NCBI RefSeq assembly: GCF_007741475.1
Contig: NZ_CP036261.1
Span: forward strand, 4,775,798-4,839,797
Direction: 5' to 3'
From: Rosistilla ulvae
Lineage (GTDB): Bacteria > Planctomycetota > Planctomycetia > Pirellulales > Pirellulaceae
DNA: 64,000 nucleotides
A program made the translations under genes and the position numbers. The notes below the pieces were generated by a model. It did not search any database, was not told where the DNA came from, and saw only the letters and a program-made list of their open reading frames with translations. Positions 1 to 64,000 of the stretch are shown piece after piece (position 1 is the stretch's first letter; every line of letters begins with the position of its first letter).

Positions 1-846
1 ATGCGAGTCCTCACACTCCCTCAAGGCCAAGATCCAGCCGATTTCCTGAACGAACAAGGGGCTGATGCGTTTAAGGAATTGGTCGCCCAAGCCCCCGATG
101 CGATCGATCACAAATTGGCCCGCGCGACCGATGGCGTCGATCTGGTCCGCGATACGCATGCCGCATCGGCCGCCCTCGATTCGATGCTTCGCTTGGTCGC
201 CAAGTCGCCGCAAAACGGGAACACCCTGCGAACCGAACAGACGGTGATGCGGTTGGCACGGACCTTCGGATTGCCAGCCGAAACGCTGCAGCGACGCATC
301 GACGAACATCGCCAAGACCCTCGGCAACGACGCGAGTTCAAGCGACAACCCGAACCGGCAGCACCACCAGCACCGGTCCGGCGACAACCGATTACCGGGA
401 TCGACCGCGAATTGTTCGAACTAATGATCGAAATGTCGGAACTGGTTCCTCAAGCGCTCGAAGCGATCGAACCGCGTTGGCTAGCAACCGATACCGCCCG
501 GGCGCTGATGACGGTCTACGAAGATCTGGAACTGGAGGGACACGACCTGGACATCCAAAACGTCCTGCTGGCCGTCGAAGATGCCCACCTGAAAGGCGTG
601 TTGGTCAATTTCCAGCAGTCGGTCGATGACAAAGCGGCAACCGTCAACGGACCTCCCGAAGAGAGGATGCAGGCGGTGATCGATCGCTTCCGCGGCACCG
701 AACTGTCGCATCAACGGCAGCAGACGTTGAAGGAACTCGAATCGAGCCAACTGGACGACGAAGAGGAGATGGAACTGCTGAAGCAGATGTTCGCTCAAGA
801 ACGGACGCGGCAGGGGCTACTGACACCGCCACCCTCTTCTGAATAA
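1..846 (+). CDS. dnaG: DNA primase DnaG, C-terminal part (5' end outside window)
   Basis: This is the 3' part of a bacterial primase, which makes RNA primers at the replication fork. The frame is open at base 1 and the first codons (VLTLPQGQDPADFL) match the end of the Toprim catalytic core, so the ATG at base 1 is an internal methionine. The core tail is followed by the region before the helicase-binding domain, a proline/arginine-rich linker near residues 100-130, and a helical C-terminal domain of about 145 residues that in DnaG contacts the DnaB helicase. The gene ends at TAA 844-846. The zinc finger and catalytic acidic residues would lie upstream of the window. A plus-strand hairpin around 918-939 lacks a T-run, so no firm terminator can be named. 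Confidence 0.9.
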   Translation: MRVLTLPQGQDPADFLNEQGADAFKELVAQAPDAIDHKLARATDGVDLVRDTHAASAALDSMLRLVAKSPQNGNTLRTEQTVMRLARTFGLPAETLQRRIDEHRQDPRQRREFKRQPEPAAPPAPVRRQPITGIDRELFELMIEMSELVPQALEAIEPRWLATDTARALMTVYEDLELEGHDLDIQNVLLAVEDAHLKGVLVNFQQSVDDKAATVNGPPEERMQAVIDRFRGTELSHQRQQTLKELESSQLDDEEEMELLKQMFAQERTRQGLLTPPPSSE

Positions 847-965
847 CCGACCGCCGTCCGCTCGTCGTTCTTCACCAGGCGACTTCCAGCACTTCCCACC
901 GGGCTGCAAACCGGCAACGGGCGTTTGCAAAGCGCCCGCCCTTGAAGCCCTTTCCTGCCGAGCGC

Positions 966-1126
966 CGTTAAAAGTCAATACCGTTCAACGTAGGAGCATC
1001 GGACCGTCGAAAGAATTAGCGGCGGGACGTAGTGGACGAGGTTACGAGTCACAGCGATTTGGTCTGATGCAAAAGGACTCGTAACCTCGTCCACTACGCT
1101 TCGTTGAACGGTACTGCGTTAAAAGT
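966..1126. mobile_element. MITE-like palindromic element with 10-bp target duplications
   Basis: Two identical 10-bp direct repeats (CGTTAAAAGT, 966-975 and 1117-1126) bracket a 141-bp element. The element starts with CAATACCGTTCAACG (976-990) and ends with the inverted copy CGTTGAACGGTACTG (1102-1116), matching at 14 of 15 positions. Inside is a second, perfect 21-bp inverted repeat (1030-1050 and 1076-1096). It carries no gene. The layout is that of a non-autonomous transposon remnant inserted in the convergent space between dnaG and the heme-binding protein gene. The right-hand duplication contains the stop codon of that gene, so the protein end is unchanged. Confidence 0.75.
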
Positions 1127-4100
1127 GATCCAGGATCGCGACGGGCGTTTTGGAATCGATCTGGACGGCAAAATCTTCGCCGATCAAATCGCGGCGGATC
1201 GCCAGCGTGACGCGATGCTTCCCTTTGGCAAGCTTCAATTCCGCGGCGTTCCAGATCGGCATCGGTTTGCCATCGACCCACATCTTCAGCGCGTCGGTCT
1301 CGGGCAACACGATCCGAATCGGTTGATCGTCGAACGATTCGAAATCGAACCGGATGAACGAGGTCGGCGGTGCGGTGTGATGCTGCTTGAATTGCGGCAA
1401 TTCGGCCACCGGAACGCGGCCATCGACACGGGTCGTCGTATTCTCCCAAACCAGAACGGGATTGTCGGTGGCGACCGCATCGACGCTGGTGCGATTCAGC
1501 AGATGGTTCGCCTCGGGAGAATGGATCAATTTCTGCCAGGCGCGGACGATCGGTTCGGTCTTCAGCGTATAGGCTGGCGTCCGCCCTAGTTCCGATAGAA
1601 AGCGGACCAAATGGACCAGATCGTCGCGGGTGAGCGAATCGACCAGACCGGCTGCCATCAACGAACGCCCTTCGCCGACCTGATCGATCGTCTCTTGAGG
1701 GATCGTCTTTTTGCTGCCGTCGGCCAGGCGAACCGTCAACGATTCCTCGGTCTCCGAATCGAGGATGCCCTGCACGATCGATCCATCGTCGGTCACGACA
1801 ATCACCGAATGGAAGTTCTCTTTTACCTTGGCGTTCGGGTCGATCAGCGATTCGATCAAATAATCGATCTGAGCACTTCCACCCAAGCTGACAAAGTTGG
1901 GTCCGACGCGTCCGCCGGCGGGACCGATCGCATGACAAGCGATGCATTGCAATTCGCTGCGGCGAAAAATCGTCTCTCCCTTGGCGGCGTCGCCGGAGGC
2001 AAGGACCGCGGCGGTCAGTTCTTCGGTTTGCGCGGCCGACATCTTCCAACTGGCGTCATCCAATTTGCCCGCTTCACGAATCGCAGATTCCAATTTCGGA
2101 TGGTTGCCGGCGGCCCGGACCTCGTGGATCGCCGCGCGGGCGGCGTCGCTGGGCAACTTCACCGTCGCAAGTGTTTCGAGCAAACGGCCTGGCCCTCCCT
2201 TGCGGCGCAGCGTCCCTCGGATCGCTTGCTCTCCCCAAGGGGCTGCTTCGCGCGAAGCCATCAATTCCCAAGCCGCACGCGCCGCCAGGTTGGGACGCGG
2301 ACCGACCAACGCGTCGATCGCAGCGATCCGCCAAGAAGTCTTGGCCTGGGCGTCGTTGGCGATCGCGGTCAACGCCTTCAACGAAGGCTCCGACGCCAAT
2401 TGCCCCAACGTGGTCAGTGCGGTCATTGGCAGCGAGTCGCTCGCTTGAGCCCGCCCGATCGCCGCCAACACGATCGGCTGCAGCGCCGCCGCTTTCCACA
2501 AACCGATCGCCTTGAGTAACGCTTGCTCGCCGGGCGAATCGGATTCCAGCGATGCCTGTTCCGCAAACGCCTTCAACATCGCGGGGCCCTGCGTCGGCAT
2601 CACGTTGCGAGTTTCTTTCTGTCGCACCACCGCGGCGATTAGCGCGGCACGATCGCTGTCGGAAAATTTACCTTCGGGATCCAACACGATCTGCAACAGA
2701 TCGTTCAGCGATTCGGCGTCCGCCGCGTCAGCCAAAGCATCCAGCAAGGGCATCGATTGTGAAACGTCGATCCGATCGCTGCGAACCGCTGCCACGACCG
2801 GAGCGACAACCGCTGGCGTCGCTGCGGCGCGAATCGCAAACACCAACCGCGCCGGCTTCTGTTGGGTGTCGAAGGTTCCCGCGGCGATCGCTTCGATCCA
2901 CTGCGACTGAGATTTCCGCAGCGCACTCCAAAGCGCAAAGTCCAGGTTGTCGTCCATCGGTTGGTCCAGCACGGCCAGCGCAATCGCTGCGGCTTGGGCC
3001 GTTCCGACTTCGCCCAACGCACTAACCGCTTCGAGCCGGACCTGAGGATTCGGGTCGGCGACAGCGGTTTGCAGCCACTGCAACGCGTCGGGCAAGTCAT
3101 CGCGACGCAGGCCGATATACCGAACCGCTGCAGCACGGAAGTGTTCGTTGTCGCACACAGCGAGCGTCTTCAAGAGATACCCATCGGGGCGGTCCAGACA
3201 CTCGCGAACCCACATCGCTTCGAACTGTCGATTCAACTTTGCCTCGCTGTCGGAAGCGTCGCCCAGCCACTGGGTCAGCAAATCGATCACGCGATCCGAA
3301 TCACGGTGCTTCAATTCCTGACGCGCGAATTGCCGCAACCAGAGCGCCGGGCTTTCCAACAAACTCAACAGCGCCGGTTCGGCGAGGTCGCCGGTCGGCG
3401 TCGGCTTCATAAGAGGTGAATTCTTAAACGTCAGACGCCAGATCCGACCATGCCCTCGATCGCGGCGGTCGTCGCGGAAATCGACTTCGCCATGCTGGAT
3501 GATCGGGTTGTACCAATCGGCGATATAGATCGCCCCGTCGGGTCCCATCCGGGCGTCGATCGGCCGAAACGCGACGTGCTGACTGGCGATCAATTCGGGC
3601 TGCTGGCGCGAATTGTATCCACTGGCCTGCGGGCGAACTGTGAACCGGCAGACGCGATGTCCGCGGAAGTCGTTGGTGACCAGATCACCCCGCCACGGGT
3701 CGGGGATATGCGTCCCCGAAAGAACTTCCAGACCGCAGTGCTTCGGGCTGCCGGGGTTGAGTCCGCGCAAGTGTCGCACCGCGCCGGGGCTGGTCGCGAA
3801 CACAGCCCCCGGAAAGACGTAATTGATCCCTTCCACGCCCGCACCATCGGTGGCGAACGATTGGCCATAGGCATCAAAAACGTGCCCCCACGGATTGACC
3901 AACCCTTTGCACATCACCTCCAACGACTGTGTCTCGGGGCGATAACGCCAGATCCCACCGCCGTTGAGATGCCGCGTTCCGAAAGGAGTTTCGACATGGC
4001 TGTGGATGTAGATCGATTGGTTCATGTAAAGGCAACCATCGGGGCCCCACCGCAGCGTGTGCAGCAGATGGTGCGTGTCTTCGGTGCCAAAACCACTCAA

Positions 4101-4565
4101 CACGACTCGACGCTGATCGGCGCGACCGTCCCCATCGGTGTCGCTCAAATGAATCAGTTCGGTGCTGTTGGCAACATACGCCCCGCCATCGCCTGGCAGG
4201 ATACCGGTCGGAATCAAAAGATCGTCGGCGAACACGTCGCTGCGATCGGCGACACCATCGCCGGTCGTGTCTTGCAAAACGATGATCTTGTCGGTCGCCG
4301 CGGCGCCGGGTTCGATCTGCGGATAGACTTCGCTGCTGGCGACCCACAATCGACCGTCGCTGTCGAAGTTCATCTGGATCGGTTTCTTGATCATCGGATC
4401 CGACGCAAACAGATTGATCTCGATCTGCGGATCCAATCGCATCGCCGCCATCTCGGCTTGCGGATCGGGATCGGGAATATCGGTCAAATCTCGCTGAGCC
4501 CATAGAATGGTGGCGGGCATCGCAAGCAACAGCTGCACAAAGACCAAGGAATGGTTGCGGATCAC
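1119..4565 (-). CDS. PVC-type propeller/HEAT/cytochrome c secreted protein
   Basis: A 1148-residue exported protein of the planctomycete/verrucomicrobial 'membrane-bound dehydrogenase plus heme-binding domain' type. After a signal peptide comes a roughly 380-residue beta-propeller-like domain with repeated DxDGDGxAD-type loops. A long alpha-helical HEAT-like stretch follows, then a cytochrome c domain with one CIACH heme motif near residue 873, and a C-terminal beta-rich segment. Such proteins are thought to act in periplasmic oxidation of sugars or other substrates, but the substrate is unknown. I chose the GTG at 4565 because a GGAAAG site lies just upstream and the hydrophobic signal (VFVQLLLAMPATILWA) follows at once. 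The frame stays open to 4712, which would put an unlikely charged extension before the signal. Confidence 0.88.
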   Translation of the reverse strand: MIRNHSLVFVQLLLAMPATILWAQRDLTDIPDPDPQAEMAAMRLDPQIEINLFASDPMIKKPIQMNFDSDGRLWVASSEVYPQIEPGAAATDKIIVLQDTTGDGVADRSDVFADDLLIPTGILPGDGGAYVANSTELIHLSDTDGDGRADQRRVVLSGFGTEDTHHLLHTLRWGPDGCLYMNQSIYIHSHVETPFGTRHLNGGGIWRYRPETQSLEVMCKGLVNPWGHVFDAYGQSFATDGAGVEGINYVFPGAVFATSPGAVRHLRGLNPGSPKHCGLEVLSGTHIPDPWRGDLVTNDFRGHRVCRFTVRPQASGYNSRQQPELIASQHVAFRPIDARMGPDGAIYIADWYNPIIQHGEVDFRDDRRDRGHGRIWRLTFKNSPLMKPTPTGDLAEPALLSLLESPALWLRQFARQELKHRDSDRVIDLLTQWLGDASDSEAKLNRQFEAMWVRECLDRPDGYLLKTLAVCDNEHFRAAAVRYIGLRRDDLPDALQWLQTAVADPNPQVRLEAVSALGEVGTAQAAAIALAVLDQPMDDNLDFALWSALRKSQSQWIEAIAAGTFDTQQKPARLVFAIRAAATPAVVAPVVAAVRSDRIDVSQSMPLLDALADAADAESLNDLLQIVLDPEGKFSDSDRAALIAAVVRQKETRNVMPTQGPAMLKAFAEQASLESDSPGEQALLKAIGLWKAAALQPIVLAAIGRAQASDSLPMTALTTLGQLASEPSLKALTAIANDAQAKTSWRIAAIDALVGPRPNLAARAAWELMASREAAPWGEQAIRGTLRRKGGPGRLLETLATVKLPSDAARAAIHEVRAAGNHPKLESAIREAGKLDDASWKMSAAQTEELTAAVLASGDAAKGETIFRRSELQCIACHAIGPAGGRVGPNFVSLGGSAQIDYLIESLIDPNAKVKENFHSVIVVTDDGSIVQGILDSETEESLTVRLADGSKKTIPQETIDQVGEGRSLMAAGLVDSLTRDDLVHLVRFLSELGRTPAYTLKTEPIVRAWQKLIHSPEANHLLNRTSVDAVATDNPVLVWENTTTRVDGRVPVAELPQFKQHHTAPPTSFIRFDFESFDDQPIRIVLPETDALKMWVDGKPMPIWNAAELKLAKGKHRVTLAIRRDLIGEDFAVQIDSKTPVAILDHF

Positions 4566-4762
4566 AGAGAGCTTTCCTATCAGTAAAGGTAGGCGGATGG
4601 GGTTGGGGGGATTGGGCGATCGTCGATTATAAATCAAATCGGGTTTGCGTGTTGTCGCCCCAAGCACTGTTTGACCCAGCATGTCTGGGCGCTTAGCATT
4701 AGAAAAGACCAAGGAATCTTATCGATAACTTCAGGATGCGACCTAAGGCAGGAACCAAACTT

Positions 4763-5872
4763 ATGAAACAACGTCCTCATGCTGTCAGCCTTGCCAGCGA
4801 TGCCACCGTGGCAAAGAAAATTGGGTTGCGTTTCTTTTTAGTTCTCTGTGGCATCGCGGCGATGTCGGTTGTCGCCATGGGACAAGGTCCGGCCTTTGAT
4901 CCGCTGGCCCCCGGTGGCGTCGCTCCCACCCAACCACGACCTCGCGCGGCGGCTCCCCGGCCGACACAACCCGCCCCGACGGCTCGCCCGGTCACAACAT
5001 CGACTCCACCAAAAACGACGCGTCCCAACAATGCGCCCAAAAAGAAGATCCCCGAGGAACTTAAACCGCGTCTGGAAAAGGTCACAACCAAAGATGGCGT
5101 CCAGCTGCAGATCGGATACTTCCCATCGGATCAAGGCAAGAAAGCGGCGACCGTGCTGTTGGTTCACGAATGGTCGGGGCAAACCAGCCCTTACGTCCCG
5201 TTGGCCTTTAAACTGCAAGCCGAAGGCTGTGCGGTCGCGTTGTTGGACATTCGTGGCCACGGCCGCAGCCGCGTGATCGGCCCCGATGGCAAACCGATCG
5301 AAGTCGAACGAGCGACCAAGCGCGACATGGAAGCGGTGGTTGCGTTGGACATGGAAGCTGCGAAAAAGTTTCTTCGCGCCGAAAACGACGAGGAAAAACT
5401 GAACCTCAACGCGCTGGCCGTGATCGGAATCGAAGAGGGTGCGATCCTGGCGATGAACTGGGCGATGATGGATTGGAACTGGCCATCGATCGGCAGCAAG
5501 AAACAGGGACAAGACGTCAAGGCGTTGGTCCTCGTTTCACCACTGAAATCGGTCAACGGTGTCAGCGGCGACTTTGCCACGCGACACCCCGCAGTCAGCC
5601 GGATGCCCGTGATGATCGTCTCGGGAAGCTCGATCAGCGAGAATTCCGAAGCGAATCGTTTGGCGAAACTGTTTGAACGAGCCCGAGTGTCGGGCAAGTA
5701 CAACAACGCTCAGCCTCTGCCCGTCAAAGCGATGCGGGTCCGAGCCAACCTATCCGGTGCGAACCTCGTCCTGCGTGGCCCCGACGTTCTCGACAGCATC
5801 GCCAGCTTTATAAAGCAGAACGTCGTCGACAACATGGATGTCTTGCCATGGGTTCAACGCAGCGACGATTGA
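4763..5872 (+). CDS. secreted alpha/beta-hydrolase-fold protein, probable pseudo-enzyme
   Basis: A 369-residue protein with a hydrophobic export signal near residues 20-42, a proline/threonine-rich linker to about residue 90, then an alpha/beta-hydrolase fold. The strand-turn motifs LLVHEWSG and LDIRGHGRS are clear. The nucleophile elbow, normally G-x-S-x-G, reads G-I-E-E-G, with Glu224 (codon 5432-5434) where the serine should be, so ordinary esterase activity is doubtful. I chose the ATG at 4763 because AAGGCAGGA precedes it at suitable spacing; an in-frame ATG at 4736 would add nine residues. It is divergent from the heme-binding protein gene and convergent with the desaturase. The substrate is unknown. 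Confidence 0.75.
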   Translation: MKQRPHAVSLASDATVAKKIGLRFFLVLCGIAAMSVVAMGQGPAFDPLAPGGVAPTQPRPRAAAPRPTQPAPTARPVTTSTPPKTTRPNNAPKKKIPEELKPRLEKVTTKDGVQLQIGYFPSDQGKKAATVLLVHEWSGQTSPYVPLAFKLQAEGCAVALLDIRGHGRSRVIGPDGKPIEVERATKRDMEAVVALDMEAAKKFLRAENDEEKLNLNALAVIGIEEGAILAMNWAMMDWNWPSIGSKKQGQDVKALVLVSPLKSVNGVSGDFATRHPAVSRMPVMIVSGSSISENSEANRLAKLFERARVSGKYNNAQPLPVKAMRVRANLSGANLVLRGPDVLDSIASFIKQNVVDNMDVLPWVQRSDD

Positions 5873-5985
5873 ACCACTTGCTTCGCGTCGGGGGCTGAAT
5901 CGATCGACGCTTCTCGGATGACAGGTTTGGTCGAATCAGCTGAGAACCGTCACTCGGTGGCTGCCAGATTCCCAATCGGAGGCGA

Positions 5986-6987
5986 TCACCAATCGGCGGG
6001 TTCCGCCGTCTTGCCCGGACGAACGACATCGGTTGCCAAACCAACGATTTCCATCATCCGGATCACCGACCACGCCATGTCGTATTCCCACCAGCGATGA
6101 CCATGCATCGCAGCTCGTGGACTGGCGTGGTGGTTGTTGTGCCAGCCTTCCCCGTGGGTCAGTATTGCGATCAACCAATGGTTGCGGCTGTCGTCGCGGG
6201 TCTCATAGTTGCGGTAACCGATCACGTGGGTCAGCGAATTGACGGCCCAAGTGCCGTGCAAAACAACGACCACACGAACGAAGACTCCCCAGAAAAACCA
6301 GCTCAGTCCCAACTGAACCGCTCCAGCGAGCGTGCCGGTCATGTAATAACCGACCGCCGATCCGATCAGATAATACAGCAGCGCATGGGACGCGAAGATC
6401 CCAAACCAACGCCATCGCGCTTCCAATTTCAAGTAGAAAGGATCGCGCAACAGATCGCGGACGTAGCGTTCAAAATGGCTGGTCGTGTCGTGGTCCCGAT
6501 TGCGGTAGAGCACCCAACCGACGTGCGACCACCAGAACCCCGCCTTGGGAGTGTGTGGATCGGGCTGATGATCGCTGTGTTGATGGTGCATTCGGTGGAT
6601 CGCGACCCAACGAGCGGGGCTGTCTTGCAGGTTGCAGATTCCCAACACGGCCAAACTGTGTTCAAGCCACAGCGGACATTTGAAACCACGGTGGGTCAAC
6701 AACCGGTGGTAACAGACGTTGATCCCAATCATGCCGTAGAAAAAATGGCCCAGTACGGCCAAAACGAGCCCGGACCATGAGAACAGATACCCCGCCATCG
6801 GTGGAATAACAACCATCAACGCGGCAAGATGGACCAATCCGATCACCAATGCATAGGTAACTTGCAGCTCCGGCGGCTTGGCCGTTTCTGGGATATCGAC
6901 GCGTGGTGGACGCCCCGACGAGGCGGGCGTGGTTTGGCTCGAATCGCCGGATTCCTGGTCGGGGGCTTCGATCGCTTCGGTAGACAT
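5986..6987 (-). CDS. membrane fatty acid (acyl-CoA) desaturase
   Basis: A 333-residue member of the stearoyl-CoA/delta-9 desaturase family, which introduces a double bond into fatty acyl chains using a di-iron centre and oxygen. The three histidine clusters are present and spaced as in the family: HRLLTH, HRMHH and HNNHH. Hydrophobic segments surround them, and the length is typical. A 40-residue hydrophilic N-terminus rich in Ser, Pro and Gly precedes the first membrane segment. The gene stands alone and is convergent with the preceding hydrolase-fold gene. A role in membrane fluidity is inferred from the family; no regulator is visible. Confidence 0.9.
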   Translation of the reverse strand: MSTEAIEAPDQESGDSSQTTPASSGRPPRVDIPETAKPPELQVTYALVIGLVHLAALMVVIPPMAGYLFSWSGLVLAVLGHFFYGMIGINVCYHRLLTHRGFKCPLWLEHSLAVLGICNLQDSPARWVAIHRMHHQHSDHQPDPHTPKAGFWWSHVGWVLYRNRDHDTTSHFERYVRDLLRDPFYLKLEARWRWFGIFASHALLYYLIGSAVGYYMTGTLAGAVQLGLSWFFWGVFVRVVVVLHGTWAVNSLTHVIGYRNYETRDDSRNHWLIAILTHGEGWHNNHHASPRAAMHGHRWWEYDMAWSVIRMMEIVGLATDVVRPGKTAEPADW

Positions 6988-7216
6988 GATGAAATCGGGG
7001 TTTTCTAAGGGAAAAGTTGAGGATCTCGGATCGCCGATTCGGTCGCTGGCATCCGCACAGCCGGTTCAACCGGCATCCTAATACGATCAGCGCTTTAGGG
7101 GTATGCCGAAAATCAAGACTCCCCTGCCTGGCCAATCCTCGTATTTTCATCATTTCGCCCCAACGAAGCAACCAGAACGGACAAAATGCCCCAATGCAGC
7201 GGAGAGCATCCAAACG

Positions 7217-7253
7217 AAAAAGGCTAGTGCAACAAGCCTGTCGCACTAGCCTT
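7217..7253 (-). terminator. intrinsic terminator of the acidic repeat protein gene
   Basis: A perfect 11-bp stem (arms 7220-7230 and 7243-7253, AAGGCTAGTGC) with a 12-nt loop lies 35 bases beyond the stop codon at 7288. On the minus strand the stem runs into a T-run, as expected for Rho-independent termination of the acidic protein gene and insulation of the desaturase gene downstream. Confidence 0.75.
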
Positions 7254-7287
7254 CAGTTTCAAATGGCGTCCGCTACAGCGGACAATG

Positions 7288-9888
7288 CTATCGGTTGATC
7301 GTAGCCGCTGATGGTTCAGCAGCGATCTGAATCGTCGCCTCTTGGATCGGGGGAGCCACGATCGCTTCGGCAACCGGTTCCGCATCCAGACTGCTTACCG
7401 TCTTGCCAGCCTCAACTGGAGTGCATTCCGATACGGGGCCAACTTCCACCTGAGTGGTCGCATTTTCGATCGCTGCCTGCTCCCCTTGGGCCGCGGCAAC
7501 AACCGGATGCCCAAGACTTGACAACGCGTCGCTTGCCTTTACCAAGATGGCAGCAATTCGCGAAGCCAGTTGGCTCGGATTGGCAGCCCACTGCAGCTCG
7601 GGCTGCGAACCGGCCAAGAACGACAGTTGCCATTGCAATTCATCTTCCAGGCACTGGTTGGGAACTTCGTTCGCATCGCTGACCGCAACAACATCTTCGT
7701 CCCCCGACGCTTTTTCGACAGCCAGCTCGGCCGCGATTTCTTCGTCCCCGCTCATCTCGTCGTCGGCCGACGCTTCGCCATCCGCGTCAACGCTGGCGAC
7801 ATCCGCATCCGCAGCTTCATCCGATGCGACTTCTTCGACCTTTTCTCGGTCGAACGCAGCGGCAGCAGCAGCCATCTCTTCGTCGTAGTAGTACCGATAG
7901 TCGTGGTTATAGCCATCATCGACAGCAACTTCATCGACAGCAACTTCATCGACTGCAACTTCATCGACTGCAACTTCATCGACTGCAACTTCATCGACTG
8001 CAACTTCATCGACTGCAACTTCATCGACTGCAACTTCATCGACTGCAACTTCATCGACTGCAACTTCATCGACTGCAACTTCATCGACTGCAACTTCATC
8101 GACTGCAACTTCATCGACTGCAACTTCATCGACCTGAGCTAATTCGACGTCCCATCCATAGTCGTCGTAGTCGTAGTCGTAGTCGTATCCGTAGTCGCTG
8201 TCGCCCGATACATCGTCGGCAGCAAGCTCTTCGCCCGCTTCTTCATCGACTGCAACTTCGTCGACCTCAGCCAATTCGGCGTCCCATCCATAGGCGTCGT
8301 CGTAGTAGTCGTAGTCATATCCGTAGTCGCTGTCGCCCGCTACATCGTCGGCAACAAGCGCTTCGCCCGCTTCTTCATCCGCGGCGACGTCATCGCTGGC
8401 TGCGACATCCGTACCCCAATCAAATTCATCGTAGTAGGCGTAGTCGTATTCCGATTCGATACCTTCATCCGCAGCGACTTCTTCAGCAGCGACTTCGTAG
8501 TCGTCATCGATGCTGTAGGCATACGCGTCGCTCTCGTCTGTGATCGCTTCGGCCGCTGGTTCGTCGCTGCCGACGTTGTCATAGACGATGTCGTCGATCT
8601 TGACCGCTTGAGCGAGCATCTCGTCGGCGATGTATTCATCGACAGCACTCTTCTCGTCGGCAACCGATTCGTCGAATGCGATTTCCGCGTCATCGGCGGG
8701 CACTTCGTTGGACGCAAGATCGTCGGCAGCGTCGGACAAATCGCGGTTGATTGCCGCGACATCGCTTGCCAAAGCTTCGGCGTCGTGGGCTTCAGCGGCC
8801 ATGATGGCTTCGACTTCGATTTCGTCGAGCACTTGGGCCAACAGGGCTTCAGCTTCTTCAACCGCGGGATCGATGGCTGCCGCGGGAGCGATTTCGAGAG
8901 TGTCGATTGATTCGACGTCGTTTTCGATCAGATCGTCGGTTGCGGCAATTTCCGCCGCCGGTGGCTGTGGCATTCCGAGCTCTTCGGCTTGTTGCGATGC
9001 AGCTTTGGCATCGGTTGTGGCCGCGTCGTCAGTGCTCGGTACGATGGAGTCTTCACTTGGGTCGTTGTCGGATTCCGCATGATCCCAACCCTCGAGTTCA
9101 AACAGTTCATCATCGTTGTAGTCAGCCACCGGCTGGTCATCGGCCCCGTTCAACGCTTCTACATTCGATTCGCCAGCGTTTACTTCTTCAACCGCGTCGA
9201 TGGTCGCGACGTCGGGTTGCGAATCAATGGAGTCGTCGTCAGGGGCTTGAACCGCAGCGTTCTCTGCTGCGGCTTCTTTATCCTGGGTCGCGTTCGCCTC
9301 AACGTCGCTCGGCAGCTCGACGAAGTTCTTGGCAACGCGGACTTCCGCAGGATAGATCTCGACCAAAACGATATCGGCCGAAGGAAGGTCGTACGGTTGG
9401 TATTCTTCGGCGAGATCCGAAGAAGTTGCAAAATCTTCGGTAGGGATATCCCGAGACACCTCGCCGTCCGATGCGTCGCTTTCACCTGTTGTTAGTTCGG
9501 TTGTTTCGACGATCAAGACCGATTCATCCGCAACGGCTTCGCCGGCATTCGCTGGGGCCGAAGTGATCGAAGGGGCGTCGACGAGATCCAACTCGGGAGT
9601 ATCGATCGCCGCAACCGCGGCATCGTCGGCTGGCGCCAGTTCCGCAACGCGAGCGACCGGTTGATCGTCATCCGCTTGCGGTGCGTCGGCAATCCGCGGA
9701 CCGGCGGTGTCATGCGTGCCGACTTGCGGAGACAACTGGCTGTTCCAACGGACGATGGACAGTGGCGCGCCGTTTTCAATGGCAACCGGTGCCAGACCGA
9801 CAGGCCCCAAGAACGATTGAGCGGAGGCTCGCGAAACCCCATAGATCGTAGCGATTGTACACAGGAATAAACGTAAATTGCGCGACAT
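7288..9888 (-). CDS. large acidic secreted protein with VDEVA tandem repeats
   Basis: An 866-residue protein I do not recognise. It begins with a clear signal peptide (MSRNLRLFLCTIATIYG...ASA) and is dominated by Asp, Glu, Ala and Val, with almost no Lys or Arg in its central part. Two copies of a segment of about 45 residues rich in YDYDY, followed by ELA-VDEVAVDE, lead into a run of the pentapeptide VDEVA encoded at 7921-8130. The C-terminus is less repetitive and contains two cysteines. The ATG at 9888 is chosen because GGAGG lies about 10 bases upstream and the signal follows; an ATG at 10041 gives an implausible extension. Calcium binding or a surface role would be guesses. A terminator follows at 7217-7253. 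Confidence 0.8.
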   Translation of the reverse strand: MSRNLRLFLCTIATIYGVSRASAQSFLGPVGLAPVAIENGAPLSIVRWNSQLSPQVGTHDTAGPRIADAPQADDDQPVARVAELAPADDAAVAAIDTPELDLVDAPSITSAPANAGEAVADESVLIVETTELTTGESDASDGEVSRDIPTEDFATSSDLAEEYQPYDLPSADIVLVEIYPAEVRVAKNFVELPSDVEANATQDKEAAAENAAVQAPDDDSIDSQPDVATIDAVEEVNAGESNVEALNGADDQPVADYNDDELFELEGWDHAESDNDPSEDSIVPSTDDAATTDAKAASQQAEELGMPQPPAAEIAATDDLIENDVESIDTLEIAPAAAIDPAVEEAEALLAQVLDEIEVEAIMAAEAHDAEALASDVAAINRDLSDAADDLASNEVPADDAEIAFDESVADEKSAVDEYIADEMLAQAVKIDDIVYDNVGSDEPAAEAITDESDAYAYSIDDDYEVAAEEVAADEGIESEYDYAYYDEFDWGTDVAASDDVAADEEAGEALVADDVAGDSDYGYDYDYYDDAYGWDAELAEVDEVAVDEEAGEELAADDVSGDSDYGYDYDYDYDDYGWDVELAQVDEVAVDEVAVDEVAVDEVAVDEVAVDEVAVDEVAVDEVAVDEVAVDEVAVDEVAVDEVAVDEVAVDEVAVDDGYNHDYRYYYDEEMAAAAAAFDREKVEEVASDEAADADVASVDADGEASADDEMSGDEEIAAELAVEKASGDEDVVAVSDANEVPNQCLEDELQWQLSFLAGSQPELQWAANPSQLASRIAAILVKASDALSSLGHPVVAAAQGEQAAIENATTQVEVGPVSECTPVEAGKTVSSLDAEPVAEAIVAPPIQEATIQIAAEPSAATINR
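7921..8130 (-). repeat. 14 x 15-bp in-frame tandem repeat (VDEVA)
   Basis: Fourteen head-to-tail copies of a 15-bp unit (plus strand gactgcaacttcatc). The last twelve are identical and the first two differ at two bases. Each unit adds five residues, so copy-number change keeps the frame. Further decayed units lie at about 8245-8265. Near-identity at the DNA level suggests recent expansion. Confidence 0.95.
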
Positions 9889-10300
9889 ATTATAAATCCT
9901 CCATGACGGATCGACGCGTGTTGTCTTAACGACTGCCGTCCGTACCTGGACTGCGTTACGCGTCTGGAATAAAGGTGGTAGTTGCTTAGATACGGCTCGA
10001 TGCGGGCGAGGCGTACAAGGTGGGATGGCCACCACTTTCATCGGCTCATGGGGGGGTTAGGGTCTTTTCTCCTTCTGAACAAAGCTTGCCGTTAAGCGGG
10101 AAGTTCGTCGAATAGGATGAGTGTGCCGGATTGAACGATCTTGCGGATTGTGGTGATAATACCCCCCAAGCCAGCGTATCCGTCGAGACATGCATCAATC
10201 GCCACAAAGGGCGTCGATTCGTGACGATTTCATTAACCCGTGAACCTCCGATGAACCTGAGTGCCGCAAACGCCGGGGCACTCGATCGCGATCTCCTTTC
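9889..10300. other. divergent intergenic region
   Basis: This 412-base gap separates the divergent acidic protein and CoaC-like genes and must hold promoters for both. The only clear element is the GGAGG ribosome-binding site of the acidic gene on the minus strand at about 9898-9902. No supported small gene or strong inverted repeat was seen. Confidence 0.5.
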
Positions 10301-10864
10301 ATGAACACAACCTCTTCGATCTCCAACCGCTCGCCGCGCGTGGTCGTCGGCATCGGTGGCGGCATCGCCGCGTTCAAGGCGGCCAGTTTGGTCAGCCAAT
10401 TGGTCCAAAGTGGAATCGAGGTTCGTGTCGTCATGACCGCCGCCAGCGAGCAGTTCATCGGAACCAACACGCTGGCTGCCCTCTCGGGACATCCGGTTGC
10501 CACAACCGGCTATGCCCCAACAATTTGGCCACTGGGGCCACACATTGAATTGGCCGAGGGTTGCGACCTGTTGTGCGTTGCCCCAGCAACCGCTGATCTG
10601 ATCGGAAAATTTGCCCACGGCATCGCCGACAATCTATTGACCACGCTTTATCTGCAAGCGACATGCCCTGTCTTAATCGCCCCTGCGATGAGCAACCAGA
10701 TGTGGAGCAAACCGGCAGTCCAACGGAACATCCGCCAACTAGCTGACGATGGCGTCCACCAGATCGGTCCCGAAGAGGGCTGGTTGAGTTGCCGAAAGCG
10801 TGGCTCGGGGCGAATGAGCGAACCCGATGCGATCACACAGAAAGTTCGTTCGATGATCGCCTAA
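10301..10864 (+). CDS. stand-alone phosphopantothenoylcysteine decarboxylase-type flavoprotein
   Basis: A 187-residue flavoprotein of the CoaC/Dfp family, which decarboxylates 4'-phosphopantothenoylcysteine to 4'-phosphopantetheine in coenzyme A synthesis. Visible family features are the N-terminal GGIAAFKA nucleotide-binding turn, the HIELA segment that carries the catalytic histidine in the family, the APATADLIGK motif, PAMSNQMW (close to the PxMNxxMW substrate motif) and a C-terminal SCRKRGSGRM clamp with its cysteine. Only the decarboxylase half is present; most bacteria fuse it to CoaB synthetase. CoaB should therefore be encoded elsewhere. The gene is convergent with the FHA gene, 19 bases apart. 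Related flavoprotein decarboxylases cannot be fully excluded. Confidence 0.82.
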   Translation: MNTTSSISNRSPRVVVGIGGGIAAFKAASLVSQLVQSGIEVRVVMTAASEQFIGTNTLAALSGHPVATTGYAPTIWPLGPHIELAEGCDLLCVAPATADLIGKFAHGIADNLLTTLYLQATCPVLIAPAMSNQMWSKPAVQRNIRQLADDGVHQIGPEEGWLSCRKRGSGRMSEPDAITQKVRSMIA

Positions 10865-10883
10865 TGCAATCCGCGGCGTTCGT

Positions 10884-11648
10884 TCAACGAACGGCTTGTG
10901 GCACCCGGTCGCCCGACGGGCCGGTCGGTTCGGCAATCCTTGCAAAATAGACGGCGCAGGCGGCCCCGATCAAAATCGAGGCGATCGCGAAGCAGGTCAG
11001 CAGCGCGCTGCGGAACTTCTGCTGGCGCTTTCGCTCCCCGTCGCTGACCAATGTCGTCGATAACATCTTCTCAGCCAATCGATCGGCAAAAACCTGCCCG
11101 TTGACGCTATCGGTCGCCACACCGACCTTTAAGATCCGATCGATCGTGATCCGCGTCGACCCCAGATAGATCGCGTCCCCCGGGACCACGCGATGATGCC
11201 GCACTAAGTTGTCGGGACGATTCAACGCCACGCCATTGGTGCTGCCACAATCTTCGATCCACAACGCGGTCCCATCGTCGATCAACCGAGCGTGCCGTCC
11301 CGAAACGTTCGGCTTATCCAACACGACGTCGTTGTCTTGCGAACGACCGATCGCGATCACCGATTTAAACTCGATAAGATCGACAGGCCACAACATCTCT
11401 ACCGTTTCGCCCAACATGATCGAAGACCCGCGGCGAATCGGCTTCGGACCGACGTAGGGAACACCATCGATCCAGGTTCCGTTCTCGCTGTTGACGTCTT
11501 GGATCGACAACCGATCTCCCGTCCGCGTCAATTGACAATGGTGCTTGGAAACCTTCGGATGGTCGATCACGACGTCGCAATCGTCGCCGGATCCGATCAA
11601 CCAGCTGCGGTTAGAGGGTTCGATATTGTTGACGGGCTCGATGGTCAT
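10884..11648 (-). CDS. double FHA-domain protein with C-terminal membrane anchor
   Basis: A 254-residue protein with two forkhead-associated domains, modules that bind phosphothreonine peptides. The first covers about residues 12-90 (GSGDDCDVVID...SKHHCQL...NGTWIDG) and the second about 100-180 (IGRSQDNDVVLD...SGRHARL...STNGVALN). Each has the GS/GR, S-x-x-H and N-G signatures. A hydrophobic segment near residues 220-242 followed by a short polar tail suggests a tail-anchored protein with the FHA domains in the cytoplasm. The chosen ATG at 11648 begins shortly before the first FHA domain; the frame is open to 11720. No Ser/Thr kinase gene lies nearby, so the partner is unknown. Confidence 0.85.
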   Translation of the reverse strand: MTIEPVNNIEPSNRSWLIGSGDDCDVVIDHPKVSKHHCQLTRTGDRLSIQDVNSENGTWIDGVPYVGPKPIRRGSSIMLGETVEMLWPVDLIEFKSVIAIGRSQDNDVVLDKPNVSGRHARLIDDGTALWIEDCGSTNGVALNRPDNLVRHHRVVPGDAIYLGSTRITIDRILKVGVATDSVNGQVFADRLAEKMLSTTLVSDGERKRQQKFRSALLTCFAIASILIGAACAVYFARIAEPTGPSGDRVPQAVR

Positions 11649-11861
11649 GCTGCACAGAAAAGAAAAGGAGTCCAAACGATCCGAGACTTCGCACGCAGAT
11701 GTCGCCACAATCTGCTGCAAATCAACGATCTAATTTCAGGTATCGACCGCAGCGCGATCGCGGCCGGCCACTCTGGCCAACGCCGCCCAACGACGTGCTG
11801 GCCAATTCGTCGAAAACCAAACACGGACAAGCCGCGTCACCAAGCAGTGCGTTCACCTAGC

Positions 11862-13478
11862 TTAAGGTTTCGCAGTCGCTTTTGATGCGGCGGGACGATC
11901 GAGCGCCCAGCCGATGGCGTTTTCTAACATAACGCGAAAAGCGGGCTGTTCGAAGTCGCTCGAATGTCCCAGCGAAGTATAAAACGATCGCCCGCCGTCG
12001 GCGCGAGTAAACGTCCACGCCAGCGGTTCCGATGGCAAGCCCTCGTATTTACCGTTCATAAGAACCGTTGTTCCGCTGGCCAACGGCGATACTTTATAGA
12101 GCGATCCGCCGGAGACATAGGGCATCCGATCGACATCCTCCAAAATCGGATGCGTGATCGCGGCGAAGGTGACTTGCGGCAACAGTTTGTTGCCGTGGTG
12201 TCCCGTATAGTTGCCGCCAAAGACATCGGGATCAAACGTCGTCCATTCCGCATAACCTTCGGCCGGGTCGACGTTGCGGACATGAAACGCATGGCTCGCG
12301 GTGCGAATTCCCACCACCGGTTTTCCCGCGGCGATGTGTGCTCGCACGCGTTCCAGTTGCTCCGTCTTCAGCGTCCGCCGGCGAACGCTCACAAATAACA
12401 GATCGGCCGATTCGATCACCTCGCTACCGTGCAGATCGTTTTTGTCCTCCGCGTCGGCGTAGACAAAACTAACGCGATACGACTTCCCCAGCGGATTAAC
12501 CGCATACGCCAACAACGACTTGTCGGTCGCATATTCGCGTTCGGCAACCAACATCACCACGTGCGGTCGATCGTCCTCGGCATATCGGAATTCTTTGCCG
12601 CCGATGATCTGATCGCTCGTGATCGTTGGGCAGACAAACTTTTCGATGTGCTCGACGATCAAGTCGGTCCCGGTGAAATGACTGACCTTCGGCTCCGAAG
12701 CCGGATTGTACATCGTGTCGGTCAAATCGCGGATCAATACGGCGTTTTTGCCGTTTTGCACCATCTGCCGCAGACCAAACGGTCGCCCCAACACGCACAT
12801 GTTCGTGTGCACTCCTGCTAGGATCACGTTCTTGATCCCCGCAGCTTCCATTACGTTCCAGATCTCCGATCCCGAATCGCTTATGAAGTCGCGCCCCGCG
12901 TCGATCTTCAGTACATCGATCTGGCGACTCCACGGCGACAGCGGCTTGAGCCCCTTCGCTGTCAGCTCCTTCGCCCAAGCCTCATATTCGACAGGGTCAT
13001 CGTCCCGCCCACCGTCGCTCTGGTCGATCGGATAGACGCCCGCTTCCTCCTCGGGAATCTTGTAGCACCACGCGTTGATCTCCTCTGGAAGATTGCTCGC
13101 TTTGGGAGCGTCGATGGCTCGTTTTCGCGCCGCGTGATCGGTGTAGAAGTTCATGCATCCGCTGGGGGCGTGAATCACAGTCACCCCTTCGCGACGCAGC
13201 GCTTCGACAACTTGCTGCAACCGCGGTGCTATCTGCTTTTCCCGCCGCACCGCGTTTTGGCTACTGTGCACATCCCACATGTCGCACAAGATGATCGCCG
13301 TCTCTTTCGGATTCCAATCGGCGTCGCGATGCAGCGTATGGAACAAGCCCGAATCTTGATCGGTTTCGGTTCGATAACGCAGGCTCAACGAAAGTGGATC
13401 GGCGGCAAGTGTCGAGCGTCCCACGCTGACAAATCCCAAGAGTGTGAGCAACACAGCAACGCGACGGATCCAATTCAT
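11862..13478 (-). CDS. secreted isochorismatase-like / ThuA-like fusion protein
   Basis: A 538-residue exported protein with a signal peptide (residues 1-25) and two enzyme-like halves. Residues about 40-270 resemble cysteine hydrolases of the isochorismatase family: ILCDMWD carries the catalytic Asp and GVHTNMCVLGR the nucleophilic Cys. Residues about 300-535 resemble the ThuA / glutamine-amidotransferase-like fold common in planctomycetes, with VVGIRTASHAFHV and a conserved GHHGNKL region. ThuA-like domains are linked to carbohydrate use, but the substrate here is unknown. It lies upstream of, and in the same direction as, the FHA gene at a distance of 213 bases, so co-transcription is uncertain. 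Confidence 0.85.
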   Translation of the reverse strand: MNWIRRVAVLLTLLGFVSVGRSTLAADPLSLSLRYRTETDQDSGLFHTLHRDADWNPKETAIILCDMWDVHSSQNAVRREKQIAPRLQQVVEALRREGVTVIHAPSGCMNFYTDHAARKRAIDAPKASNLPEEINAWCYKIPEEEAGVYPIDQSDGGRDDDPVEYEAWAKELTAKGLKPLSPWSRQIDVLKIDAGRDFISDSGSEIWNVMEAAGIKNVILAGVHTNMCVLGRPFGLRQMVQNGKNAVLIRDLTDTMYNPASEPKVSHFTGTDLIVEHIEKFVCPTITSDQIIGGKEFRYAEDDRPHVVMLVAEREYATDKSLLAYAVNPLGKSYRVSFVYADAEDKNDLHGSEVIESADLLFVSVRRRTLKTEQLERVRAHIAAGKPVVGIRTASHAFHVRNVDPAEGYAEWTTFDPDVFGGNYTGHHGNKLLPQVTFAAITHPILEDVDRMPYVSGGSLYKVSPLASGTTVLMNGKYEGLPSEPLAWTFTRADGGRSFYTSLGHSSDFEQPAFRVMLENAIGWALDRPAASKATAKP

Positions 13479-13539
13479 TTCATAGGCCTCGGATTTTTAG
13501 CAAGTCGATTTTCCAGAAACGCATCATACCACAACCTCC

Positions 13540-14517
13540 CTAAAATGAGGCGTCGATAATTTTCTGGTACTCTGCCACCGTGACAATCGTTTTCTCCGAA
13601 GCGATCGCATCGAGGGTAAACGATTCGACAAACTCTTGTGGTTGGATCGGTTGCCACGATTGAAGAAGTCCCGCCGACCAGAGCGCCCAGCCGACAATCG
13701 CTTCGGGCCGCGCGCCGCGCTCGCGAAAATAGCTAAGCCGCGTGTCGCCATGCCGCTTGGCCAACCGACGTCCATCGCTACCGACCACCAACGGAACGTG
13801 GACAAACTGTGGCAACGGGTGTCCCAACGCTTCGAACAGATCGATCTGCCGAAAGGTGCTCGGCAACAGATCGTCGCCGCGGCAGACCTCGGTGATTCCC
13901 ATCGCGATGTCGTCGGCAACAACCGCCAACTGGTAAGCCGCATCGCCGGTCTTCCGCGTGACCGGGAAATCGCCAAGCACCGCGTGCGGGATCTTCGATT
14001 GCGGCCCCACGACGCGATCGACAAACGATACGCGCTGCCGTCGCGATCGGAACCGCCAGCAGAATTGGCCGGCTTCGGGCAGCGGATCCCCCGCGTTCCA
14101 ACCGGCACAGGTGTCGGGGTAGACAGGCCCATCCTGCGATTCATGAGGCGCCGAAGCGGCCTCTTCGATATCCTTCCTCGTGCAAGCGCACGGGTACAGA
14201 AGATCCTGCTCGCGCAATCGATCCAAGACCACGCGGTACCGATCGATCCGCTGCGTCTGGATATACGGCGCGTGTTGGCCGCCGATGTCGGGCCCTTCGT
14301 CCCAATCGAGTCCCAGCCAAGCGAGATCGTCGACCGCTTGTTGCACAGCCCAAGGCTTCACACGCGGCGAATCGATATCTTCGATGCGGAGCACCACGCG
14401 ACCGCCGCGGCTGCGGATCGAGAGCCATGCGAGGATGTAGGTTCTCGCGTTGCCAAGGTGCTGCGCCCCGGTGGGCGACGGAGCCAAGCGACCAACCGGC
14501 GGTGCGTCCAGCGACAT
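13540..14517 (-). CDS. gluQ: glutamyl-Q tRNA(Asp) synthetase
   Basis: A 325-residue paralogue of glutamyl-tRNA synthetase that lacks the anticodon-binding domain and attaches glutamate to queuosine in tRNA(Asp). The HIGH-like motif HLGNA (in APSPTGAQHLGNA) and the KMSKS-like LAKRHG are present, as is a cysteine-rich zinc-site region (CACTRKD...YPDTC). The length fits the family. I chose the ATG at 14517, preceded by GGAGAGG at nine bases. The frame could begin with TTG at 14535, directly after the asnS stop. The close spacing after asnS implies one transcript for two tRNA-charging functions. Confidence 0.88.
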   Translation of the reverse strand: MSLDAPPVGRLAPSPTGAQHLGNARTYILAWLSIRSRGGRVVLRIEDIDSPRVKPWAVQQAVDDLAWLGLDWDEGPDIGGQHAPYIQTQRIDRYRVVLDRLREQDLLYPCACTRKDIEEAASAPHESQDGPVYPDTCAGWNAGDPLPEAGQFCWRFRSRRQRVSFVDRVVGPQSKIPHAVLGDFPVTRKTGDAAYQLAVVADDIAMGITEVCRGDDLLPSTFRQIDLFEALGHPLPQFVHVPLVVGSDGRRLAKRHGDTRLSYFRERGARPEAIVGWALWSAGLLQSWQPIQPQEFVESFTLDAIASEKTIVTVAEYQKIIDASF

Positions 14518-14535
14518 CGAAGCGGCCCTCTCCAA

Positions 14536-15924
14536 TTAAAAATCCGCGTTGCCGGGCGTCCGAGGAAACGGGATCACATCGCGGATGTTCGCCATCCCCG
14601 TCGTGTATTGCACTAAACGCTCAAGTCCCAGTCCAAATCCGGCGTGTGGGACCGTGCCGTAGCGACGCAGATCCAGATACCACCAATAATCCTCTTCGCG
14701 AAGATCCATCTCGGCCATTCGCTGCGTCAGCACATCCAACCGCTCCTCGCGTTGGCTTCCGCCGATGATTTCACCGACACCGGGAACCAGCACGTCCATC
14801 GCGGCAACCGTCTTCCCGTCGTCGCTCAACCGCATATAGAACGGTTTGATCGACGATGGGTAATCGGTAAGGATCAACGGCCCGGCGACATGCTTCTCCG
14901 TCAGGTAACGCTCGTGTTCGGCTTGCAGGTCGGTTCCCCAAGCGATCGGGAATTCGAACGATTCATCACAGTTTTCCAAGACCTTGATCGCATCGGTATA
15001 GGTCATGTGCTGGAACGGCGTTTCAGCGACTTTCCGCAGCGATTCGATCAGCCCTTTTTGAATTCGCTGGTCGAAGAACTGCAGGTCTTCGTCGCAGTGA
15101 TTCAGCACGTCGGACAAGATCTTTCGCAGGAACGATTCCGCCAAAGCCATATCGTCGGCGAGATCGAAGAACGCCGCCTCGGGTTCGATCATCCAGAACT
15201 CCGAAAGATGGCGACTTGTGTTTGAATTCTCCGCTCGGAACGTGGGGCCAAATGTATAGACTCGGCCGAGCGCCGTCGCATAGGTCTCCGCTTCCAATTG
15301 ACCGCTGACGGTCAGGAAGGAGGGCTTGTCGAAAAAGTCGAATTCGTAATTGACCGGCCCGCCCGACTTGGCCAATCGGTCCAGATCCAACGTCGTCACC
15401 TTGAACATCTCGCCAGCACCTTCGCAATCGCTGGCGGTGATGATCGGAGTGTGCACGTACAGAAAGTTGTTCTCGTGGAAGAACTGATGGATAGATTGGC
15501 AGATCTGGTTTCGGACCCGCGCGACGGCGCCAAAGGTATTCGACCGAGCCCGGATGTGAGCCCATTCGCGCAGTTTTTCGAACGAGTGGCGTTTCTTCTG
15601 CAGCGGAAAATCGTCGGCCCAGCCGAGAACCGTCACTTGAGAAGCTTGGATCTCCGTCGCCTGTTTCCCTTCGGACGCTTTGACCTCACCCTCGATCGCG
15701 ACGCTGCAACCAGCCGACAACCGCTGGATCTCGTCCTTGTAGTTCGCTAGATCGGCGTCGGCGATGACTTGGATGTTCCCCATGCAACTGCCATCGTTGA
15801 TCTCCAAAAAGCTGAAGCCCCCTTTGGAATCGCGGCGGGTGCGGATCCAACCTTGAATCAAGACCGTCTTGCCAACATGTGCGACGTCTCGAGCGTCGGA
15901 CACGAACAACTTTTCTAACGGCAT
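14536..15924 (-). CDS. asnS: asparaginyl-tRNA synthetase
   Basis: A 462-residue class IIb synthetase that charges tRNA(Asn) in the cytoplasm. It has an N-terminal OB-fold anticodon-binding domain (about residues 15-115, [16 protein letters not shown]) and a catalytic domain with class II motifs, including [22 protein letters not shown] (motif 2) and a C-terminal [12 protein letters not shown] (motif 3). [15 protein letters not shown] is typical of AsnRS rather than AspRS. The length is normal. It is the first gene of a two-gene unit with gluQ. Upstream is a block of repeats at 16051-16300. Confidence 0.95.
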
Positions 15925-16310
15925 CAGCTTTCATCCTTGCCAAATCGGGGTGCATCGTTTGAAAGAAACCGATTGTATCGACTCGGCTGCGATTGAACAG
16001 CGAACCACGGGGCGAGGCGCTCGCCTCAGTGGTTGTTCGCTCACCAGCTACCGGCGGCTTACACCGCCGGCATTGGGTGTGTCGGCCTCCGGCCTCATTT
16101 CTGGTTCGGTCACTCGCCACCGGCGGCTTACACCGCCAGCATTGGGTGTGTCGGCCTCCGGCCTGTAGTGCAGAGACAGGGACCGTTGCCCTCCAGCAAG
16201 CATCCAGTTTTCAGGCCGAAGGCCGGCATAGGACCTGCCGGAGGTGTAAGCCTCCGGAACTACAGCGGTCACTAACCCAGAAGGCCAGAGGCCGACACAA
16301 GCAAAGAAAA
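15925..16310. repeat. intergenic repeat block with 69-bp period
   Basis: A 45-bp unit (ccggcggcttacaccgccgg...) occurs at 16051-16095 and again at 16120-16164, 44 of 45 bases alike. Each unit contains a GGCGG...CCGCC hairpin and a ggcctccggcc palindrome. Related inverted fragments (cggaggtgtaagcctccgg) follow at 16230-16260. Open frames cross the block on both strands but consist only of the repeat. It separates the AMP-ligase gene from asnS and resembles the short palindromic repeats common between planctomycete genes. Confidence 0.7.
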
Positions 16311-17972
16311 CTACTTCACCCACTCGGCCAACTGTTCTCGAAAGATCTTCGAGTTGTGGCGGATGTCGACTGGCAACCGCTCGGGATAGATCCGGATGTC
16401 GGTGATCTCGGCGGTGTGAGGATGCGATTTGCCGATCGCTTTTAATGCGTCGAGCAACGCTTGCTGTTCGGACGCCGATTTCGGACGCCGATCGGCGTGC
16501 GGTTCGACGATCAAGACCGGCGTCTGCTGGCCGCGTACACCACGTCCGACCAAGGCGGTCCGATAGACATCGGGATGTTCATTGAAGACAGCTTCGCAGC
16601 AGATCGTGAACAGCGTCTGCGACGGCGTCTCCACTCGATGAGCCTTCCGACCGCAGAACCAAAAGCGATCCTGATCGTCCAAGTAGCCGACGTCTCCCAT
16701 TCGGTGCCAGATCCGCGCCCCATCCTGCACTTTGTGAATCGCGTTCTGATCTTGGCGGGTCACATAGTTCCGCGTCACCACGGGACCGCTGACCATCAAT
16801 TCCCCGATCGTCCCATGCGAAACAGGTTTGGCGTCGCTGATCTCCGAAATTGGTCCCTCGTCGATCTCGACCACTTGCCACATCATGTCGGCAAATCGAT
16901 GGCCGACACACGTTCCAGCGCCTTCGCGAGTTTTCGCAGCCGTTTCGTCCAACACCTCGCGCGATTCAATCGACGCAACGGGAAGCGATTCGGTCGCTCC
17001 ATACGGTGTAAAAACCTCGCCTTCGGAATGGATCATTCTGCGAACCGATGCCAGCGTTTGCGGAGGGACCGGAGCGCCGGCCGACAACACGCGGCGTACC
17101 GTCGGCAGAAAAATCCCTCCCCTTACGCAATGCTTGCTGACCGTATGCCAAAGCGCCGGCGAACCGAAGGCTTGCGTAACCTTCCAGTCGCGGATGGCGG
17201 CCAAGATCTTTTCGGGATCGGCATCGGCGGGCCGCGTCGGATCCATATCGGGAATCACCGTCGTCACTCCCATCACCGCGTCAAACAATCCAAACAACGG
17301 GAAGCAGGCCAGATCGACTGTCCCCGGCGCGACGTTGTACTGCTGTTGAATCAACCGCACCTGATGCTCAAACGTCCCATGCGTGTAAGCGACTCCCTTG
17401 GGCGGCCCGGTGCTGCCGGTGGTGAAGATGACTGCCGCCGCTTCGGCTTCGGAAGTCATCGGCAATTCGACAGGCTGTTCGCCCAACGCTTCGATCTTCG
17501 CAAGCGACACGCCACCGAAGGCGATCGGTCCACCAACACAAATATTTTGCTTGGCCTCGGGAAACCGCTGGCGGTACAACAGCCGGGCGACCTGCGCTTT
17601 GGGGATGCCAATAAAACCCTGCGGCTTCGATTCGGCGAGACATTCGATAAGGTTCTTCTTCCCCATCCCGGGATCGACAAGCACCTGCACCATCCCGGCT
17701 TTTAATAACGCCAGCACCAAGCGAATGAAGTCGATCCCAAAGGGTACCAACATCGCCAACCGCGTTCCCGGCTCGATCCCGTGCCGCAACAACCCACGAG
17801 CAATCCGAGTCGATTGTCGATCCAATTCGGCGAAGGTGATCGTGTCGTAGCGTGGCCGTCGGCCCGGTTTAGCAAACGCGATCGCGATCTGATCGGGCTG
17901 CGATTGTGCGAACGTCGCCAAGCGATCGGCGACGTTGCAGCGAACGGTTTCCTCGATAGATGATTCTGTCAT
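16311..17972 (-). CDS. OleC-like AMP-dependent ligase / beta-lactone synthetase family
   Basis: A 553-residue adenylating enzyme. The ATP-binding P-loop reads TTGSTGPPKGVAYTH (about residue 205), the adenylate motif is TPYGATE, and the hinge region (GDVGYLDDQDRFWFCGR) and C-terminal lysine motif (IRHNSKIFRE) are complete. The FPLFGLFDA and MDPTRPA segments and the C-terminus are typical of OleC, which converts beta-hydroxy acids to beta-lactones in long-chain olefin synthesis. No oleA, oleB or oleD is visible here, so another acyl or aryl acid substrate is possible. The start at 17972 removes a 31-residue extension that would overlap the upstream gene. It lies 52 bases after the ATP-grasp gene, probably in one operon with mch. 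Confidence 0.82.
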   Translation of the reverse strand: MTESSIEETVRCNVADRLATFAQSQPDQIAIAFAKPGRRPRYDTITFAELDRQSTRIARGLLRHGIEPGTRLAMLVPFGIDFIRLVLALLKAGMVQVLVDPGMGKKNLIECLAESKPQGFIGIPKAQVARLLYRQRFPEAKQNICVGGPIAFGGVSLAKIEALGEQPVELPMTSEAEAAAVIFTTGSTGPPKGVAYTHGTFEHQVRLIQQQYNVAPGTVDLACFPLFGLFDAVMGVTTVIPDMDPTRPADADPEKILAAIRDWKVTQAFGSPALWHTVSKHCVRGGIFLPTVRRVLSAGAPVPPQTLASVRRMIHSEGEVFTPYGATESLPVASIESREVLDETAAKTREGAGTCVGHRFADMMWQVVEIDEGPISEISDAKPVSHGTIGELMVSGPVVTRNYVTRQDQNAIHKVQDGARIWHRMGDVGYLDDQDRFWFCGRKAHRVETPSQTLFTICCEAVFNEHPDVYRTALVGRGVRGQQTPVLIVEPHADRRPKSASEQQALLDALKAIGKSHPHTAEITDIRIYPERLPVDIRHNSKIFREQLAEWVK

Positions 17973-18024
17973 GGGGAGCTGTTGGGGTTGCGATCGTTGT
18001 TCGAGGGTTTGAAAAGGCGTTGGC

Positions 18025-18915
18025 TCATGAGCCGACAAGAGGGATCGGCGCACGAAAACTTTCAATGATCCGCTCCGCGAGGTTCTCTTGGATCACACTT
18101 TGTGCTCCCTTCCAACCCGGCACGCCGTTGGCTTCGAGCACATAGATCCGCCCTGCCGCGTCTTGGATCAGATCGATCGCCGCGACGTGCAACCGCAGCG
18201 ACCGGCAAACCGTGGTCGCGAGCTGGCGAAAAGCCTCCGTCACCGCAACTTGTTCACAGCAAGCGCCTTGCGAAACGTTGGTCCGCCAATCATCCGGATT
18301 GGTTCTTTGCACGGCCCAAACTAAATCGCCAGCGACAAACAGACGAAGATCTTGCCCGTTGCAGGGAATATATTCCTGCTGGTAGATCACCGCGCCAAGC
18401 TGCTGCAGCGTCGTAAATGTAGTCCAAGCCAGTTCGCGTGTTTCGATTCGCATCACGCCGCGTCCCTCGCCGCCAAACATCGGCTTGACGACCACCGGCC
18501 CATCGAACTGCTCAAAAGCCGCCATCGCATCGGCTCGCGTCTGCGATACCGCGGTCCGCGGCACCGGCAAGCCGAGACGATGCAGCCGCGCGGTCGTTGC
18601 ATATTTGTCGATCGCGATCTCGAGGGCACGAGGCGGATTGGCAACCCGGATTCCCGATTCTTGCAGCGCGTGCAAGATGCTCAAGCGAAACGTCACTTGT
18701 TCCAGAGTGCCCAGCGGCATCGTTCGCGTCAGCACGACGTCGAACGCATGCAGATCGCCTGCCGGAGAATCACAACGCAGCATATCCCCGTCACCGACGA
18801 TCGACGACAACGCTTCGTAATCGGTAAACGCTATCGAATCGCCCGCCTTCTCGGCAGCGGTGCGCAACTGGTTCGCATGCCAACCGCGATCGGGCCCGAG
18901 CACTAAGAACTTCAT
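18025..18915 (-). CDS. RimK-like ATP-grasp ligase, possible H4MPT:glutamate ligase
   Basis: A 296-residue ATP-grasp enzyme of the RimK/LysX group, which couples ATP hydrolysis to formation of an amide bond with an amino acid such as glutamate. The ATP-binding loop VVVKPMFGGEGRGVMRI (near residue 135) and the metal-binding end segment AAIDLIQDAAGRIYVLEANGVPGW are clear. Its ATG at 18915 overlaps the mch stop codon as ATGA, so translation is probably coupled. Because related ligases add glutamate to tetrahydromethanopterin, and mch uses that cofactor, I infer a role in finishing the C1 carrier. A peptide- or protein-modifying role is the alternative. The frame is open far upstream, but that part is antisense to nothing known and overlaps mch. 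Confidence 0.8.
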   Translation of the reverse strand: MKFLVLGPDRGWHANQLRTAAEKAGDSIAFTDYEALSSIVGDGDMLRCDSPAGDLHAFDVVLTRTMPLGTLEQVTFRLSILHALQESGIRVANPPRALEIAIDKYATTARLHRLGLPVPRTAVSQTRADAMAAFEQFDGPVVVKPMFGGEGRGVMRIETRELAWTTFTTLQQLGAVIYQQEYIPCNGQDLRLFVAGDLVWAVQRTNPDDWRTNVSQGACCEQVAVTEAFRQLATTVCRSLRLHVAAIDLIQDAAGRIYVLEANGVPGWKGAQSVIQENLAERIIESFRAPIPLVGS

Positions 18916-19865
18916 TGCGACTTGCAACCGAATGACGTTTCCAAAATGTCGGGCCTCAGCTGACCAAAGGTGCGGCTGATCCCGCTGCGCAGATTCACAA
19001 ACGTCACCACGGCGGGGCTGAACAATTGCGGATCGACTTTGAAGAAATCGTATTCGTACGACGCGAAGATCTCGCCAAACGTCTTGCCATAATCGCTGGA
19101 ACTGTTGCTGGGAACCTTCGGGCCGATCTCGTCGATCACCGACTGGTCGGCATCGACGAACAACGTGACCGATCCGCCATAAAGAATCGCATCGTTTGTG
19201 CGACCGATCCCGTCGATCGACTTCAGCGCCGGAGGTGGCAGCGGCGCACTTCCGGTTGCCGAGAGGACATCGCTGACGTCGAAGCCAACTTCGTGCAGCT
19301 TGTGCATCGCGGTCTCGACGCTTCGCGCGACAACCTGGATGTTCCCGGCGATACTGGTTGTCGGTGCGATCAGAATCGTCAGCAGTTCGGGCTCGATCGA
19401 ACACTCCTCCGCGATCTTCAAAACCGCAGCTTCGGTTGGATAGGTGTCAGCTTCCAGCACCGCCACACCGATCGCTCCACTCTCGGAGAGCCCCAGTTTT
19501 CCAAGCAGTTGTTCTTTCCCGCGCAACAGGCGAATCGGGCCACTGACCATCGCTGAATAATCGCCGACCGAAAGAGGCCAGCCGGCATATTGGCAGGCCA
19601 GACATGCACCGACAGGGTTGTCGGTCGCCACCTTCACAACAACTCCGGTTCCAATCGCTCCCGGTTCGGCGGCGGCGAAGACGTCAGCTGCGGCTCCCAA
19701 GCAGACATCCGCTAGCATCTCGCCGGCGACCAGCCCCCCGCGGTGCTCGATACCGAGATCGAACAGCGTCGCGCCCCCAATTGTCGTCGAACCAACGCGA
19801 TATTCTGCGAGGTTCTCTTCCAGGTCGTTGGCGGTCTGAAAGGCGGCTTGATTGAACTGAGTCAT
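18912..19865 (-). CDS. mch: methenyltetrahydromethanopterin cyclohydrolase
   Basis: A 317-residue enzyme that interconverts 5,10-methenyl-H4MPT and 5-formyl-H4MPT in the archaeal-type one-carbon pathway, also found in methylotrophs and planctomycetes. The length and sequence fit Mch throughout, with the start region GSTTIGGATLFDLGIEHRGG, the central ILIAPTTSIAGNIQVVARSVETAMHKL segment and the C-terminal FYxSYEYDFFKVDP-like stretch (ASYEYDFFKVDP). ATG 19865 is preceded by AAGGA at a good distance. It heads a probable operon with the ATP-grasp ligase and the AMP ligase. In non-methylotrophic planctomycetes the pathway probably detoxifies or oxidises formaldehyde. Confidence 0.92.
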   Translation of the reverse strand: MTQFNQAAFQTANDLEENLAEYRVGSTTIGGATLFDLGIEHRGGLVAGEMLADVCLGAAADVFAAAEPGAIGTGVVVKVATDNPVGACLACQYAGWPLSVGDYSAMVSGPIRLLRGKEQLLGKLGLSESGAIGVAVLEADTYPTEAAVLKIAEECSIEPELLTILIAPTTSIAGNIQVVARSVETAMHKLHEVGFDVSDVLSATGSAPLPPPALKSIDGIGRTNDAILYGGSVTLFVDADQSVIDEIGPKVPSNSSSDYGKTFGEIFASYEYDFFKVDPQLFSPAVVTFVNLRSGISRTFGQLRPDILETSFGCKSQ

Positions 19866-20312
19866 TAAATTCCTTCGAGGCAAAAAACGTCGAACATGGT
19901 CGGAAACAGGCGCACAAACAAACGGAATCGCTTGAAAAAAGCCCGTTGAAAAGTGGAGGTAATGTTGGGAAGCGAACCGAGCAAAAAAGGCACAGCCGGC
20001 TTCGTCAGAAAAAAGCTAATTCAAAATGGTCTCAATCGCCGAACTAACCTTTGCCGTCAGCCTCGGCTGACCTAAGATTACGATTGTGGGACATGAATTT
20101 GTTCTACGCATCCTTCAGATTGCATTCCGGCAGAGAGACCAATTTAATCGGGTTGACTCGTATCAATTAAGGGCTAGTGCAGTAGCACGTCCGATACCTG
20201 TCATTCTCCCAGCGGCTCCGTTTTTGCCGCAATAACTGAGGGATAACCATATGGCCGGTCATCTTCATTTATGGAGATGACCGGTTTTTTTATGCGCTGG
20301 TGCCGATCGGAC
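19866..20312. other. intergenic region with hairpins, promoter of mch and possible RNA gene
   Basis: This 447-base gap should contain the mch promoter on the minus strand. It also holds a perfect 16-base palindrome GTCAGCCTCGGCTGAC (20056-20071), a short GTGC-AGTA-GCAC hairpin near 20175-20186, and a strong plus-strand terminator at 20255-20291 that follows no plus-strand protein gene. I see no convincing open frame. A small RNA transcribed to the right is possible. Confidence 0.5.
20255..20291 (+). terminator. orphan intrinsic terminator
   Basis: A 12-bp stem with one G-U pair (CCGGTCATCTTC and GGAGATGACCGG) around a six-base loop is followed on the plus strand by seven T residues. Both neighbouring genes lie on the minus strand, and in that direction no T-run follows the stem. 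It therefore points to an unannotated plus-strand transcript from the preceding gap. Confidence 0.7.
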
Positions 20313-21326
20313 CTAAAGGATCCCGCGGACCGATAGGTTGTTCAACCGTCGCGCGACATCGGTCAATCCATCCAAGACGACCTGGTCGTAGGTCCGTCCG
20401 TCGCAGGTATCCAAGCCGTGGCCGGGATCGAGATTGCGCAGCCCTTCGAGCGCTGCATCTTCGTGATGGAAGACTTCGACAAAAGCTGTCTTCAGTTTCC
20501 CGGTGCGAGCACATGCAGTTAGCAGCGCGCCGATCCAACCATCGTCGGTCGATAGACAACCGCGCGTCGTCTTGGCCGATGCGTGGAAGATACCCAAACC
20601 GTCCCCATCAGCGATCTTTTGGATGATCGCTTCGTTCTCGGGAATCGACAGAGTTGAATCGCCACAGTGAGCGGCATCGACCATCACCTTGAAGAACGAC
20701 TTGCCGATCTCTTTGTTGACAGCTTCGACAAACGTCCAGATCCGACCGATGTCGGTGAAGGTCTTGAATTCGCCACCGCGAAGGAATTCGATGTGCCACG
20801 CTTTGACCGGCGAACCATCCAGCTCGGCTTCTTTAAAAGCACGGCTGTGAACGCGAACGTTCTGCGCGACCGCGGCGGTGAACTCGTCACCTTCCTTACG
20901 CGTCGCACCAGGCTTCAACCACTCTTCGACCGACGTCGATGAAACGGTTTCGATGCCGTGCTTCTTCGCCGCCGACAAACCGCCGACAAGAATCTCCACC
21001 ACCGCGTCTTCGTCATTGGGATTCATCGGATCGGCGCCGCCGACCATCATGATGAAGTGGACCTGCAGTTTCAGTTCGCGGAAACCGTCGACCATTTCTT
21101 TGACATCGGCTTCGTCGAGTCCCGGAAAAAACGGAACTTGGACGCAGCTGATACGGACCAACGATTCGCTGCACAGCTTGGCCATGTTGGCGACGACAAC
21201 CAATTTCCCATCGGCGTCGCGTGGCAACTTGCCCGCTTCGTCGGGGACCAAGCCTCCGACAAATTTCAGATGCGTGGGGACAACCCCGAGATCGACGTTC
21301 GGTTTCAAAGAAATGCAATCGGGCAT
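20313..21326 (-). CDS. TIM-barrel protein of the xylose isomerase-like group
   Basis: A 337-residue cytoplasmic protein without signal or membrane segments. Spaced acidic and histidine motifs on predicted beta-strands (HIEFLRGGE, MVDAAHCGD, GIFHASAKTTRG, TAFVEVFHHED) match the metal-binding pattern of sugar isomerase/epimerase TIM barrels. I cannot assign a substrate; a sugar or sugar phosphate isomerase is the most likely class. The ATG at 21326 starts just before the first strand (LGVVPTHLKFVGG). It is separated from mch by 447 bases and from metF by 138, so it is probably transcribed alone. Confidence 0.6.
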   Translation of the reverse strand: MPDCISLKPNVDLGVVPTHLKFVGGLVPDEAGKLPRDADGKLVVVANMAKLCSESLVRISCVQVPFFPGLDEADVKEMVDGFRELKLQVHFIMMVGGADPMNPNDEDAVVEILVGGLSAAKKHGIETVSSTSVEEWLKPGATRKEGDEFTAAVAQNVRVHSRAFKEAELDGSPVKAWHIEFLRGGEFKTFTDIGRIWTFVEAVNKEIGKSFFKVMVDAAHCGDSTLSIPENEAIIQKIADGDGLGIFHASAKTTRGCLSTDDGWIGALLTACARTGKLKTAFVEVFHHEDAALEGLRNLDPGHGLDTCDGRTYDQVVLDGLTDVARRLNNLSVRGIL

Positions 21327-21464
21327 GGCTCGTGAATTCCAGGGAACGGGTTGGAGGGTGAGTTATATCGCCATGATGATAAACTCTTCACGAACCGTGC
21401 GTAAGCACATTCGACCACCGCTGCCACCGATCCCGTCACGCGCCCCGAATTAGTCGCGGCGCAA

Positions 21465-22331
21465 TTAACCGCGATCGACACCCGCTAAGACCTCAGCCGC
21501 TGCTTGGCTCTTGTTGAGCACATACAGATGCAGCCCGTCGATGCCACGGCGAATCAGATCGTTCGTTTGCTGTTGGGCGTGTTCGATGCCAACTTTCAAT
21601 TGCCATTCGGCCGAATCGTTTTCGTTGAAACGATCGACCAACCCTTGCGGCAACTTCGCCTTGCACATCGAAGCGATCCGCTGGGCCTGCGCGAAGTTGG
21701 TGATCGGCAACAGACCGGGAATGATCGGAATTTCAATCCCGGCAGCTTGGCAAGCGTCGCGGAAACGGAAGAAGTCGTCGTTGTCGTAGAACAACTGCGT
21801 GACGACGCAATCGGCCCCCGCGTCGACTTTGCGTTTCAGGTTCTCCATATCGACGTCGGCGTCGACAGCTTCCTGATGGACTTCGGGATAACCGGCGACC
21901 GCGATCCCAAACTCGGGAAACTCGGCGTGAATCATCTCGACCAGTTCGTTGGCGAACCGGAAACCGCCTTCGACTGCGGTGAACGAGGTCTCTCCCTTGG
22001 GCGGATCGCCGCGCAGCGCGACGATGTAGTCGACGCCGAGGGTTCCCGCTTCGGTCAGGTAGCTGCGCAGTTGGTCCTGGGTCGAACCGACGCAGGTCAG
22101 GTGCGATGCGACAGGTTTGCCAGTTCGCCGTTTGACTTCGCGGACCACATCCAACGTGCTGTCGCGAGTCGAGCCGCCGGCGCCGTAGGTGCAGGTGAAA
22201 AAGGCGGGATCGAATTGCTTGAGACTGTCGACGTGTTGATACAACGATTCGAAGCCCGCCGGTGTTCGCGGCGGAAAGAGTTCGAACGAGATGGGGCATC
22301 CACCGCCACGAAATAACTGAGATAGCGACAT
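21465..22331 (-). CDS. metF: methylenetetrahydrofolate reductase
   Basis: A 288-residue flavoenzyme that reduces 5,10-methylene-H4folate to 5-methyl-H4folate for methionine synthesis. ISFELFPPRT carries the catalytic glutamate, and ALRGDPPKG the aspartate that contacts folate and flavin; TCTYGAGGS and VTQLFYDNDDFFRF are family hallmarks. I chose ATG 22331 because the protein then has normal MetF length; the open frame to 22538 encodes a low-complexity Cys/Arg/Ser extension that overlaps the upstream gene. It lies 118 bases after the zinc-ribbon membrane protein gene and may share its transcript. Confidence 0.93.
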   Translation of the reverse strand: MSLSQLFRGGGCPISFELFPPRTPAGFESLYQHVDSLKQFDPAFFTCTYGAGGSTRDSTLDVVREVKRRTGKPVASHLTCVGSTQDQLRSYLTEAGTLGVDYIVALRGDPPKGETSFTAVEGGFRFANELVEMIHAEFPEFGIAVAGYPEVHQEAVDADVDMENLKRKVDAGADCVVTQLFYDNDDFFRFRDACQAAGIEIPIIPGLLPITNFAQAQRIASMCKAKLPQGLVDRFNENDSAEWQLKVGIEHAQQQTNDLIRRGIDGLHLYVLNKSQAAAEVLAGVDRG

Positions 22332-22449
22332 AAGAACAAGCAGGGAAATCCAGAGGATCGAAATTTGGAACGCAAAGCGGGCTGTATTGTTACGAATCCC
22401 GCGACGTCCAACAATGACACCGCATCGAGAGCTTAGCAGAGCTGCGCGA

Positions 22450-23136
22450 TCAGGCCCACGCGAACAGCGGGATGCCAGCCAACATCGCCAACAACAAAGT
22501 CCCGACGATGTAGAACCCGGCATGCACGACGCCGCCACCGGTTTCCAATTCGAAAGTCGTCACCGAAATCAAAGTGCCAACGGCCAACATCGCAGCCAAC
22601 GCGACTAAGACCGCACCGATCGGCATCTCGGCGACGCTGTCGTAGTCCATCACATAAGCGGGAACAAATGCGTAGAGCGCCCAGAGCAGCGCGAACAGCA
22701 CCGAACAGATGGCGACGCGGGCTTGAAGTTCGCGTCCGTAGAAGGGTTCCAGTTCCTGCTCGCGAGCAAACGTGTAGCCGGACCAAACTAAAGGCGGAGC
22801 CAGCAACAGCGCACCGAGCGGCGGAATCCAGCCCGGCACCGATTCCATCGACCGAATCACGACCGCCGCGATGATCGCCGCAACGATCGAACCGGCGACG
22901 GAGAAGATGCCGAGCTTGGTAACTCGCACCTCTTCGCGCATAATCGGCTTCAGAACGCTCTTGCCCGTGGAATCCTTGGGACCATCGTCCACGGGCGCAT
23001 GAACGACGACCTCTTCGGTTTTGTCCGGGATCTGGATCGTCGCCTTGCACTTGGGGCAAGGGCCTTTCTTTCCAGCAAATTTATCGCTGACGTTGAATCG
23101 CGTCAGGCACTTTTCACAGGTAACTCGAATTGCCAT
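22450..23136 (-). CDS. zinc-ribbon membrane protein of unknown function
   Basis: A 228-residue protein with an N-terminal zinc ribbon (CEKC...CPKC, residues 7-28) on the cytoplasmic side. After an acidic linker come about five hydrophobic segments between residues 85 and 228. Similar MJ0042-like ribbons head many planctomycete membrane proteins, but their role is not known to me. ATG 23136 is chosen because the ribbon begins immediately; a start at 23178 would cross into the divergent trmL promoter. The two genes share a 65-base divergent spacer. metF follows on the same strand. Confidence 0.72.
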   Translation of the reverse strand: MAIRVTCEKCLTRFNVSDKFAGKKGPCPKCKATIQIPDKTEEVVVHAPVDDGPKDSTGKSVLKPIMREEVRVTKLGIFSVAGSIVAAIIAAVVIRSMESVPGWIPPLGALLLAPPLVWSGYTFAREQELEPFYGRELQARVAICSVLFALLWALYAFVPAYVMDYDSVAEMPIGAVLVALAAMLAVGTLISVTTFELETGGGVVHAGFYIVGTLLLAMLAGIPLFAWA

Positions 23137-23201
23137 GTCGAAGAAGGGTTGTCCCGTATCGCGGTTCGTCAGCAGCAACCCACAATAACCGAGCTGCCAT
23201 A

Positions 23202-23750
23202 ATGGATAATGAAAAGTCGTCAGATACTAGCGAGCCCGACGTGCCGAGCGATAGTCTCGCCGATGCCGCCCCCTGTTTGCAAGTCGACGAGCCACCGGTG
23301 CATGTTGTACTGTACCAGCCCGAGATTCCACAGAATACCGGAAACATTGGGCGGACGTGTGTCGCCGTTGGTGCCAAATTGTGGCTTGTGCGGCCGCTGG
23401 GTTTCAAAATCGACGAGCACAGTGTTCGCCGAGCCGGCGTCGATTATTGGCACATGCTGAATCTGCAGCTTGTCGATTCGATCGACGAAGTCCAACAAGC
23501 CCTACCGCAGCGTAAGTTCTGGTACTTCAGCCGCTTCGCCCGACGCAGCCTGTGGGAAGCGCCGATCGATCTGGGCGACGCGATCGTCTTTGGCCGCGAG
23601 TCGGCGGGATTGCCCGAAGAGATTCTCGATCTCGATTCCCCCCAAGCGATCCGGATCCCCACGACCGAACAGGTTCGCAGCTTGAACCTTTCGAACACCG
23701 CCGCTATCGCCGTCTATGAGGTTCTAAGACAACATGGCCTTTTGTCGTGA
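23202..23750 (+). CDS. trmL: tRNA (cytidine/uridine-34-2'-O)-methyltransferase
   Basis: A 182-residue SPOUT-superfamily methyltransferase that methylates the ribose at the wobble position of tRNA(Leu) isoacceptors using S-adenosylmethionine. The three SPOUT motifs forming the trefoil knot are seen: PQNTGNIGRTC, VFGRESAGLPEEI and RSLNLSNTAAIAVYEVLRQ. An N-terminal extension of about 32 polar, acidic residues precedes the conserved core, which starts at VHVVLYQPEIP; the exact start is therefore uncertain. I use ATG 23202. The gene is divergent from the zinc-ribbon protein gene. Confidence 0.9.
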   Translation: MDNEKSSDTSEPDVPSDSLADAAPCLQVDEPPVHVVLYQPEIPQNTGNIGRTCVAVGAKLWLVRPLGFKIDEHSVRRAGVDYWHMLNLQLVDSIDEVQQALPQRKFWYFSRFARRSLWEAPIDLGDAIVFGRESAGLPEEILDLDSPQAIRIPTTEQVRSLNLSNTAAIAVYEVLRQHGLLS

Positions 23751-23939
23751 ACGCAGGCCACAACGCTTACAGACCTGTCGTCCAACCACCGACACGGCCC
23801 AGCGGACACCACAGAGGGGCCATCGCCCCCTCATTAGGCACACAAAATCCAATAATATCGGCGAATCTCCATTTTCCATTCCGCACCGCTGGTTAGTATA
23901 AGAGCTGAACAAATTCTCCCTAGATGTACATAACTACAG

Positions 23940-25016
23940 ATGAGACAGACCTGGATGCCAAACCTATTGGGTGGTTATCGAGCCAGCAGAGCGACAACGC
24001 CTCTGCTGCTGTCGGAGCGTCAGTTAGCTAGGGAACTGAACCGCGAGCGCCTGCGATCCGACCGCCGTGAGATTCCATTCTGTTTGATCGACGTGGTTCT
24101 CTCACCGGAAAATTGTCGCCGGAGCGATGTCGTCCGCGCCGCCCGTTTGCTTCATCGTCGCTTGCGGTTGACCGACACGCTCGGCCATCGTAGCCGCGCG
24201 ACAGTTGGGATCGTGCTAACCGACACCCCCGAACAAGGGGGCCGGATCGTGATCGACGATCTCCGCGATTTGCTGTTCAACGCCGGGCTGAAGTGTGCAC
24301 TGGAGCTGTTTGCCTACGATCCCGAAGCGTGGCAACAGGAACAACTGTTCGATCGGCACGACGATCACGATCCCCCGTCGGGACATCTGATGCCACCGCA
24401 ACCGATCGCATCTCGTCGACGGGGTATCGCCAAACGGTTTGTCGATGTTGTTGGCTCGGGAGTCGGCCTGATGATTTCCGCCGTGCCGATCACCTTGGCT
24501 TGCCTGGCAATCCGCTGCACTTCGAAAGGTCCCGCCATCTTCCGCCAAGTGCGCGAAGGTGCCGACGGCAAACCGTTCACTATCTATAAGTTGCGAACGA
24601 TGCGCGTCGACGCCGAACAACAGCAAGCCGAACTTAGACGGCTGAGCGAACGGGACGGACCGGCATTCAAGATCAAGAACGACCCGCGGATCACGCCGGT
24701 CGGCAAGGTGTTGCGAGCGACATGCATCGACGAACTGCCCCAATTGGTCAACGTCTTCTTGGGGCAAATGTCGCTGGTCGGGCCACGCCCTTTGCCGTGG
24801 TCGGAGAGTCGTGCGGTCGCAACGTGGCAACGTCGCCGATTGGATGTCAAACCGGGGATCACGGGAATTTGGCAAACGGCGAAACACGAAGAGATCGCGT
24901 TTGATGATTGGATGCGAATGGACCTCCGCTACGTCGACAAAGGCTCGGCTTGGCTGGACATGAAACTGCTCGCCAAGACGGTCATCGTGCCGGTCAAAGC
25001 CCGCGGAAACCACTGA
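23940..25016 (+). CDS. polyprenyl-phosphate sugar transferase with degenerate GGDEF-like N-terminus
   Basis: A 358-residue protein. Residues about 160-350 form a bacterial sugar transferase (WbaP/PglC type), which transfers a sugar phosphate to undecaprenyl phosphate at the membrane to start a polysaccharide. The membrane helix (VVGSGVGLMISAVPITLACLAI), KLRTMR, DELPQLVNVFLGQMSLVGPRP and KPGITGIWQ motifs are present. Residues about 25-125 (FCLIDVVL...LTDTLGHRSRATVGIVLTDT) resemble a GGDEF fold without the GGDEF residues. An alternative ATG lies at 23955. No glycosyltransferase cluster surrounds it, and it converges with the RbsD/FucU gene. Confidence 0.85.
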   Translation: MRQTWMPNLLGGYRASRATTPLLLSERQLARELNRERLRSDRREIPFCLIDVVLSPENCRRSDVVRAARLLHRRLRLTDTLGHRSRATVGIVLTDTPEQGGRIVIDDLRDLLFNAGLKCALELFAYDPEAWQQEQLFDRHDDHDPPSGHLMPPQPIASRRRGIAKRFVDVVGSGVGLMISAVPITLACLAIRCTSKGPAIFRQVREGADGKPFTIYKLRTMRVDAEQQQAELRRLSERDGPAFKIKNDPRITPVGKVLRATCIDELPQLVNVFLGQMSLVGPRPLPWSESRAVATWQRRRLDVKPGITGIWQTAKHEEIAFDDWMRMDLRYVDKGSAWLDMKLLAKTVIVPVKARGNH

Positions 25017-25052
25017 TCCCTTCTGGCGCTCTCGCCGTCGACAGCTGCCATC

Positions 25053-25502
25053 CTACGCTCCGCGGCGGACGCCAATGGTCAACAAGAGGTTGGCGAAGAT
25101 CGCTTGGTCGCCGGTCTGAATCGTCAAGATGTGCTCGCGCGATCGCACCGCATCGTAGAATTGCATCTGTTCGATCGGTTCCAGCTGGACATCGCTTTTT
25201 GCATCGGCAAACAACTTGCGGAACTCATCCCACACCGGCGGATCGGCCGGCAATGCGTAGGGCCCCGATTGCGGATACATCATCGTGTTGGCGGCATCGA
25301 TCGGAATCGCCGTCAACAACGTCGCCAGGACTTGGCAACACGAAACCAATCCCGGCGCGAGGTTCAGACTAACGAGTTCCGCGCTGGGTCCCAACGTGTG
25401 ATACGCGGGATAGTTTCCGTCGGCGATCAAGACTTTGCTGTAATGTCCGCCGCGGGCCAGGACTTCGTTGATCTTGGGATGCAATAATTCGTGTTTGAGC
25501 AT
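25053..25502 (-). CDS. RbsD/FucU-family sugar mutarotase
   Basis: A 149-residue protein of the RbsD/FucU family, small decameric enzymes that interconvert the ring forms or anomers of ribose or fucose. The N-terminal LLHPKINEVLARGGHYSKVLIADGNYP segment has the catalytic histidine (His20) and the conserved ADGNYP. The C-terminal FYDAVRS and GDQAIFANLLLTIGV also fit. FucU-like fucose mutarotase is the closer match by eye, but the sugar is not certain. It lies 22 bases after the S49-family gene on the same strand and could be co-transcribed with it. Confidence 0.88.
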   Translation of the reverse strand: MLKHELLHPKINEVLARGGHYSKVLIADGNYPAYHTLGPSAELVSLNLAPGLVSCCQVLATLLTAIPIDAANTMMYPQSGPYALPADPPVWDEFRKLFADAKSDVQLEPIEQMQFYDAVRSREHILTIQTGDQAIFANLLLTIGVRRGA

Positions 25503-25524
25503 AACAGAGAAAGGTCGCTGCGGT

Positions 25525-26562
25525 TTAAGGTGCTAGGCCGGGATCGGGTTGCCAAATATACATAAACGTTGGCAAGCGTGAACGCATCAAACCAGGAATC
25601 TGCGGCATCGCCATCAATTGAGTAGGTTCGTTTGGCGTCGTGGCGTAAGGAGTTCGCGCCTTGTCCTGATCGCGATGCAGCATCACGACACACGCGTTGG
25701 GATCGCCGGCGTAGGCTCGTGCCGCAGCGATCGCGTCGTCGATATAGCCGACTTGGTCGATCACGCCCAACTTTTCTGCCTGCGTTCCGGTGAAGATCCG
25801 TCCGTCAAAAATCTCCGCGTCGGAATGGATGCGTTGTCGGGAACGCAGCACGACGTCTTTGAAACGCTCGTTATATTGTTCGGCGATCTCGGTCAGCAGT
25901 TCCTCTTCGTCCTCTTCCAAAAATCGCTCAGGCGATCCGATGTCGACAAACTTTCCGGCCCGAATCGTTTGTCCGGCGACGTTAAACTGCGCCATCGCGT
26001 CTTCGAGGTTGTACAGATTCAAGATCACGCCAAACCCGCCGACGATCGTTGTCGGGTGAGCCACGATTTGATCGGCCGCCGTAGCCAGCAAGTATCCGCC
26101 ACCGGTCGCGATATCCATCAAGACCGCCACGATCGGCATCCCGGTTCGCTCGCGAAACGCTTCCAGTTCGCGACGCATGATGTCCGACGCGGTCACGCCG
26201 CCGCCGTAGCTGTTGATGCGAATGATAACCGCCGAAATATCGCCTTCGCGTTCGACCTGGTCCAACTTCTCGCGGAAAATATCCAACGGGTTGTCCCCCA
26301 TCGAACCGATCCCCGCCTGGTTCTGGTTGACCAGCAACCCATCGACGTCGATCAAAGCGATCTTGCGACAGCTGCCCGCCTGCACAGGCATCGCCTTCAG
26401 TGGCGATCGATCGCGTAGGACTTGAGGTTGCATCGCAATCGGATCGGCGGAAACGTGCACCCGGGCGGGCATCAACCGAATCAAATTGTTGGTTTGGATC
26501 GCGTGTTTGCCGCATCCAATGCTGGACGCAAACAGGGTGCAAAGAATCAATAGGCGTGTCAT
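25525..26562 (-). CDS. S49 (SppA-like) lipoprotein lacking the catalytic dyad
   Basis: A 345-residue protein with a lipobox-like signal (LFASSIGC, Cys17) and a full S49 signal-peptide-peptidase fold: INSYGGGV, VLMDIATGGGYLLATAAD, TIVGGFGVI and RAGKFVDIGSPERF. In active SppA the nucleophilic Ser lies in SGGY and the base Lys 52 residues later. Here these positions are Gly154 (codon 26101-26103) and Val206 (codon 25945-25947), exactly 52 apart. The fold seems intact but peptidase activity is unlikely. A scaffold or binding role at the membrane is inferred. The gene precedes the RbsD/FucU gene by 22 bases. Confidence 0.82.
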   Translation of the reverse strand: MTRLLILCTLFASSIGCGKHAIQTNNLIRLMPARVHVSADPIAMQPQVLRDRSPLKAMPVQAGSCRKIALIDVDGLLVNQNQAGIGSMGDNPLDIFREKLDQVEREGDISAVIIRINSYGGGVTASDIMRRELEAFRERTGMPIVAVLMDIATGGGYLLATAADQIVAHPTTIVGGFGVILNLYNLEDAMAQFNVAGQTIRAGKFVDIGSPERFLEEDEEELLTEIAEQYNERFKDVVLRSRQRIHSDAEIFDGRIFTGTQAEKLGVIDQVGYIDDAIAAARAYAGDPNACVVMLHRDQDKARTPYATTPNEPTQLMAMPQIPGLMRSRLPTFMYIWQPDPGLAP

Positions 26563-26707
26563 GCAGCGGCTCTGATCAGCGGGTCGAGCGGCGCGGAATC
26601 CGTTCCTAACGCACTACCTTACGGATCGGAAATCTCACCCCACCGACTGTCACCAAACAAACGCTACCCGGTCCAATACCCGCCGCATATTGCCTGTCAT
26701 CGAACGA

Positions 26708-27574
26708 TCATGACTGCTGCGGCGACTTTGCCGAGGCTAGCGTCCGCTCCAAAACCTGCTGTCGCTCAAAATCGCGCTGGTCGATCCGGCCCAAGGCAAA
26801 ACATAAACAGCAGCCGACCGTAAACAGACCGAATTGCACCAATTGCATCTGCACAACAAAGGCGTCCGAAGAATAGTCGGACAAAGAATCGAGGAACCCA
26901 CGAAGCGTCCGGCGATCCCCAACCGACAAACTCAACGCCGTCGCGACCCAAGAATAGAGGATCACTCCGCCAAACAGAACCGCCAACAAACAGAGAGCGC
27001 GGATTCGCAAGTGCGCATACGCTAGCATTGTTGACGCCGAACCGATGTACAGCAAAACAAACAACGGAACCGCTAGCAACTGCGCCGCAACAACCGGCAC
27101 GTCATAGGCCCGTGCCGCGGACAGCAAAACCGCCACCAGAGTGGTCCCCAGCATGACCGACCGGATCGTAAACCGATACCGTCGTGGCAGATCGCCTTCG
27201 TTGGTATGCCACGCCAACCAAGCCGGGACGCCGAGCAGCGTCGAGACGGTCGACTGCAGCACCAGCAACCCACCCAACAACAACATATACCGTACCGGCG
27301 ATTCACGCCAGCAGATCGACATCACCAAGACATGCCAGACGAAAGCCGCCGCGCCAAAGAAGAGACGTCGCCACGAGAACATCGCCGAAAAGCAGACCGA
27401 TGCCGTCATCGAACATCCGAGCCACATCAGCCCGATCCAAACAGCTTGGCCAAATGGCGATCCGTAATCGAAACGCACCCACAGTCCAAACACAATCTGC
27501 AAAACCACAACCGTGATCGCTGCCAAGACAGACAGCACCCCGATCCGCGGATGGGTCAGCTCACCATTGGACAT
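26708..27574 (-). CDS. multi-pass membrane protein of unknown function
   Basis: A 288-residue protein that I do not recognise. About eight hydrophobic segments are spread evenly from residue 12 to 275, separated by short loops with Arg clusters, as in a polytopic inner-membrane protein. A GDLPRRYRFTIRSVMLGTTLVAVLL stretch in the middle resembles the short motif preceding membrane segments in many planctomycete proteins. There is no catalytic signature. It lies 240 bases beyond parB on the same strand; no functional link is implied. Confidence 0.65.
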   Translation of the reverse strand: MSNGELTHPRIGVLSVLAAITVVVLQIVFGLWVRFDYGSPFGQAVWIGLMWLGCSMTASVCFSAMFSWRRLFFGAAAFVWHVLVMSICWRESPVRYMLLLGGLLVLQSTVSTLLGVPAWLAWHTNEGDLPRRYRFTIRSVMLGTTLVAVLLSAARAYDVPVVAAQLLAVPLFVLLYIGSASTMLAYAHLRIRALCLLAVLFGGVILYSWVATALSLSVGDRRTLRGFLDSLSDYSSDAFVVQMQLVQFGLFTVGCCLCFALGRIDQRDFERQQVLERTLASAKSPQQS

Positions 27575-27814
27575 TGGAAAGCTCCACGCACTGAAGATAC
27601 TGGAGAGCGAACTGCCGAAGCGATCGGCAGAGCAGAATGGAATCGATCACGATGTCTACCGGGGGCCACGGGCAAATTTGCGGGAGCCCCCATTAAATCG
27701 ATTCTTGTGGCGGTCGGCTACCGCCGTGCGACAGCCTTTCCCGACTGTCTACCAACAAGCACCAAACAGCCAATGCGGATCGCGGCGGTAGAGCTTCGAT
27801 CCGCAGCAAACGAA

Positions 27815-28858
27815 CTACGCCGCAGCAACTTCCGGGTAACTCCCCTCGCCCGCCATCGCCGCGGTAATCCGTTCGAACTCTTCGGGGTTGGCGAAATGGA
27901 CGACGATCTTTCCCTTCCCTTTGGCTGTCTGTTTGATCTCGACCTTGGTCCCGAGATCCATTCGTAGCTGACGTTCCAGCGACGAGATCTGCGGCGAAGC
28001 GACCTGCTTTTTGCGAACCGCCGAAGCCGCCTGACCACCGGTCTCTTGATCCTCTTCCGCTTGCAGAATATCCGAAACGTGCGACTCGGTCTGCCGAACC
28101 GACCACTGCTCCTTGGCGATCGTTTCCGCCAATTCGCACTGCAGATCATCGTCCCCAAGTGGCAACAGAGCGCGGGCGTGACCGGCGGTCAGGGTTCCTT
28201 CTTGGATCGCATCGAGAACGGCATCGGGCAATTCCAACAGCCGCATTAGATTGGCAACCGTGCTGCGATCGATCTTCAACCGCTTCGCCAATTCGTTTTG
28301 CGGGCAGCCGTGCTGATCGATGTAGTTGCGGAACGACATCGCTTTTTCGACAGCGTTGAGATCCTTGCGTTGCAGGTTCTCGACGATCGCCAACTCGGCG
28401 ACCATCCGGTCGTCGGCTTCGCGGATCTCCGCGCGGACGGTTGTCATGCCGCCATGGATCGCAGCGCGCAAGCGGCGTTCGCCCGAGATCAATTGGTATC
28501 GTTCGCCATCGCGCCGAACGATCACCGGTTGCAATTGTTCGTGCGACTTCAGACTTTCGGCAAGCGCGGCGATCTCTTCGGTGTCGAACTGGCGTCGTGG
28601 TTGGAATGGATTGTTATCGATCTCGTAGACGTTCAAATGAACGACTTGCCCCGCGGGAACGGTCCCGTCGTCGATGTCACTTGGTTGCAATTTGGTTGCC
28701 TGCCGCGAGACCGGTGCAACATTCGTCGCCGGTGCTGCCGATTCGGTCTGCGTCGACCGTGGTTCGGTCGACAGCCCAATGTCGCCACCACGTTCGTTTT
28801 CGATCGGGGTGCCCAACAGCGCGGCTAATCCCTTTCCAAGTCTTCGATCTTTAGTCAC
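27815..28858 (-). CDS. parB: chromosome partitioning protein ParB
   Basis: A 347-residue ParB/Spo0J protein that binds parS sites and spreads as a CTP-dependent clamp for chromosome segregation. The N-terminal RLGKGLAALLG box that stimulates ParA, the CTP-binding ISGERRLRAA motif (about residue 125), the helix-turn-helix LAKRLKIDRSTVANLMRLL (about 185-205) and a C-terminal dimer domain are visible. It starts with GTG at 28858 and overlaps the parA stop by eight bases, implying coupled translation. Candidate binding sites lie at 29774-29789 and 34756-34771. Confidence 0.94.
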   Translation of the reverse strand: MTKDRRLGKGLAALLGTPIENERGGDIGLSTEPRSTQTESAAPATNVAPVSRQATKLQPSDIDDGTVPAGQVVHLNVYEIDNNPFQPRRQFDTEEIAALAESLKSHEQLQPVIVRRDGERYQLISGERRLRAAIHGGMTTVRAEIREADDRMVAELAIVENLQRKDLNAVEKAMSFRNYIDQHGCPQNELAKRLKIDRSTVANLMRLLELPDAVLDAIQEGTLTAGHARALLPLGDDDLQCELAETIAKEQWSVRQTESHVSDILQAEEDQETGGQAASAVRKKQVASPQISSLERQLRMDLGTKVEIKQTAKGKGKIVVHFANPEEFERITAAMAGEGSYPEVAAA

Positions 28859-29597
28859 GGCCGAGTACCTCCATGCAAAGCTGAGTATAAGCGTAGGCTC
28901 CGCGCGATCGCGGAGAATACTGAAAAATGTTTTCGCCGTGGCTAGGTGCCTCGGTCAACGCGACATCGCGTGGGACAACGGTGTCGAACACGATTTCGCC
29001 AAAGAACTCCCGAACCTCCGAATCGACTTCGTGGGTCAATTCCAAACGAGGATCGTACATCGTCAACAAGATCCCGCCAAAGGTCAGTCGGCCATCGGTG
29101 GCTTGAATCGCTTCGCGGATCACGTGAATCATTTGGGTCAGCCCTTCCATTGCAAAATATTCGCATTGAATGGGCATCAGAACTTCTGTCGACGCCGCCA
29201 GCGCGGCGCGGGTCAACGTCCCCAACGACGGTGGGCAATCGATCAAGACGTGGTCATAAGAGTGCAGGCCAGTCTCCAAATGCCTACGCAACATCGCCGC
29301 TTCGGAACCGGTCGCCTTGGCCAATTGATCCACATCCTGAAACGAACGACTGCCGGGCAACAGATCGAGATTCGTTTCGGTCGATTCGCGAATACTGTCG
29401 CGGAGCGTATTGGGATCGATCAACGGATGACGCTTCGCCGGTTCGATCCCCAGCGCGCTGGTGGCGTTGCACTGCGGATCCATGTCGACCAGCAGAGTTT
29501 TATAGCCTCCGCGAGCCAGACCGGCAGCTAGGTTAACGGCGGTCGTGGTTTTGCCCACGCCCCCTTTCTGATTCGCAACGCACAGGATCCGACCCAT
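28851..29597 (-). CDS. parA: chromosome partitioning ATPase ParA
   Basis: A 248-residue Walker-type ATPase that drives chromosome segregation with ParB. The deviant Walker A motif QKGGVGKTTT, LVDMDPQCNATSALG, and the Walker B region VLIDCPPSLG are present. The length is that of chromosomal Soj-type ParA without an N-terminal DNA-binding domain. ATG 29597 places the first strand (ILCVANQKGG) immediately; the frame continues to 29726, but that extension lacks similarity to ParA. A parS-like palindrome upstream suggests ParB may contact its own operon. Confidence 0.95.
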   Translation of the reverse strand: MGRILCVANQKGGVGKTTTAVNLAAGLARGGYKTLLVDMDPQCNATSALGIEPAKRHPLIDPNTLRDSIRESTETNLDLLPGSRSFQDVDQLAKATGSEAAMLRRHLETGLHSYDHVLIDCPPSLGTLTRAALAASTEVLMPIQCEYFAMEGLTQMIHVIREAIQATDGRLTFGGILLTMYDPRLELTHEVDSEVREFFGEIVFDTVVPRDVALTEAPSHGENIFQYSPRSRGAYAYTQLCMEVLGRD

Positions 29598-30047
29598 CTT
29601 GTTTCGCAATGCCGAGCGGTCAGTCTCGACGCGAAGCCTCCATGATGATTGGTGAATGCAGCCATCCTGGCCGCCCTTGGAAAACCTCGCTTCGTCGATT
29701 CGATGCGTGTTCTCCTGAGGTCCCATTCTAGCGAGGAACTACAAAAATGCAGAATGCCAGTTTTAGGACCGGTGGTTTCACGGGAAACAGTAGCGGATGA
29801 AGGGGCTGTACCACGCGGTCGCCTTGCAGAAACCAGACGCAATTCAACCGACACCCGATCGCCGATCGACACAAATGGCCAAGACACAGAAAGTCATCTG
29901 CCCCAATCGAAAATAATTTTCACATGCGGACGATGGCCAGTTTCCATAAACCCTTACCACGGCTACCATAGTGACGCATGTACACTCCGCAAGCGAATCA
30001 GGGCAGTTCGCTTACCACCGCGTGGCAAGTCAGGATGACCATCAACA
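29598..30047. other. divergent intergenic region upstream of parA
   Basis: This 450-base gap lies between parA (minus) and the PEP-CTERM gene (plus). It contains the parS-like site at 29774-29789 and an AT-richer stretch near 29905-29925 (gaaaataattttcac) that may mark promoters. No supported coding frame is seen. Confidence 0.5.
29774..29789. promoter_or_regulatory. parS-like site upstream of parA
   Basis: GGTTTCACGGGAAACA matches the bacterial parS consensus TGTTTCACGTGAAACA at 14 of 16 positions. It lies 177 bases upstream of the parA start. Binding by ParB is inferred from the match and the position. Confidence 0.6.
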
Positions 30048-30728
30048 ATGACTACAGCGTCGATCAAACGTCTCGCAATTATCGTATTTCTTTTGCTTTC
30101 GAGCAGTTCCGCCAGGGCGGATATCATCTTGCTCCTCGATACGACCAACCGCATGTTTTCGTTCGAAGGGACCGACACTGGAACGCTTGGAAACGCTGGA
30201 TCGGCCGGGAGAGCGTATTGGGACACCAACGCTACCGACCCTTCTCCCCCCAACACGACAACCTTTGTCCTTAGCAATGCGTTTCAATTCGAAAGCAATC
30301 CGACAAGCGACACTAGCGCCGCGCTGGTCCTACAATTCGACAACGCCAACATGCTGACCGGATTGCTTCTAGCGACCCAGTTTGCTGGACAAGCGAATCA
30401 ATCGGGAACGATCAGCACGGTCAGCAACTTTAGCTTCAACTATGGCACCGGCTTCAGCGGCACCAACAGCGAAGTCTATCTCACAAGCTTTGAGAATATC
30501 GTTCTTGGTGCTGGCTACAATGTTCCGCTGTCGGCCGGACCTACGCACGCAACCGGTTTCCAGCCGATCCAGGTCCAGTCGGCGCAAACCGCTGCAGCTC
30601 CCGAACCAGGATCGCTCGCGCTGATGGCCAGCGGACTTGCCGGAGCGGCTCTGCTGCGACGACGCCAACGTCGATTGAAAGAAGACCGCAACGAGAGTGA
30701 ATTGGCTCCAGCGCCCGCGGCCGACTAG
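30048..30728 (+). CDS. PEP-CTERM sorting-domain secreted protein
   Basis: A 226-residue exported protein. It has a signal peptide (residues about 7-24, LAIIVFLLLSSSSARA), a Ser/Thr/Asn/Gly-rich beta-type body and a C-terminal PEP-CTERM tripartite signal: APEPGS, a hydrophobic stretch (LALMASGLAGAALL) and an Arg cluster (RRRQRR). Such proteins are cleaved and attached by an exosortase in exopolysaccharide-producing Gram-negatives. The function of the body is unknown. Unusually, about 17 polar, acidic residues follow the Arg cluster. No exosortase gene is visible in the window. Confidence 0.85.
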   Translation: MTTASIKRLAIIVFLLLSSSSARADIILLLDTTNRMFSFEGTDTGTLGNAGSAGRAYWDTNATDPSPPNTTTFVLSNAFQFESNPTSDTSAALVLQFDNANMLTGLLLATQFAGQANQSGTISTVSNFSFNYGTGFSGTNSEVYLTSFENIVLGAGYNVPLSAGPTHATGFQPIQVQSAQTAAAPEPGSLALMASGLAGAALLRRRQRRLKEDRNESELAPAPAAD

Positions 30729-30879
30729 CTCGTCCCTGCAACTCGCTACCGCACGCAGCAGACTACATATTGCGTGCGTGCTTCTCGTCAACCATCCGCA
30801 CACAGCGATTGCCTACGCAGTCGGTTGGATCGCCCAAGCGACGAAACCAATCGATGCGAGCTTCTCCAGCCTCGATGCG

Positions 30880-32187
30880 TTAGCGTCGATTCAGCGGATT
30901 GAAGACGAGCCCGGTCAGGGGTTCGCGAGCCAGATGAAACGTGTTCGCGGGAAGCTGTTCTTCTTGAACAGCGATCGTCTCCATCGCGTCGACATCGATC
31001 GGCGGCACCAACGCGGCATAGCTACATGCCTCCGGCCCACCGAGCTTGGTCACCAGATCTTCGATCGTTCGACGATATTGGATCGTCGGCGTGGCATCTT
31101 GCAACAGATCGGAGATGATCAAATGGTGCAATAGATTGACCGAAAGCTCGCACCATTCGTCGCTCGCTTCAGGACACAGTTCGCGCAAACGGTCGATCGC
31201 CGCCTCTTTGGCCTCGCATAAAACCCAACGCCGATCCGTGCCACAATAGATTGCTAACCGTCCCTGGTGATCGCTGGTGGAGATCGGCGTCCATGCGATT
31301 TCGGCCGCATCGGGTCCTTCGGCGATCGTGTTGCACGTGAAACATTCCCCAATCCGTGCAACCAAATCTTCGCTGCTGATCGGATTGCCGCCGCCGAACA
31401 CCCGATGACTCGAGTGCAGCAGATCGACCGAATCCTCGAGCCGCCAGATTAGGGTCAGCACAAAATTGGCGGGATGATCGCTTGCGACCGGACCCTCATG
31501 TTCTTGCAACCAGCTGAAATACCTTTCGCTCGCCCGCACACGATCCTCTCCCGCCGCGACCAGCATTGGCGAAGGACCAACGATCTCTTGAATGGCACCA
31601 ATCGTCCGAGCGTCGCTGATCGGCCACATCGAATGCCGGACTCCAGCATCGTCGACGCACGTAATTTCCAACCCATCCTGAATCGCGGAATCCAATAGAT
31701 GCTGCAGCCGATCACCCGGATCCGAACAAAGGCCCACCACGGGGCTGAAGTTCGCGGCGCATTGACGCACTAAATCGAAGCGTTCCTGAACGATGGCGTC
31801 ATCCATTTCGCTGGCCGAATAGAGTCGGCGGTCTTCGGGCGAATCAAAACGAACACCACACAAGATGCCCCGCATGCTGACGCTTTGGTCTCCATCAGCA
31901 AACGTCTGTTGGTAGATGTAGACCTCGGGAGCCGCTTCATGCTGCAGAACCCCTTCGGTTTGCCAACGCCGCCAGAACTTCGCCGCCCGTTGGTCGCTGC
32001 TGCCCCGAACGTCCCCCGGCTCCTCGCGGTTGGCAATCAATCGAATGCAACCGGCCGGATGTCGCTTATATAAGATGTCTCTCTGTTCGAGACGGAGTGC
32101 ATCGACTGAGGGAGCAACGACGTCGCTCAGGTTGCCGACATGGCCAAGGTTGTAACGCAGGGCACGGATCGCGGAAATTTCCGGCAT
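30880..32187 (-). CDS. DUF1015 family protein
   Basis: A 435-residue cytoplasmic protein of the DUF1015 family, whose N-terminal hallmarks are seen: PEISAIRALRYNLGHVGNLSDVVAPSVD, then QRDILYKRHPAGCIRLI, and a later IYQQTF...MRGILCGVRFD segment. Some family members have been linked to serine or D-amino-acid metabolism, but the biochemical role is not settled and I assign none. The usual motif reads VVAPPYDVI; here it is VVAPSVDAL. ATG 32187 matches the family start; the frame continues to 32316. It follows the creatininase-family gene by 145 bases on the same strand. Confidence 0.82.
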   Translation of the reverse strand: MPEISAIRALRYNLGHVGNLSDVVAPSVDALRLEQRDILYKRHPAGCIRLIANREEPGDVRGSSDQRAAKFWRRWQTEGVLQHEAAPEVYIYQQTFADGDQSVSMRGILCGVRFDSPEDRRLYSASEMDDAIVQERFDLVRQCAANFSPVVGLCSDPGDRLQHLLDSAIQDGLEITCVDDAGVRHSMWPISDARTIGAIQEIVGPSPMLVAAGEDRVRASERYFSWLQEHEGPVASDHPANFVLTLIWRLEDSVDLLHSSHRVFGGGNPISSEDLVARIGECFTCNTIAEGPDAAEIAWTPISTSDHQGRLAIYCGTDRRWVLCEAKEAAIDRLRELCPEASDEWCELSVNLLHHLIISDLLQDATPTIQYRRTIEDLVTKLGGPEACSYAALVPPIDVDAMETIAVQEEQLPANTFHLAREPLTGLVFNPLNRR

Positions 32188-32332
32188 GAAGACTTCGGGG
32201 GCTGATACGAAATGAAACGTCGAGAACAGCGATTCATTGTACGCTTCGAGGCCCAAGTTGTCGCAGCCCGCACCGCGAGCAAGCGATGGGAAAGCGGGAT
32301 TCGTTCCCCGCCCCAAACGCTTGTAGCAAGTT

Positions 32333-33112
32333 TTACGCGAAGGGAAATTGGTCGTCGATTTCCGCTTGGCTTAACTCTGCCAAAAACGGAGCGATCCGCT
32401 GGACGATCAAGTCCATCACCGCGCGTCCCTTTTCGGCCGTTGCGGCATGCGGATTTCCCGAACCGGAATTGGTCGTCAACAGATGCCACGGACGTGTGAT
32501 CGACACCCAACCTTCGTTGAGCGCTTCGAATCGCATCGGCCGTCTCGCTCCCGAATCGGCACGCAGGCTGTTGTCATCTTCCAGGGCGACGAAATCGGGA
32601 AAGTAGGCCAACGCCAGCGAGGTCTCCATTTCGCCGGCGTGGTCCTCGGCGACGTCGAAAATCTCGTGGTACCGGTCGCGAACCATCTGGAACCAATTGC
32701 AGAGGAAGATCTGCGACGCACATTGGCCGTGCAGTTCCCGCAGGATCGGCTTCAGCTCATTCCCGCCGTGGCTGTTCAAGAAGACGATCTTTCGGATCCC
32801 CGCCCGTTGGATCGATTCCACCAAATCCTTCACGACCATCAGCATCGTCGACGGATTCAGGTTCATCGCCAGCGGCAATGCGTTCATATTCGTTTCAGTG
32901 CCGTAGGGGATGGTCGGCAACAACACCACGCGGCCCCCTTGTGCATTGGCCGCTTCGCAAACCGCCCGCCCGATACAACGACTCTCCATCGTGTCGGTAC
33001 CATACGGTAGATGGAGGTTGTGCGGCTCGGTGGCTCCAAACGGGAGCACGGCCACGCGGAAGTCGCCATCGCGAACATCGGTCAATGTGATTTCTTCGAG
33101 GATCGACTTCAT
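32333..33112 (-). CDS. creatininase family amidohydrolase
   Basis: A 259-residue member of the creatininase/MftE family, metal-dependent hydrolases acting on cyclic or peptide amides. VLPFGATEPHNLHLPYGTD carries the metal-binding Glu, His and Asp, and KIVFLNSHGGNE and EDHAGEMETS the other ligands. The length is normal. The family includes creatinine amidohydrolase, enzymes of riboflavin/F420 synthesis and MftE; the substrate here cannot be told. The chosen ATG at 33112 begins a few residues before the first strand; the frame extends upstream to 33238. Confidence 0.88.
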   Translation of the reverse strand: MKSILEEITLTDVRDGDFRVAVLPFGATEPHNLHLPYGTDTMESRCIGRAVCEAANAQGGRVVLLPTIPYGTETNMNALPLAMNLNPSTMLMVVKDLVESIQRAGIRKIVFLNSHGGNELKPILRELHGQCASQIFLCNWFQMVRDRYHEIFDVAEDHAGEMETSLALAYFPDFVALEDDNSLRADSGARRPMRFEALNEGWVSITRPWHLLTTNSGSGNPHAATAEKGRAVMDLIVQRIAPFLAELSQAEIDDQFPFA

Positions 33113-33221
33113 TGGAACAGCGACTTTCAAAAGGCAGGAGATCAGCGGCGGCAGGATACCACGCACAGACCGTAGGGCATCCTTAAACGGAACATTCGAT
33201 CGACCTAGCGTGCCAGAGCGT

Positions 33222-33851
33222 CTACGGATGCAGGACACATTCGAAGGTCCCCGAAACAGCAGTCTCCTGGGAGGAGCTGCTGCTCATCACCGACGCATTC
33301 TCGATCCGAGCGGTCACCTTCCCTTGCTCGACGGCGATCGTGACCGGAACCGGTTGATCCTCGGGCGAGAACCAAATCGTACCGCCAGCTTCCTTCTGCG
33401 CGAACAACCGCGCTGAAACTGTCTGCCCCGCCAATGCGTTGAGATCTCCGGCCGTCGAAAGATTCGCCTGCAACAGGAAGGCGGGAAAGGTCTCGTCGTC
33501 GCCATCTTTGCTGCTGGAGATCTTCAAGACCGCCGGTCGGCCCGGGTTGATCGCGATCAGCTGCACATAACTGGCGGCGAACTGGGTCGGTGAATCCAAC
33601 GTCATCATCCCCTTGCCGGTCGTGTCGCCGATGCCACTGACATCCCCTGCGGTCTCGGCAACCTGCTGGGTCGTCGCTTCCACTTTGGCAACCGCCTCTT
33701 CGGTCGCCGATTTCACTTCTGACGAAACATCCGACGCGACACTCGTCGCAGTCTCTTTCGCCTGATCGACCAATTCGTTCAGTTTCTCTTTGCTGCAGCC
33801 GCTGGCCGCCGATGCGACCAACAGTGCGCACGCGATCCGAAGGGTAATCAT
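33222..33851 (-). CDS. lipoprotein with coiled-coil segment
   Basis: A 209-residue protein with a lipoprotein signal (LLVASAASGCS, Cys about residue 18). Residues about 20-70 form an Ala/Glu/Val/Thr-rich amphipathic helix with heptad-like spacing. The remainder is a beta-rich domain (QFAASYVQLIAIN...FECVLHP). I do not recognise the family. ATG 33851 is chosen because the signal follows directly. It probably sits in the outer or cytoplasmic membrane facing the periplasm. A 970-base repeat-rich gap lies upstream. Confidence 0.7.
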   Translation of the reverse strand: MITLRIACALLVASAASGCSKEKLNELVDQAKETATSVASDVSSEVKSATEEAVAKVEATTQQVAETAGDVSGIGDTTGKGMMTLDSPTQFAASYVQLIAINPGRPAVLKISSSKDGDDETFPAFLLQANLSTAGDLNALAGQTVSARLFAQKEAGGTIWFSPEDQPVPVTIAVEQGKVTARIENASVMSSSSSQETAVSGTFECVLHP

Positions 33852-34169
33852 GGATAAAGCCGTTCCCGGGAAAAGATAAGAAGCGGAAAAAATCGCACTC
33901 AACAATATAATGCCCCGTCACGACCGAAACAAATCGCCGCGGCGGGCCCGCAGGGCTATTCAGTGTTTCAATTTGAGGTATCAGCTTAGCGACCGGTTTA
34001 CCTGGAGAACCGGACGCTAACGCGTGGCGGCTAATTTGCCTAAGCACAAACACGGATTAGTCCTGACGAGCTTGCCGGTCGGGTGACAGCTCAGCGGGGC
34101 GTGTCATTTATAATGGCCAGTGGCTTGATGCTGGATCGCACGTTGTTTTTTTTGTGTGCCACTGGCTAT

Positions 34170-34565
34170 GCCAGTGTTCCTGCAGCGAAGCAGGGAGATT
34201 GGAATCAACAAACAAGTTCTCCAATGCCAAACGGCGAGAGTTCCGCCATCACGATCGGCGTGAGATGCCTTTGGTGCTTTGCCAGTGTTCCTGCAGCGAA
34301 GCAGAGAGATTGGAATCAACAAACAAGTTCTCCAATGCCAAACGGCGAGAGTTCCGCCATCACGATCGGCGTGAGATGCCTTTGGTGCTTCGTTTGTGGA
34401 GCACTGGCAAAGCCAGTGGCACCCAGACGCGTTGTTTTTGTGTGCCACTGGCTATGCCAGTGTTCCTGCAGCGAAGCAGAGAGATTGGAATCAACATACA
34501 GATTCTCCAATTCTAAACGGCGAGGGTTCCGCCATCACGATCGGCTGGAGATGCCTTTGGTGCTT
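34170..34565. repeat. three copies of a 111-bp repeat
   Basis: Copies lie at 34170-34280, 34281-34391 and 34456-34565. The first two are in tandem and nearly identical, and the third has diverged more. Each begins with gccagtgttcctgcagcgaag and ends with gatgcctttggtgctt. The third copy is bracketed by the inverted pair gccactggct / agccagtggc. Reading frames on both strands through the unit give low-quality Cys/His/Arg-rich peptides, so I treat it as non-coding. Confidence 0.85.
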
Positions 34566-34637
34566 CGTTTGTGGAGCACTGGCATAGCCAGTGGCACCCA
34601 GGCGGGCGAGCCCGCAGGGCGACTCAGTTCGGGCATA

Positions 34638-34721
34638 GCGTCTCCTGAAAAACCGACGCGTAAGCGAGGCATCCGTGGAAGAATCCTCGCTTACGCGTTG
34701 GGTTACCATTTCAGGAGACGC
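34638..34721. repeat. 84-bp palindrome, related to the one at 36579
   Basis: The outer arms gcgtctcctgaaa (34638-34650) and tttcaggagacgc (34709-34721) are perfect inverted repeats. Inside, gacgcgtaagcgagg pairs with cctcgcttacgcgt. The core is shared with the palindrome on the other side of the permease gene. Confidence 0.85.
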
Positions 34722-34755
34722 GCCCGTTCAAAAACGCCGCTGCCCGAAACCGAAG

Positions 34756-34771
34756 TGTTCCACGTGGAACA
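34756..34771. promoter_or_regulatory. parS centromere site (perfect palindrome)
   Basis: TGTTCCACGTGGAACA is a perfect 16-bp palindrome that matches the parS consensus TGTTNCACGTGNAACA. It lies in a gene-free stretch 52 bases beyond the permease stop and about 5 kb from parA-parB. It is a strong candidate ParB loading site. Confidence 0.8.
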
Positions 34772-34823
34772 CGTGCACAAACTCTTCCGGTTTCACACGC
34801 CTCGGTTCGGCAAACCTGAGCGA

Positions 34824-36440
34824 CTATTCCGATTCGACCTCTTCGGCGCGACTGTCCGAAGGCGCGGCGATCGTCAGCAACCAGAACGACCACGCGACCA
34901 ACAGCAGTCCGGTCACGGCGTACCCCAACGCGAACTGGCGAACCATCGCCGCCTCCGCACTCCATGGCCAATACAACGGGGAGCCGGGAACGGGGGAATG
35001 GATCACACCGAAGACCGTCAACAAACCGCAGATAAGAAACAGCCCCCCGGCTCGACGCAATCGCTGATCGATGATCGAAGCCAGTGCCGACGCCCACAGC
35101 AGACTTGTCAGAATGAATCCGTTGGAGAGGATCAGTAGCGTTTGCAGCTTGTCCCGCAACCCCGGATCGCCGAGCCCTTCGATCGAGTAGGACGGATCGC
35201 CAAAGATCTGCGAAGGAAAGCTGTTGGCTAAAAAGGCGAGGGCCGGAACGCAGGCCAAGGCGACCGCAGCGTAGTGCCGGGTGGGAGTTGCAGAGAAGCT
35301 TTGCGCGGTGATCTCCAGTCCGACAAAGATCAGGATCGGAAAGACCGCCGCTTCGGGAATGATCTGGTAGAAGTAGACGAAGTAGCCGCCGACACCCGCG
35401 GTTCCGATCAACAATGCCGTCGCCAGGGTGTACGCGCCGCGGCCGCCCATTTGCTTGTAAGCCGGATGCCCGATGTAAGGCGTCGTCTGGACCACGCCGC
35501 CGCACAGCCCAGCCGCCAAGGTCGCGATCGCTTCGACAAAGATCACCGTCCCGGTCGGGTATTCGTCTCCCGCCGCCGCGGCACTCTCGGTGCAATCGAT
35601 CCCGCCAACGACGGTTCCGATCGCGAACGGAAGGACGATCGGCATGTACTTCATCGCTTCGCTAAAGCGCTCGAGCCACTGGAACTCAAACGCTTCCAAC
35701 CACATCGTCGGGAACATCGTCGGCGTGATCGTATGCTCCCCCGACGCCACGTACCCTTCCACGCCCAACGCTCGCAACAGATAGAACATCCCGCCGGCAA
35801 CGATCAACGCGCCCAAGGTGCCGGGGACGCGAAATGGCAACGGCACGCGGCCGATCAGCGAAGTCAATACGATCGCCAAAGCGACCAAACCGACCAGCGG
35901 CGTTTTCAAGATATCCAACAATGGAAGAAAGCTGATCAGCACCAGTGCGATCGCCGCCAGCGAACCGAGCAGCCCCGCCCGCGGAACGCTTCGTCGAATC
36001 CAGCCGCTGACCGGAGAGCAGAGGACTTTAAATAGTCCACTCATCACGATCGCCCAGATCCCAATGTGCCACGCGAAACGGGCCGCTTCCATTTCGTCGA
36101 GTCCCAGCCGAACCTTGCCATCGATGAAAGCGGGACCGAGGACAAAGAAGACCATCCCGAACGTGCTGGGCGTGTCGAGCCCCAAAGGCATCGCGGTGAC
36201 GTCGCTGCGGCGAGTCCGTTTGGCCAACCAGAATGCGAGGGCGAAGAACATCAGATCGCCAACGAAGACGCCGATCGCCGTTCCGGGGACCATCGCCTGC
36301 ACGGCGACTTCGGCCGGGAACTGGAAGACGCCGGCTAACAGACTGACCACCAGGATCAGCCCCGCGACGTTATCCAACATCAAACCAAAGAAGGCGTTGA
36401 TGTCGCCTACGGCAAACCAGCGGTATCGGTCGTTGCTCAC
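34824..36440 (-). CDS. NCS2-like (xanthine/uracil-type) permease
   Basis: A 538-residue inner-membrane transporter with about 13-14 hydrophobic segments. It resembles the nucleobase-ascorbate/SulP-like fold: an N-terminal FFGLMLDNVAGLILVVSLLAG segment, a central IGTVVGGIDCTESAAAAGDEYPTG loop with acidic residues and a following GGVVQTTPYIGHPAYKQMGG segment. The substrate cannot be inferred; xanthine/uracil permease is the annotation class. The gene is flanked by related palindromes at 34638-34721 and 36579-36637, so the gene may have been moved or duplicated as a unit. Codon use looks like that of the neighbours. Confidence 0.8.
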   Translation of the reverse strand: MSNDRYRWFAVGDINAFFGLMLDNVAGLILVVSLLAGVFQFPAEVAVQAMVPGTAIGVFVGDLMFFALAFWLAKRTRRSDVTAMPLGLDTPSTFGMVFFVLGPAFIDGKVRLGLDEMEAARFAWHIGIWAIVMSGLFKVLCSPVSGWIRRSVPRAGLLGSLAAIALVLISFLPLLDILKTPLVGLVALAIVLTSLIGRVPLPFRVPGTLGALIVAGGMFYLLRALGVEGYVASGEHTITPTMFPTMWLEAFEFQWLERFSEAMKYMPIVLPFAIGTVVGGIDCTESAAAAGDEYPTGTVIFVEAIATLAAGLCGGVVQTTPYIGHPAYKQMGGRGAYTLATALLIGTAGVGGYFVYFYQIIPEAAVFPILIFVGLEITAQSFSATPTRHYAAVALACVPALAFLANSFPSQIFGDPSYSIEGLGDPGLRDKLQTLLILSNGFILTSLLWASALASIIDQRLRRAGGLFLICGLLTVFGVIHSPVPGSPLYWPWSAEAAMVRQFALGYAVTGLLLVAWSFWLLTIAAPSDSRAEEVESE

Positions 36441-36887
36441 GAGTTGAGACCTTGCGACGTGGGGAGAAAGAAGTCGCAGCTTCCGCCTAAGCTGAGCAAC
36501 TATTCGTTGGTCGTTATCGTAACGCAGTGTTCGACAATTGCCAGCATAGGCGAATCACTGTTTGAGTTTAGGCATTTTGGTAACCCGACGCGTAAGCGAG
36601 GCACCGCGTGAATTCCTCGCGTACGCGTCGGGTTACCATTTCCCGAGAGCCTCCAGTTTGGAAAAGTGATTAGCCCTAATTGCCAGCATGGGTGTTTGCA
36701 TCCTCGCTTCGATTGCTCCTACAATGTGACCAGCAACCGCAGCACCCTCTCCGCCGCTCGGCCCGATCCGCGGTCGGCGGATAGCGTGCCGCCGATCTTG
36801 TCCCCAACAATCCAATCCACTCCGCCCGCCGCGATCCGGAACGACCGGTCGCCGCCAGCGGGTGATCCAGCGGGCTCATCTACAATT
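36441..36887. other. intergenic region before the ABC operon
   Basis: The 447-base gap contains the palindrome at 36579-36637 and should hold promoters for the divergent permease and ABC operon. The frame of the first operon gene is open back to 36666, but the extra 74 residues are a Pro/Ser/Arg-rich extension that I do not accept. Confidence 0.5.
36579..36637. repeat. 59-bp palindrome, second copy
   Basis: Arms of 23 bases (36579-36601 and 36615-36637, GGTAACCCGACGCGTAAGCGAGG) pair with one mismatch around a 13-base loop. The arm core gacgcgtaagcgagg is identical to that in the palindrome at 34638-34721. Confidence 0.85.
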
Positions 36888-37178
36888 ATGGAAAACGTGG
36901 AATCCGATGGCTTGCTGCCCCGGTTCACCTTGCGGTGGTTTTCGATCGTCTTCACCCTCTCGGTTCTGGTCGCATGGATCTTCCGGCAATCGGTTCTCGG
37001 TAGCCTGTGGGCCTCGGCCGCGATGGTCACCCTGGCCGTGATGGGCGGAATGTTTGCGATCTACGCGGTCCTGTTCATGGTGATCTGGGCCCCCAACGCG
37101 TTGGCCAACTTGGGAACCTCGTCGACGCAAAGGGACGCGAATCCCACGCCCGGGAATGAACACGAGGTGAAGTCATGA
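36888..37178 (+). CDS. small two-helix membrane protein, first gene of ABC operon
   Basis: A 96-residue protein with two hydrophobic helices (about residues 17-38 and 44-70) and a polar C-terminal tail. I do not recognise a family. The start at ATG 36888 is chosen by its compact fit before the first helix. Its stop codon overlaps the next start as ATGA (37175-37178), the same junction as in the following gene pairs, so all four genes are probably translated as a coupled set. A subunit or assembly role in the exporter is inferred from the context only. Confidence 0.65.
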   Translation: MENVESDGLLPRFTLRWFSIVFTLSVLVAWIFRQSVLGSLWASAAMVTLAVMGGMFAIYAVLFMVIWAPNALANLGTSSTQRDANPTPGNEHEVKS

Positions 37179-39502
37179 TCGGTGGCCGCGGCATCCGCCG
37201 CCGATTGAGTCACCGGGCATCATCGCTGCTCGTGTTGATCGCCACCGCCTTGGCGGTCGGCACTCTGACACCCAAAGCTTCCTTTGCCGACGAATTGCTA
37301 GCAGACTTCCCCGTCGATGGCGCCAAGGGTTCGGGGATCGCATTGACGGTGACCGCGGGGGAAACCAAGCGAGTCGGAGTCTGTCCCGTGACGGTCGAAG
37401 TGCGGGCGATCGGTCCCAGTTTTGGAGCGGACCGAAAACTGACGATCGAGTTGAGACCGCGGTCGGTGCTGCCAAGTCAGAACACTTTTGATTTCCGCCA
37501 GACGATCCAATTGGGCGAATCGGACAGCATCCATCGCGAGGTGCTGGAAGTCCCGATCTATTATCCCTGGGCGCAATGCCGCGTTCGCGTTCTGGAAGAT
37601 GGAGTCGTCTTGCCGGGAGATGACAGTGACTTATCGACGCCGGTCTTTTTGACCACGGACAATATTCCCGAGTTGACGCTCACGATCATCGAAGCCCGGA
37701 CGGTCGATTCGGACCCGCCCGATTGGCAACGGTTTCCGGATTGTCGATCGTTGTGGATGGCGTCGCGTGGCGAGCGGATGCCGCCACATTATTTCCGGCC
37801 CCAGCAACTTGAACACGAAGCGGCGAAGTCGTCGATTCAGAACCCGGGGCATTCCTCGCTTGCCATCAAGACGGTGCACGAAGATCGGCTGCCCAACCGC
37901 TGGACATTATATAATGACACCGATGCCGTGATGGTGTCGGTCAAGGCGCTGCAGCGTATCAAAGAAGAGAACCCGACGGCGATGGAAGCGTTGCGTCAAT
38001 GGCTCGCGACCGGCGGCGTTCTCTGGACCTATGGTGATTCCGGCACTGCTGAATTAAACGACCTTTTCTCGTTGCCCAATGCTTGGGAGCGATTGACGGT
38101 ATCGAAGATCCAAGAAGCATCGCAATCCGGCCTCCCGCACAACCCACCTGGGATGGGACGGAACCCTGGCCCGCGGCAGCTCGAGCAACGAACCCTACCC
38201 AACGCCAGTCTGCAGCATCCTTTTTTGCTGGTTGAAGGGGCCCGTTCGGTTCAGAAAAGGGTCACGACGCATCCGTACCTGGCCGGCAAGATCGTTTGCA
38301 TCGACGATGCCTTTCCATTTCCCGGATCGGTTCAGCAATGGAGCACCATCGCCGCAGCGGCCCCGATGCAGATCGGGACCGAGAACCGACTGGGCTTCGA
38401 CATCGTTCGCGGCGACAGCAACTTCTGGACCTGGTTGATCGCCGAAGTGGGGCAGCCCCCGGTCTATACCTTCCTGGGGATGATCTCGTTGTTTGTGCTG
38501 CTGGTCGGCCCCGTTTCGTATTACGTCTTCCTGTACCTCAAGCGGCTGTATCTGTTTTTCGTCTTCGCTCCGATCGTGGCCCTGATCTGTACCGCCTCGA
38601 TTGGACTCTACGCGATGATCGCCGACGGGTTCGGCAGCCGAGTCCGGATCCGGCACCTGACGCTACTGAATGCTAGCGGCGAGGGCGTGAATTGGTCGCG
38701 ACAGACCTATTTCTCCGGACTCCGGCCGCGCGACGGCGTCGCGTGGTCGCGCGAAACAGCGGTCTACCCATTGCGAGAACCGCAGCTACCGGGGGCGCGG
38801 TCGCAAGAGAATGATGATCCGGGAGCCGCGCAGGTCGTGATCGATGGCGACGCACTCCGGCTGCAAGGGACGTTCATGCCGTCGCGCACCCAATCGCAAT
38901 TCGTCGCGATCACGCCTCAAATGGATTGCGGAGCAGTCGTCGCCCGTCGCGGCAAAGGGATCGTCCGCGTCGAAAACCAAACCCGACACCCCATCGCATC
39001 GATCCTCTTGGCGGACGCTAGCAAACGCATTTGGTTCGCCGAAGCGATCGACGCCGGGAGTGCAGCCGACGCGGTCGCGATGTTGCCAGTCGATGCGGCG
39101 CGCTGGATGACGACCAACTTTTTGGACCACGCGCCGGAACTGCCGGCCGGGTATCAAGACGCATCGCAAAGCGAACTGCTTCGATTGGGAAACATGCGGC
39201 GGCTTCGAAACACGAGCGGACCACGGTCATTCACCACCGCCAACGTGGGTGGGCTGGTCGAAGCGATGTTCCGGAGCACGATGGTTGAACAGGGTACGCC
39301 GCCGGCGAACCATTTTGTCGCCATGGCGGAAGTTCCCGCCGACGCGATCGGGATCGAAGGTGCCAAGCCGGTCGAATGCATTCACTTGATGATGGGCGAG
39401 CTTCGATTCGTCGGCGACCCCGATCCGGTTTCCCAAAGCGGTGCCCCAGCCGACGAAGATACTTCGGTGACGAAAGACGAAACTGCGGAGAGCGCCGAAT
39501 GA
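37175..39502 (+). CDS. large membrane-anchored extracytoplasmic protein of ABC operon
   Basis: A 775-residue protein of unknown family. A signal or anchor lies at about residues 14-38, followed by about 385 residues of predicted periplasmic beta-rich domain. Two strong membrane helices follow at about 428-485 (TFLGMISLFVLLVGPVSYYVF and YLFFVFAPIVALICTASIGLYAM), then about 290 more residues ending in an acidic tail. The topology recalls GldG-like partners of ABC-2 exporters. It overlaps both neighbours by ATGA junctions, so it very probably works with the ATPase and permease downstream. Confidence 0.7.
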   Translation: MIGGRGIRRRLSHRASSLLVLIATALAVGTLTPKASFADELLADFPVDGAKGSGIALTVTAGETKRVGVCPVTVEVRAIGPSFGADRKLTIELRPRSVLPSQNTFDFRQTIQLGESDSIHREVLEVPIYYPWAQCRVRVLEDGVVLPGDDSDLSTPVFLTTDNIPELTLTIIEARTVDSDPPDWQRFPDCRSLWMASRGERMPPHYFRPQQLEHEAAKSSIQNPGHSSLAIKTVHEDRLPNRWTLYNDTDAVMVSVKALQRIKEENPTAMEALRQWLATGGVLWTYGDSGTAELNDLFSLPNAWERLTVSKIQEASQSGLPHNPPGMGRNPGPRQLEQRTLPNASLQHPFLLVEGARSVQKRVTTHPYLAGKIVCIDDAFPFPGSVQQWSTIAAAAPMQIGTENRLGFDIVRGDSNFWTWLIAEVGQPPVYTFLGMISLFVLLVGPVSYYVFLYLKRLYLFFVFAPIVALICTASIGLYAMIADGFGSRVRIRHLTLLNASGEGVNWSRQTYFSGLRPRDGVAWSRETAVYPLREPQLPGARSQENDDPGAAQVVIDGDALRLQGTFMPSRTQSQFVAITPQMDCGAVVARRGKGIVRVENQTRHPIASILLADASKRIWFAEAIDAGSAADAVAMLPVDAARWMTTNFLDHAPELPAGYQDASQSELLRLGNMRRLRNTSGPRSFTTANVGGLVEAMFRSTMVEQGTPPANHFVAMAEVPADAIGIEGAKPVECIHLMMGELRFVGDPDPVSQSGAPADEDTSVTKDETAESAE

Positions 39503-40452
39503 TTCCCTACCATAGCGACGATTCGGTGATCGAACTGCGGCGGCTGCACCGCAACTTTGGCAAGACCCGCGCGGTCGACGATGTTTCGTTCAGCGTTCCC
39601 CGTGGAACGGTGTTCGGTTACATCGGCCCCAACGGCGCGGGGAAGACGACAAGCATGCGGATCTTGGCGACGCTCGAATTGCCGACATTGGGGGATGCTT
39701 ACGTCGACGGTTTTTCAGTCGTCAACGATCCCGATCACGTTCGCCGTCGATTGGGTTTCATGCCCGACGCCTTTGGAACCTACCCGAGTGTGAACTGTCA
39801 CGAATACATCGACTTCTACGCGCGGGCCTATGGACTGGCCGGGCGCCAGCGGCACCAACGGGTCCGCTGGGTGATGGACTTCACGCGATTGGACGGCATC
39901 GCGGAGAAACCGATCCGCGGACTCAGCAAAGGGATGAAACAGCGGCTGTGTCTGGGGCGCGCTCTGGTTCACGATCCGGCGGTTCTGATCCTCGACGAAC
40001 CGGCGGCCGGTTTGGACCCTCGGGCGCGGATCGAATTGCGAAGGATGATCCGGGCGCTCGCCGAAGATGGCAAAACCGTTTTGGTCAGCAGCCACATTCT
40101 GACCGAGCTAGCCGAGATGTGCGATCGGGTCGGGATTATCGAACAGGGTCGTCTGTTGGCGACCGGCAGCGTCGATGAGATCCAGCGCCAGCAGCGCACG
40201 CATCGCGAGTTTGTCGTTCGCGTGATCGACCATCGCGACACGGCGGTTCAAATGCTGGAGAGCAACGATCATGTCAGCCACTTGATCGTCGATGGAGAAT
40301 TGGTCCGGTTCCAATACGAAGGGGATGTCACTCACCAGGCGACGCTGCTCGCTTCGTTGATCGCCGCGGGGGTGAGTGTCGCGGAATTTTCATCGCACGC
40401 CCGATCGCTGGAAGATGTCTTCATGCAAGTTACCGAAGGGTTGGTGCAATGA
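39499..40452 (+). CDS. ABC transporter ATP-binding protein
   Basis: A 317-residue cytoplasmic ATPase of the ABC-2 exporter type (ABCA/GldA-like). Walker A is GPNGAGKTTS (about residue 40), the signature reads LSKGMKQR, Walker B LILDEPAAGLDP, and the switch histidine lies in SSHILTEL. A C-terminal domain of about 90 residues follows the nucleotide-binding domain. ATG 39499 overlaps the preceding stop as ATGA; the open frame to 39376 is an Arg-rich artefact. The next gene encodes the permease, again with an ATGA junction. Confidence 0.92.
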   Translation: MIPYHSDDSVIELRRLHRNFGKTRAVDDVSFSVPRGTVFGYIGPNGAGKTTSMRILATLELPTLGDAYVDGFSVVNDPDHVRRRLGFMPDAFGTYPSVNCHEYIDFYARAYGLAGRQRHQRVRWVMDFTRLDGIAEKPIRGLSKGMKQRLCLGRALVHDPAVLILDEPAAGLDPRARIELRRMIRALAEDGKTVLVSSHILTELAEMCDRVGIIEQGRLLATGSVDEIQRQQRTHREFVVRVIDHRDTAVQMLESNDHVSHLIVDGELVRFQYEGDVTHQATLLASLIAAGVSVAEFSSHARSLEDVFMQVTEGLVQ

Positions 40453-42089
40453 GTCAGGAAGCGACGCAACCGACGACCGCGGAAGCTCCGCTGTGGATCC
40501 AACGCATCGATGCGTTCTTCGATCGCGCGGGGGATTGGTGCAATCCGATCCTTGTCAAAGAAGCGCGGCAGGCGCTAAAGAGTCGTCAATTTATCTGGAC
40601 CTTCGCCGTGCTGTTGCTTGGCGCCTGGATCTGGTCGTTCGCCGGTACGCTGTTGATGATGCCGGGGATCTATTATGTTCCCGGCGGCCGCGCGATGCTG
40701 ATGGGATACTACTGGGTCCTGGCGGTGCCGATGATGTTGGTCGCGCCGATGGCGGCCAATCGATCGTTGGTGGCTGAGCGCGAGGACGGCACGTACGAAG
40801 TCCTGTCGATCACGACACTCTCGTCCTACCAGATCATCCTAGGCAAACTGGCCAGTTCCGTGCTGCAGTTGGTGATCTACTTTACCGCGCTGGTTCCGTG
40901 TGTTGCCTTCACCTACATCTTGCGCGGGATCGACCTGCCCAGCATTGCGCTCTTGATCGCGTCGACCTTTCTGACGTCGGTCTTTATGGTCGTCGTTGGG
41001 CTGTTCCTCGCATCGATCTCCAACACGCGATCGTTGCAATCGCTGCTGATGATCGGAATGCTGTTGTTGGTTCTGTTGGCGGAATACCTGCACGGTGCTT
41101 TTGCGATGACTTTGATGACATCGGGAATTCGCAGCGACGACAGCGAACTGCTGGTACTATTGCTAGCGATCCTTACGCTCTACCTGGGCGTTTCGATTTT
41201 CTTGATCGTCGCGTCAGCCGCCGCCTTGTCGCCGGTCAGCGAGAATCGATCGACGCGATTGCGGATCATGATGCTGGTGCTGCAAGCGGTGGCCATTTTC
41301 TGGGCACTTTATTTGCTCATGTATTCCGCGGAGCTGGGCGTCCGTTTTTCGCGCAGCATGTTCTACGACTTCTTTCCGGGCCGCGGAACAGGCATCGTCA
41401 TCCTCGTGCTATCGGCTTTCTACTGGATCGCGATGGGCGGATTGATGTTGGGTGAATCGGAGACATTGTCGGCGCGGGTTCGACGCGGGCTCCCCAAAAC
41501 CTTTCTCGGTCGCGTTCTGTTAACCTGGCTGAATCCTGGTCCGGGCACCGGCATGGTCTTCGCCATCTCCAGCTTCGCTGGCATCGTCGCCGCGATCTAT
41601 GCGTTGGAAGCCTCGGGCGTGATCAATCGCGTCGCGAACAACCAGTCGATCGTTCCGCTCGGGCTGACCCTGTTGGGTTACATGATGTTCTTTCTCGGGA
41701 TCACGCACTTATTGGTCTCGATGGTCCGCGGCAAAGGAAGCGTCACGCCGTTTGTGTCGCTTGTCGCCACGCTGTTGATGATGTCGCTGGGCTGTATCAT
41801 CCCCTATTCGATCGGGCTGTACGTGAACAACTTTCGCAGCTTCACCTGGGACGAAACCCAGATCACCAATTGGGCTTGGACGCTGCGACAGTTCGCCAAT
41901 GGTGCCGCTGCGGTATCGATCCCATGGATGGTCCTGACGATGGGATTGCTGGCGGTTGCCGCGAATCTACTTTACGTCGGACGCGACGTGATGGTCCGCC
42001 GCGTCTCGACACCGCAGCGCGTGCTGGATGAACTGGCAGCGCTGAATCCACTGCCCGAAAGCGAAACGTCGAGCGATCCGTTGGCGTAA
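40449..42089 (+). CDS. ABC-2 type transporter permease
   Basis: A 546-residue membrane protein with about 12 hydrophobic helices. The N-terminus has the LVKEARQALKSRQFIWTF motif and the ERE-like segment RSLVAEREDGTYEVLSITTLSSYQIILGK, which are typical of ABC-2 permeases that contact the ATPase. It is twice the usual six-helix length, suggesting that both half-membrane domains are fused. It ends the four-gene operon. The exported substrate is unknown. Confidence 0.88.
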   Translation: MSQEATQPTTAEAPLWIQRIDAFFDRAGDWCNPILVKEARQALKSRQFIWTFAVLLLGAWIWSFAGTLLMMPGIYYVPGGRAMLMGYYWVLAVPMMLVAPMAANRSLVAEREDGTYEVLSITTLSSYQIILGKLASSVLQLVIYFTALVPCVAFTYILRGIDLPSIALLIASTFLTSVFMVVVGLFLASISNTRSLQSLLMIGMLLLVLLAEYLHGAFAMTLMTSGIRSDDSELLVLLLAILTLYLGVSIFLIVASAAALSPVSENRSTRLRIMMLVLQAVAIFWALYLLMYSAELGVRFSRSMFYDFFPGRGTGIVILVLSAFYWIAMGGLMLGESETLSARVRRGLPKTFLGRVLLTWLNPGPGTGMVFAISSFAGIVAAIYALEASGVINRVANNQSIVPLGLTLLGYMMFFLGITHLLVSMVRGKGSVTPFVSLVATLLMMSLGCIIPYSIGLYVNNFRSFTWDETQITNWAWTLRQFANGAAAVSIPWMVLTMGLLAVAANLLYVGRDVMVRRVSTPQRVLDELAALNPLPESETSSDPLA

Positions 42090-42173
42090 CCCAGCCGCGA
42101 CCGATTTGATTTCTACAGCGATCGACCAAGAGACGGAATCATCCAACGCAACAAAGGTTTCCGATCGCCAAGG

Positions 42174-43787
42174 TCATTTGTCGGCGTCGGGTTGCGAGGG
42201 AGGGTTATCGCGTGGCACACCGACTGCTCGCGGCCCTCGACGATCGCCGGGACGGTTGTCGCCGCGCGGCGGACCACCACCTCGCTTTCCGTTTTCGAAA
42301 CCTGGCGGATCGAAACCGGGACCGCGCCCCTCGGGGCCTCGGCGATCACCGCCACGCCCTTCGCCGCCGCGACCATCCCAAGGCCGAAAGCCCGATCGAC
42401 CGCCGCCGCGACTGCGCAGCGCTTTGAGCGCTTCGTTGGGATCGCTCAGATCGATCCGTTCGCGAAGCATCGCATCGGCCGATTCGTAGGCATCCAACGG
42501 ACTGTTGCCCGAGCCATCGATCGGCGAACGTTTCCAAGCCGCAAACATCGTCCAGTAGAACAACCGATTGGATTGGTCCCCGGAGTCTTGAACATTCTGC
42601 AGGAATTGAGTCGCTTTGGCGCTAAGCGATTGGCGGACCAACTTCTTCTCTTCCGCCGTTACCGGTCTCACCTTCCCCCACCAACCGTCGGTCGAACTGC
42701 CCCTTCGCATCGCTGGAAGGACATACAACTTGACCAAAATGTGCGCCATCACCTCGTCGGCGTTTAACGACAATTCCTTACTGACGGTTTCCGCGCGCCG
42801 CTGCAACGTCGCATACGCTTCGCCCGAAAGTGCGTCTGGCAATTCGTCGACCCGCGACTGGGCGATTTTGAATAGCGCTGCATACAGCTGGTCGAGATCC
42901 TCTGCCGTCAGTTGTTCATGATCCCCACGACGGGTCTCTTGAATCGTGGCGGTGACCAATCGCAAACGTTCGGTGGCAGCGGCCGATTGCAACTCCGTCT
43001 GCTTTGGGGGCGAAAGTGTATCGAGCCAATCGACGTAACTGACCAACGTTTCGGTCAATCGATCGGCATCGTCGCGAGCTTCGATCTGCCGCACATAATC
43101 CTTCAACTCCGTTTGCCGTTGGAGTGGCTGAGCGACCAATTGTTCGTACTGCAATTGCAGATCCCGTTTCAAATCGGCGGGCATCTCTGCCAACTGAGTC
43201 GTCCGCTCTGGTTCGGCAACCGCCGCCAACCGCCCCTCGACGCTGCGAACTGGCAATTCCTCCAGATCACGGCTGATCGAAATATGCTCTTGCCACGCGG
43301 GCTGTTCGGCCAGCGAGGCGAAAAATTTCAAATCCGAATCGCTCTTGATCTGCGAATAGGCGCGTAGATGCTCCGCGACCGCCAGTCCTTCAACAAGTTC
43401 GCGTTGCTGTTCTTGTTGGTAACCGCGAACGATCACGCCCCCAACGATGAACGTGACCGCGGTGGTGAACAAGAGACCAACCGCTGCGGCGGATAGTTTC
43501 CAGGGGCGACGTTGTTTGACGATTTCAAACTCTTGCGATGCGCTGACCGCAATCATCTCGACGGTGGTGCGAGCAAAATCGTTATTGACCGTCGTGCGTG
43601 GCAGTTCGTCCAGCATGTCGAACGTTTGCTGCAGCGATCGCAAGCGCCGTTTGCAATCGGGATCTTCCATCAAACGTTCTTCGAGCGCAGCCCGTTGGTC
43701 ATCTTCGAGTTCACCGTCGAGATAGGCAACCAATTGTTCGTCGAGGTCGCTGGGCGAACCGTCGTCGATCGGGCGTGTTGCTTCCAT
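42174..43787 (-). CDS. anti-sigma factor-like membrane protein with Gly/Arg-rich tail
   Basis: A 537-residue protein. Residues about 12-70 (LDEQLVAYLDGELEDDQRAALEERLMEDPDCKRRL) match the N-terminal domain of ECF anti-sigma factors, but the His-x3-Cys-x2-Cys zinc site is absent. A single membrane helix lies near residues 93-117. A long alpha-helical extracytoplasmic part follows, and the final 75 residues are Gly/Arg/Pro/Asp-rich and low in complexity. It lies 135 bases after the sigma factor gene on the same strand and probably binds that sigma factor. ATG 43787 removes a 21-residue extension. Confidence 0.82.
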   Translation of the reverse strand: MEATRPIDDGSPSDLDEQLVAYLDGELEDDQRAALEERLMEDPDCKRRLRSLQQTFDMLDELPRTTVNNDFARTTVEMIAVSASQEFEIVKQRRPWKLSAAAVGLLFTTAVTFIVGGVIVRGYQQEQQRELVEGLAVAEHLRAYSQIKSDSDLKFFASLAEQPAWQEHISISRDLEELPVRSVEGRLAAVAEPERTTQLAEMPADLKRDLQLQYEQLVAQPLQRQTELKDYVRQIEARDDADRLTETLVSYVDWLDTLSPPKQTELQSAAATERLRLVTATIQETRRGDHEQLTAEDLDQLYAALFKIAQSRVDELPDALSGEAYATLQRRAETVSKELSLNADEVMAHILVKLYVLPAMRRGSSTDGWWGKVRPVTAEEKKLVRQSLSAKATQFLQNVQDSGDQSNRLFYWTMFAAWKRSPIDGSGNSPLDAYESADAMLRERIDLSDPNEALKALRSRGGGRSGFRPWDGRGGEGRGGDRRGPEGRGPGFDPPGFENGKRGGGPPRGDNRPGDRRGPRAVGVPRDNPPSQPDADK

Positions 43788-43862
43788 GATTCCACTTACA
43801 TTAAAAAGGCCGCGATGTCGCCGCGCTATCGCAGATCGCGCGGCGTTCAATCGCTCGTGATT

Positions 43863-43899
43863 GTTCCACGGAAACTGTACCGACGCGGCGCCGTGGAAC
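43863..43899. promoter_or_regulatory. 9-bp inverted repeat between sigma and anti-sigma genes
   Basis: GTTCCACGG (43863-43871) and CCGTGGAAC (43891-43899) form a perfect 9-bp stem with a 19-base loop in the 135-base spacer. It may attenuate transcription or adjust the sigma to anti-sigma ratio; no T-run follows. Confidence 0.4.
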
Positions 43900-43922
43900 G
43901 CGCGACGCGGTCGAGCCCCGAA

Positions 43923-44591
43923 TTACGTGGGGTCTTCGGTTTTATTGGCGGTCGCCAAATTGGAACCCTGATTCACATAGGGCTCCAGAATTTCTTTCAG
44001 GTTCACCCGCGCTCGCGACAATAAACTTTTGACCGCTTGCGGAGTCATCTTCATGACGTCGGCGATCTCCGCATAACTCAGTTCTTCGAACCGGCTCAAC
44101 CATAGCGCCATCCGTTGGCGTTCGTTTAATTCTTGAATCGCCATCCGAACGATCTCGGCCCTTTCCAAGCCTTCGATCTGACGAGCGGGCATTTGGCCGC
44201 TGGCAGCCAACGCCAACGATTCCAACGTCGCATCGCTTTCGGTGTCATTGCGGCGTGGCGCGTCGGTGGCGCGAACCTCGCGCCGTCGACTCGCCGAACG
44301 AAGCGAGTTTTTCGCGACGTTCCCCGCAATCGTAAACAGCCAAGTGGAAAACTTGGCTCCCGGTTCGTAACTCTTGCGAGCTCGGTAGACTCGCATAAAA
44401 ACGTCTTGTGCCAAGTCTTCGGCCATGTCACGGCGGGGTGCCAAGTGTTCCAACAACTGCACCAAACGGTTCTGATATCGGTGTACTAACTCTTCGAATG
44501 CGGTGGCGTCATCGTTGCGTACGCGCAGCATCAAACGGACATCGGGGTCCAATTGTTGATAACGCAACGCGGTCGATGGGCTAACGGGCAA
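43923..44591 (-). CDS. ECF-type RNA polymerase sigma factor
   Basis: A 222-residue sigma-70 family factor. Region 2 spans about residues 25-95 (DDATAFEELVHRYQNRLVQLLEHL...AEDLAQDVFMRVYRA...FSTWLFTIAGNVAKN) and region 4 about 150-205 (LNERQRMALWLSRFEELSYAEIADVMKMTPQAVKSLLSRARVNLKE). Regions 1.1 and 3 are absent. The frame begins with TTG at 44591, with GAAGGA about 11 bases upstream; an ATG at codon 21 is also possible. The anti-sigma gene follows, so activity is probably controlled by that membrane protein. The inducing signal is unknown. Confidence 0.88.
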   Translation of the reverse strand: MPVSPSTALRYQQLDPDVRLMLRVRNDDATAFEELVHRYQNRLVQLLEHLAPRRDMAEDLAQDVFMRVYRARKSYEPGAKFSTWLFTIAGNVAKNSLRSASRRREVRATDAPRRNDTESDATLESLALAASGQMPARQIEGLERAEIVRMAIQELNERQRMALWLSRFEELSYAEIADVMKMTPQAVKSLLSRARVNLKEILEPYVNQGSNLATANKTEDPT

Positions 44592-45018
44592 AGTCGAATC
44601 GTCCTTCGGCTTAAGGAATTAGAACTTGCGATATTCGGGCCTCAGGTGGTCGCCAGAATCCGCAGAATGTGCTGCCGTTCAGTCTAGCGCACGACCGCTG
44701 CGGAAACTACGTCACCCAGAAACTTTAAACCGACAAGATCCGACAAAGTTTCGCGGAAAATTGATCGCCCTTGGGCGTCGACGATTCACAAAGGAAATAC
44801 CGCACGCCCCGCTCAACGGGCGCGGTTGACGCAAAACCCGACAAGCTTGCCGCCCCGCCGAAACTTCCCATCGCCGCTAGGGTTTCTATTGCCATGCGTT
44901 GACGGCGCAAATAATCCCCGCAAAGATGGGGGCTCAGGAGCGGAGGGCGTTCGGAACGGCGATTTTACATCGACGTGTCCACGCCAACCGGTGAACGATC
45001 GCGTGAAGGAAGGATAGA
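44592..45018. other. divergent intergenic region
   Basis: This 427-base gap separates the divergent sigma factor gene and the 360-residue membrane protein gene. A strong ribosome-binding site (GAAGGAAGGA) lies just before 45019. No supported gene, terminator or repeat was found. Confidence 0.5.
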
Positions 45019-46101
45019 ATGATTTTACGAACGGTGATCTTGTATTCGGCCATCATTTGCGCTCCGTTTTCCGCGCTGGCAGAGCCCAAACCGGAGATGA
45101 GCGTTGCCAGTCGACAGCCGACCGACTCGCATCGCGATTCGATCAGAGAACGCCCCTTGCATTTCGATCAAGAATCTCGAGTCACCCGAATCGAGAAGGG
45201 GTATCTGTTTGTCGATGGCGAGCGAATCGCCTGGCCCTTTGAAATCACCTCCACCCCAAACACCGATCACCTGTCGGTCAACGGCTACAAGATTTGGGTT
45301 GGGACCAGTCAGACATCCCGCCCCCGTGGACGCAACGACAATCCCTCGCGTCAATTCCGCAACAACCGCTATCTTCAACGACACGTTGTCGAATCATTGC
45401 GCGGCAATCGAGCGGTCTTCGCCTTCAGCGATAGCCCGGCGGTGATTCTGAATGAAAATGTATTTTGCGCAAACCTGTTGAAGTTCGATCGCGAATCGGA
45501 ACCCTATCAGGAACTCCAGGATTCGATCGCCGATCAAGAACAACTACAGTCGATGGAAGCATGGTTCACCAGCTACACGCCATCACAAGATCTGATCGAC
45601 GCGGCAACCGTCGTCGTGGAACGCTACGAACGCGCCAATCAAATCAACCGCGCCCAAGTCAGTGCCGCCACAGCATTGAACCAGTTGACGTATCCGATGA
45701 CGATGTTTGGCTTGATGGTAGGCGTCTACGCGTTTGGACACCTGATGATGACCACGCCCAAGACGCCTGCGTTATTCCCCGAGGCAAATCTGTTGGACGT
45801 GATGTCGCGCGCGACGGTCATTTCGGTCGCGTTGATCTGCGCCCACGCTTCGCTTGATCTCGTCTGGACGCTACTGACATCTCGAGCCGGACAGATGCGA
45901 GAGATCAATCCCGTCGGCGCCCAATTCGTCGATTCCCCGGCGGCGCTGATCGCCTTCAAAGCCACCGTCACGCTGGGCGCCTGCGGGCTGTTGATTGGAT
46001 TGCGGAAACACCGCTTCGCGCAAACGGCGTGTTGGTGGATGTGCCTCGTCTGCACGATCCTCACCTTCCGTTGGCTGATCTTCAGCTCGATGCTGGTTTG
46101 A
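45019..46101 (+). CDS. membrane protein of unknown function, DUF5658-like C-terminus
   Basis: A 360-residue protein with a signal peptide (residues 1-21, ILYSAIICAPFSALA), an extracytoplasmic domain to about residue 220, and four or five hydrophobic helices in the last 140 residues. The helix pair around LDLVWTLLTSRAGQMREINPVGAQFV resembles the 'D-x-x-x-T ... E-x-N-P' pattern of DUF5658-type membrane domains; this is a by-eye match. GAAGGAAGGA before the ATG supports the start. It converges with the acyltransferase gene. No function is proposed. Confidence 0.65.
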   Translation: MILRTVILYSAIICAPFSALAEPKPEMSVASRQPTDSHRDSIRERPLHFDQESRVTRIEKGYLFVDGERIAWPFEITSTPNTDHLSVNGYKIWVGTSQTSRPRGRNDNPSRQFRNNRYLQRHVVESLRGNRAVFAFSDSPAVILNENVFCANLLKFDRESEPYQELQDSIADQEQLQSMEAWFTSYTPSQDLIDAATVVVERYERANQINRAQVSAATALNQLTYPMTMFGLMVGVYAFGHLMMTTPKTPALFPEANLLDVMSRATVISVALICAHASLDLVWTLLTSRAGQMREINPVGAQFVDSPAALIAFKATVTLGACGLLIGLRKHRFAQTACWWMCLVCTILTFRWLIFSSMLV

Positions 46102-46194
46102 AACCGATCGGGGCTCCCCGGCACCGTGGTCTCTCGCAACCGTTCGGGAACTTTTGAGAGCCCGCATGGCCCAAGATAGCCGCAGTCCGGTTTT

Positions 46195-46935
46195 CTAGTC
46201 TTCCGACGGATTGCGCATCCATTGCAACCCGCGCGGCGCTCGCGAGGCGACAAACGGTTGGCCGACGGCTTGCCCGGTTTCGGCCCATTGTTCGGCGGCA
46301 ACCGTCAATTGGTTCAAGACGACTTCAACCTGTCGACGGTAGGTTTCCAAGTCATCTCGATCAGCTTTGGCCGGTATCCGAATCCCCGGCCCCATGATCG
46401 CTCGGGCGCGGCTGCCCGGCCGCGGCACCGCGAATCGATCCCACGCCCGTCGGATCCGCCACGGCCGATCGTACCCAAGGCCCAGCGGAATCAAAGGCAA
46501 TTGCAGACGCGACGCGAGATAAACGCAGCCCGCGGCCAGCTCCCGTCGCGGACCGCGCGGTCCGTCGGGAGTCATCGTCAGATTCATCGACTTGCCCTGC
46601 CGAAACATCTTCCGTAGCGCCGTGATCCCACCGCGCGAAGTCGACCCTCGAATTGTGCCAAAGCCGACAAAACGTGTCGCCCGCGCCAGGGTTTCCGCAT
46701 CCCGGTGTTGGCTCAACAACATCGCCACGTCGTTGTGTCCGCGCAGATAGAACATGAACGGTATGTATTCATGCCAGAAGATATAAATCCCCGGCGTGGT
46801 ATACGAAGCGTTCACCGGATCGTGGCTTTGGTCGTAATAGGAGATCTGAAACCGCAGCGTTTTCATCCACGCGCGAACCGCGATCGACGTCCCCAAACTG
46901 AACGAACCGCCAATCCATCCCGAAGTCAGTTTCAC
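46195..46935 (-). CDS. DUF374-type lysophospholipid acyltransferase-like protein
   Basis: A 246-residue protein of the DUF374 branch of acyltransferases, related to those acylating lipid A or lysophospholipids. The core signatures are WHEYIPFMFY (in place of the HxxxxD motif region), RGSTSRGGITALR and the substrate motif TPDGPRGPRREL. An N-terminal hydrophobic stretch suggests membrane association. Substrate and acyl donor are unknown, though envelope lipid synthesis is likely. The gene lies 88 bases after dapF on the same strand and may be read through from it. Confidence 0.85.
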   Translation of the reverse strand: MKLTSGWIGGSFSLGTSIAVRAWMKTLRFQISYYDQSHDPVNASYTTPGIYIFWHEYIPFMFYLRGHNDVAMLLSQHRDAETLARATRFVGFGTIRGSTSRGGITALRKMFRQGKSMNLTMTPDGPRGPRRELAAGCVYLASRLQLPLIPLGLGYDRPWRIRRAWDRFAVPRPGSRARAIMGPGIRIPAKADRDDLETYRRQVEVVLNQLTVAAEQWAETGQAVGQPFVASRAPRGLQWMRNPSED

Positions 46936-47023
46936 AGCGGCGTTCCTTCAAATTGCGACGCGGTCGCTCGGCACGGGCTGGCTTTCAACGCCACGAATCC
47001 CAACACCTGCGCCGCCGCGATGG

Positions 47024-47863
47024 TTAAGCGTTCCATTGGCCACTAAACACTTCCACCGCAGGCCCTGTCTTGAAGATCTCGCCGGTGGTCTCATCCCATC
47101 GCAAGCGAAGGTCACCCCCTAGCAAATGAATCAAAACCTCTCGATCGGCGCGTCCGGTCAGCACCGCCGCGGCGCAGACGGCTGACGCACCAGTCCCACA
47201 CGCCCACGTCTCCCCCGAACCACGCTCCCACGTCCGTTGTCGCAATTCACCACGACCGATGACTTCGACAAATTCGATGTTCGTGCGATTGGGAAACCGC
47301 GGATCGACTTCGATTTTCGGCCCCAGTCCCAACACCAATTCATCGGTTGCCGATTCGACAAAGCAGACGCAGTGCGGATTGCCCATCGAAACGCAGGTCA
47401 CCGACAACGTGTGCCCATCGATCTCGAACGGTTCGTCGACCACCGCCCCCGTTGGCAGGATCGTCGTTGGAACCCGAGGAGCTTCCAGAATGGGTTTCCC
47501 CATGTTCACGGTCACTTGCTGCACCCGATCGCCTTCGGCTTGCAGTTCCAGTTTCAAAACGCCGACACCCGTTTCGATGTTCAACGTTGGTGTCCGCCGG
47601 ATGTCGTGGTCGTACAGATATTTGGCAACGCAGCGGATCGCATTGCCACACATCTCCGATTCGCTGCCATCGGCGTTGAACATCCGCATCCGCGCGTCGG
47701 CAATTTCCGAAGGCTGGATTAAAACCAAGCCATCGCCACCGACGCCGAAGTGCCGGTCGGAAATCGCGATCGCCAGCTTGTCGACATCCGCGGGGGTCGG
47801 CTGCGCAAAGCAATCGATATAAACGTAATCGTTCCCCGCCCCTTGCATCTTCGTAAATTGCAT
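47024..47863 (-). CDS. dapF: diaminopimelate epimerase
   Basis: A 279-residue enzyme that converts LL- to meso-diaminopimelate for lysine and peptidoglycan synthesis. Both catalytic cysteines are in place: [16 protein letters not shown] (about residue 75) and [15 protein letters not shown] (about residue 220). [13 protein letters not shown] at the start and [10 protein letters not shown] in the middle complete the signature. ATG 47863 starts directly before the first strand; the frame allows six more residues. Its presence agrees with planctomycetes making peptidoglycan. Confidence 0.95.
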
Positions 47864-48068
47864 CGTCGTTCTCAGTCTCATGGGCCCGCGTCGAGCCTAG
47901 TTGGAATGGTGAGGGTGAACGCTAGCTAGCGTTGCCAACCGACAGGAAAGTGTCCCAAAATCGGTGCCCGCCGTGCGTGCGCAAACCGCAGCGAACCCGC
48001 ACGCCAAAATAACCTTTTGCCCAGTTTCACGAAATAGGTGCGATCGCCTGCCGCACCAAACAGGCGGA

Positions 48069-49496
48069 TCACGCCAAGACCTCGGCGATCCGATGCCCCT
48101 CCACATTGGTCAATCGCCGCTGAACCCCGTTGTGTTCAAAGGTCAGTTGTTCATGATCGAGCCCCAACAGATGCAGGATCGTCGCGTTCAGATCGTACAG
48201 CGGATGGATATCTTCCACCGCCTTGCGCCCCAGTTCATCGGTCACGCCATGGCTGACACCACGCCGCACGCCCGCACCGGTCAACCAGCACGTGAAGCCA
48301 TCGGGATTGTGATCGCGTCCCTTGGCTCCCTTTTGGAACATGGGCATTCTGCCAAATTCGGTACACCAAACGACCAACGTATCCTCCAGCAATCCGCGCG
48401 CTTTCATGTCGCGGATCATCGCCGCAGTTGGTTGATCCATGATCTCGGCATGCCGGTCGTATTGTTCTTTCAGTTTGCTGTGACCATCCCAGTTCAATTC
48501 GCCGCCGCTGGCGTAGGCACCGTTGAACAGTTGCACAAACCGGACTCCACTTTCGACCAACCGTCGCGCCAAAATACAGTTCTTTGCATAGGCCGCCTTG
48601 ATCGGATTCGAAGTATCATCGGCCCCGTACATCGCCATCGTCTGAGCGGTCTCTGTGCTCAAGTCGCTGATCTCCGGAACACTCAACTGCATCCTTGCCG
48701 CCAATTCGTAGCTGGCGATCCGGGCGGCCAATTGGCCGTCGCCCGGATGACGTTCCAGATGCCGCCTATTCATTTTTTCAAGATGCGCCCGCGCCGCGCG
48801 ATCAGCAGCCGCGGAGACCTGCGGCGGCGGAGCGAGATGCCGGATCGGATTCTTCGAACTGAAGGGCGTCCCTTGGAACTCCGCCGGCAGAAATCCAGCT
48901 CCCCAATTGTTGACGCTCGCCTGCGGCACGCCCCGCGGATCGGGAATCGCCACAAACGCCGGCAGGTTCTGATTTTCGCTACCCAACGCGTACGTTACCC
49001 ATCCGCCACCGCTGGGAAATCCGTCTTCGACAAACCCCGTCGAAAGAAAGTTCTCCGCCGGTCCGTGCGTATTGCTCTTACTGGTCAGCGAATGAATAAA
49101 CGCAAACTCGTCGGTCAGTTCCGCCAAATGAGGAATCATGTCGGAAACCATCTTCCCCGTTTCGCCGCGCGGACGAAACGTATACTGCGGTCGCGCCAGT
49201 TCCCCCGCGGGTCCTTGGAACGTCACTGCAGGACCGTCCTTCAACGGCTTGCCATCCTGCCTGATCAGTTCCGGCTTGAAGTCCCACGTCTCCAACTGAC
49301 TGACCGCGCCGGCGCAAAAGATCACCAGCACATTCTTCGCTTTAGCCGGATAGTGCGACGGTCGCGCAGCATAAGGCCGGGCCGGATCGATCGCTGGCCG
49401 TGCGGCGGTTGCTCGCTCCCCAGCCAACAAACTGCCCAACGCAATCGAACCGATACCGGTCGTCGCGTCGCTCAGAAAACGTCGTCGATTGTTCAT
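48069..49496 (-). CDS. DUF1501 family secreted protein
   Basis: A 475-residue protein of the planctomycete-rich DUF1501 (sulfatase-like) family. It starts with a Tat-like leader: [25 protein letters not shown]. The fold-typical segments [43 protein letters not shown] and [14 protein letters not shown] are present. Members are nearly always paired with DUF1549/DUF1553 cytochromes, as here, 55 bases downstream. The pair is thought to process external substrates such as sulfated polysaccharides; no activity is proven to my knowledge. Confidence 0.9.
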
Positions 49497-49551
49497 GAAT
49501 TCAATGCTCTTTCTCAGGAACCGCGGGGAGGACGTCCGATGGCGTGTGCGA

Positions 49552-52305
49552 TCACGGCATGAACAGAAATTCGTTCGCGTTGTAGATCACGCGGCACAAG
49601 GTCGGCAGTCCATGCTGGCCGACCAACGCTTCAGCCGAATCCAATTCATCGCGTTCGGGATCGCGACCCAATGTCAGCCGATAGAGATGCCGAATTTGAT
49701 CGCGCACGTCCCCACCGACATCGGCCGCCGCGCGTGCAGCCAGCGCTTCGGACTGCTCGATCGTGAACCGGCTGTTGAATAGGTTCAGCGCCTGGATCGG
49801 CGTTGTCGATTGTCGCCGGCGGGCGGCGCTTTGGCCTGCGTCGGGACAGTCGAACGCGCCGAAGACGGCTTCGGGTTCCATCCGGATCTTGTGCGCATAA
49901 ACCATCCGCCGCAGACCTTGATCGGAGAACGATTCAATCGGCGGGAAACCACTCAATCCCCCACGCGACTTGAACAGATCGAAGCCTGGTCCGCCGGTCG
50001 TCAAATTCAAACGACCGTTGACGGCCAGCATCGAATCGCGGATCGCTTCAGCTTCCATTCGTCGCGACGGAAATCGCCACAGCAAGCGAACGCTGGCATC
50101 GACCGCCTGCCCGGCGGGAACGATTTGATTCGATTGCCCGTACGTCTGCGACAGCACGATCAAGCGATGCAAATGTTTGACCGACCATCCGCTGCGAATG
50201 AACTCCGCCGCTAACCAATCGAGCAACTCGGGGTGGGACGGTCGCTCGCCGCTGCGGCCGAAATCGCTCGGCGTGCCAACCAATCCGATCCCGAAGTGCC
50301 ATTGCCAAATCCGATTCACCATCACGCGAGCGGTCAACGGATTGTCGGGGCGGGCGATCCAATCGGCCAGCGCCATGCGGCGTTCTCGATCGGAAGCGTC
50401 GCCCGCCAAGCGAACGTCACCCAACGCGGTAAGCACCGCCGGTGGAACAAGTTCGCGCGGCTGTTCGGGATCGCCACGCAACAAGAAATGCGTCGGTTCG
50501 GGCTTTGTAAACCTGCCGGCAAAAAACTGGGGCGTCTTGTTTAATTGTTCGATCTGTTTTTCAAGCGACTGTTTCTCGTCGCGCAGCGCTTGCGACCTTT
50601 GTACTTGCGATTCGGCCAGCCCGGCCAGATGTTGCATCGCGTCCAACGAAGGCCCCGCCTGCAATGTGAACGAAGTCGGCAGCCGGTCGCTGAATTTCCC
50701 TTGTCGATCGCGGCTCCAAACGACACGCCCGATCGACGTCACCTCGGGCAGTTCCAACAGCACCCAACCACGGCCTGCGGTATCGGACATCCAACTGTGG
50801 CTGTTCCCATAAAGGCCATCGTTCAGGTGTTCGAGTCGGTGTTTGTCCGAAGTCCGGCTGCCCGATGCGGTCAGCTTCGTCCCACGAGACGCCAACGCCA
50901 CGTTCGTCTCCACCGGATCGGCGGCAAAGATTTCGAACTCATCTAGGCACGGTTCGATCAACCCCAACGAAGGATGCCGATTGCAATCGTGGATCGTAAA
51001 CCGAACGAACCTCGCATCGATTGGTTCAAACGCCAGCGAATTCATCTGCGCCTCGGTCGCCGCCGGCATCGCGATATCGGCCGCTTGCTGCAGTTCGTTT
51101 TCGATCTCGTCGACTCGCGTCGCCAGCTTTGCCGCCTGGTGACGTCGCCGATCGCTATCCTCCGACGCGATCGGTCGTTCGCCATATTTCACACCGCTGA
51201 AAAAAGCTTGCATCGCGAAATAGTCGGTGTGCGAGATCGCGTCGAATTTGTGATCGTGACATCGAGCGCAACCAACGCTTAGCCCCAAAAAGGCCTCTCC
51301 GGTATTGATCACGATCTCGGCCAATTCGTCCTGCCGAGCCAATCGCTTCGACGCGTCGTCCTTCCCGATTTGTCCTGGCAACAGCGCGGCCGCGGTGACT
51401 AAAAATCCCGTCGCCGCATCCTGCTGCATCGTATCGCCATGCAATTGTTCGTGGATGAATTGGTCGTAGGGCGTGTCGTTGTTGAACGACGCGATCACAT
51501 AATCGCGATAGGGCCAAGCATTGGGTCGCGGCGTGTTGACCTCGAAGCCATGCGTGTCGGCATACCGCACCACGTCTAACCAATGCTGGCCCCAGCGTTC
51601 TCCGTAGCGCGGCGACGCCAGCAAACGATCGACCACGTGGCGTTGGGCTTCGCTCGAATCATCGTGTTCGAATTCGACAATCTGTTGCGGCGTGGGAGGT
51701 AAACCGATCAGATCGAAATAGACGCGGCGAAGCCAGTCGCGGCGCGGCGCCGCGGGGGAGAGTGTCAGTCCATGTCGTTGTAGTTCGTTTTGCACAAACG
51801 CATCGATCCGCAAACCGTTGGCCGCATCCAATTGTCCGTCCGCGGCGGTGTGCGGATCGGAAGCCGCCGCGTCGATTGGAAAGGCGAGCGGTTTGAAAGA
51901 CCAGTGATCAGTACGGTCTTCCAACGTGGCAAGGTCGACGCCGTCGGGCCAGTCAGCTCCCTGTTGAACCCAACGGATCAACAGATCGATCTCCGCTGGC
52001 GACAGTCGGTTTCCTTCGGGAGGCATCCGCGTGTCGGGATCGTCACTGGTGATCAGTTCGATCAGGGGACTTTCGTCGAGCTCGCCCGGAACGATCGCGG
52101 CACCATAGCCATCGCCGCCTTCAAACGCGGCCGCCTTGATGTCTAACCGGAAGCCACTTTTTTGCTTCGCTTCGGCGTGACAAGCGTAGCAATGCTGTTG
52201 AAAGATCGGCCGCACTTGTTCGACAAAATCGATCGAATCCTCGGCGATCAGCGGATCGATCAGCAGCACGAACAGCGAGCAGGCAAGCAGTCGGTTCATG
52301 TTCAT
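49552..52305 (-). CDS. DUF1549/DUF1553 cytochrome c protein with discoidin-like insert
   Basis: A 917-residue exported protein. After a signal ([16 protein letters not shown]) comes a cytochrome c-like domain with CYACH, DUF1549 (about residues 130-340, including [17 protein letters not shown]) and DUF1553 in the C-terminal third ([20 protein letters not shown]). Between them, about residues 420-560, is a beta-rich insert that looks like an F5/8 type C (discoidin) carbohydrate-binding domain (RFVRFTIHD...[18 protein letters not shown]). It is the first gene of a pair with DUF1501. The start at 52305 could also be the ATG at 52299. Confidence 0.9.
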
Positions 52306-52440
52306 CCACGGCAGGAAGGGGCGAGATGGCGTGAGGGGCACCATTATAGCCGAACTAAAATACCGCCGACCAACATTATTCCGGAACATGCGTTGCCAGC
52401 CGACGACAGCCTCAACTTGCGATTCGGTGTCGCTGTTGAC

Positions 52441-52752
52441 TTAGACTTCGAGATCCAATTGCTCGCCACAGTCATCGTCGATCGGCTTCACGTTCGACGG
52501 CGGATCGCCTTGCTCTTCGTCCGCATGCTCACGTTCTTGCAGTTCGAACGGCCGCCGCCCATCCCCATCGCGATCCCCGCTTTTACTGCTGGCTTCGAGC
52601 GTCAACTGATCCGCTCCTTCGGCCTGCCCTGGGGATTCACTTTGATTCACCGCGGCCTGTTGATTCCGAACCGTCTCGGTGTCGCTGCCGCGCTGCTGGG
52701 CTCGCGCGGTTCCTGCCAATCCGGTCACTGCAGCACTGGGTTCAATGGACAT
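52441..52752 (-). CDS. small acidic hydrophilic protein at end of envelope operon
   Basis: A 103-residue protein with no hydrophobic segment, rich in Ala, Gln, Glu, Asp and Gly and probably disordered. I do not recognise it. The ATG at 52752 is preceded by GGGGAG at nine bases, and codon use is like that of its neighbours, which supports a real gene. It begins 27 bases after the AsmA-like gene and so ends the operon that starts with the GT2 gene. Confidence 0.55.
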   Translation of the reverse strand: MSIEPSAAVTGLAGTARAQQRGSDTETVRNQQAAVNQSESPGQAEGADQLTLEASSKSGDRDGDGRRPFELQEREHADEEQGDPPSNVKPIDDDCGEQLDLEV

Positions 52753-52779
52753 CGCAATCATCTCCCCTGTTGAGTTGAG

Positions 52780-55700
52780 CTATCGGGTCAAGAGTTCCTG
52801 TCGCGTGGTGCGTCCGGCGGTTCGCCGGTTTGAGTTGTCGCCGTCGAATTCAGGAAACAGCCTTTCGAGCGCCTGTTCGATCTGTTTCAACGTCCGTTTA
52901 TCGAACACCGGATTGGCCAACGTTCCGGTCACATCGATCGTCCAAAGTGTATACTGTTGATCTTTCAACGGGTTCAGCAACCGACTCCACAAGTTGTTTG
53001 GACTGACGCCGGTTTCAAATCGCAGATCGAGCTCTTGACGTAGGTTTGCGGTCCCCGAACCACGCAGCACCAGGATGTCGCCCCAGATGCGGATGTCATC
53101 GAAACTGATTTGTTCACCGTCCAAACGAAACTTTAGTTCACAGTTGGAAAGATCGCCGTCGTGGTTCGGTTTCACGCTCAGAATATTCAACAACCGCACG
53201 ACCGCAGGCAACTCATACAGACTGGCGTCTTGCAAACTGGCGGCCCCTTGCCCGGAGAGCGTTTGGTAATCGCCCAGCAAACCGCGCAGCCGCATCACCG
53301 CTCGTCCGGCTCCTTTGGTGTGCTGGGCCGGCTGATTTAAATCGCGCAACAGCGTCGCAAAATCGATCCCGTCGAAACGGCCGTTGACGTCAAATCGCCC
53401 ACTGGTCAGATCCATCTGGCCATCGAGTTCGGCGATTCCGCCAAACAGGCCGCCTCGAATCGATTTGCTCGATGCTGCGACCGATTCCGAGCGGCCATCG
53501 TGAACCGCTTGGCCGACAAACAATTGATCTTCGCGAATTAAGATCGGGCCTTGCACGTTGGTCACTTGCACATTGTCGACGTGCAAAGAATCTAACCGTA
53601 CGTTTCCGGTGGCGTTGGTCGTTTGAGCGATCCGTTCTCCCGCAATCTGCACCTCGCCCCGGATATCGTGAACCGGTCCGGCATCGCCGATCCGGTTTCC
53701 TTCCAATTGCAGCCGCAGATCCCAATCAAAATCGAGATCGGGATGGTCGTGATCGGGGAATGCAAAGTTTGCGGTCCCCCGCAGACTGACCGGGGGCCCA
53801 TACAATTGCAGGGCGTGGAACGTCCCCTGCACCTCCTCTGGCAAAGCGGTCAGCAGATCGTTGTCGACCAATACACGGGTCGGCGGTTGAGCATCGACGC
53901 TCAACACCCAACGCCCATCGGCTTGGCGAACACAGCGTCCCTGGGCGTTAAGCCGCGATTGACCGTGCCAACCCTGCAGATCGGAGATCACCACTTGGTC
54001 GTCGACATATTCGGCCCGCCCACCAGTGATGTTCAAACGGTACGGCAAACTTTCCGGCGTGATGCTGACCGAGCGTGGCGGGCGATCGCTACGCGGGTAT
54101 TGATCGGCCATAATCTTCAGTTGAGGCGTGGTCTGGCCTGGCGCGAGATCGATGAACACATTCAAGTGCTCCAAGACTCCCGACGGCCCGAGCGTGTCCC
54201 AGATCGATTGGTGCTCGGCGGCCAAGACGCGTCGCAGCGATTGATCCATCGAAATTCCATAGCCATCGATCTCCAATTGGAAAAGCGTTCCCGCGGGAAG
54301 CGATTGGCAGATACCCCGCGCCGAAATCGACGCCGAATCGATACTCTGACCGCGGACGTTGGAGATATGGACGATATCGTTGTCGACTAACACTTGACCT
54401 TGGATGTCATGGATCGGATAGGCAAAACGATCGTAGCGGAGGTTGGTCTGTTCAAACCGCAGATCCATCATCTTGGTACGTGTACCGTCGGCCCAGCTTT
54501 CAAACTTGCTGCTCGCCAACGAAACCTTCCCTGAAACATTCAGCGAGCGGACCAAATTTTCCAGCTTCGACGTCTCTTCTCCCCGAGGCGTCAGCGAGGT
54601 CAACAGCGTCTCGTCGATCGTCAGCGGCCCCTCGGTCGACAGTTCGACCAACGTCGTTCGGTTGTTGGCCGCTGGATCGCGTTTTTCCAACCGCAAGTTA
54701 CATCGCAGCGGTTGCCCTTCCAAACGCCCGACCAGCCCTTGGCCAATCGTCTCCCGATCGCTGGAAAAGATCGTGCCGCGGACATCTTTGACCGGATAGG
54801 GGAACCGATCGAATTGGACATCGAGCCCCAAGCATTGAATCGCCGATTGCCAGCTCCATTTCTGGCCGTCGAAGCGAACGTTGGCATTGGCCGCAATTCG
54901 ACCGCGGGGGTTCAAACGCTGGAAGATCTCTTGGCACTTCTGCGGTGTGCACGATGCCAACTCTTCGTGCAGCAATAGCTCTTCGGTATCCAATGAAAAC
55001 GACAGCGGCATCGGCCAGCGCCAACCTTGGGTCGCCCCTTTCGCTTCGCAACGAGCATCGCCGATCCGAGCCGACAGCAACGCAACTTCCAAACCACTCG
55101 GACGCAGAAAAAATTCTCCCTGCAAGCGTTCCATCTGATACGGCAGGAACGACGACTCGTAGCGACCATCGATCAAATCAACTTTGCTAACCCAGTTGAG
55201 CGCAGCCTGTTGAGAGCCTCCTTCGACCGAAGCGACGCCATCGAATGTCGCCGACAGCCCCGCTAATTTCGTAAGACGATTCCGTAGACAGAAAGGTAAT
55301 TGGGCGGCCACCGTTCGATTGAACTCCGCACGCCGCAAACGCGATCGAACGTTCCATTTTTCGGAGTCGAATTCCCCCACGACTTCCAGCAACTCGAAGA
55401 AGTCGGCTTCCGCGGTCAGTTGGAATGTCTTTGGATCCGCGGGGTTCGGAGGGCGATTCAGGATCCGGCCTTTGATTTCCCGAACCACCATCGGACGCGC
55501 GTCGGAATTGGCCGGATCGATGACCGATAAAACCCCACGCTCGATCTCGATCGTTTCCGCACCGGGGCCAAATTTAGGCAAAGGAAAAAATTGTTCGATC
55601 GCCAAATGCCCCTCGGGATCGATCTGCGACGTCAACTCCAACCCTCGAATGGTCAGCTTCTTCGGGCTGAAATCGAAGTCGGCCAGCCGTTGCAAACTCA

Positions 55701-56016
55701 AATCGGTATCGACGACGATCCGTTCGATGCAAACCAACGCCTTGCACTGCCCCTGTCGCGCGGCATCCCCAAGCACCAACTGTTCGATCACCACACCGCG
55801 GCCCGGTTCGTATCTCGCCGCCCCGATGTCGACATACGCTTCGCGGTAGTGTTCGCGCAACTTGCTCAACAGATGCCGTCGCACCTGTTCACCGGCCGTT
55901 GTGGGAAGCGCCGACCAAGCGGCTGCGGCAACCGCGATCAACAGCAACAACACGAGCACCCACACAGAGACTCGCCCTGTGGTGTCGCGTTGTCGTGTTG
56001 CTACCGCATTTTGCAT
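52780..56016 (-). CDS. AsmA-like large envelope protein
   Basis: A 1078-residue protein with one N-terminal membrane helix (residues about 17-37) followed by a very long beta-strand-rich periplasmic region. The C-terminal 250 residues (LDGQMDLTSGRFDVNGRFDGIDFATLLRDL...GRAVMRLRGLLGD...LRGSGTANLRQELDLRFE) match the AsmA/TamB-like repeating beta-groove that in other bacteria helps move lipids between membranes. Start ATG 56016 lies one base after the stop of the upstream gene (TGAAATG). Given the operon, a role in lipid or glycolipid transport to the outer membrane is inferred. Confidence 0.78.
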   Translation of the reverse strand: MQNAVATRQRDTTGRVSVWVLVLLLLIAVAAAAWSALPTTAGEQVRRHLLSKLREHYREAYVDIGAARYEPGRGVVIEQLVLGDAARQGQCKALVCIERIVVDTDLSLQRLADFDFSPKKLTIRGLELTSQIDPEGHLAIEQFFPLPKFGPGAETIEIERGVLSVIDPANSDARPMVVREIKGRILNRPPNPADPKTFQLTAEADFFELLEVVGEFDSEKWNVRSRLRRAEFNRTVAAQLPFCLRNRLTKLAGLSATFDGVASVEGGSQQAALNWVSKVDLIDGRYESSFLPYQMERLQGEFFLRPSGLEVALLSARIGDARCEAKGATQGWRWPMPLSFSLDTEELLLHEELASCTPQKCQEIFQRLNPRGRIAANANVRFDGQKWSWQSAIQCLGLDVQFDRFPYPVKDVRGTIFSSDRETIGQGLVGRLEGQPLRCNLRLEKRDPAANNRTTLVELSTEGPLTIDETLLTSLTPRGEETSKLENLVRSLNVSGKVSLASSKFESWADGTRTKMMDLRFEQTNLRYDRFAYPIHDIQGQVLVDNDIVHISNVRGQSIDSASISARGICQSLPAGTLFQLEIDGYGISMDQSLRRVLAAEHQSIWDTLGPSGVLEHLNVFIDLAPGQTTPQLKIMADQYPRSDRPPRSVSITPESLPYRLNITGGRAEYVDDQVVISDLQGWHGQSRLNAQGRCVRQADGRWVLSVDAQPPTRVLVDNDLLTALPEEVQGTFHALQLYGPPVSLRGTANFAFPDHDHPDLDFDWDLRLQLEGNRIGDAGPVHDIRGEVQIAGERIAQTTNATGNVRLDSLHVDNVQVTNVQGPILIREDQLFVGQAVHDGRSESVAASSKSIRGGLFGGIAELDGQMDLTSGRFDVNGRFDGIDFATLLRDLNQPAQHTKGAGRAVMRLRGLLGDYQTLSGQGAASLQDASLYELPAVVRLLNILSVKPNHDGDLSNCELKFRLDGEQISFDDIRIWGDILVLRGSGTANLRQELDLRFETGVSPNNLWSRLLNPLKDQQYTLWTIDVTGTLANPVFDKRTLKQIEQALERLFPEFDGDNSNRRTAGRTTRQELLTR

Positions 56017-56017
56017 T

Positions 56018-57307
56018 TCAATCCGCTGCGTGTTTGGAATCGCGCGTAACCAAACGTCCCAACCAAGTCGCCCAAACGGGGGCGGCAAGGATGGTCAAGA
56101 TCAAGACCGCCGGTAATCGATATCGCATCGATCCGATAAAAACGGCGTGTAACGAAGTGAAGTAGAGTGCTGGCATCCAGAGCAGTAAAACCAACCAACC
56201 GAGCTTGCGGTACCGCCACGAACCGATCGCTGCCGGAACAACAACCAACAACATCCCAGCCGCCGACGCGAACCGGATCGCAACCCCAGGAACCTCGCTC
56301 GCCGTGGGCCATGGCCGCCACGTACGGGCAACTTTCACCGCGGCCAAGCGAACCACTTCGCCTGGATTTTCGAGAGCCCAGGTCTTCGCCGCCGTCGACA
56401 TCCGTTGGTTCAAACGGTACTCAAATGTGCTGTCGAGAACCGTGGCTTCCGTATCGTGTAAACGTTGTTGACGGGCGAATTCGGAATTGAATCCCATCCC
56501 CGTGTCGCTGGCTCCCGTCGCTCCGGGGTGCAGGCCGTCGTACATGCTCGGCCCGACCTGCAACGTCGTCACGACAAAGTGACCGGTGATCTGATAGCTG
56601 CGAACCCACCATGGCGACATCACGACGGCAAATCCCAGCAGCATTGCCAAGCCCATCCAGGCGGTCTTGCGATACTGACTCGGTTGCCGAAGGAACTGCA
56701 GCAGACAAACAAAGGGAGCGAACAACAGCCAACTGGGTCGGACCAGAACCGCCAGTCCGGCGATCGCTCCGGCGGCGATCGACCATCCCGATCCCGACTT
56801 CAACGTCGGCGCGATCCAGGCCAACCGCCACAGCAACAAATTGCCCACCATCAATGGACAGAAGGGGGCTTCGCTTAGAACCAAGATGCTCATCGAGATC
56901 GCGCCGGGATGAAGCGCCGCCAAACCGCCAGCGCACGCCGCGGCGATCGGGCCAAACATAAGATGCGCGTAATACATCACGCCCGCCACCGAAATCGTCC
57001 CCAGCAGACAGCCCAGCATGCGGACGCCCAGGATGTTTCGATACGGATCGTCGTCGTCGATCCAAGGGGCGATCATCAACGGGTAGATCGGCACGCGAAA
57101 GATCTTCGCCTCGGGGCCGCCATATTCATACGGCAGCCCGCGAGCGATCTGCGTCGCCAGGGCCCAATAGCTTTCCGAATCACCGAAGGCAAAGTGCTGG
57201 TCCTGTCGATCCAGACGTGTTTGCCACCAATACGCCGTCCCACACCGCACCGTCAGCGCGACGAGCAGAATAGCGGAAAAGACGTATGCGGTTCGGATGG
57301 GAAACAT
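56018..57307 (-). CDS. GT-C fold (family 39-like) glycosyltransferase
   Basis: A 429-residue protein with about ten hydrophobic helices. An early extracytoplasmic loop contains DSESYWALATQIARGLPYEYGG, the acidic motif (D-x-E) position of ArnT/PMT-like GT-C enzymes that use polyprenyl-linked sugars. VLSEAPFCPLMVGNLLLWRLA and later helices fit. The sugar and acceptor are unknown. It lies 21 bases after the upstream membrane protein gene and one base before the AsmA-like gene, in the middle of the operon. Confidence 0.78.
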   Translation of the reverse strand: MFPIRTAYVFSAILLVALTVRCGTAYWWQTRLDRQDQHFAFGDSESYWALATQIARGLPYEYGGPEAKIFRVPIYPLMIAPWIDDDDPYRNILGVRMLGCLLGTISVAGVMYYAHLMFGPIAAACAGGLAALHPGAISMSILVLSEAPFCPLMVGNLLLWRLAWIAPTLKSGSGWSIAAGAIAGLAVLVRPSWLLFAPFVCLLQFLRQPSQYRKTAWMGLAMLLGFAVVMSPWWVRSYQITGHFVVTTLQVGPSMYDGLHPGATGASDTGMGFNSEFARQQRLHDTEATVLDSTFEYRLNQRMSTAAKTWALENPGEVVRLAAVKVARTWRPWPTASEVPGVAIRFASAAGMLLVVVPAAIGSWRYRKLGWLVLLLWMPALYFTSLHAVFIGSMRYRLPAVLILTILAAPVWATWLGRLVTRDSKHAAD

Positions 57308-57328
57308 CCGCGAATAGTAGTGGACGGG

Positions 57329-58927
57329 TTAATAGCTAAGCCAGCCCAGATAGTCCCAGTATCGGTAGATCCAGGGATGTTGCCATGGATTTTCGAGGGC
57401 GCTGACCACCGAAAACAGCCCGGCCGCTAGCATTCCACAGCCGAGCACCCTCCCCACCGGGTGGTTTGATATCCAGTCGGCGGCGGGCAGCAGCAGCCAG
57501 ATCCACAGCGGAATGAACCACAGCATCCAGCGAAACGCACAGCTGACACCACCGTAGTTGCGGTCGATCAATGGCCGAGCGATGTAGAACGCGAAGCAGA
57601 CGAGCGTGGCGATAGCGATCGCTGCGGCGAGGTTGCGATAGCAAACCGTCTCGCTGCGAATCCAGCACAAACATCCGACGATCGACAGCAACCAGATCGG
57701 CGTCAGCGAAAAAATTCCGTGATGCCCAAACGTCGCATGGAAGGCGTACAGCCCGCGCGACCGCTCTCCCTTATCGACACCTGCCCGGTACTTCGGCTGC
57801 CAATACGTCCCGGGATATTCGTACCAGTCATCCCATTGACCGAGGATCCAGCCGGCGCCATCGCGGTTGATCGCGTAACGCATCTGGGAATCGGGCAGCC
57901 AGACTTCCAGCAGATCGGGTTTGGTCGTCTCGCGGATCTCCATCGCTGTCTCGCCATCGATTGTCACATCGTCGCCGCGATCCCCTTGAATCAACAGCGG
58001 GCGAATCGTTGCGATATCGGGGGCGTCGGCAACCGATTCGATGCGAGCGATCTCTGGACCGCTGCCGCGATGCGTGTAGGGAGGTCGCAGGCTGCCGTGG
58101 GCGTAATAATTCGTTCCGAAAAACGCGACAGCAACAACCATCAAGCCCAGCGCGTACATCGAAGTCGCTCGCAACCCTGACGACCAGAGCAGCAGAGCGC
58201 CCCACAAACAAGCCATCGAAAGCGCAGGCAGTTCGTTTGCCGCGGCAAATCCACCGGCAAGACCGGCCACAAAACCGAGGGCTGGCGAACTGCGTCGATC
58301 GCAGATCGCCAGCACACAGACCAGGGCAACCGCCGAACTGATCGCGGCCGGCAGATGATTGCTCAACGAGATCGCAAAGGGTACTAACAAGGTGCCACAT
58401 GTGACCACACTCGCGGCTAACAAACGGCCGAAGTTCGTTTTCCCATAACGTTCGATCAGCCCGAGCATGATGGCAAAATAGACGACCATCGGCAGGGCAT
58501 TGGTCAGCACCAGCAACCAACGGCCAACCATAAACGGTTCGCCAAAAAGACTGGCTCCCGTCAGGGTTTTAAACGCCGCATAGACGCCCGCCAACATCGT
58601 CGGATACAGCGGCGGCTTGCTGCTGTAGTAGTGTTGTTGTCCGTCCTCGCCGCGATGCCGGACCATATCGATCGTGTACCAAACGCGGCGTTTTCGCACC
58701 GGTTCGCGATAATCGACCTGTCGGTCGATCGCATAGGTTCCATCGTCGACCAGCGACGAAATCGTGCACCATCGGCTTCGATCGTTGGCACTCAGAAATG
58801 GGACTTCGCCGGTGCTCGATCGAACCACCGCGATTCGTCCGCAGATCATCGTCGTGGCGATCACGGTCAGCAGCAGATAGATCATTCGCCGCAGCTGGCG
58901 TTCCTTCGACTGGGCAATCTCAGACAT
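57329..58927 (-). CDS. multi-pass membrane protein, GT-C-like
   Basis: A 532-residue protein with about eleven hydrophobic helices, two long extracytoplasmic loops and no signal peptide. The first loop (SANDRSRWCTISSLVDDGTYAIDR) and the following YSSKPPLYPTMLAGVYA segment resemble planctomycete GT-C-like proteins. Its start codon overlaps the GT2 stop by eight bases (58920-58927). A sugar transfer role is inferred from family resemblance and operon context. Confidence 0.7.
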   Translation of the reverse strand: MSEIAQSKERQLRRMIYLLLTVIATTMICGRIAVVRSSTGEVPFLSANDRSRWCTISSLVDDGTYAIDRQVDYREPVRKRRVWYTIDMVRHRGEDGQQHYYSSKPPLYPTMLAGVYAAFKTLTGASLFGEPFMVGRWLLVLTNALPMVVYFAIMLGLIERYGKTNFGRLLAASVVTCGTLLVPFAISLSNHLPAAISSAVALVCVLAICDRRSSPALGFVAGLAGGFAAANELPALSMACLWGALLLWSSGLRATSMYALGLMVVAVAFFGTNYYAHGSLRPPYTHRGSGPEIARIESVADAPDIATIRPLLIQGDRGDDVTIDGETAMEIRETTKPDLLEVWLPDSQMRYAINRDGAGWILGQWDDWYEYPGTYWQPKYRAGVDKGERSRGLYAFHATFGHHGIFSLTPIWLLSIVGCLCWIRSETVCYRNLAAAIAIATLVCFAFYIARPLIDRNYGGVSCAFRWMLWFIPLWIWLLLPAADWISNHPVGRVLGCGMLAAGLFSVVSALENPWQHPWIYRYWDYLGWLSY

Positions 58928-59921
58928 CGGTCGACGCCTCGGTGCGCTCTGCGATCGAATACGGTTGCACCTCGCGTCGCGAGGTTGCGGTCAGCAATTC
59001 GGCTAACAATCCAGCGATCATCAACTGGGTACCAACTAAAAAAGCCATGATGCAGAAGTAGAAGATCGCCCGAGTGTGCAGATGCATGTCGTCTTCAGGA
59101 AGATCGTTCAACCGCGTGAAGACCCACGAGATCGACAACCAAACCAATCCGGCCAGGCCCAACAGAGTGCTCAAAATCCCTGTCGTTCCCATCAGATGCA
59201 GCGGACGCTGCGAGTACCCGGTCAAAAAATAGACGGTCGCCAGATCCAAGAAACCTTTCACCAATCGCCGCACACCATACTTCGAGTGTCCATATTTCCT
59301 AGCGTGGTGTTCGACAGCGATCTCGCTGACGCGCCATCCCTTGGCGGCGGCCAATACGGGGACAAAGCGATGTAGTTCGCCGTACAGTTTCACCTCGTCG
59401 AAGACCTCGCGGCGATAGGCCTTAAATCCGCAGTTGTGGTCGTGGATGCGGACGCCGGTCAACGCACCGACCATCCAATTAAAAACGCGGCTGGGCAAGA
59501 CCTTGTGCCACGGATCGTGCCGGACCTGCTTCCATCCGCTGACGACATCAAAACCTTCGTGCAGCCGCTGCAGGAAACGCGGGATCTCTTTCGGATCGTC
59601 CTGCAGATCGCCATCCATCGTGATGATGAAGGTGCCGCGAGCGGCGTCGAACCCGGCGGCCAAGCCGGCAGCTTTTCCATAGTTGGTGCGAAAGCGTAGC
59701 CCTTGCACGCGGGGATCGCGAGCTGCCAAGCCCTGCACTTTTTGCCACGATGCGTCGGTCGATCCGTCGTCGATGAAAATCATCTCGGTGTCGTAGCCGT
59801 TTTCCTGAACGACTTCGCTGATCGCCGCATGCAATTCGTCGAGACTGTCCTCTTCATTGCAGACTGGGATCACAAAGCTGATCGATTCAGCGGCAGCGGC
59901 GGGGGGGGTGGGCTGAGTCAC
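58920..59921 (-). CDS. family 2 glycosyltransferase (DPM1/GtrB-like)
   Basis: A 333-residue enzyme. Residues about 12-230 are a GT2 domain with FVIPVCNEEDSLDEL, FIDDGSTD and the MDGDLQDDP metal-binding motif. Two C-terminal helices (about 245-310) anchor it in the membrane, as in GtrB/ArnC-type enzymes that load a sugar onto undecaprenyl phosphate. Two downstream GT-C-like genes could use that lipid-linked sugar. It starts with GTG at 59921 next to a run of eight G (C in the sense strand), so the exact N-terminus is uncertain. Confidence 0.9.
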   Translation of the reverse strand: MTQPTPPAAAAESISFVIPVCNEEDSLDELHAAISEVVQENGYDTEMIFIDDGSTDASWQKVQGLAARDPRVQGLRFRTNYGKAAGLAAGFDAARGTFIITMDGDLQDDPKEIPRFLQRLHEGFDVVSGWKQVRHDPWHKVLPSRVFNWMVGALTGVRIHDHNCGFKAYRREVFDEVKLYGELHRFVPVLAAAKGWRVSEIAVEHHARKYGHSKYGVRRLVKGFLDLATVYFLTGYSQRPLHLMGTTGILSTLLGLAGLVWLSISWVFTRLNDLPEDDMHLHTRAIFYFCIMAFLVGTQLMIAGLLAELLTATSRREVQPYSIAERTEASTDV

Positions 59922-60038
59922 TGTAAAATGAAGCTGCGAATTGGAGGGAAAAAAGGGTGGGCAAGCGGGCCAACTTGCCAGCTGGGGATCGCGGTGGCGA
60001 GCCCGACATCATAGCCCAGAGCCCGGGAAAACGCTATC

Positions 60039-61091
60039 TCAAGGGTTTTGCTTGATCGCGTCGGCCAGCGATTTCAGGAACGCTTCGATCTCCTGCTCGG
60101 TCGTGTTCCAAGAACACATCAGCCGCGATTCACCGACGCCAATGAAGTCGTGAAAGTGCCAACCGGCGGACCGCAGCGCCGCGGCGACCGCGGGTGGAAA
60201 CTGCAGGAAGACCGCGTTGGATTCGACGTTATTGCGAACGCTGACGCCCGGGAACGCCTGCAACCGCTCGGCAAACAGGCGGGCCATCGCGTTGGCATGC
60301 TGAGCGTTTTTCAGCCAGACTCCCGATTCCAACAGACCAACCCAAGGCGCCGACAGGTATCGCATCTTCGAAGCCAATTGGCCGGCCTGCTTGCACCGGT
60401 ACTCAAACTCATACGCGAGATCGTCATCGAAGAAGACGACACAATCGCCGACCGCCATCCCGTTTTTGGTTCCGCCCAGGCACAGCACATCGACTCCGGC
60501 CTTCCAAGTCAGCTCTTTCGGAGAGACGTTTAATGTCGCCAGCGCGTTGGCGAATCGCGAACCATCCATGTGCAGGTTCAAGTGCAAGCGTCGCGCGGTT
60601 TCGTAGATCCGGTCGAGGTCCTCGCCGCGATAGACAGTCCCCATCTCCGTCGCTTGAGTGATGCTGAGCACTTTGGGTTTGGGGAAATGCACGTCCGATC
60701 GGCGGCGGACCACTTTTTCCACAGCCGCCGGATCGACGCGGCCTCCTTCGCCTTCGACCAACAACAATTTCGTGCCGTTGGAAAAGAACTCCGGACCACC
60801 ACATTCGTCTGTCTCGACGTGCGCCAATTGGTGAGCCAACACGCTGTGATACGACTGGCACATCGACGCTAGCGCCAACGAATTTGCGGCCGTTCCGTTG
60901 AAGATGAAATAGACGTGGCAATCGAATTCGAAGATCTCACGAACTAGCTCACGAGCCCGTTTGGTCCATGGATCGTCCCCATAAGAGGCTGCGTATCCGC
61001 TATTGGCTTCCAACATCGCATTCCACGCTTCGGGACAGACTCCCGAAGTATTGTCGCTGGCAAACTGAAATCCAGGTTCGATAGCGTTCAT
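60039..61091 (-). CDS. ltaE: low-specificity L-threonine aldolase
   Basis: A 350-residue pyridoxal-phosphate enzyme that splits threonine (or allo-threonine) to glycine and acetaldehyde. FASDNTSGVCPEAW and YASYGDDPWTKRARELVREIF mark the N-terminus, and MDGSRFANA and GGTKNGM are the cofactor-binding motifs, with Lys209 forming the Schiff base. The length is as expected. The related aromatic amino acid beta-eliminating lyases share this fold. It is a single gene, divergent from the cytochrome gene at 61329. Confidence 0.9.
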   Translation of the reverse strand: MNAIEPGFQFASDNTSGVCPEAWNAMLEANSGYAASYGDDPWTKRARELVREIFEFDCHVYFIFNGTAANSLALASMCQSYHSVLAHQLAHVETDECGGPEFFSNGTKLLLVEGEGGRVDPAAVEKVVRRRSDVHFPKPKVLSITQATEMGTVYRGEDLDRIYETARRLHLNLHMDGSRFANALATLNVSPKELTWKAGVDVLCLGGTKNGMAVGDCVVFFDDDLAYEFEYRCKQAGQLASKMRYLSAPWVGLLESGVWLKNAQHANAMARLFAERLQAFPGVSVRNNVESNAVFLQFPPAVAAALRSAGWHFHDFIGVGESRLMCSWNTTEQEIEAFLKSLADAIKQNP

Positions 61092-61328
61092 CGTCTTCGT
61101 CGATCCCGAGGTTGAAAAGTCTTCGCAAACGTTCGGATCCTAGCTTAACGAGAATGAATCATTGCGATAGTGCGTAGATGTCTTTCATTTCGCTGCGATT
61201 CATGTCACAATAAACCACCCCCCCCCCGCCTCCAATCCTCCTTCCTATTCCCGCTGCCTCGCGACTGCGAAGTTTCGCTTCGCACGATGCGTCTGCGTAT
61301 CGGCCCACCCCTTCCCGTCAGGTTTGCG

Positions 61329-63971
61329 ATGCATCAGAAACCTTTCGTCACCCTAGGCTTGATTGTCGCTGGGATCAGTTTCCTGCTGCCCCAAGTTGTC
61401 GCTGGCAGCGAGCCAGCCGATTCTCCGCAGTTCGAAACACACGTCCGCGCGATCTTTAAAAAGCACTGCTTCCATTGCCACGGCGAAGAGGAGCATCCCG
61501 AGGGATCGTTGGATCTACGGCTAGTTCGCTTCATGCACTCCGGCGGCGATTCGGGCCCCTCGATCATCCCCGGTGCCGCCGACGAAAGCGTTCTGTTCCA
61601 ACGGATGCGCGATGGCGAGATGCCGCCGGACGAGAGCAAGCTGTGCAGCGAAGAGGAGCTTGAAATCGTGCGACAGTGGATCGAGGCGGGAGCGACAACG
61701 CTTCGCCCCGAGCCCGAATCGATCGATGACACGATGTTGATCACCGAAGAGGAACGATCGCATTGGTCGTTGCTGCCGATCGTTCGGCCTTCCGTTCCGC
61801 AAGTTGCCGACGCTGAGGCGGTTGCCAACCCAATCGACGCCTTTTTGTTGGCCAAGCTGGAAGCGAGAGGATTTGGATTCAGTCCTCGCGCCCCTGCAAA
61901 TGCCTTGATTCGCCGGCTGTTCATCGATCTGCACGGCGTGCCGCCAACGCCGCAAGATGTCGAAGCGTTTGCCGCCGACAACGATCAGGTCGCCTGGCAG
62001 CAATGGATCGATCGCTTGTTGAGCAAACATGAGTATGGCGAACGTTGGGCCCGGCACTGGTTGGACGTCGCCGGTTACGCCGACAGCGAAGGCTACAACG
62101 ATGTCGACGCGCCGCGGCCCCATGCGTGGCGATACCGCGACTATGTGATCCGCGCCTTTAATAACGACAAGCCGTTCGATCGTTTCATCCACGAACAACT
62201 GGCTGGCGACGAAATGATCTCCACGCCGCTGAACAACTTAAGCGCCGAAGACGCCGAATTGCTGACCGCGACCGGATTCTTGCGGATGGCTCCCGATGGG
62301 ACTGGCGGGGCAGTCGACGACGTCAACGTGGCTCGCAACGCGACGATCGCCGACACCGTCACGATCGTTTCCTCTTCGTTGCTGGCGATGACTGTCGGTT
62401 GCGCCCAATGTCACGACCATCGCTACGATCCGATCTCGCACGAAGACTATTTCCGTTTCCGAGCGATCTTCGAGCCGGGATTCGATTGGCAGAAATGGCG
62501 TAGCCCGCCGAAGCGTTTGGTTTCGCTGTACACCGATGCGATGCGAGCCGAGGCGGCGAAGGTGGAAGCCGAAGCCAAAAAGCTCGACGCCAAGCGAATC
62601 GCCAAACAGACCGAATTCATCAACGCTACGTTCGAAAAACAACTGGAGAAGCTGCCCGAAGAGACGCACGAACTGGCTCGCGAGACTCACAAGACGCCAG
62701 CAAAAAAGCGAACCGATGAACAGAAAGCTCTGATCAAAAAGTATCCCAAGCTGAACGTGACGGCCAGTTCGCTGTACCTTTACGATCGCAAGGCCTCGGA
62801 CGAATTGAAGGCGATGGCGGCGGAGGCGAAGAAGGTTCGCGACAAGAAGCCGAAGCAGGAATTTGTTCGAGCGTTGACCGAGGTTCCCGGACGCGTGCCG
62901 GTGACCCAACTGTTCTATCGCGGCGATCACGAGCAACCCAAGCAGGAACTACAACCGGGAGGACTGACCGTCGTTTCGATGAACGTCGACCTTCCCGAGG
63001 TCCCCGCCAACGACACCGCGTTGCCAACCACAGGGCGACGGCTGGCATTTGCCAGGCGATTGACCGATCCCAAACATCCGTTGACGGCGCGGGCCTTGGT
63101 CAACCGAATCTGGATGCATCACTTCGGCCGCGGCTTGGTCACATCCCCCAACGATTTTGGCGTCCTTGGGCAACCGCCGTCGCATCCGGAATTGCTCGAT
63201 TGGTTGGCGTCAGAGTTTATCGACAGCGGTTGGAGCCTGAAGCACATCCATCGATTGATCCTCTCTTCGACAGCATGGCAACAACAATTGCGCGTCGCCC
63301 CCGACCAGATCGCAGCCGATCCGGACAACGAACTCTACGGCGGAGCGCGTCTGTTGCGTCTCGATGCCGAAGCGATTCGGGACAGTATGTTGGCGATCGC
63401 CGACCAAATCAATTCCAAGCCGTTTGGACCGGCCATTCCAGTGATGCCCGATCCCGTCGGACGCTTCGTCATCGGAATCGAAAACAGCAGCGCTGGCCGT
63501 CCCGGTGCGGTGATCGACATGAAGGGTGAAGATCTGCGACGCAGCGTCTATGTCCAGGTCCGACGAAGCCAACCGTTGAGCGTGTTGGAAGCGTTTGATC
63601 AACCGATCATGACTCCGAATTGCGACCTGCGACGGCCTTCGACCAGTTCAACGCAGTCGCTGATGATGCTCAACAGCGATCAAGTGCTCGAATACTCACG
63701 GTTGCTTGCCGAGCGATTGCAACGCGACGCCGCTGATGATCTCGACACGCAAATCCAGCTCGCTTGGCGACTGATCTTCGCTCGCGATTGCAGCGACGAC
63801 GAACGGGCTGCCGCAAAAGATTTGGTCGCCGAACAGGCAGCTATTTTTGCGACGCAGCCGGCTTACAAGGCCGATGCAAAGAAGAAGCCTCAACGAACTC
63901 CGGACCAGGAAGCGCTGGCGACATTGTGCCAGATGTTGTTCAGCTCTAACGAATTCTTGTACGTGGACTAA
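61329..63971 (+). CDS. DUF1549/DUF1553 cytochrome c protein
   Basis: An 880-residue exported protein with a signal (FVTLGLIVAGISFLLPQVVA), a cytochrome c-like domain (CFHCH), DUF1549 (including CAQCHDHRYDPISHEDYF) and DUF1553 (NRIWMHHFGRGLVTSPNDFG). Between the domains is a Lys/Glu/Ala-rich, probably coiled-coil segment of about 120 residues (AAKVEAEAKKLDAKRIAK) instead of the discoidin-like insert found in the homologue at 49552-52305. The start at ATG 61329 is chosen because the signal follows; the frame is open to 61170. The next gene begins seven bases later. Confidence 0.9.
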   Translation: MHQKPFVTLGLIVAGISFLLPQVVAGSEPADSPQFETHVRAIFKKHCFHCHGEEEHPEGSLDLRLVRFMHSGGDSGPSIIPGAADESVLFQRMRDGEMPPDESKLCSEEELEIVRQWIEAGATTLRPEPESIDDTMLITEEERSHWSLLPIVRPSVPQVADAEAVANPIDAFLLAKLEARGFGFSPRAPANALIRRLFIDLHGVPPTPQDVEAFAADNDQVAWQQWIDRLLSKHEYGERWARHWLDVAGYADSEGYNDVDAPRPHAWRYRDYVIRAFNNDKPFDRFIHEQLAGDEMISTPLNNLSAEDAELLTATGFLRMAPDGTGGAVDDVNVARNATIADTVTIVSSSLLAMTVGCAQCHDHRYDPISHEDYFRFRAIFEPGFDWQKWRSPPKRLVSLYTDAMRAEAAKVEAEAKKLDAKRIAKQTEFINATFEKQLEKLPEETHELARETHKTPAKKRTDEQKALIKKYPKLNVTASSLYLYDRKASDELKAMAAEAKKVRDKKPKQEFVRALTEVPGRVPVTQLFYRGDHEQPKQELQPGGLTVVSMNVDLPEVPANDTALPTTGRRLAFARRLTDPKHPLTARALVNRIWMHHFGRGLVTSPNDFGVLGQPPSHPELLDWLASEFIDSGWSLKHIHRLILSSTAWQQQLRVAPDQIAADPDNELYGGARLLRLDAEAIRDSMLAIADQINSKPFGPAIPVMPDPVGRFVIGIENSSAGRPGAVIDMKGEDLRRSVYVQVRRSQPLSVLEAFDQPIMTPNCDLRRPSTSSTQSLMMLNSDQVLEYSRLLAERLQRDAADDLDTQIQLAWRLIFARDCSDDERAAAKDLVAEQAAIFATQPAYKADAKKKPQRTPDQEALATLCQMLFSSNEFLYVD

Positions 63972-63977
63972 GACGCA

Positions 63978-64000
63978 ATGACGAACCTACCAAATATCGA
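63978..64000 (+). CDS. start of next gene (probably DUF1501), cut by window end
   Basis: An ATG seven bases after the cytochrome stop codon opens a frame (MTNLPNI) that runs off the window. DUF1549/DUF1553 genes are usually followed by DUF1501 genes in planctomycetes, and the pair at 48-52 kb has that order. The identity is inferred from context. Confidence 0.4.

Follow-up and report, generated by a model that had tools for sequence, protein, structure and literature searches.

An ABC-2 operon of Rosistilla ulvae with a GIFT-type subunit and MoxR-linked relatives: a possible envelope export or extraction machine

MoxR–vWA systems occur widely, often without a known client. The closest published idea that we found for the operon described here is the archaeal arCOG01314 (DUF4350) complex, in which, as far as the available excerpts of the source go (PMC5898192), a GldG-like, membrane-anchored protein of flavodoxin fold is encoded together with a MoxR-family AAA+ ATPase, vWA proteins and Ig-like proteins. 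The same excerpts predict an archaeal secretion or membrane-remodelling complex and name the β-galactosidase trimerisation domain as a fold relative, as is also the case for M775, the 775-residue protein of our operon. No ABC ATPase or ABC-2 permease is described in them; the MoxR-linked planctomycete operons presented below add an ABC motor to that set. In a further difference from the archaeal complex, the planctomycete form found in the order Pirellulales has no adjoining MoxR and vWA genes. GldA–GldF–GldG of the Bacteroidota also offers a likeness, i.e., an ABC ATPase, an ABC-2-type permease and a GIFT-type outer domain. GIFT domains take their name from GldG and IFT52 and have been proposed to bind sugars (PMC7226087, in excerpt). 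MoxR–DUF58–BatA (Bat) operons, lastly, enclose relatives of our operon outside the order, whereas the R. ulvae operon lacks these genes. In the open-licence PMC literature, we found no description combining MoxR, DUF58, BatA and an ABC transporter, and no paper combining three of five COG numbers.

The window, i.e., the whole stretch of R. ulvae DNA that was analysed, is 64,000 nucleotides long. The operon and its neighbours, which on both sides lie on the opposite strand, are as follows:

36888..37178, plus strand: S96, 96 aa, with two hydrophobic segments (open reading frame listing, sequence)
37175..37178, plus strand: ATGA overlap of S96 and M775 (sequence)
37175..39502, plus strand: M775, 775 aa, with a signal/anchor helix, an Ig-like domain, a GIFT/ThuA-like domain, a transmembrane hairpin and a β-rich C-terminal domain (open reading frame listing)
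39499..39502, plus strand: ATGA overlap of M775 and the ATPase (sequence)
39499..40452, plus strand: ABC ATPase, 317 aa, of the DrrA/GldA-like class, with a DrrA1-3_C domain (PF00005, PF13732)
40449..40452, plus strand: ATGA overlap of the ATPase and the permease (sequence)
40449..42089, plus strand: ABC-2 type permease, 546 aa, with about 12 hydrophobic segments and an N-terminal half weakly like GldF (weak TIGR03518 match)
34824-36440, minus strand: membrane protein of 538 aa, with no Pfam or NCBIfam match over cut-off
42174-44591, minus strand: ECF sigma factor and, after it, an anti-sigma-like protein of 558 aa whose start resembles zf-HC2; convergent with the operon

The sequence thus agrees with the initial annotation, which had placed four open reading frames and three consecutive ATGA junctions here. 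For the ATPase, the start is taken as the ATG within the overlap, at 39499. The ORF caller prefers an upstream ATG at 39376; we chose the 317-aa form because several homologues align from its residue 1. Rfam gave no match within 34000-45100 at gathering scores, and scans for promoters and terminators gave about as many hits as chance would (2 where the mean was 1.9, and 8 where it was 6.0). A palindromic REP-like element lies at 36578-36638 and at 34650-34708; its 20-nt core has 43 matches in the R. ulvae genome with at most one mismatch, and the reversed control has 0. Upstream of the end of the 538-aa gene, a 154-nt direct repeat occurs three times within 34165-34604, and inverted repeats lie among the copies.

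The operon is conserved. With M775 as the query, 150 of 199 same-family genomes (Pirellulaceae, f1) match at E 1e-3 or better; named relatives are Rhodopirellula, Rubripirellula, Neorhodopirellula and Aporhodopirellula. A profile of the M775 family, here called M, finds matches in 105 of 146 same-order genomes and in 123 of 294 genomes of the phylum, many of them weak and covering only the GIFT-type or hairpin region. Gene order was followed by profile search in 60 deduplicated same-family loci, i.e., the R. ulvae operon, 40 hand-picked best matches (L033-L072) and 19 named loci obtained by scanning with Rhodopirellula-type seed sequences. Fifteen loci were excluded as second copies of the same place (L073-L078, L080-L082, L085, L088, L090, L095, L099 and L102), and several of the 60 are paired within one genome (G000, G028, G137, G178) and so are not independent. 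M homologues do not mostly occur apart from ABC genes, the outcome that would have spoken against the initial annotation: the ATPase follows M in 59 of the 60 loci, the exception being L070. (In L037 the M gene has an internal stop, and its two pieces matched apart.) S96 lies just upstream of M in 55 loci and is missing in five. The permease is found in 47, three times more than 1 kb downstream; at the other 13 there is none in the fetched stretch, some stretches ending at contig ends. Linkage of the permease to M–ATPase is therefore not strict. At L101:11230-13148 and comparable loci of Rhodopirellula type, the ATPase and permease are separated by other genes. The R. ulvae genome has a second complete copy of the operon (L033, at about C1:2097644-2102728), with junctions GTGA, ATGA and ATGA.

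What happens where the genes are unlinked? Six genomes were followed: in five, M–ATPase has no permease next to it, and in G019 no ABC gene adjoins M. All six have a permease orthologue (38-41% identity) elsewhere in the genome. In G019 it directly follows an orthologous ATPase, away from M; the match in G140 has one internal stop. Among genomes without an M match, 18 of 20 have no clear permease, i.e., weaker matches or none. These 20 are the first of 49 listed, their M-less status coming from a single-sequence search, and two of them, G010 and G031, give weak M profile matches. G063 (82% complete) has a clear permease, and G016 a weak 139-aa match. This co-retention, together with the conserved order, is the best evidence from sequence that the operon proteins would act jointly. 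The dedicated complex proposed in the initial annotation gains support from conserved order, from retention when unlinked and from mostly shared absence, and quite probably the operon proteins do form one.

The junctions themselves are also conserved. In-frame NTGA overlaps (ATGA, GTGA or TTGA) occur at 40 of 55 same-family junctions between the small gene and M (25 ATGA), at 51 of 59 between M and ATPase (46 ATGA) and at 34 of 47 between ATPase and permease (31 ATGA). Where all three junctions are measurable, all three overlap in 18 of 38 loci and all three are ATGA in 11 of 38, including the R. ulvae operon. The control, a rough one based on crude ORF calls, gave overlaps in 4 of 35 flanking same-strand gene pairs and in 0 of 9 such pairs with homology support. 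Because orthologous junctions keep the in-frame overlap, the ATGA overlaps are not due to chance. Between M and ATPase, the overlap is rare in the other families of the order (3 of 20). The overlaps are thus frequent without being indispensable, and what they suggest is coupled translation, not stoichiometry; the tight stoichiometry that had been read from the ATGA junctions does not follow from them. The purine-rich stretches seen directly 5′ of each internal start, GAGGTG, GGAG and GAAGG, are as would be expected for coupled re-initiation.

S96 has a PR-F-S/T-x-R motif before its first hydrophobic segment. Among 20 loci from the order's other families, 19 have it immediately before M; in the twentieth (L172:2245-4887, in a fragmented assembly), S96-like and M-like parts share one 881-codon open frame, which would be either a natural fusion or an assembly error. 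The ATPase matches PF00005 (90.9 bits) and PF13732 (35.6 bits), both over cut-off, and Walker A, Walker B, signature and H-loop are all present in 91 of 93 ATPase homologues of the fetched loci, the remaining two being fragments of 145 and 179 aa. The permease matches ABC2_membrane_3 below cut-off (E 0.0038; 16.8 bits against 31.6) and has a conserved N-terminal block comprising N32, P33, K37, E38, R40, Q41, E110, G132 and K133. It had been called double-length, which is right as to length; no tandem duplication or internal repeat was detected by hhalign at four cut points (probability <1%).

M775 has no Pfam or NCBIfam family above cut-off, and its description as a protein of unknown family holds for these two collections. 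Its AlphaFold model (22 sequences, mean pLDDT 67.6, pTM 0.71) begins with an N-terminal helix and divides as follows, the domain models being of moderate confidence:

37295..37639, plus strand: Ig-like (β-sandwich) domain, residues 41-155 (model strands; GH2/arrestin-like VIA matches with a middling Z of about 7)
37667..38374, plus strand: GIFT/ThuA/GH42-trimerisation-like α/β domain, residues 165-400 (VIA, Z up to 9.8 both for the whole model and for the isolated domain)
38462..38626, plus strand: transmembrane hairpin, residues 430-484 (model helices 430-454 and 458-484)
38636..39409, plus strand: β-rich C-terminal domain, residues 488-745 (model; weak mu-homology-domain-like matches, Z about 7)

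Folded alone, the α/β domain reaches a pLDDT of 67.7, again moderate confidence. VIA aligns it with ThuA-like 1t0b (Z 9.8, 3.9 Å, 164 residues), GH42 5xb7 (Z 9.1, 3.6 Å, 145 residues) and two structures of IFT52, 5fmr (Z 8.8, 9.8 Å, 153 residues) and 5fms (Z 8.4, 4.2 Å, 155 residues). Foldseek scores for the domain alone are low (best E 4.1e-4), with catalases beside GH42 and ThuA-type matches. The models thus suggest a domain of the GIFT-type superfamily at the level of fold, such folds being common. Brr2 helicases, the top Foldseek PDB matches of the whole model, have TM-scores of 0.10-0.13 and were dismissed as meaningless. Catalytic GATase activity of the GIFT-type domain was considered and rejected: the two cysteines that M775 has there stand in columns where the top residue reaches only 0.39 and 0.28. 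DUF4350 (PF14258) matches 2 of 36 M family members, at best with E 0.055, and is not reported for M775. The hairpin is the best conserved part of M, with a mean top-residue fraction of 0.60; together with its flanks (401-531) it stands at 0.55-0.60, against 0.30-0.36 for the Ig, GIFT and C-terminal domains. Since the hairpin and flanks are far better conserved than the outer domains, this pattern points to a fixed membrane partner.

Outside the order, M, ATPase and permease sit inside MoxR–M–ATPase–permease–DUF58–BatA operons. The gene order that the initial annotation proposed to look for across planctomycetes is kept in family and order; beyond the order, the sequence of M, ATPase and permease is kept within MoxR operons. 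The search was phylum-wide within Planctomycetota, and loci were picked by M similarity alone: 32 genomes outside the family gave E 1e-19 or better, of which 31 loci were used, the 32nd (L079) being cut before M. Weaker matches, mostly in the GIFT-type region only, were set aside except for L122-L124 (see below). In 29 of the 31 (14/14 and 15/17), the first recognised gene upstream of M is MoxR; in several of the loci the N-terminus of M is unmatched and the gap separating the MoxR match from the M match reaches about 1.2 kb. Two loci have no MoxR: L223, which stops just short of M, and L225, a true exception that has M and ATPase. In all of the first 14 loci the ATPase follows M; tblastn also detects the permease in 10 of them and DUF58 and BatA in 11 each, two of the BatA genes lying on the opposite strand. 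The 17 further loci, several of which are short contigs, have the ATPase after M in all 17, the permease in 12, DUF58 in 10 and BatA in 7 (one on the other strand). Pfam confirms MoxR (PF07726), DUF58 (PF01882) and BatA (PF07584) at L113. The M proteins from 8 of the first 14 MoxR-linked operons and those from the Pirellulaceae form one family (hhalign E 5.1e-62). The initial annotation spoke of unrecognised partners; these are recognisable once such relatives are seen.

The Pirellulales loci differ on both counts. By profile search, S96 is absent from MoxR-type loci (0 of 15, one of them cut before M, and 0 of 17 further loci). Conversely, open reading frames and Pfam reveal no MoxR, DUF58 or BatA beside the R. 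ulvae operon, and there is none in the 20 loci of the order's other families, 17 of which show at least 2 kb upstream of M. Among the 60 same-family loci (57 with at least 2 kb upstream), only L071 has MoxR, downstream of the ATPase; L039 and L040 have weak MoxR-like matches several kb upstream (52-55 bits, 30% over 172 aa), which we judged unrelated. Elsewhere, the R. ulvae genome has 13 above-cut-off matches to DUF58 and several MoxR genes that resemble the linked MoxR less closely, but no close BatA (best match to the L109 BatA, E 8.3e-6); a search with the DUF4175-like protein of L109, run without a positive control, found no match in it.

The ATPase and M trees, both of which have long branches, agree: MoxR-linked forms make up a paraphyletic grade, and the MoxR-less forms are nested within it as one group. 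In both, the sister of the MoxR-less clade consists of two MoxR-linked loci of another family of the same class (f3). The sister relation and the MoxR-less clade have supports of 99/85 and 100/99 in the ATPase tree, which leaves out the order's other families and in which one inner branch of the grade is weak (82/63), and SH-aLRT values, the sole support measure there, of 95 and 96 in the M tree, a quick search that includes those families. Given this topology and the contexts of the loci, a single loss of the MoxR linkage together with a single gain of S96 would explain the data best. On balance, we lean towards seeing in the R. ulvae operon the detached core of a MoxR/vWA-linked ABC machine. 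A second, unnamed family is also at hand: at L122:4984-8370, L123:7066-10512 and L124:5127-8368, a GIFT/hairpin protein of the 780-aa type (782 aa) adjoins an ABC ATPase. It is homologous to M over the GIFT, hairpin and C-terminal parts (hhalign E 2.8e-13) but forms a separate clade in the ATPase tree, and these stretches hold no permease matching the profile of the M-operon permease.

Could the operon be a planctomycete GldAFG, i.e., a transporter associated with gliding or type 9 secretion, the kind of system to which the initial annotation had likened its layout? The general layout does agree, the ATPase scores 225.5 bits with TIGR03522 GldA and the N-terminal half of the permease weakly resembles GldF (TIGR03518, E 1.3e-4, 22.1 bits), but both scores lie below the curated cut-offs of 402.6 and 288.5 bits, the second far below, and many unrelated ABC ATPase models score well on the ATPase too (192 families). 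Kinship fails at M as well: no PF09822 match is listed for M775 up to an E of 1, or for any of 36 family members up to an E of 0.5, and hhalign of the M family with 15 PF09822/GldG-type proteins gives a probability of 1.2%. In the planctomycete operon, the GIFT-type part belongs to a distinct subunit, which has a hairpin and a C-terminal domain of its own. A separate GldG-type operon, with an ABC ATPase, a 971-aa PF09822 protein and a 601-aa protein, is present in the R. ulvae genome (L207:5297-10955, G000:C1:2351296-2356954), and PF09822 is found in 58 of 60 same-family genomes. We therefore rejected membership in GldAFG and regard this reading as very unlikely. A DrrAB-like exporter of drugs or antibiotics, for which the ATPase's 250 bits with TIGR01188 drrA (cut-off 312.45) and its above-cut-off DrrA1-3_C domain would speak, is improbable too: a conserved M, S96 and MoxR/BatA-linked relatives do not fit a simple efflux pair, and DrrAB is not known to have a large outer subunit.

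That these are neighbouring genes only, with M775 working with other partners and the operon a convenience, could be argued from the genomes in which M and the ABC genes are unlinked; the permease persists in every one of the six followed and is mostly missing where M is, and gene order is kept within the order and outside it, which makes this the hardest account to credit. More serious, albeit rather unlikely, is that nothing is transported and that the ABC part drives shape changes of M775, which would help envelope proteins on the outer side, as a chaperone or assembly factor. The hairpin and flanks, as the most conserved part of M, would suit such mechanotransmission; against it, MacB and LolCDE, its models, are structurally of another type than ABC-2 permeases. 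The excerpted sources describe mechanotransmission for MacB and LolCDE (PMC10094684) and call MoxR–vWA partners, which the relatives' operons hold, chaperones (PMC7159879). Mechanotransmission and export are not separable by sequence data.

Our preferred reading, to which we give a probability of roughly 0.55, is a MoxR-detached inner-membrane ABC-2 machine for envelope export or extraction. An ATPase pair, the large permease, M775 and S96 would make up one machine, M775 being its obligatory extracytoplasmic subunit, held by the transmembrane hairpin, and S96 a small accessory membrane protein. The older operon would have been DUF4175-like–MoxR–M–ATPase–permease–DUF58–BatA, and the operon here its ABC core. 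Detachment from MoxR, DUF58 and BatA probably took place once, at or near the base of Pirellulales, S96 taking the front position in the Pirellulales form. ATP binding would close the ATPase pair and move the permease; the hairpin of M would pass this motion to the Ig, GIFT-type and C-terminal domains, which would bind an envelope component and then release it or pull it out. Judged from the parts, export or extraction as the function is about an even bet. The candidate cargo is a glycoconjugate or surface protein bound by the GIFT-type and β-sandwich domains; that the substrate contains sugar is a doubtful, tentative suggestion drawn from those same parts.

More speculatively, this may be a bacterial machine for envelope export that the literature covered here does not describe. 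A GIFT-type subunit would connect a MoxR AAA+/vWA system with an ABC-2 transporter, making the whole a bacterial counterpart of the arCOG01314 complex with an ABC motor to supply the energy. If so, Pirellulales, with neither MoxR nor vWA in the operon, would be a natural experiment separating the motor from the assembly factors. Time and again, a MoxR–DUF58–BatA operon surrounds one and the same ABC machine, and a candidate client is thereby named. Because one order has retained this machine while losing the MoxR side from its operon, cultured planctomycetes offer a way to test what each half does. The system links a predicted archaeal secretion complex, GIFT-type domains and ABC transport.
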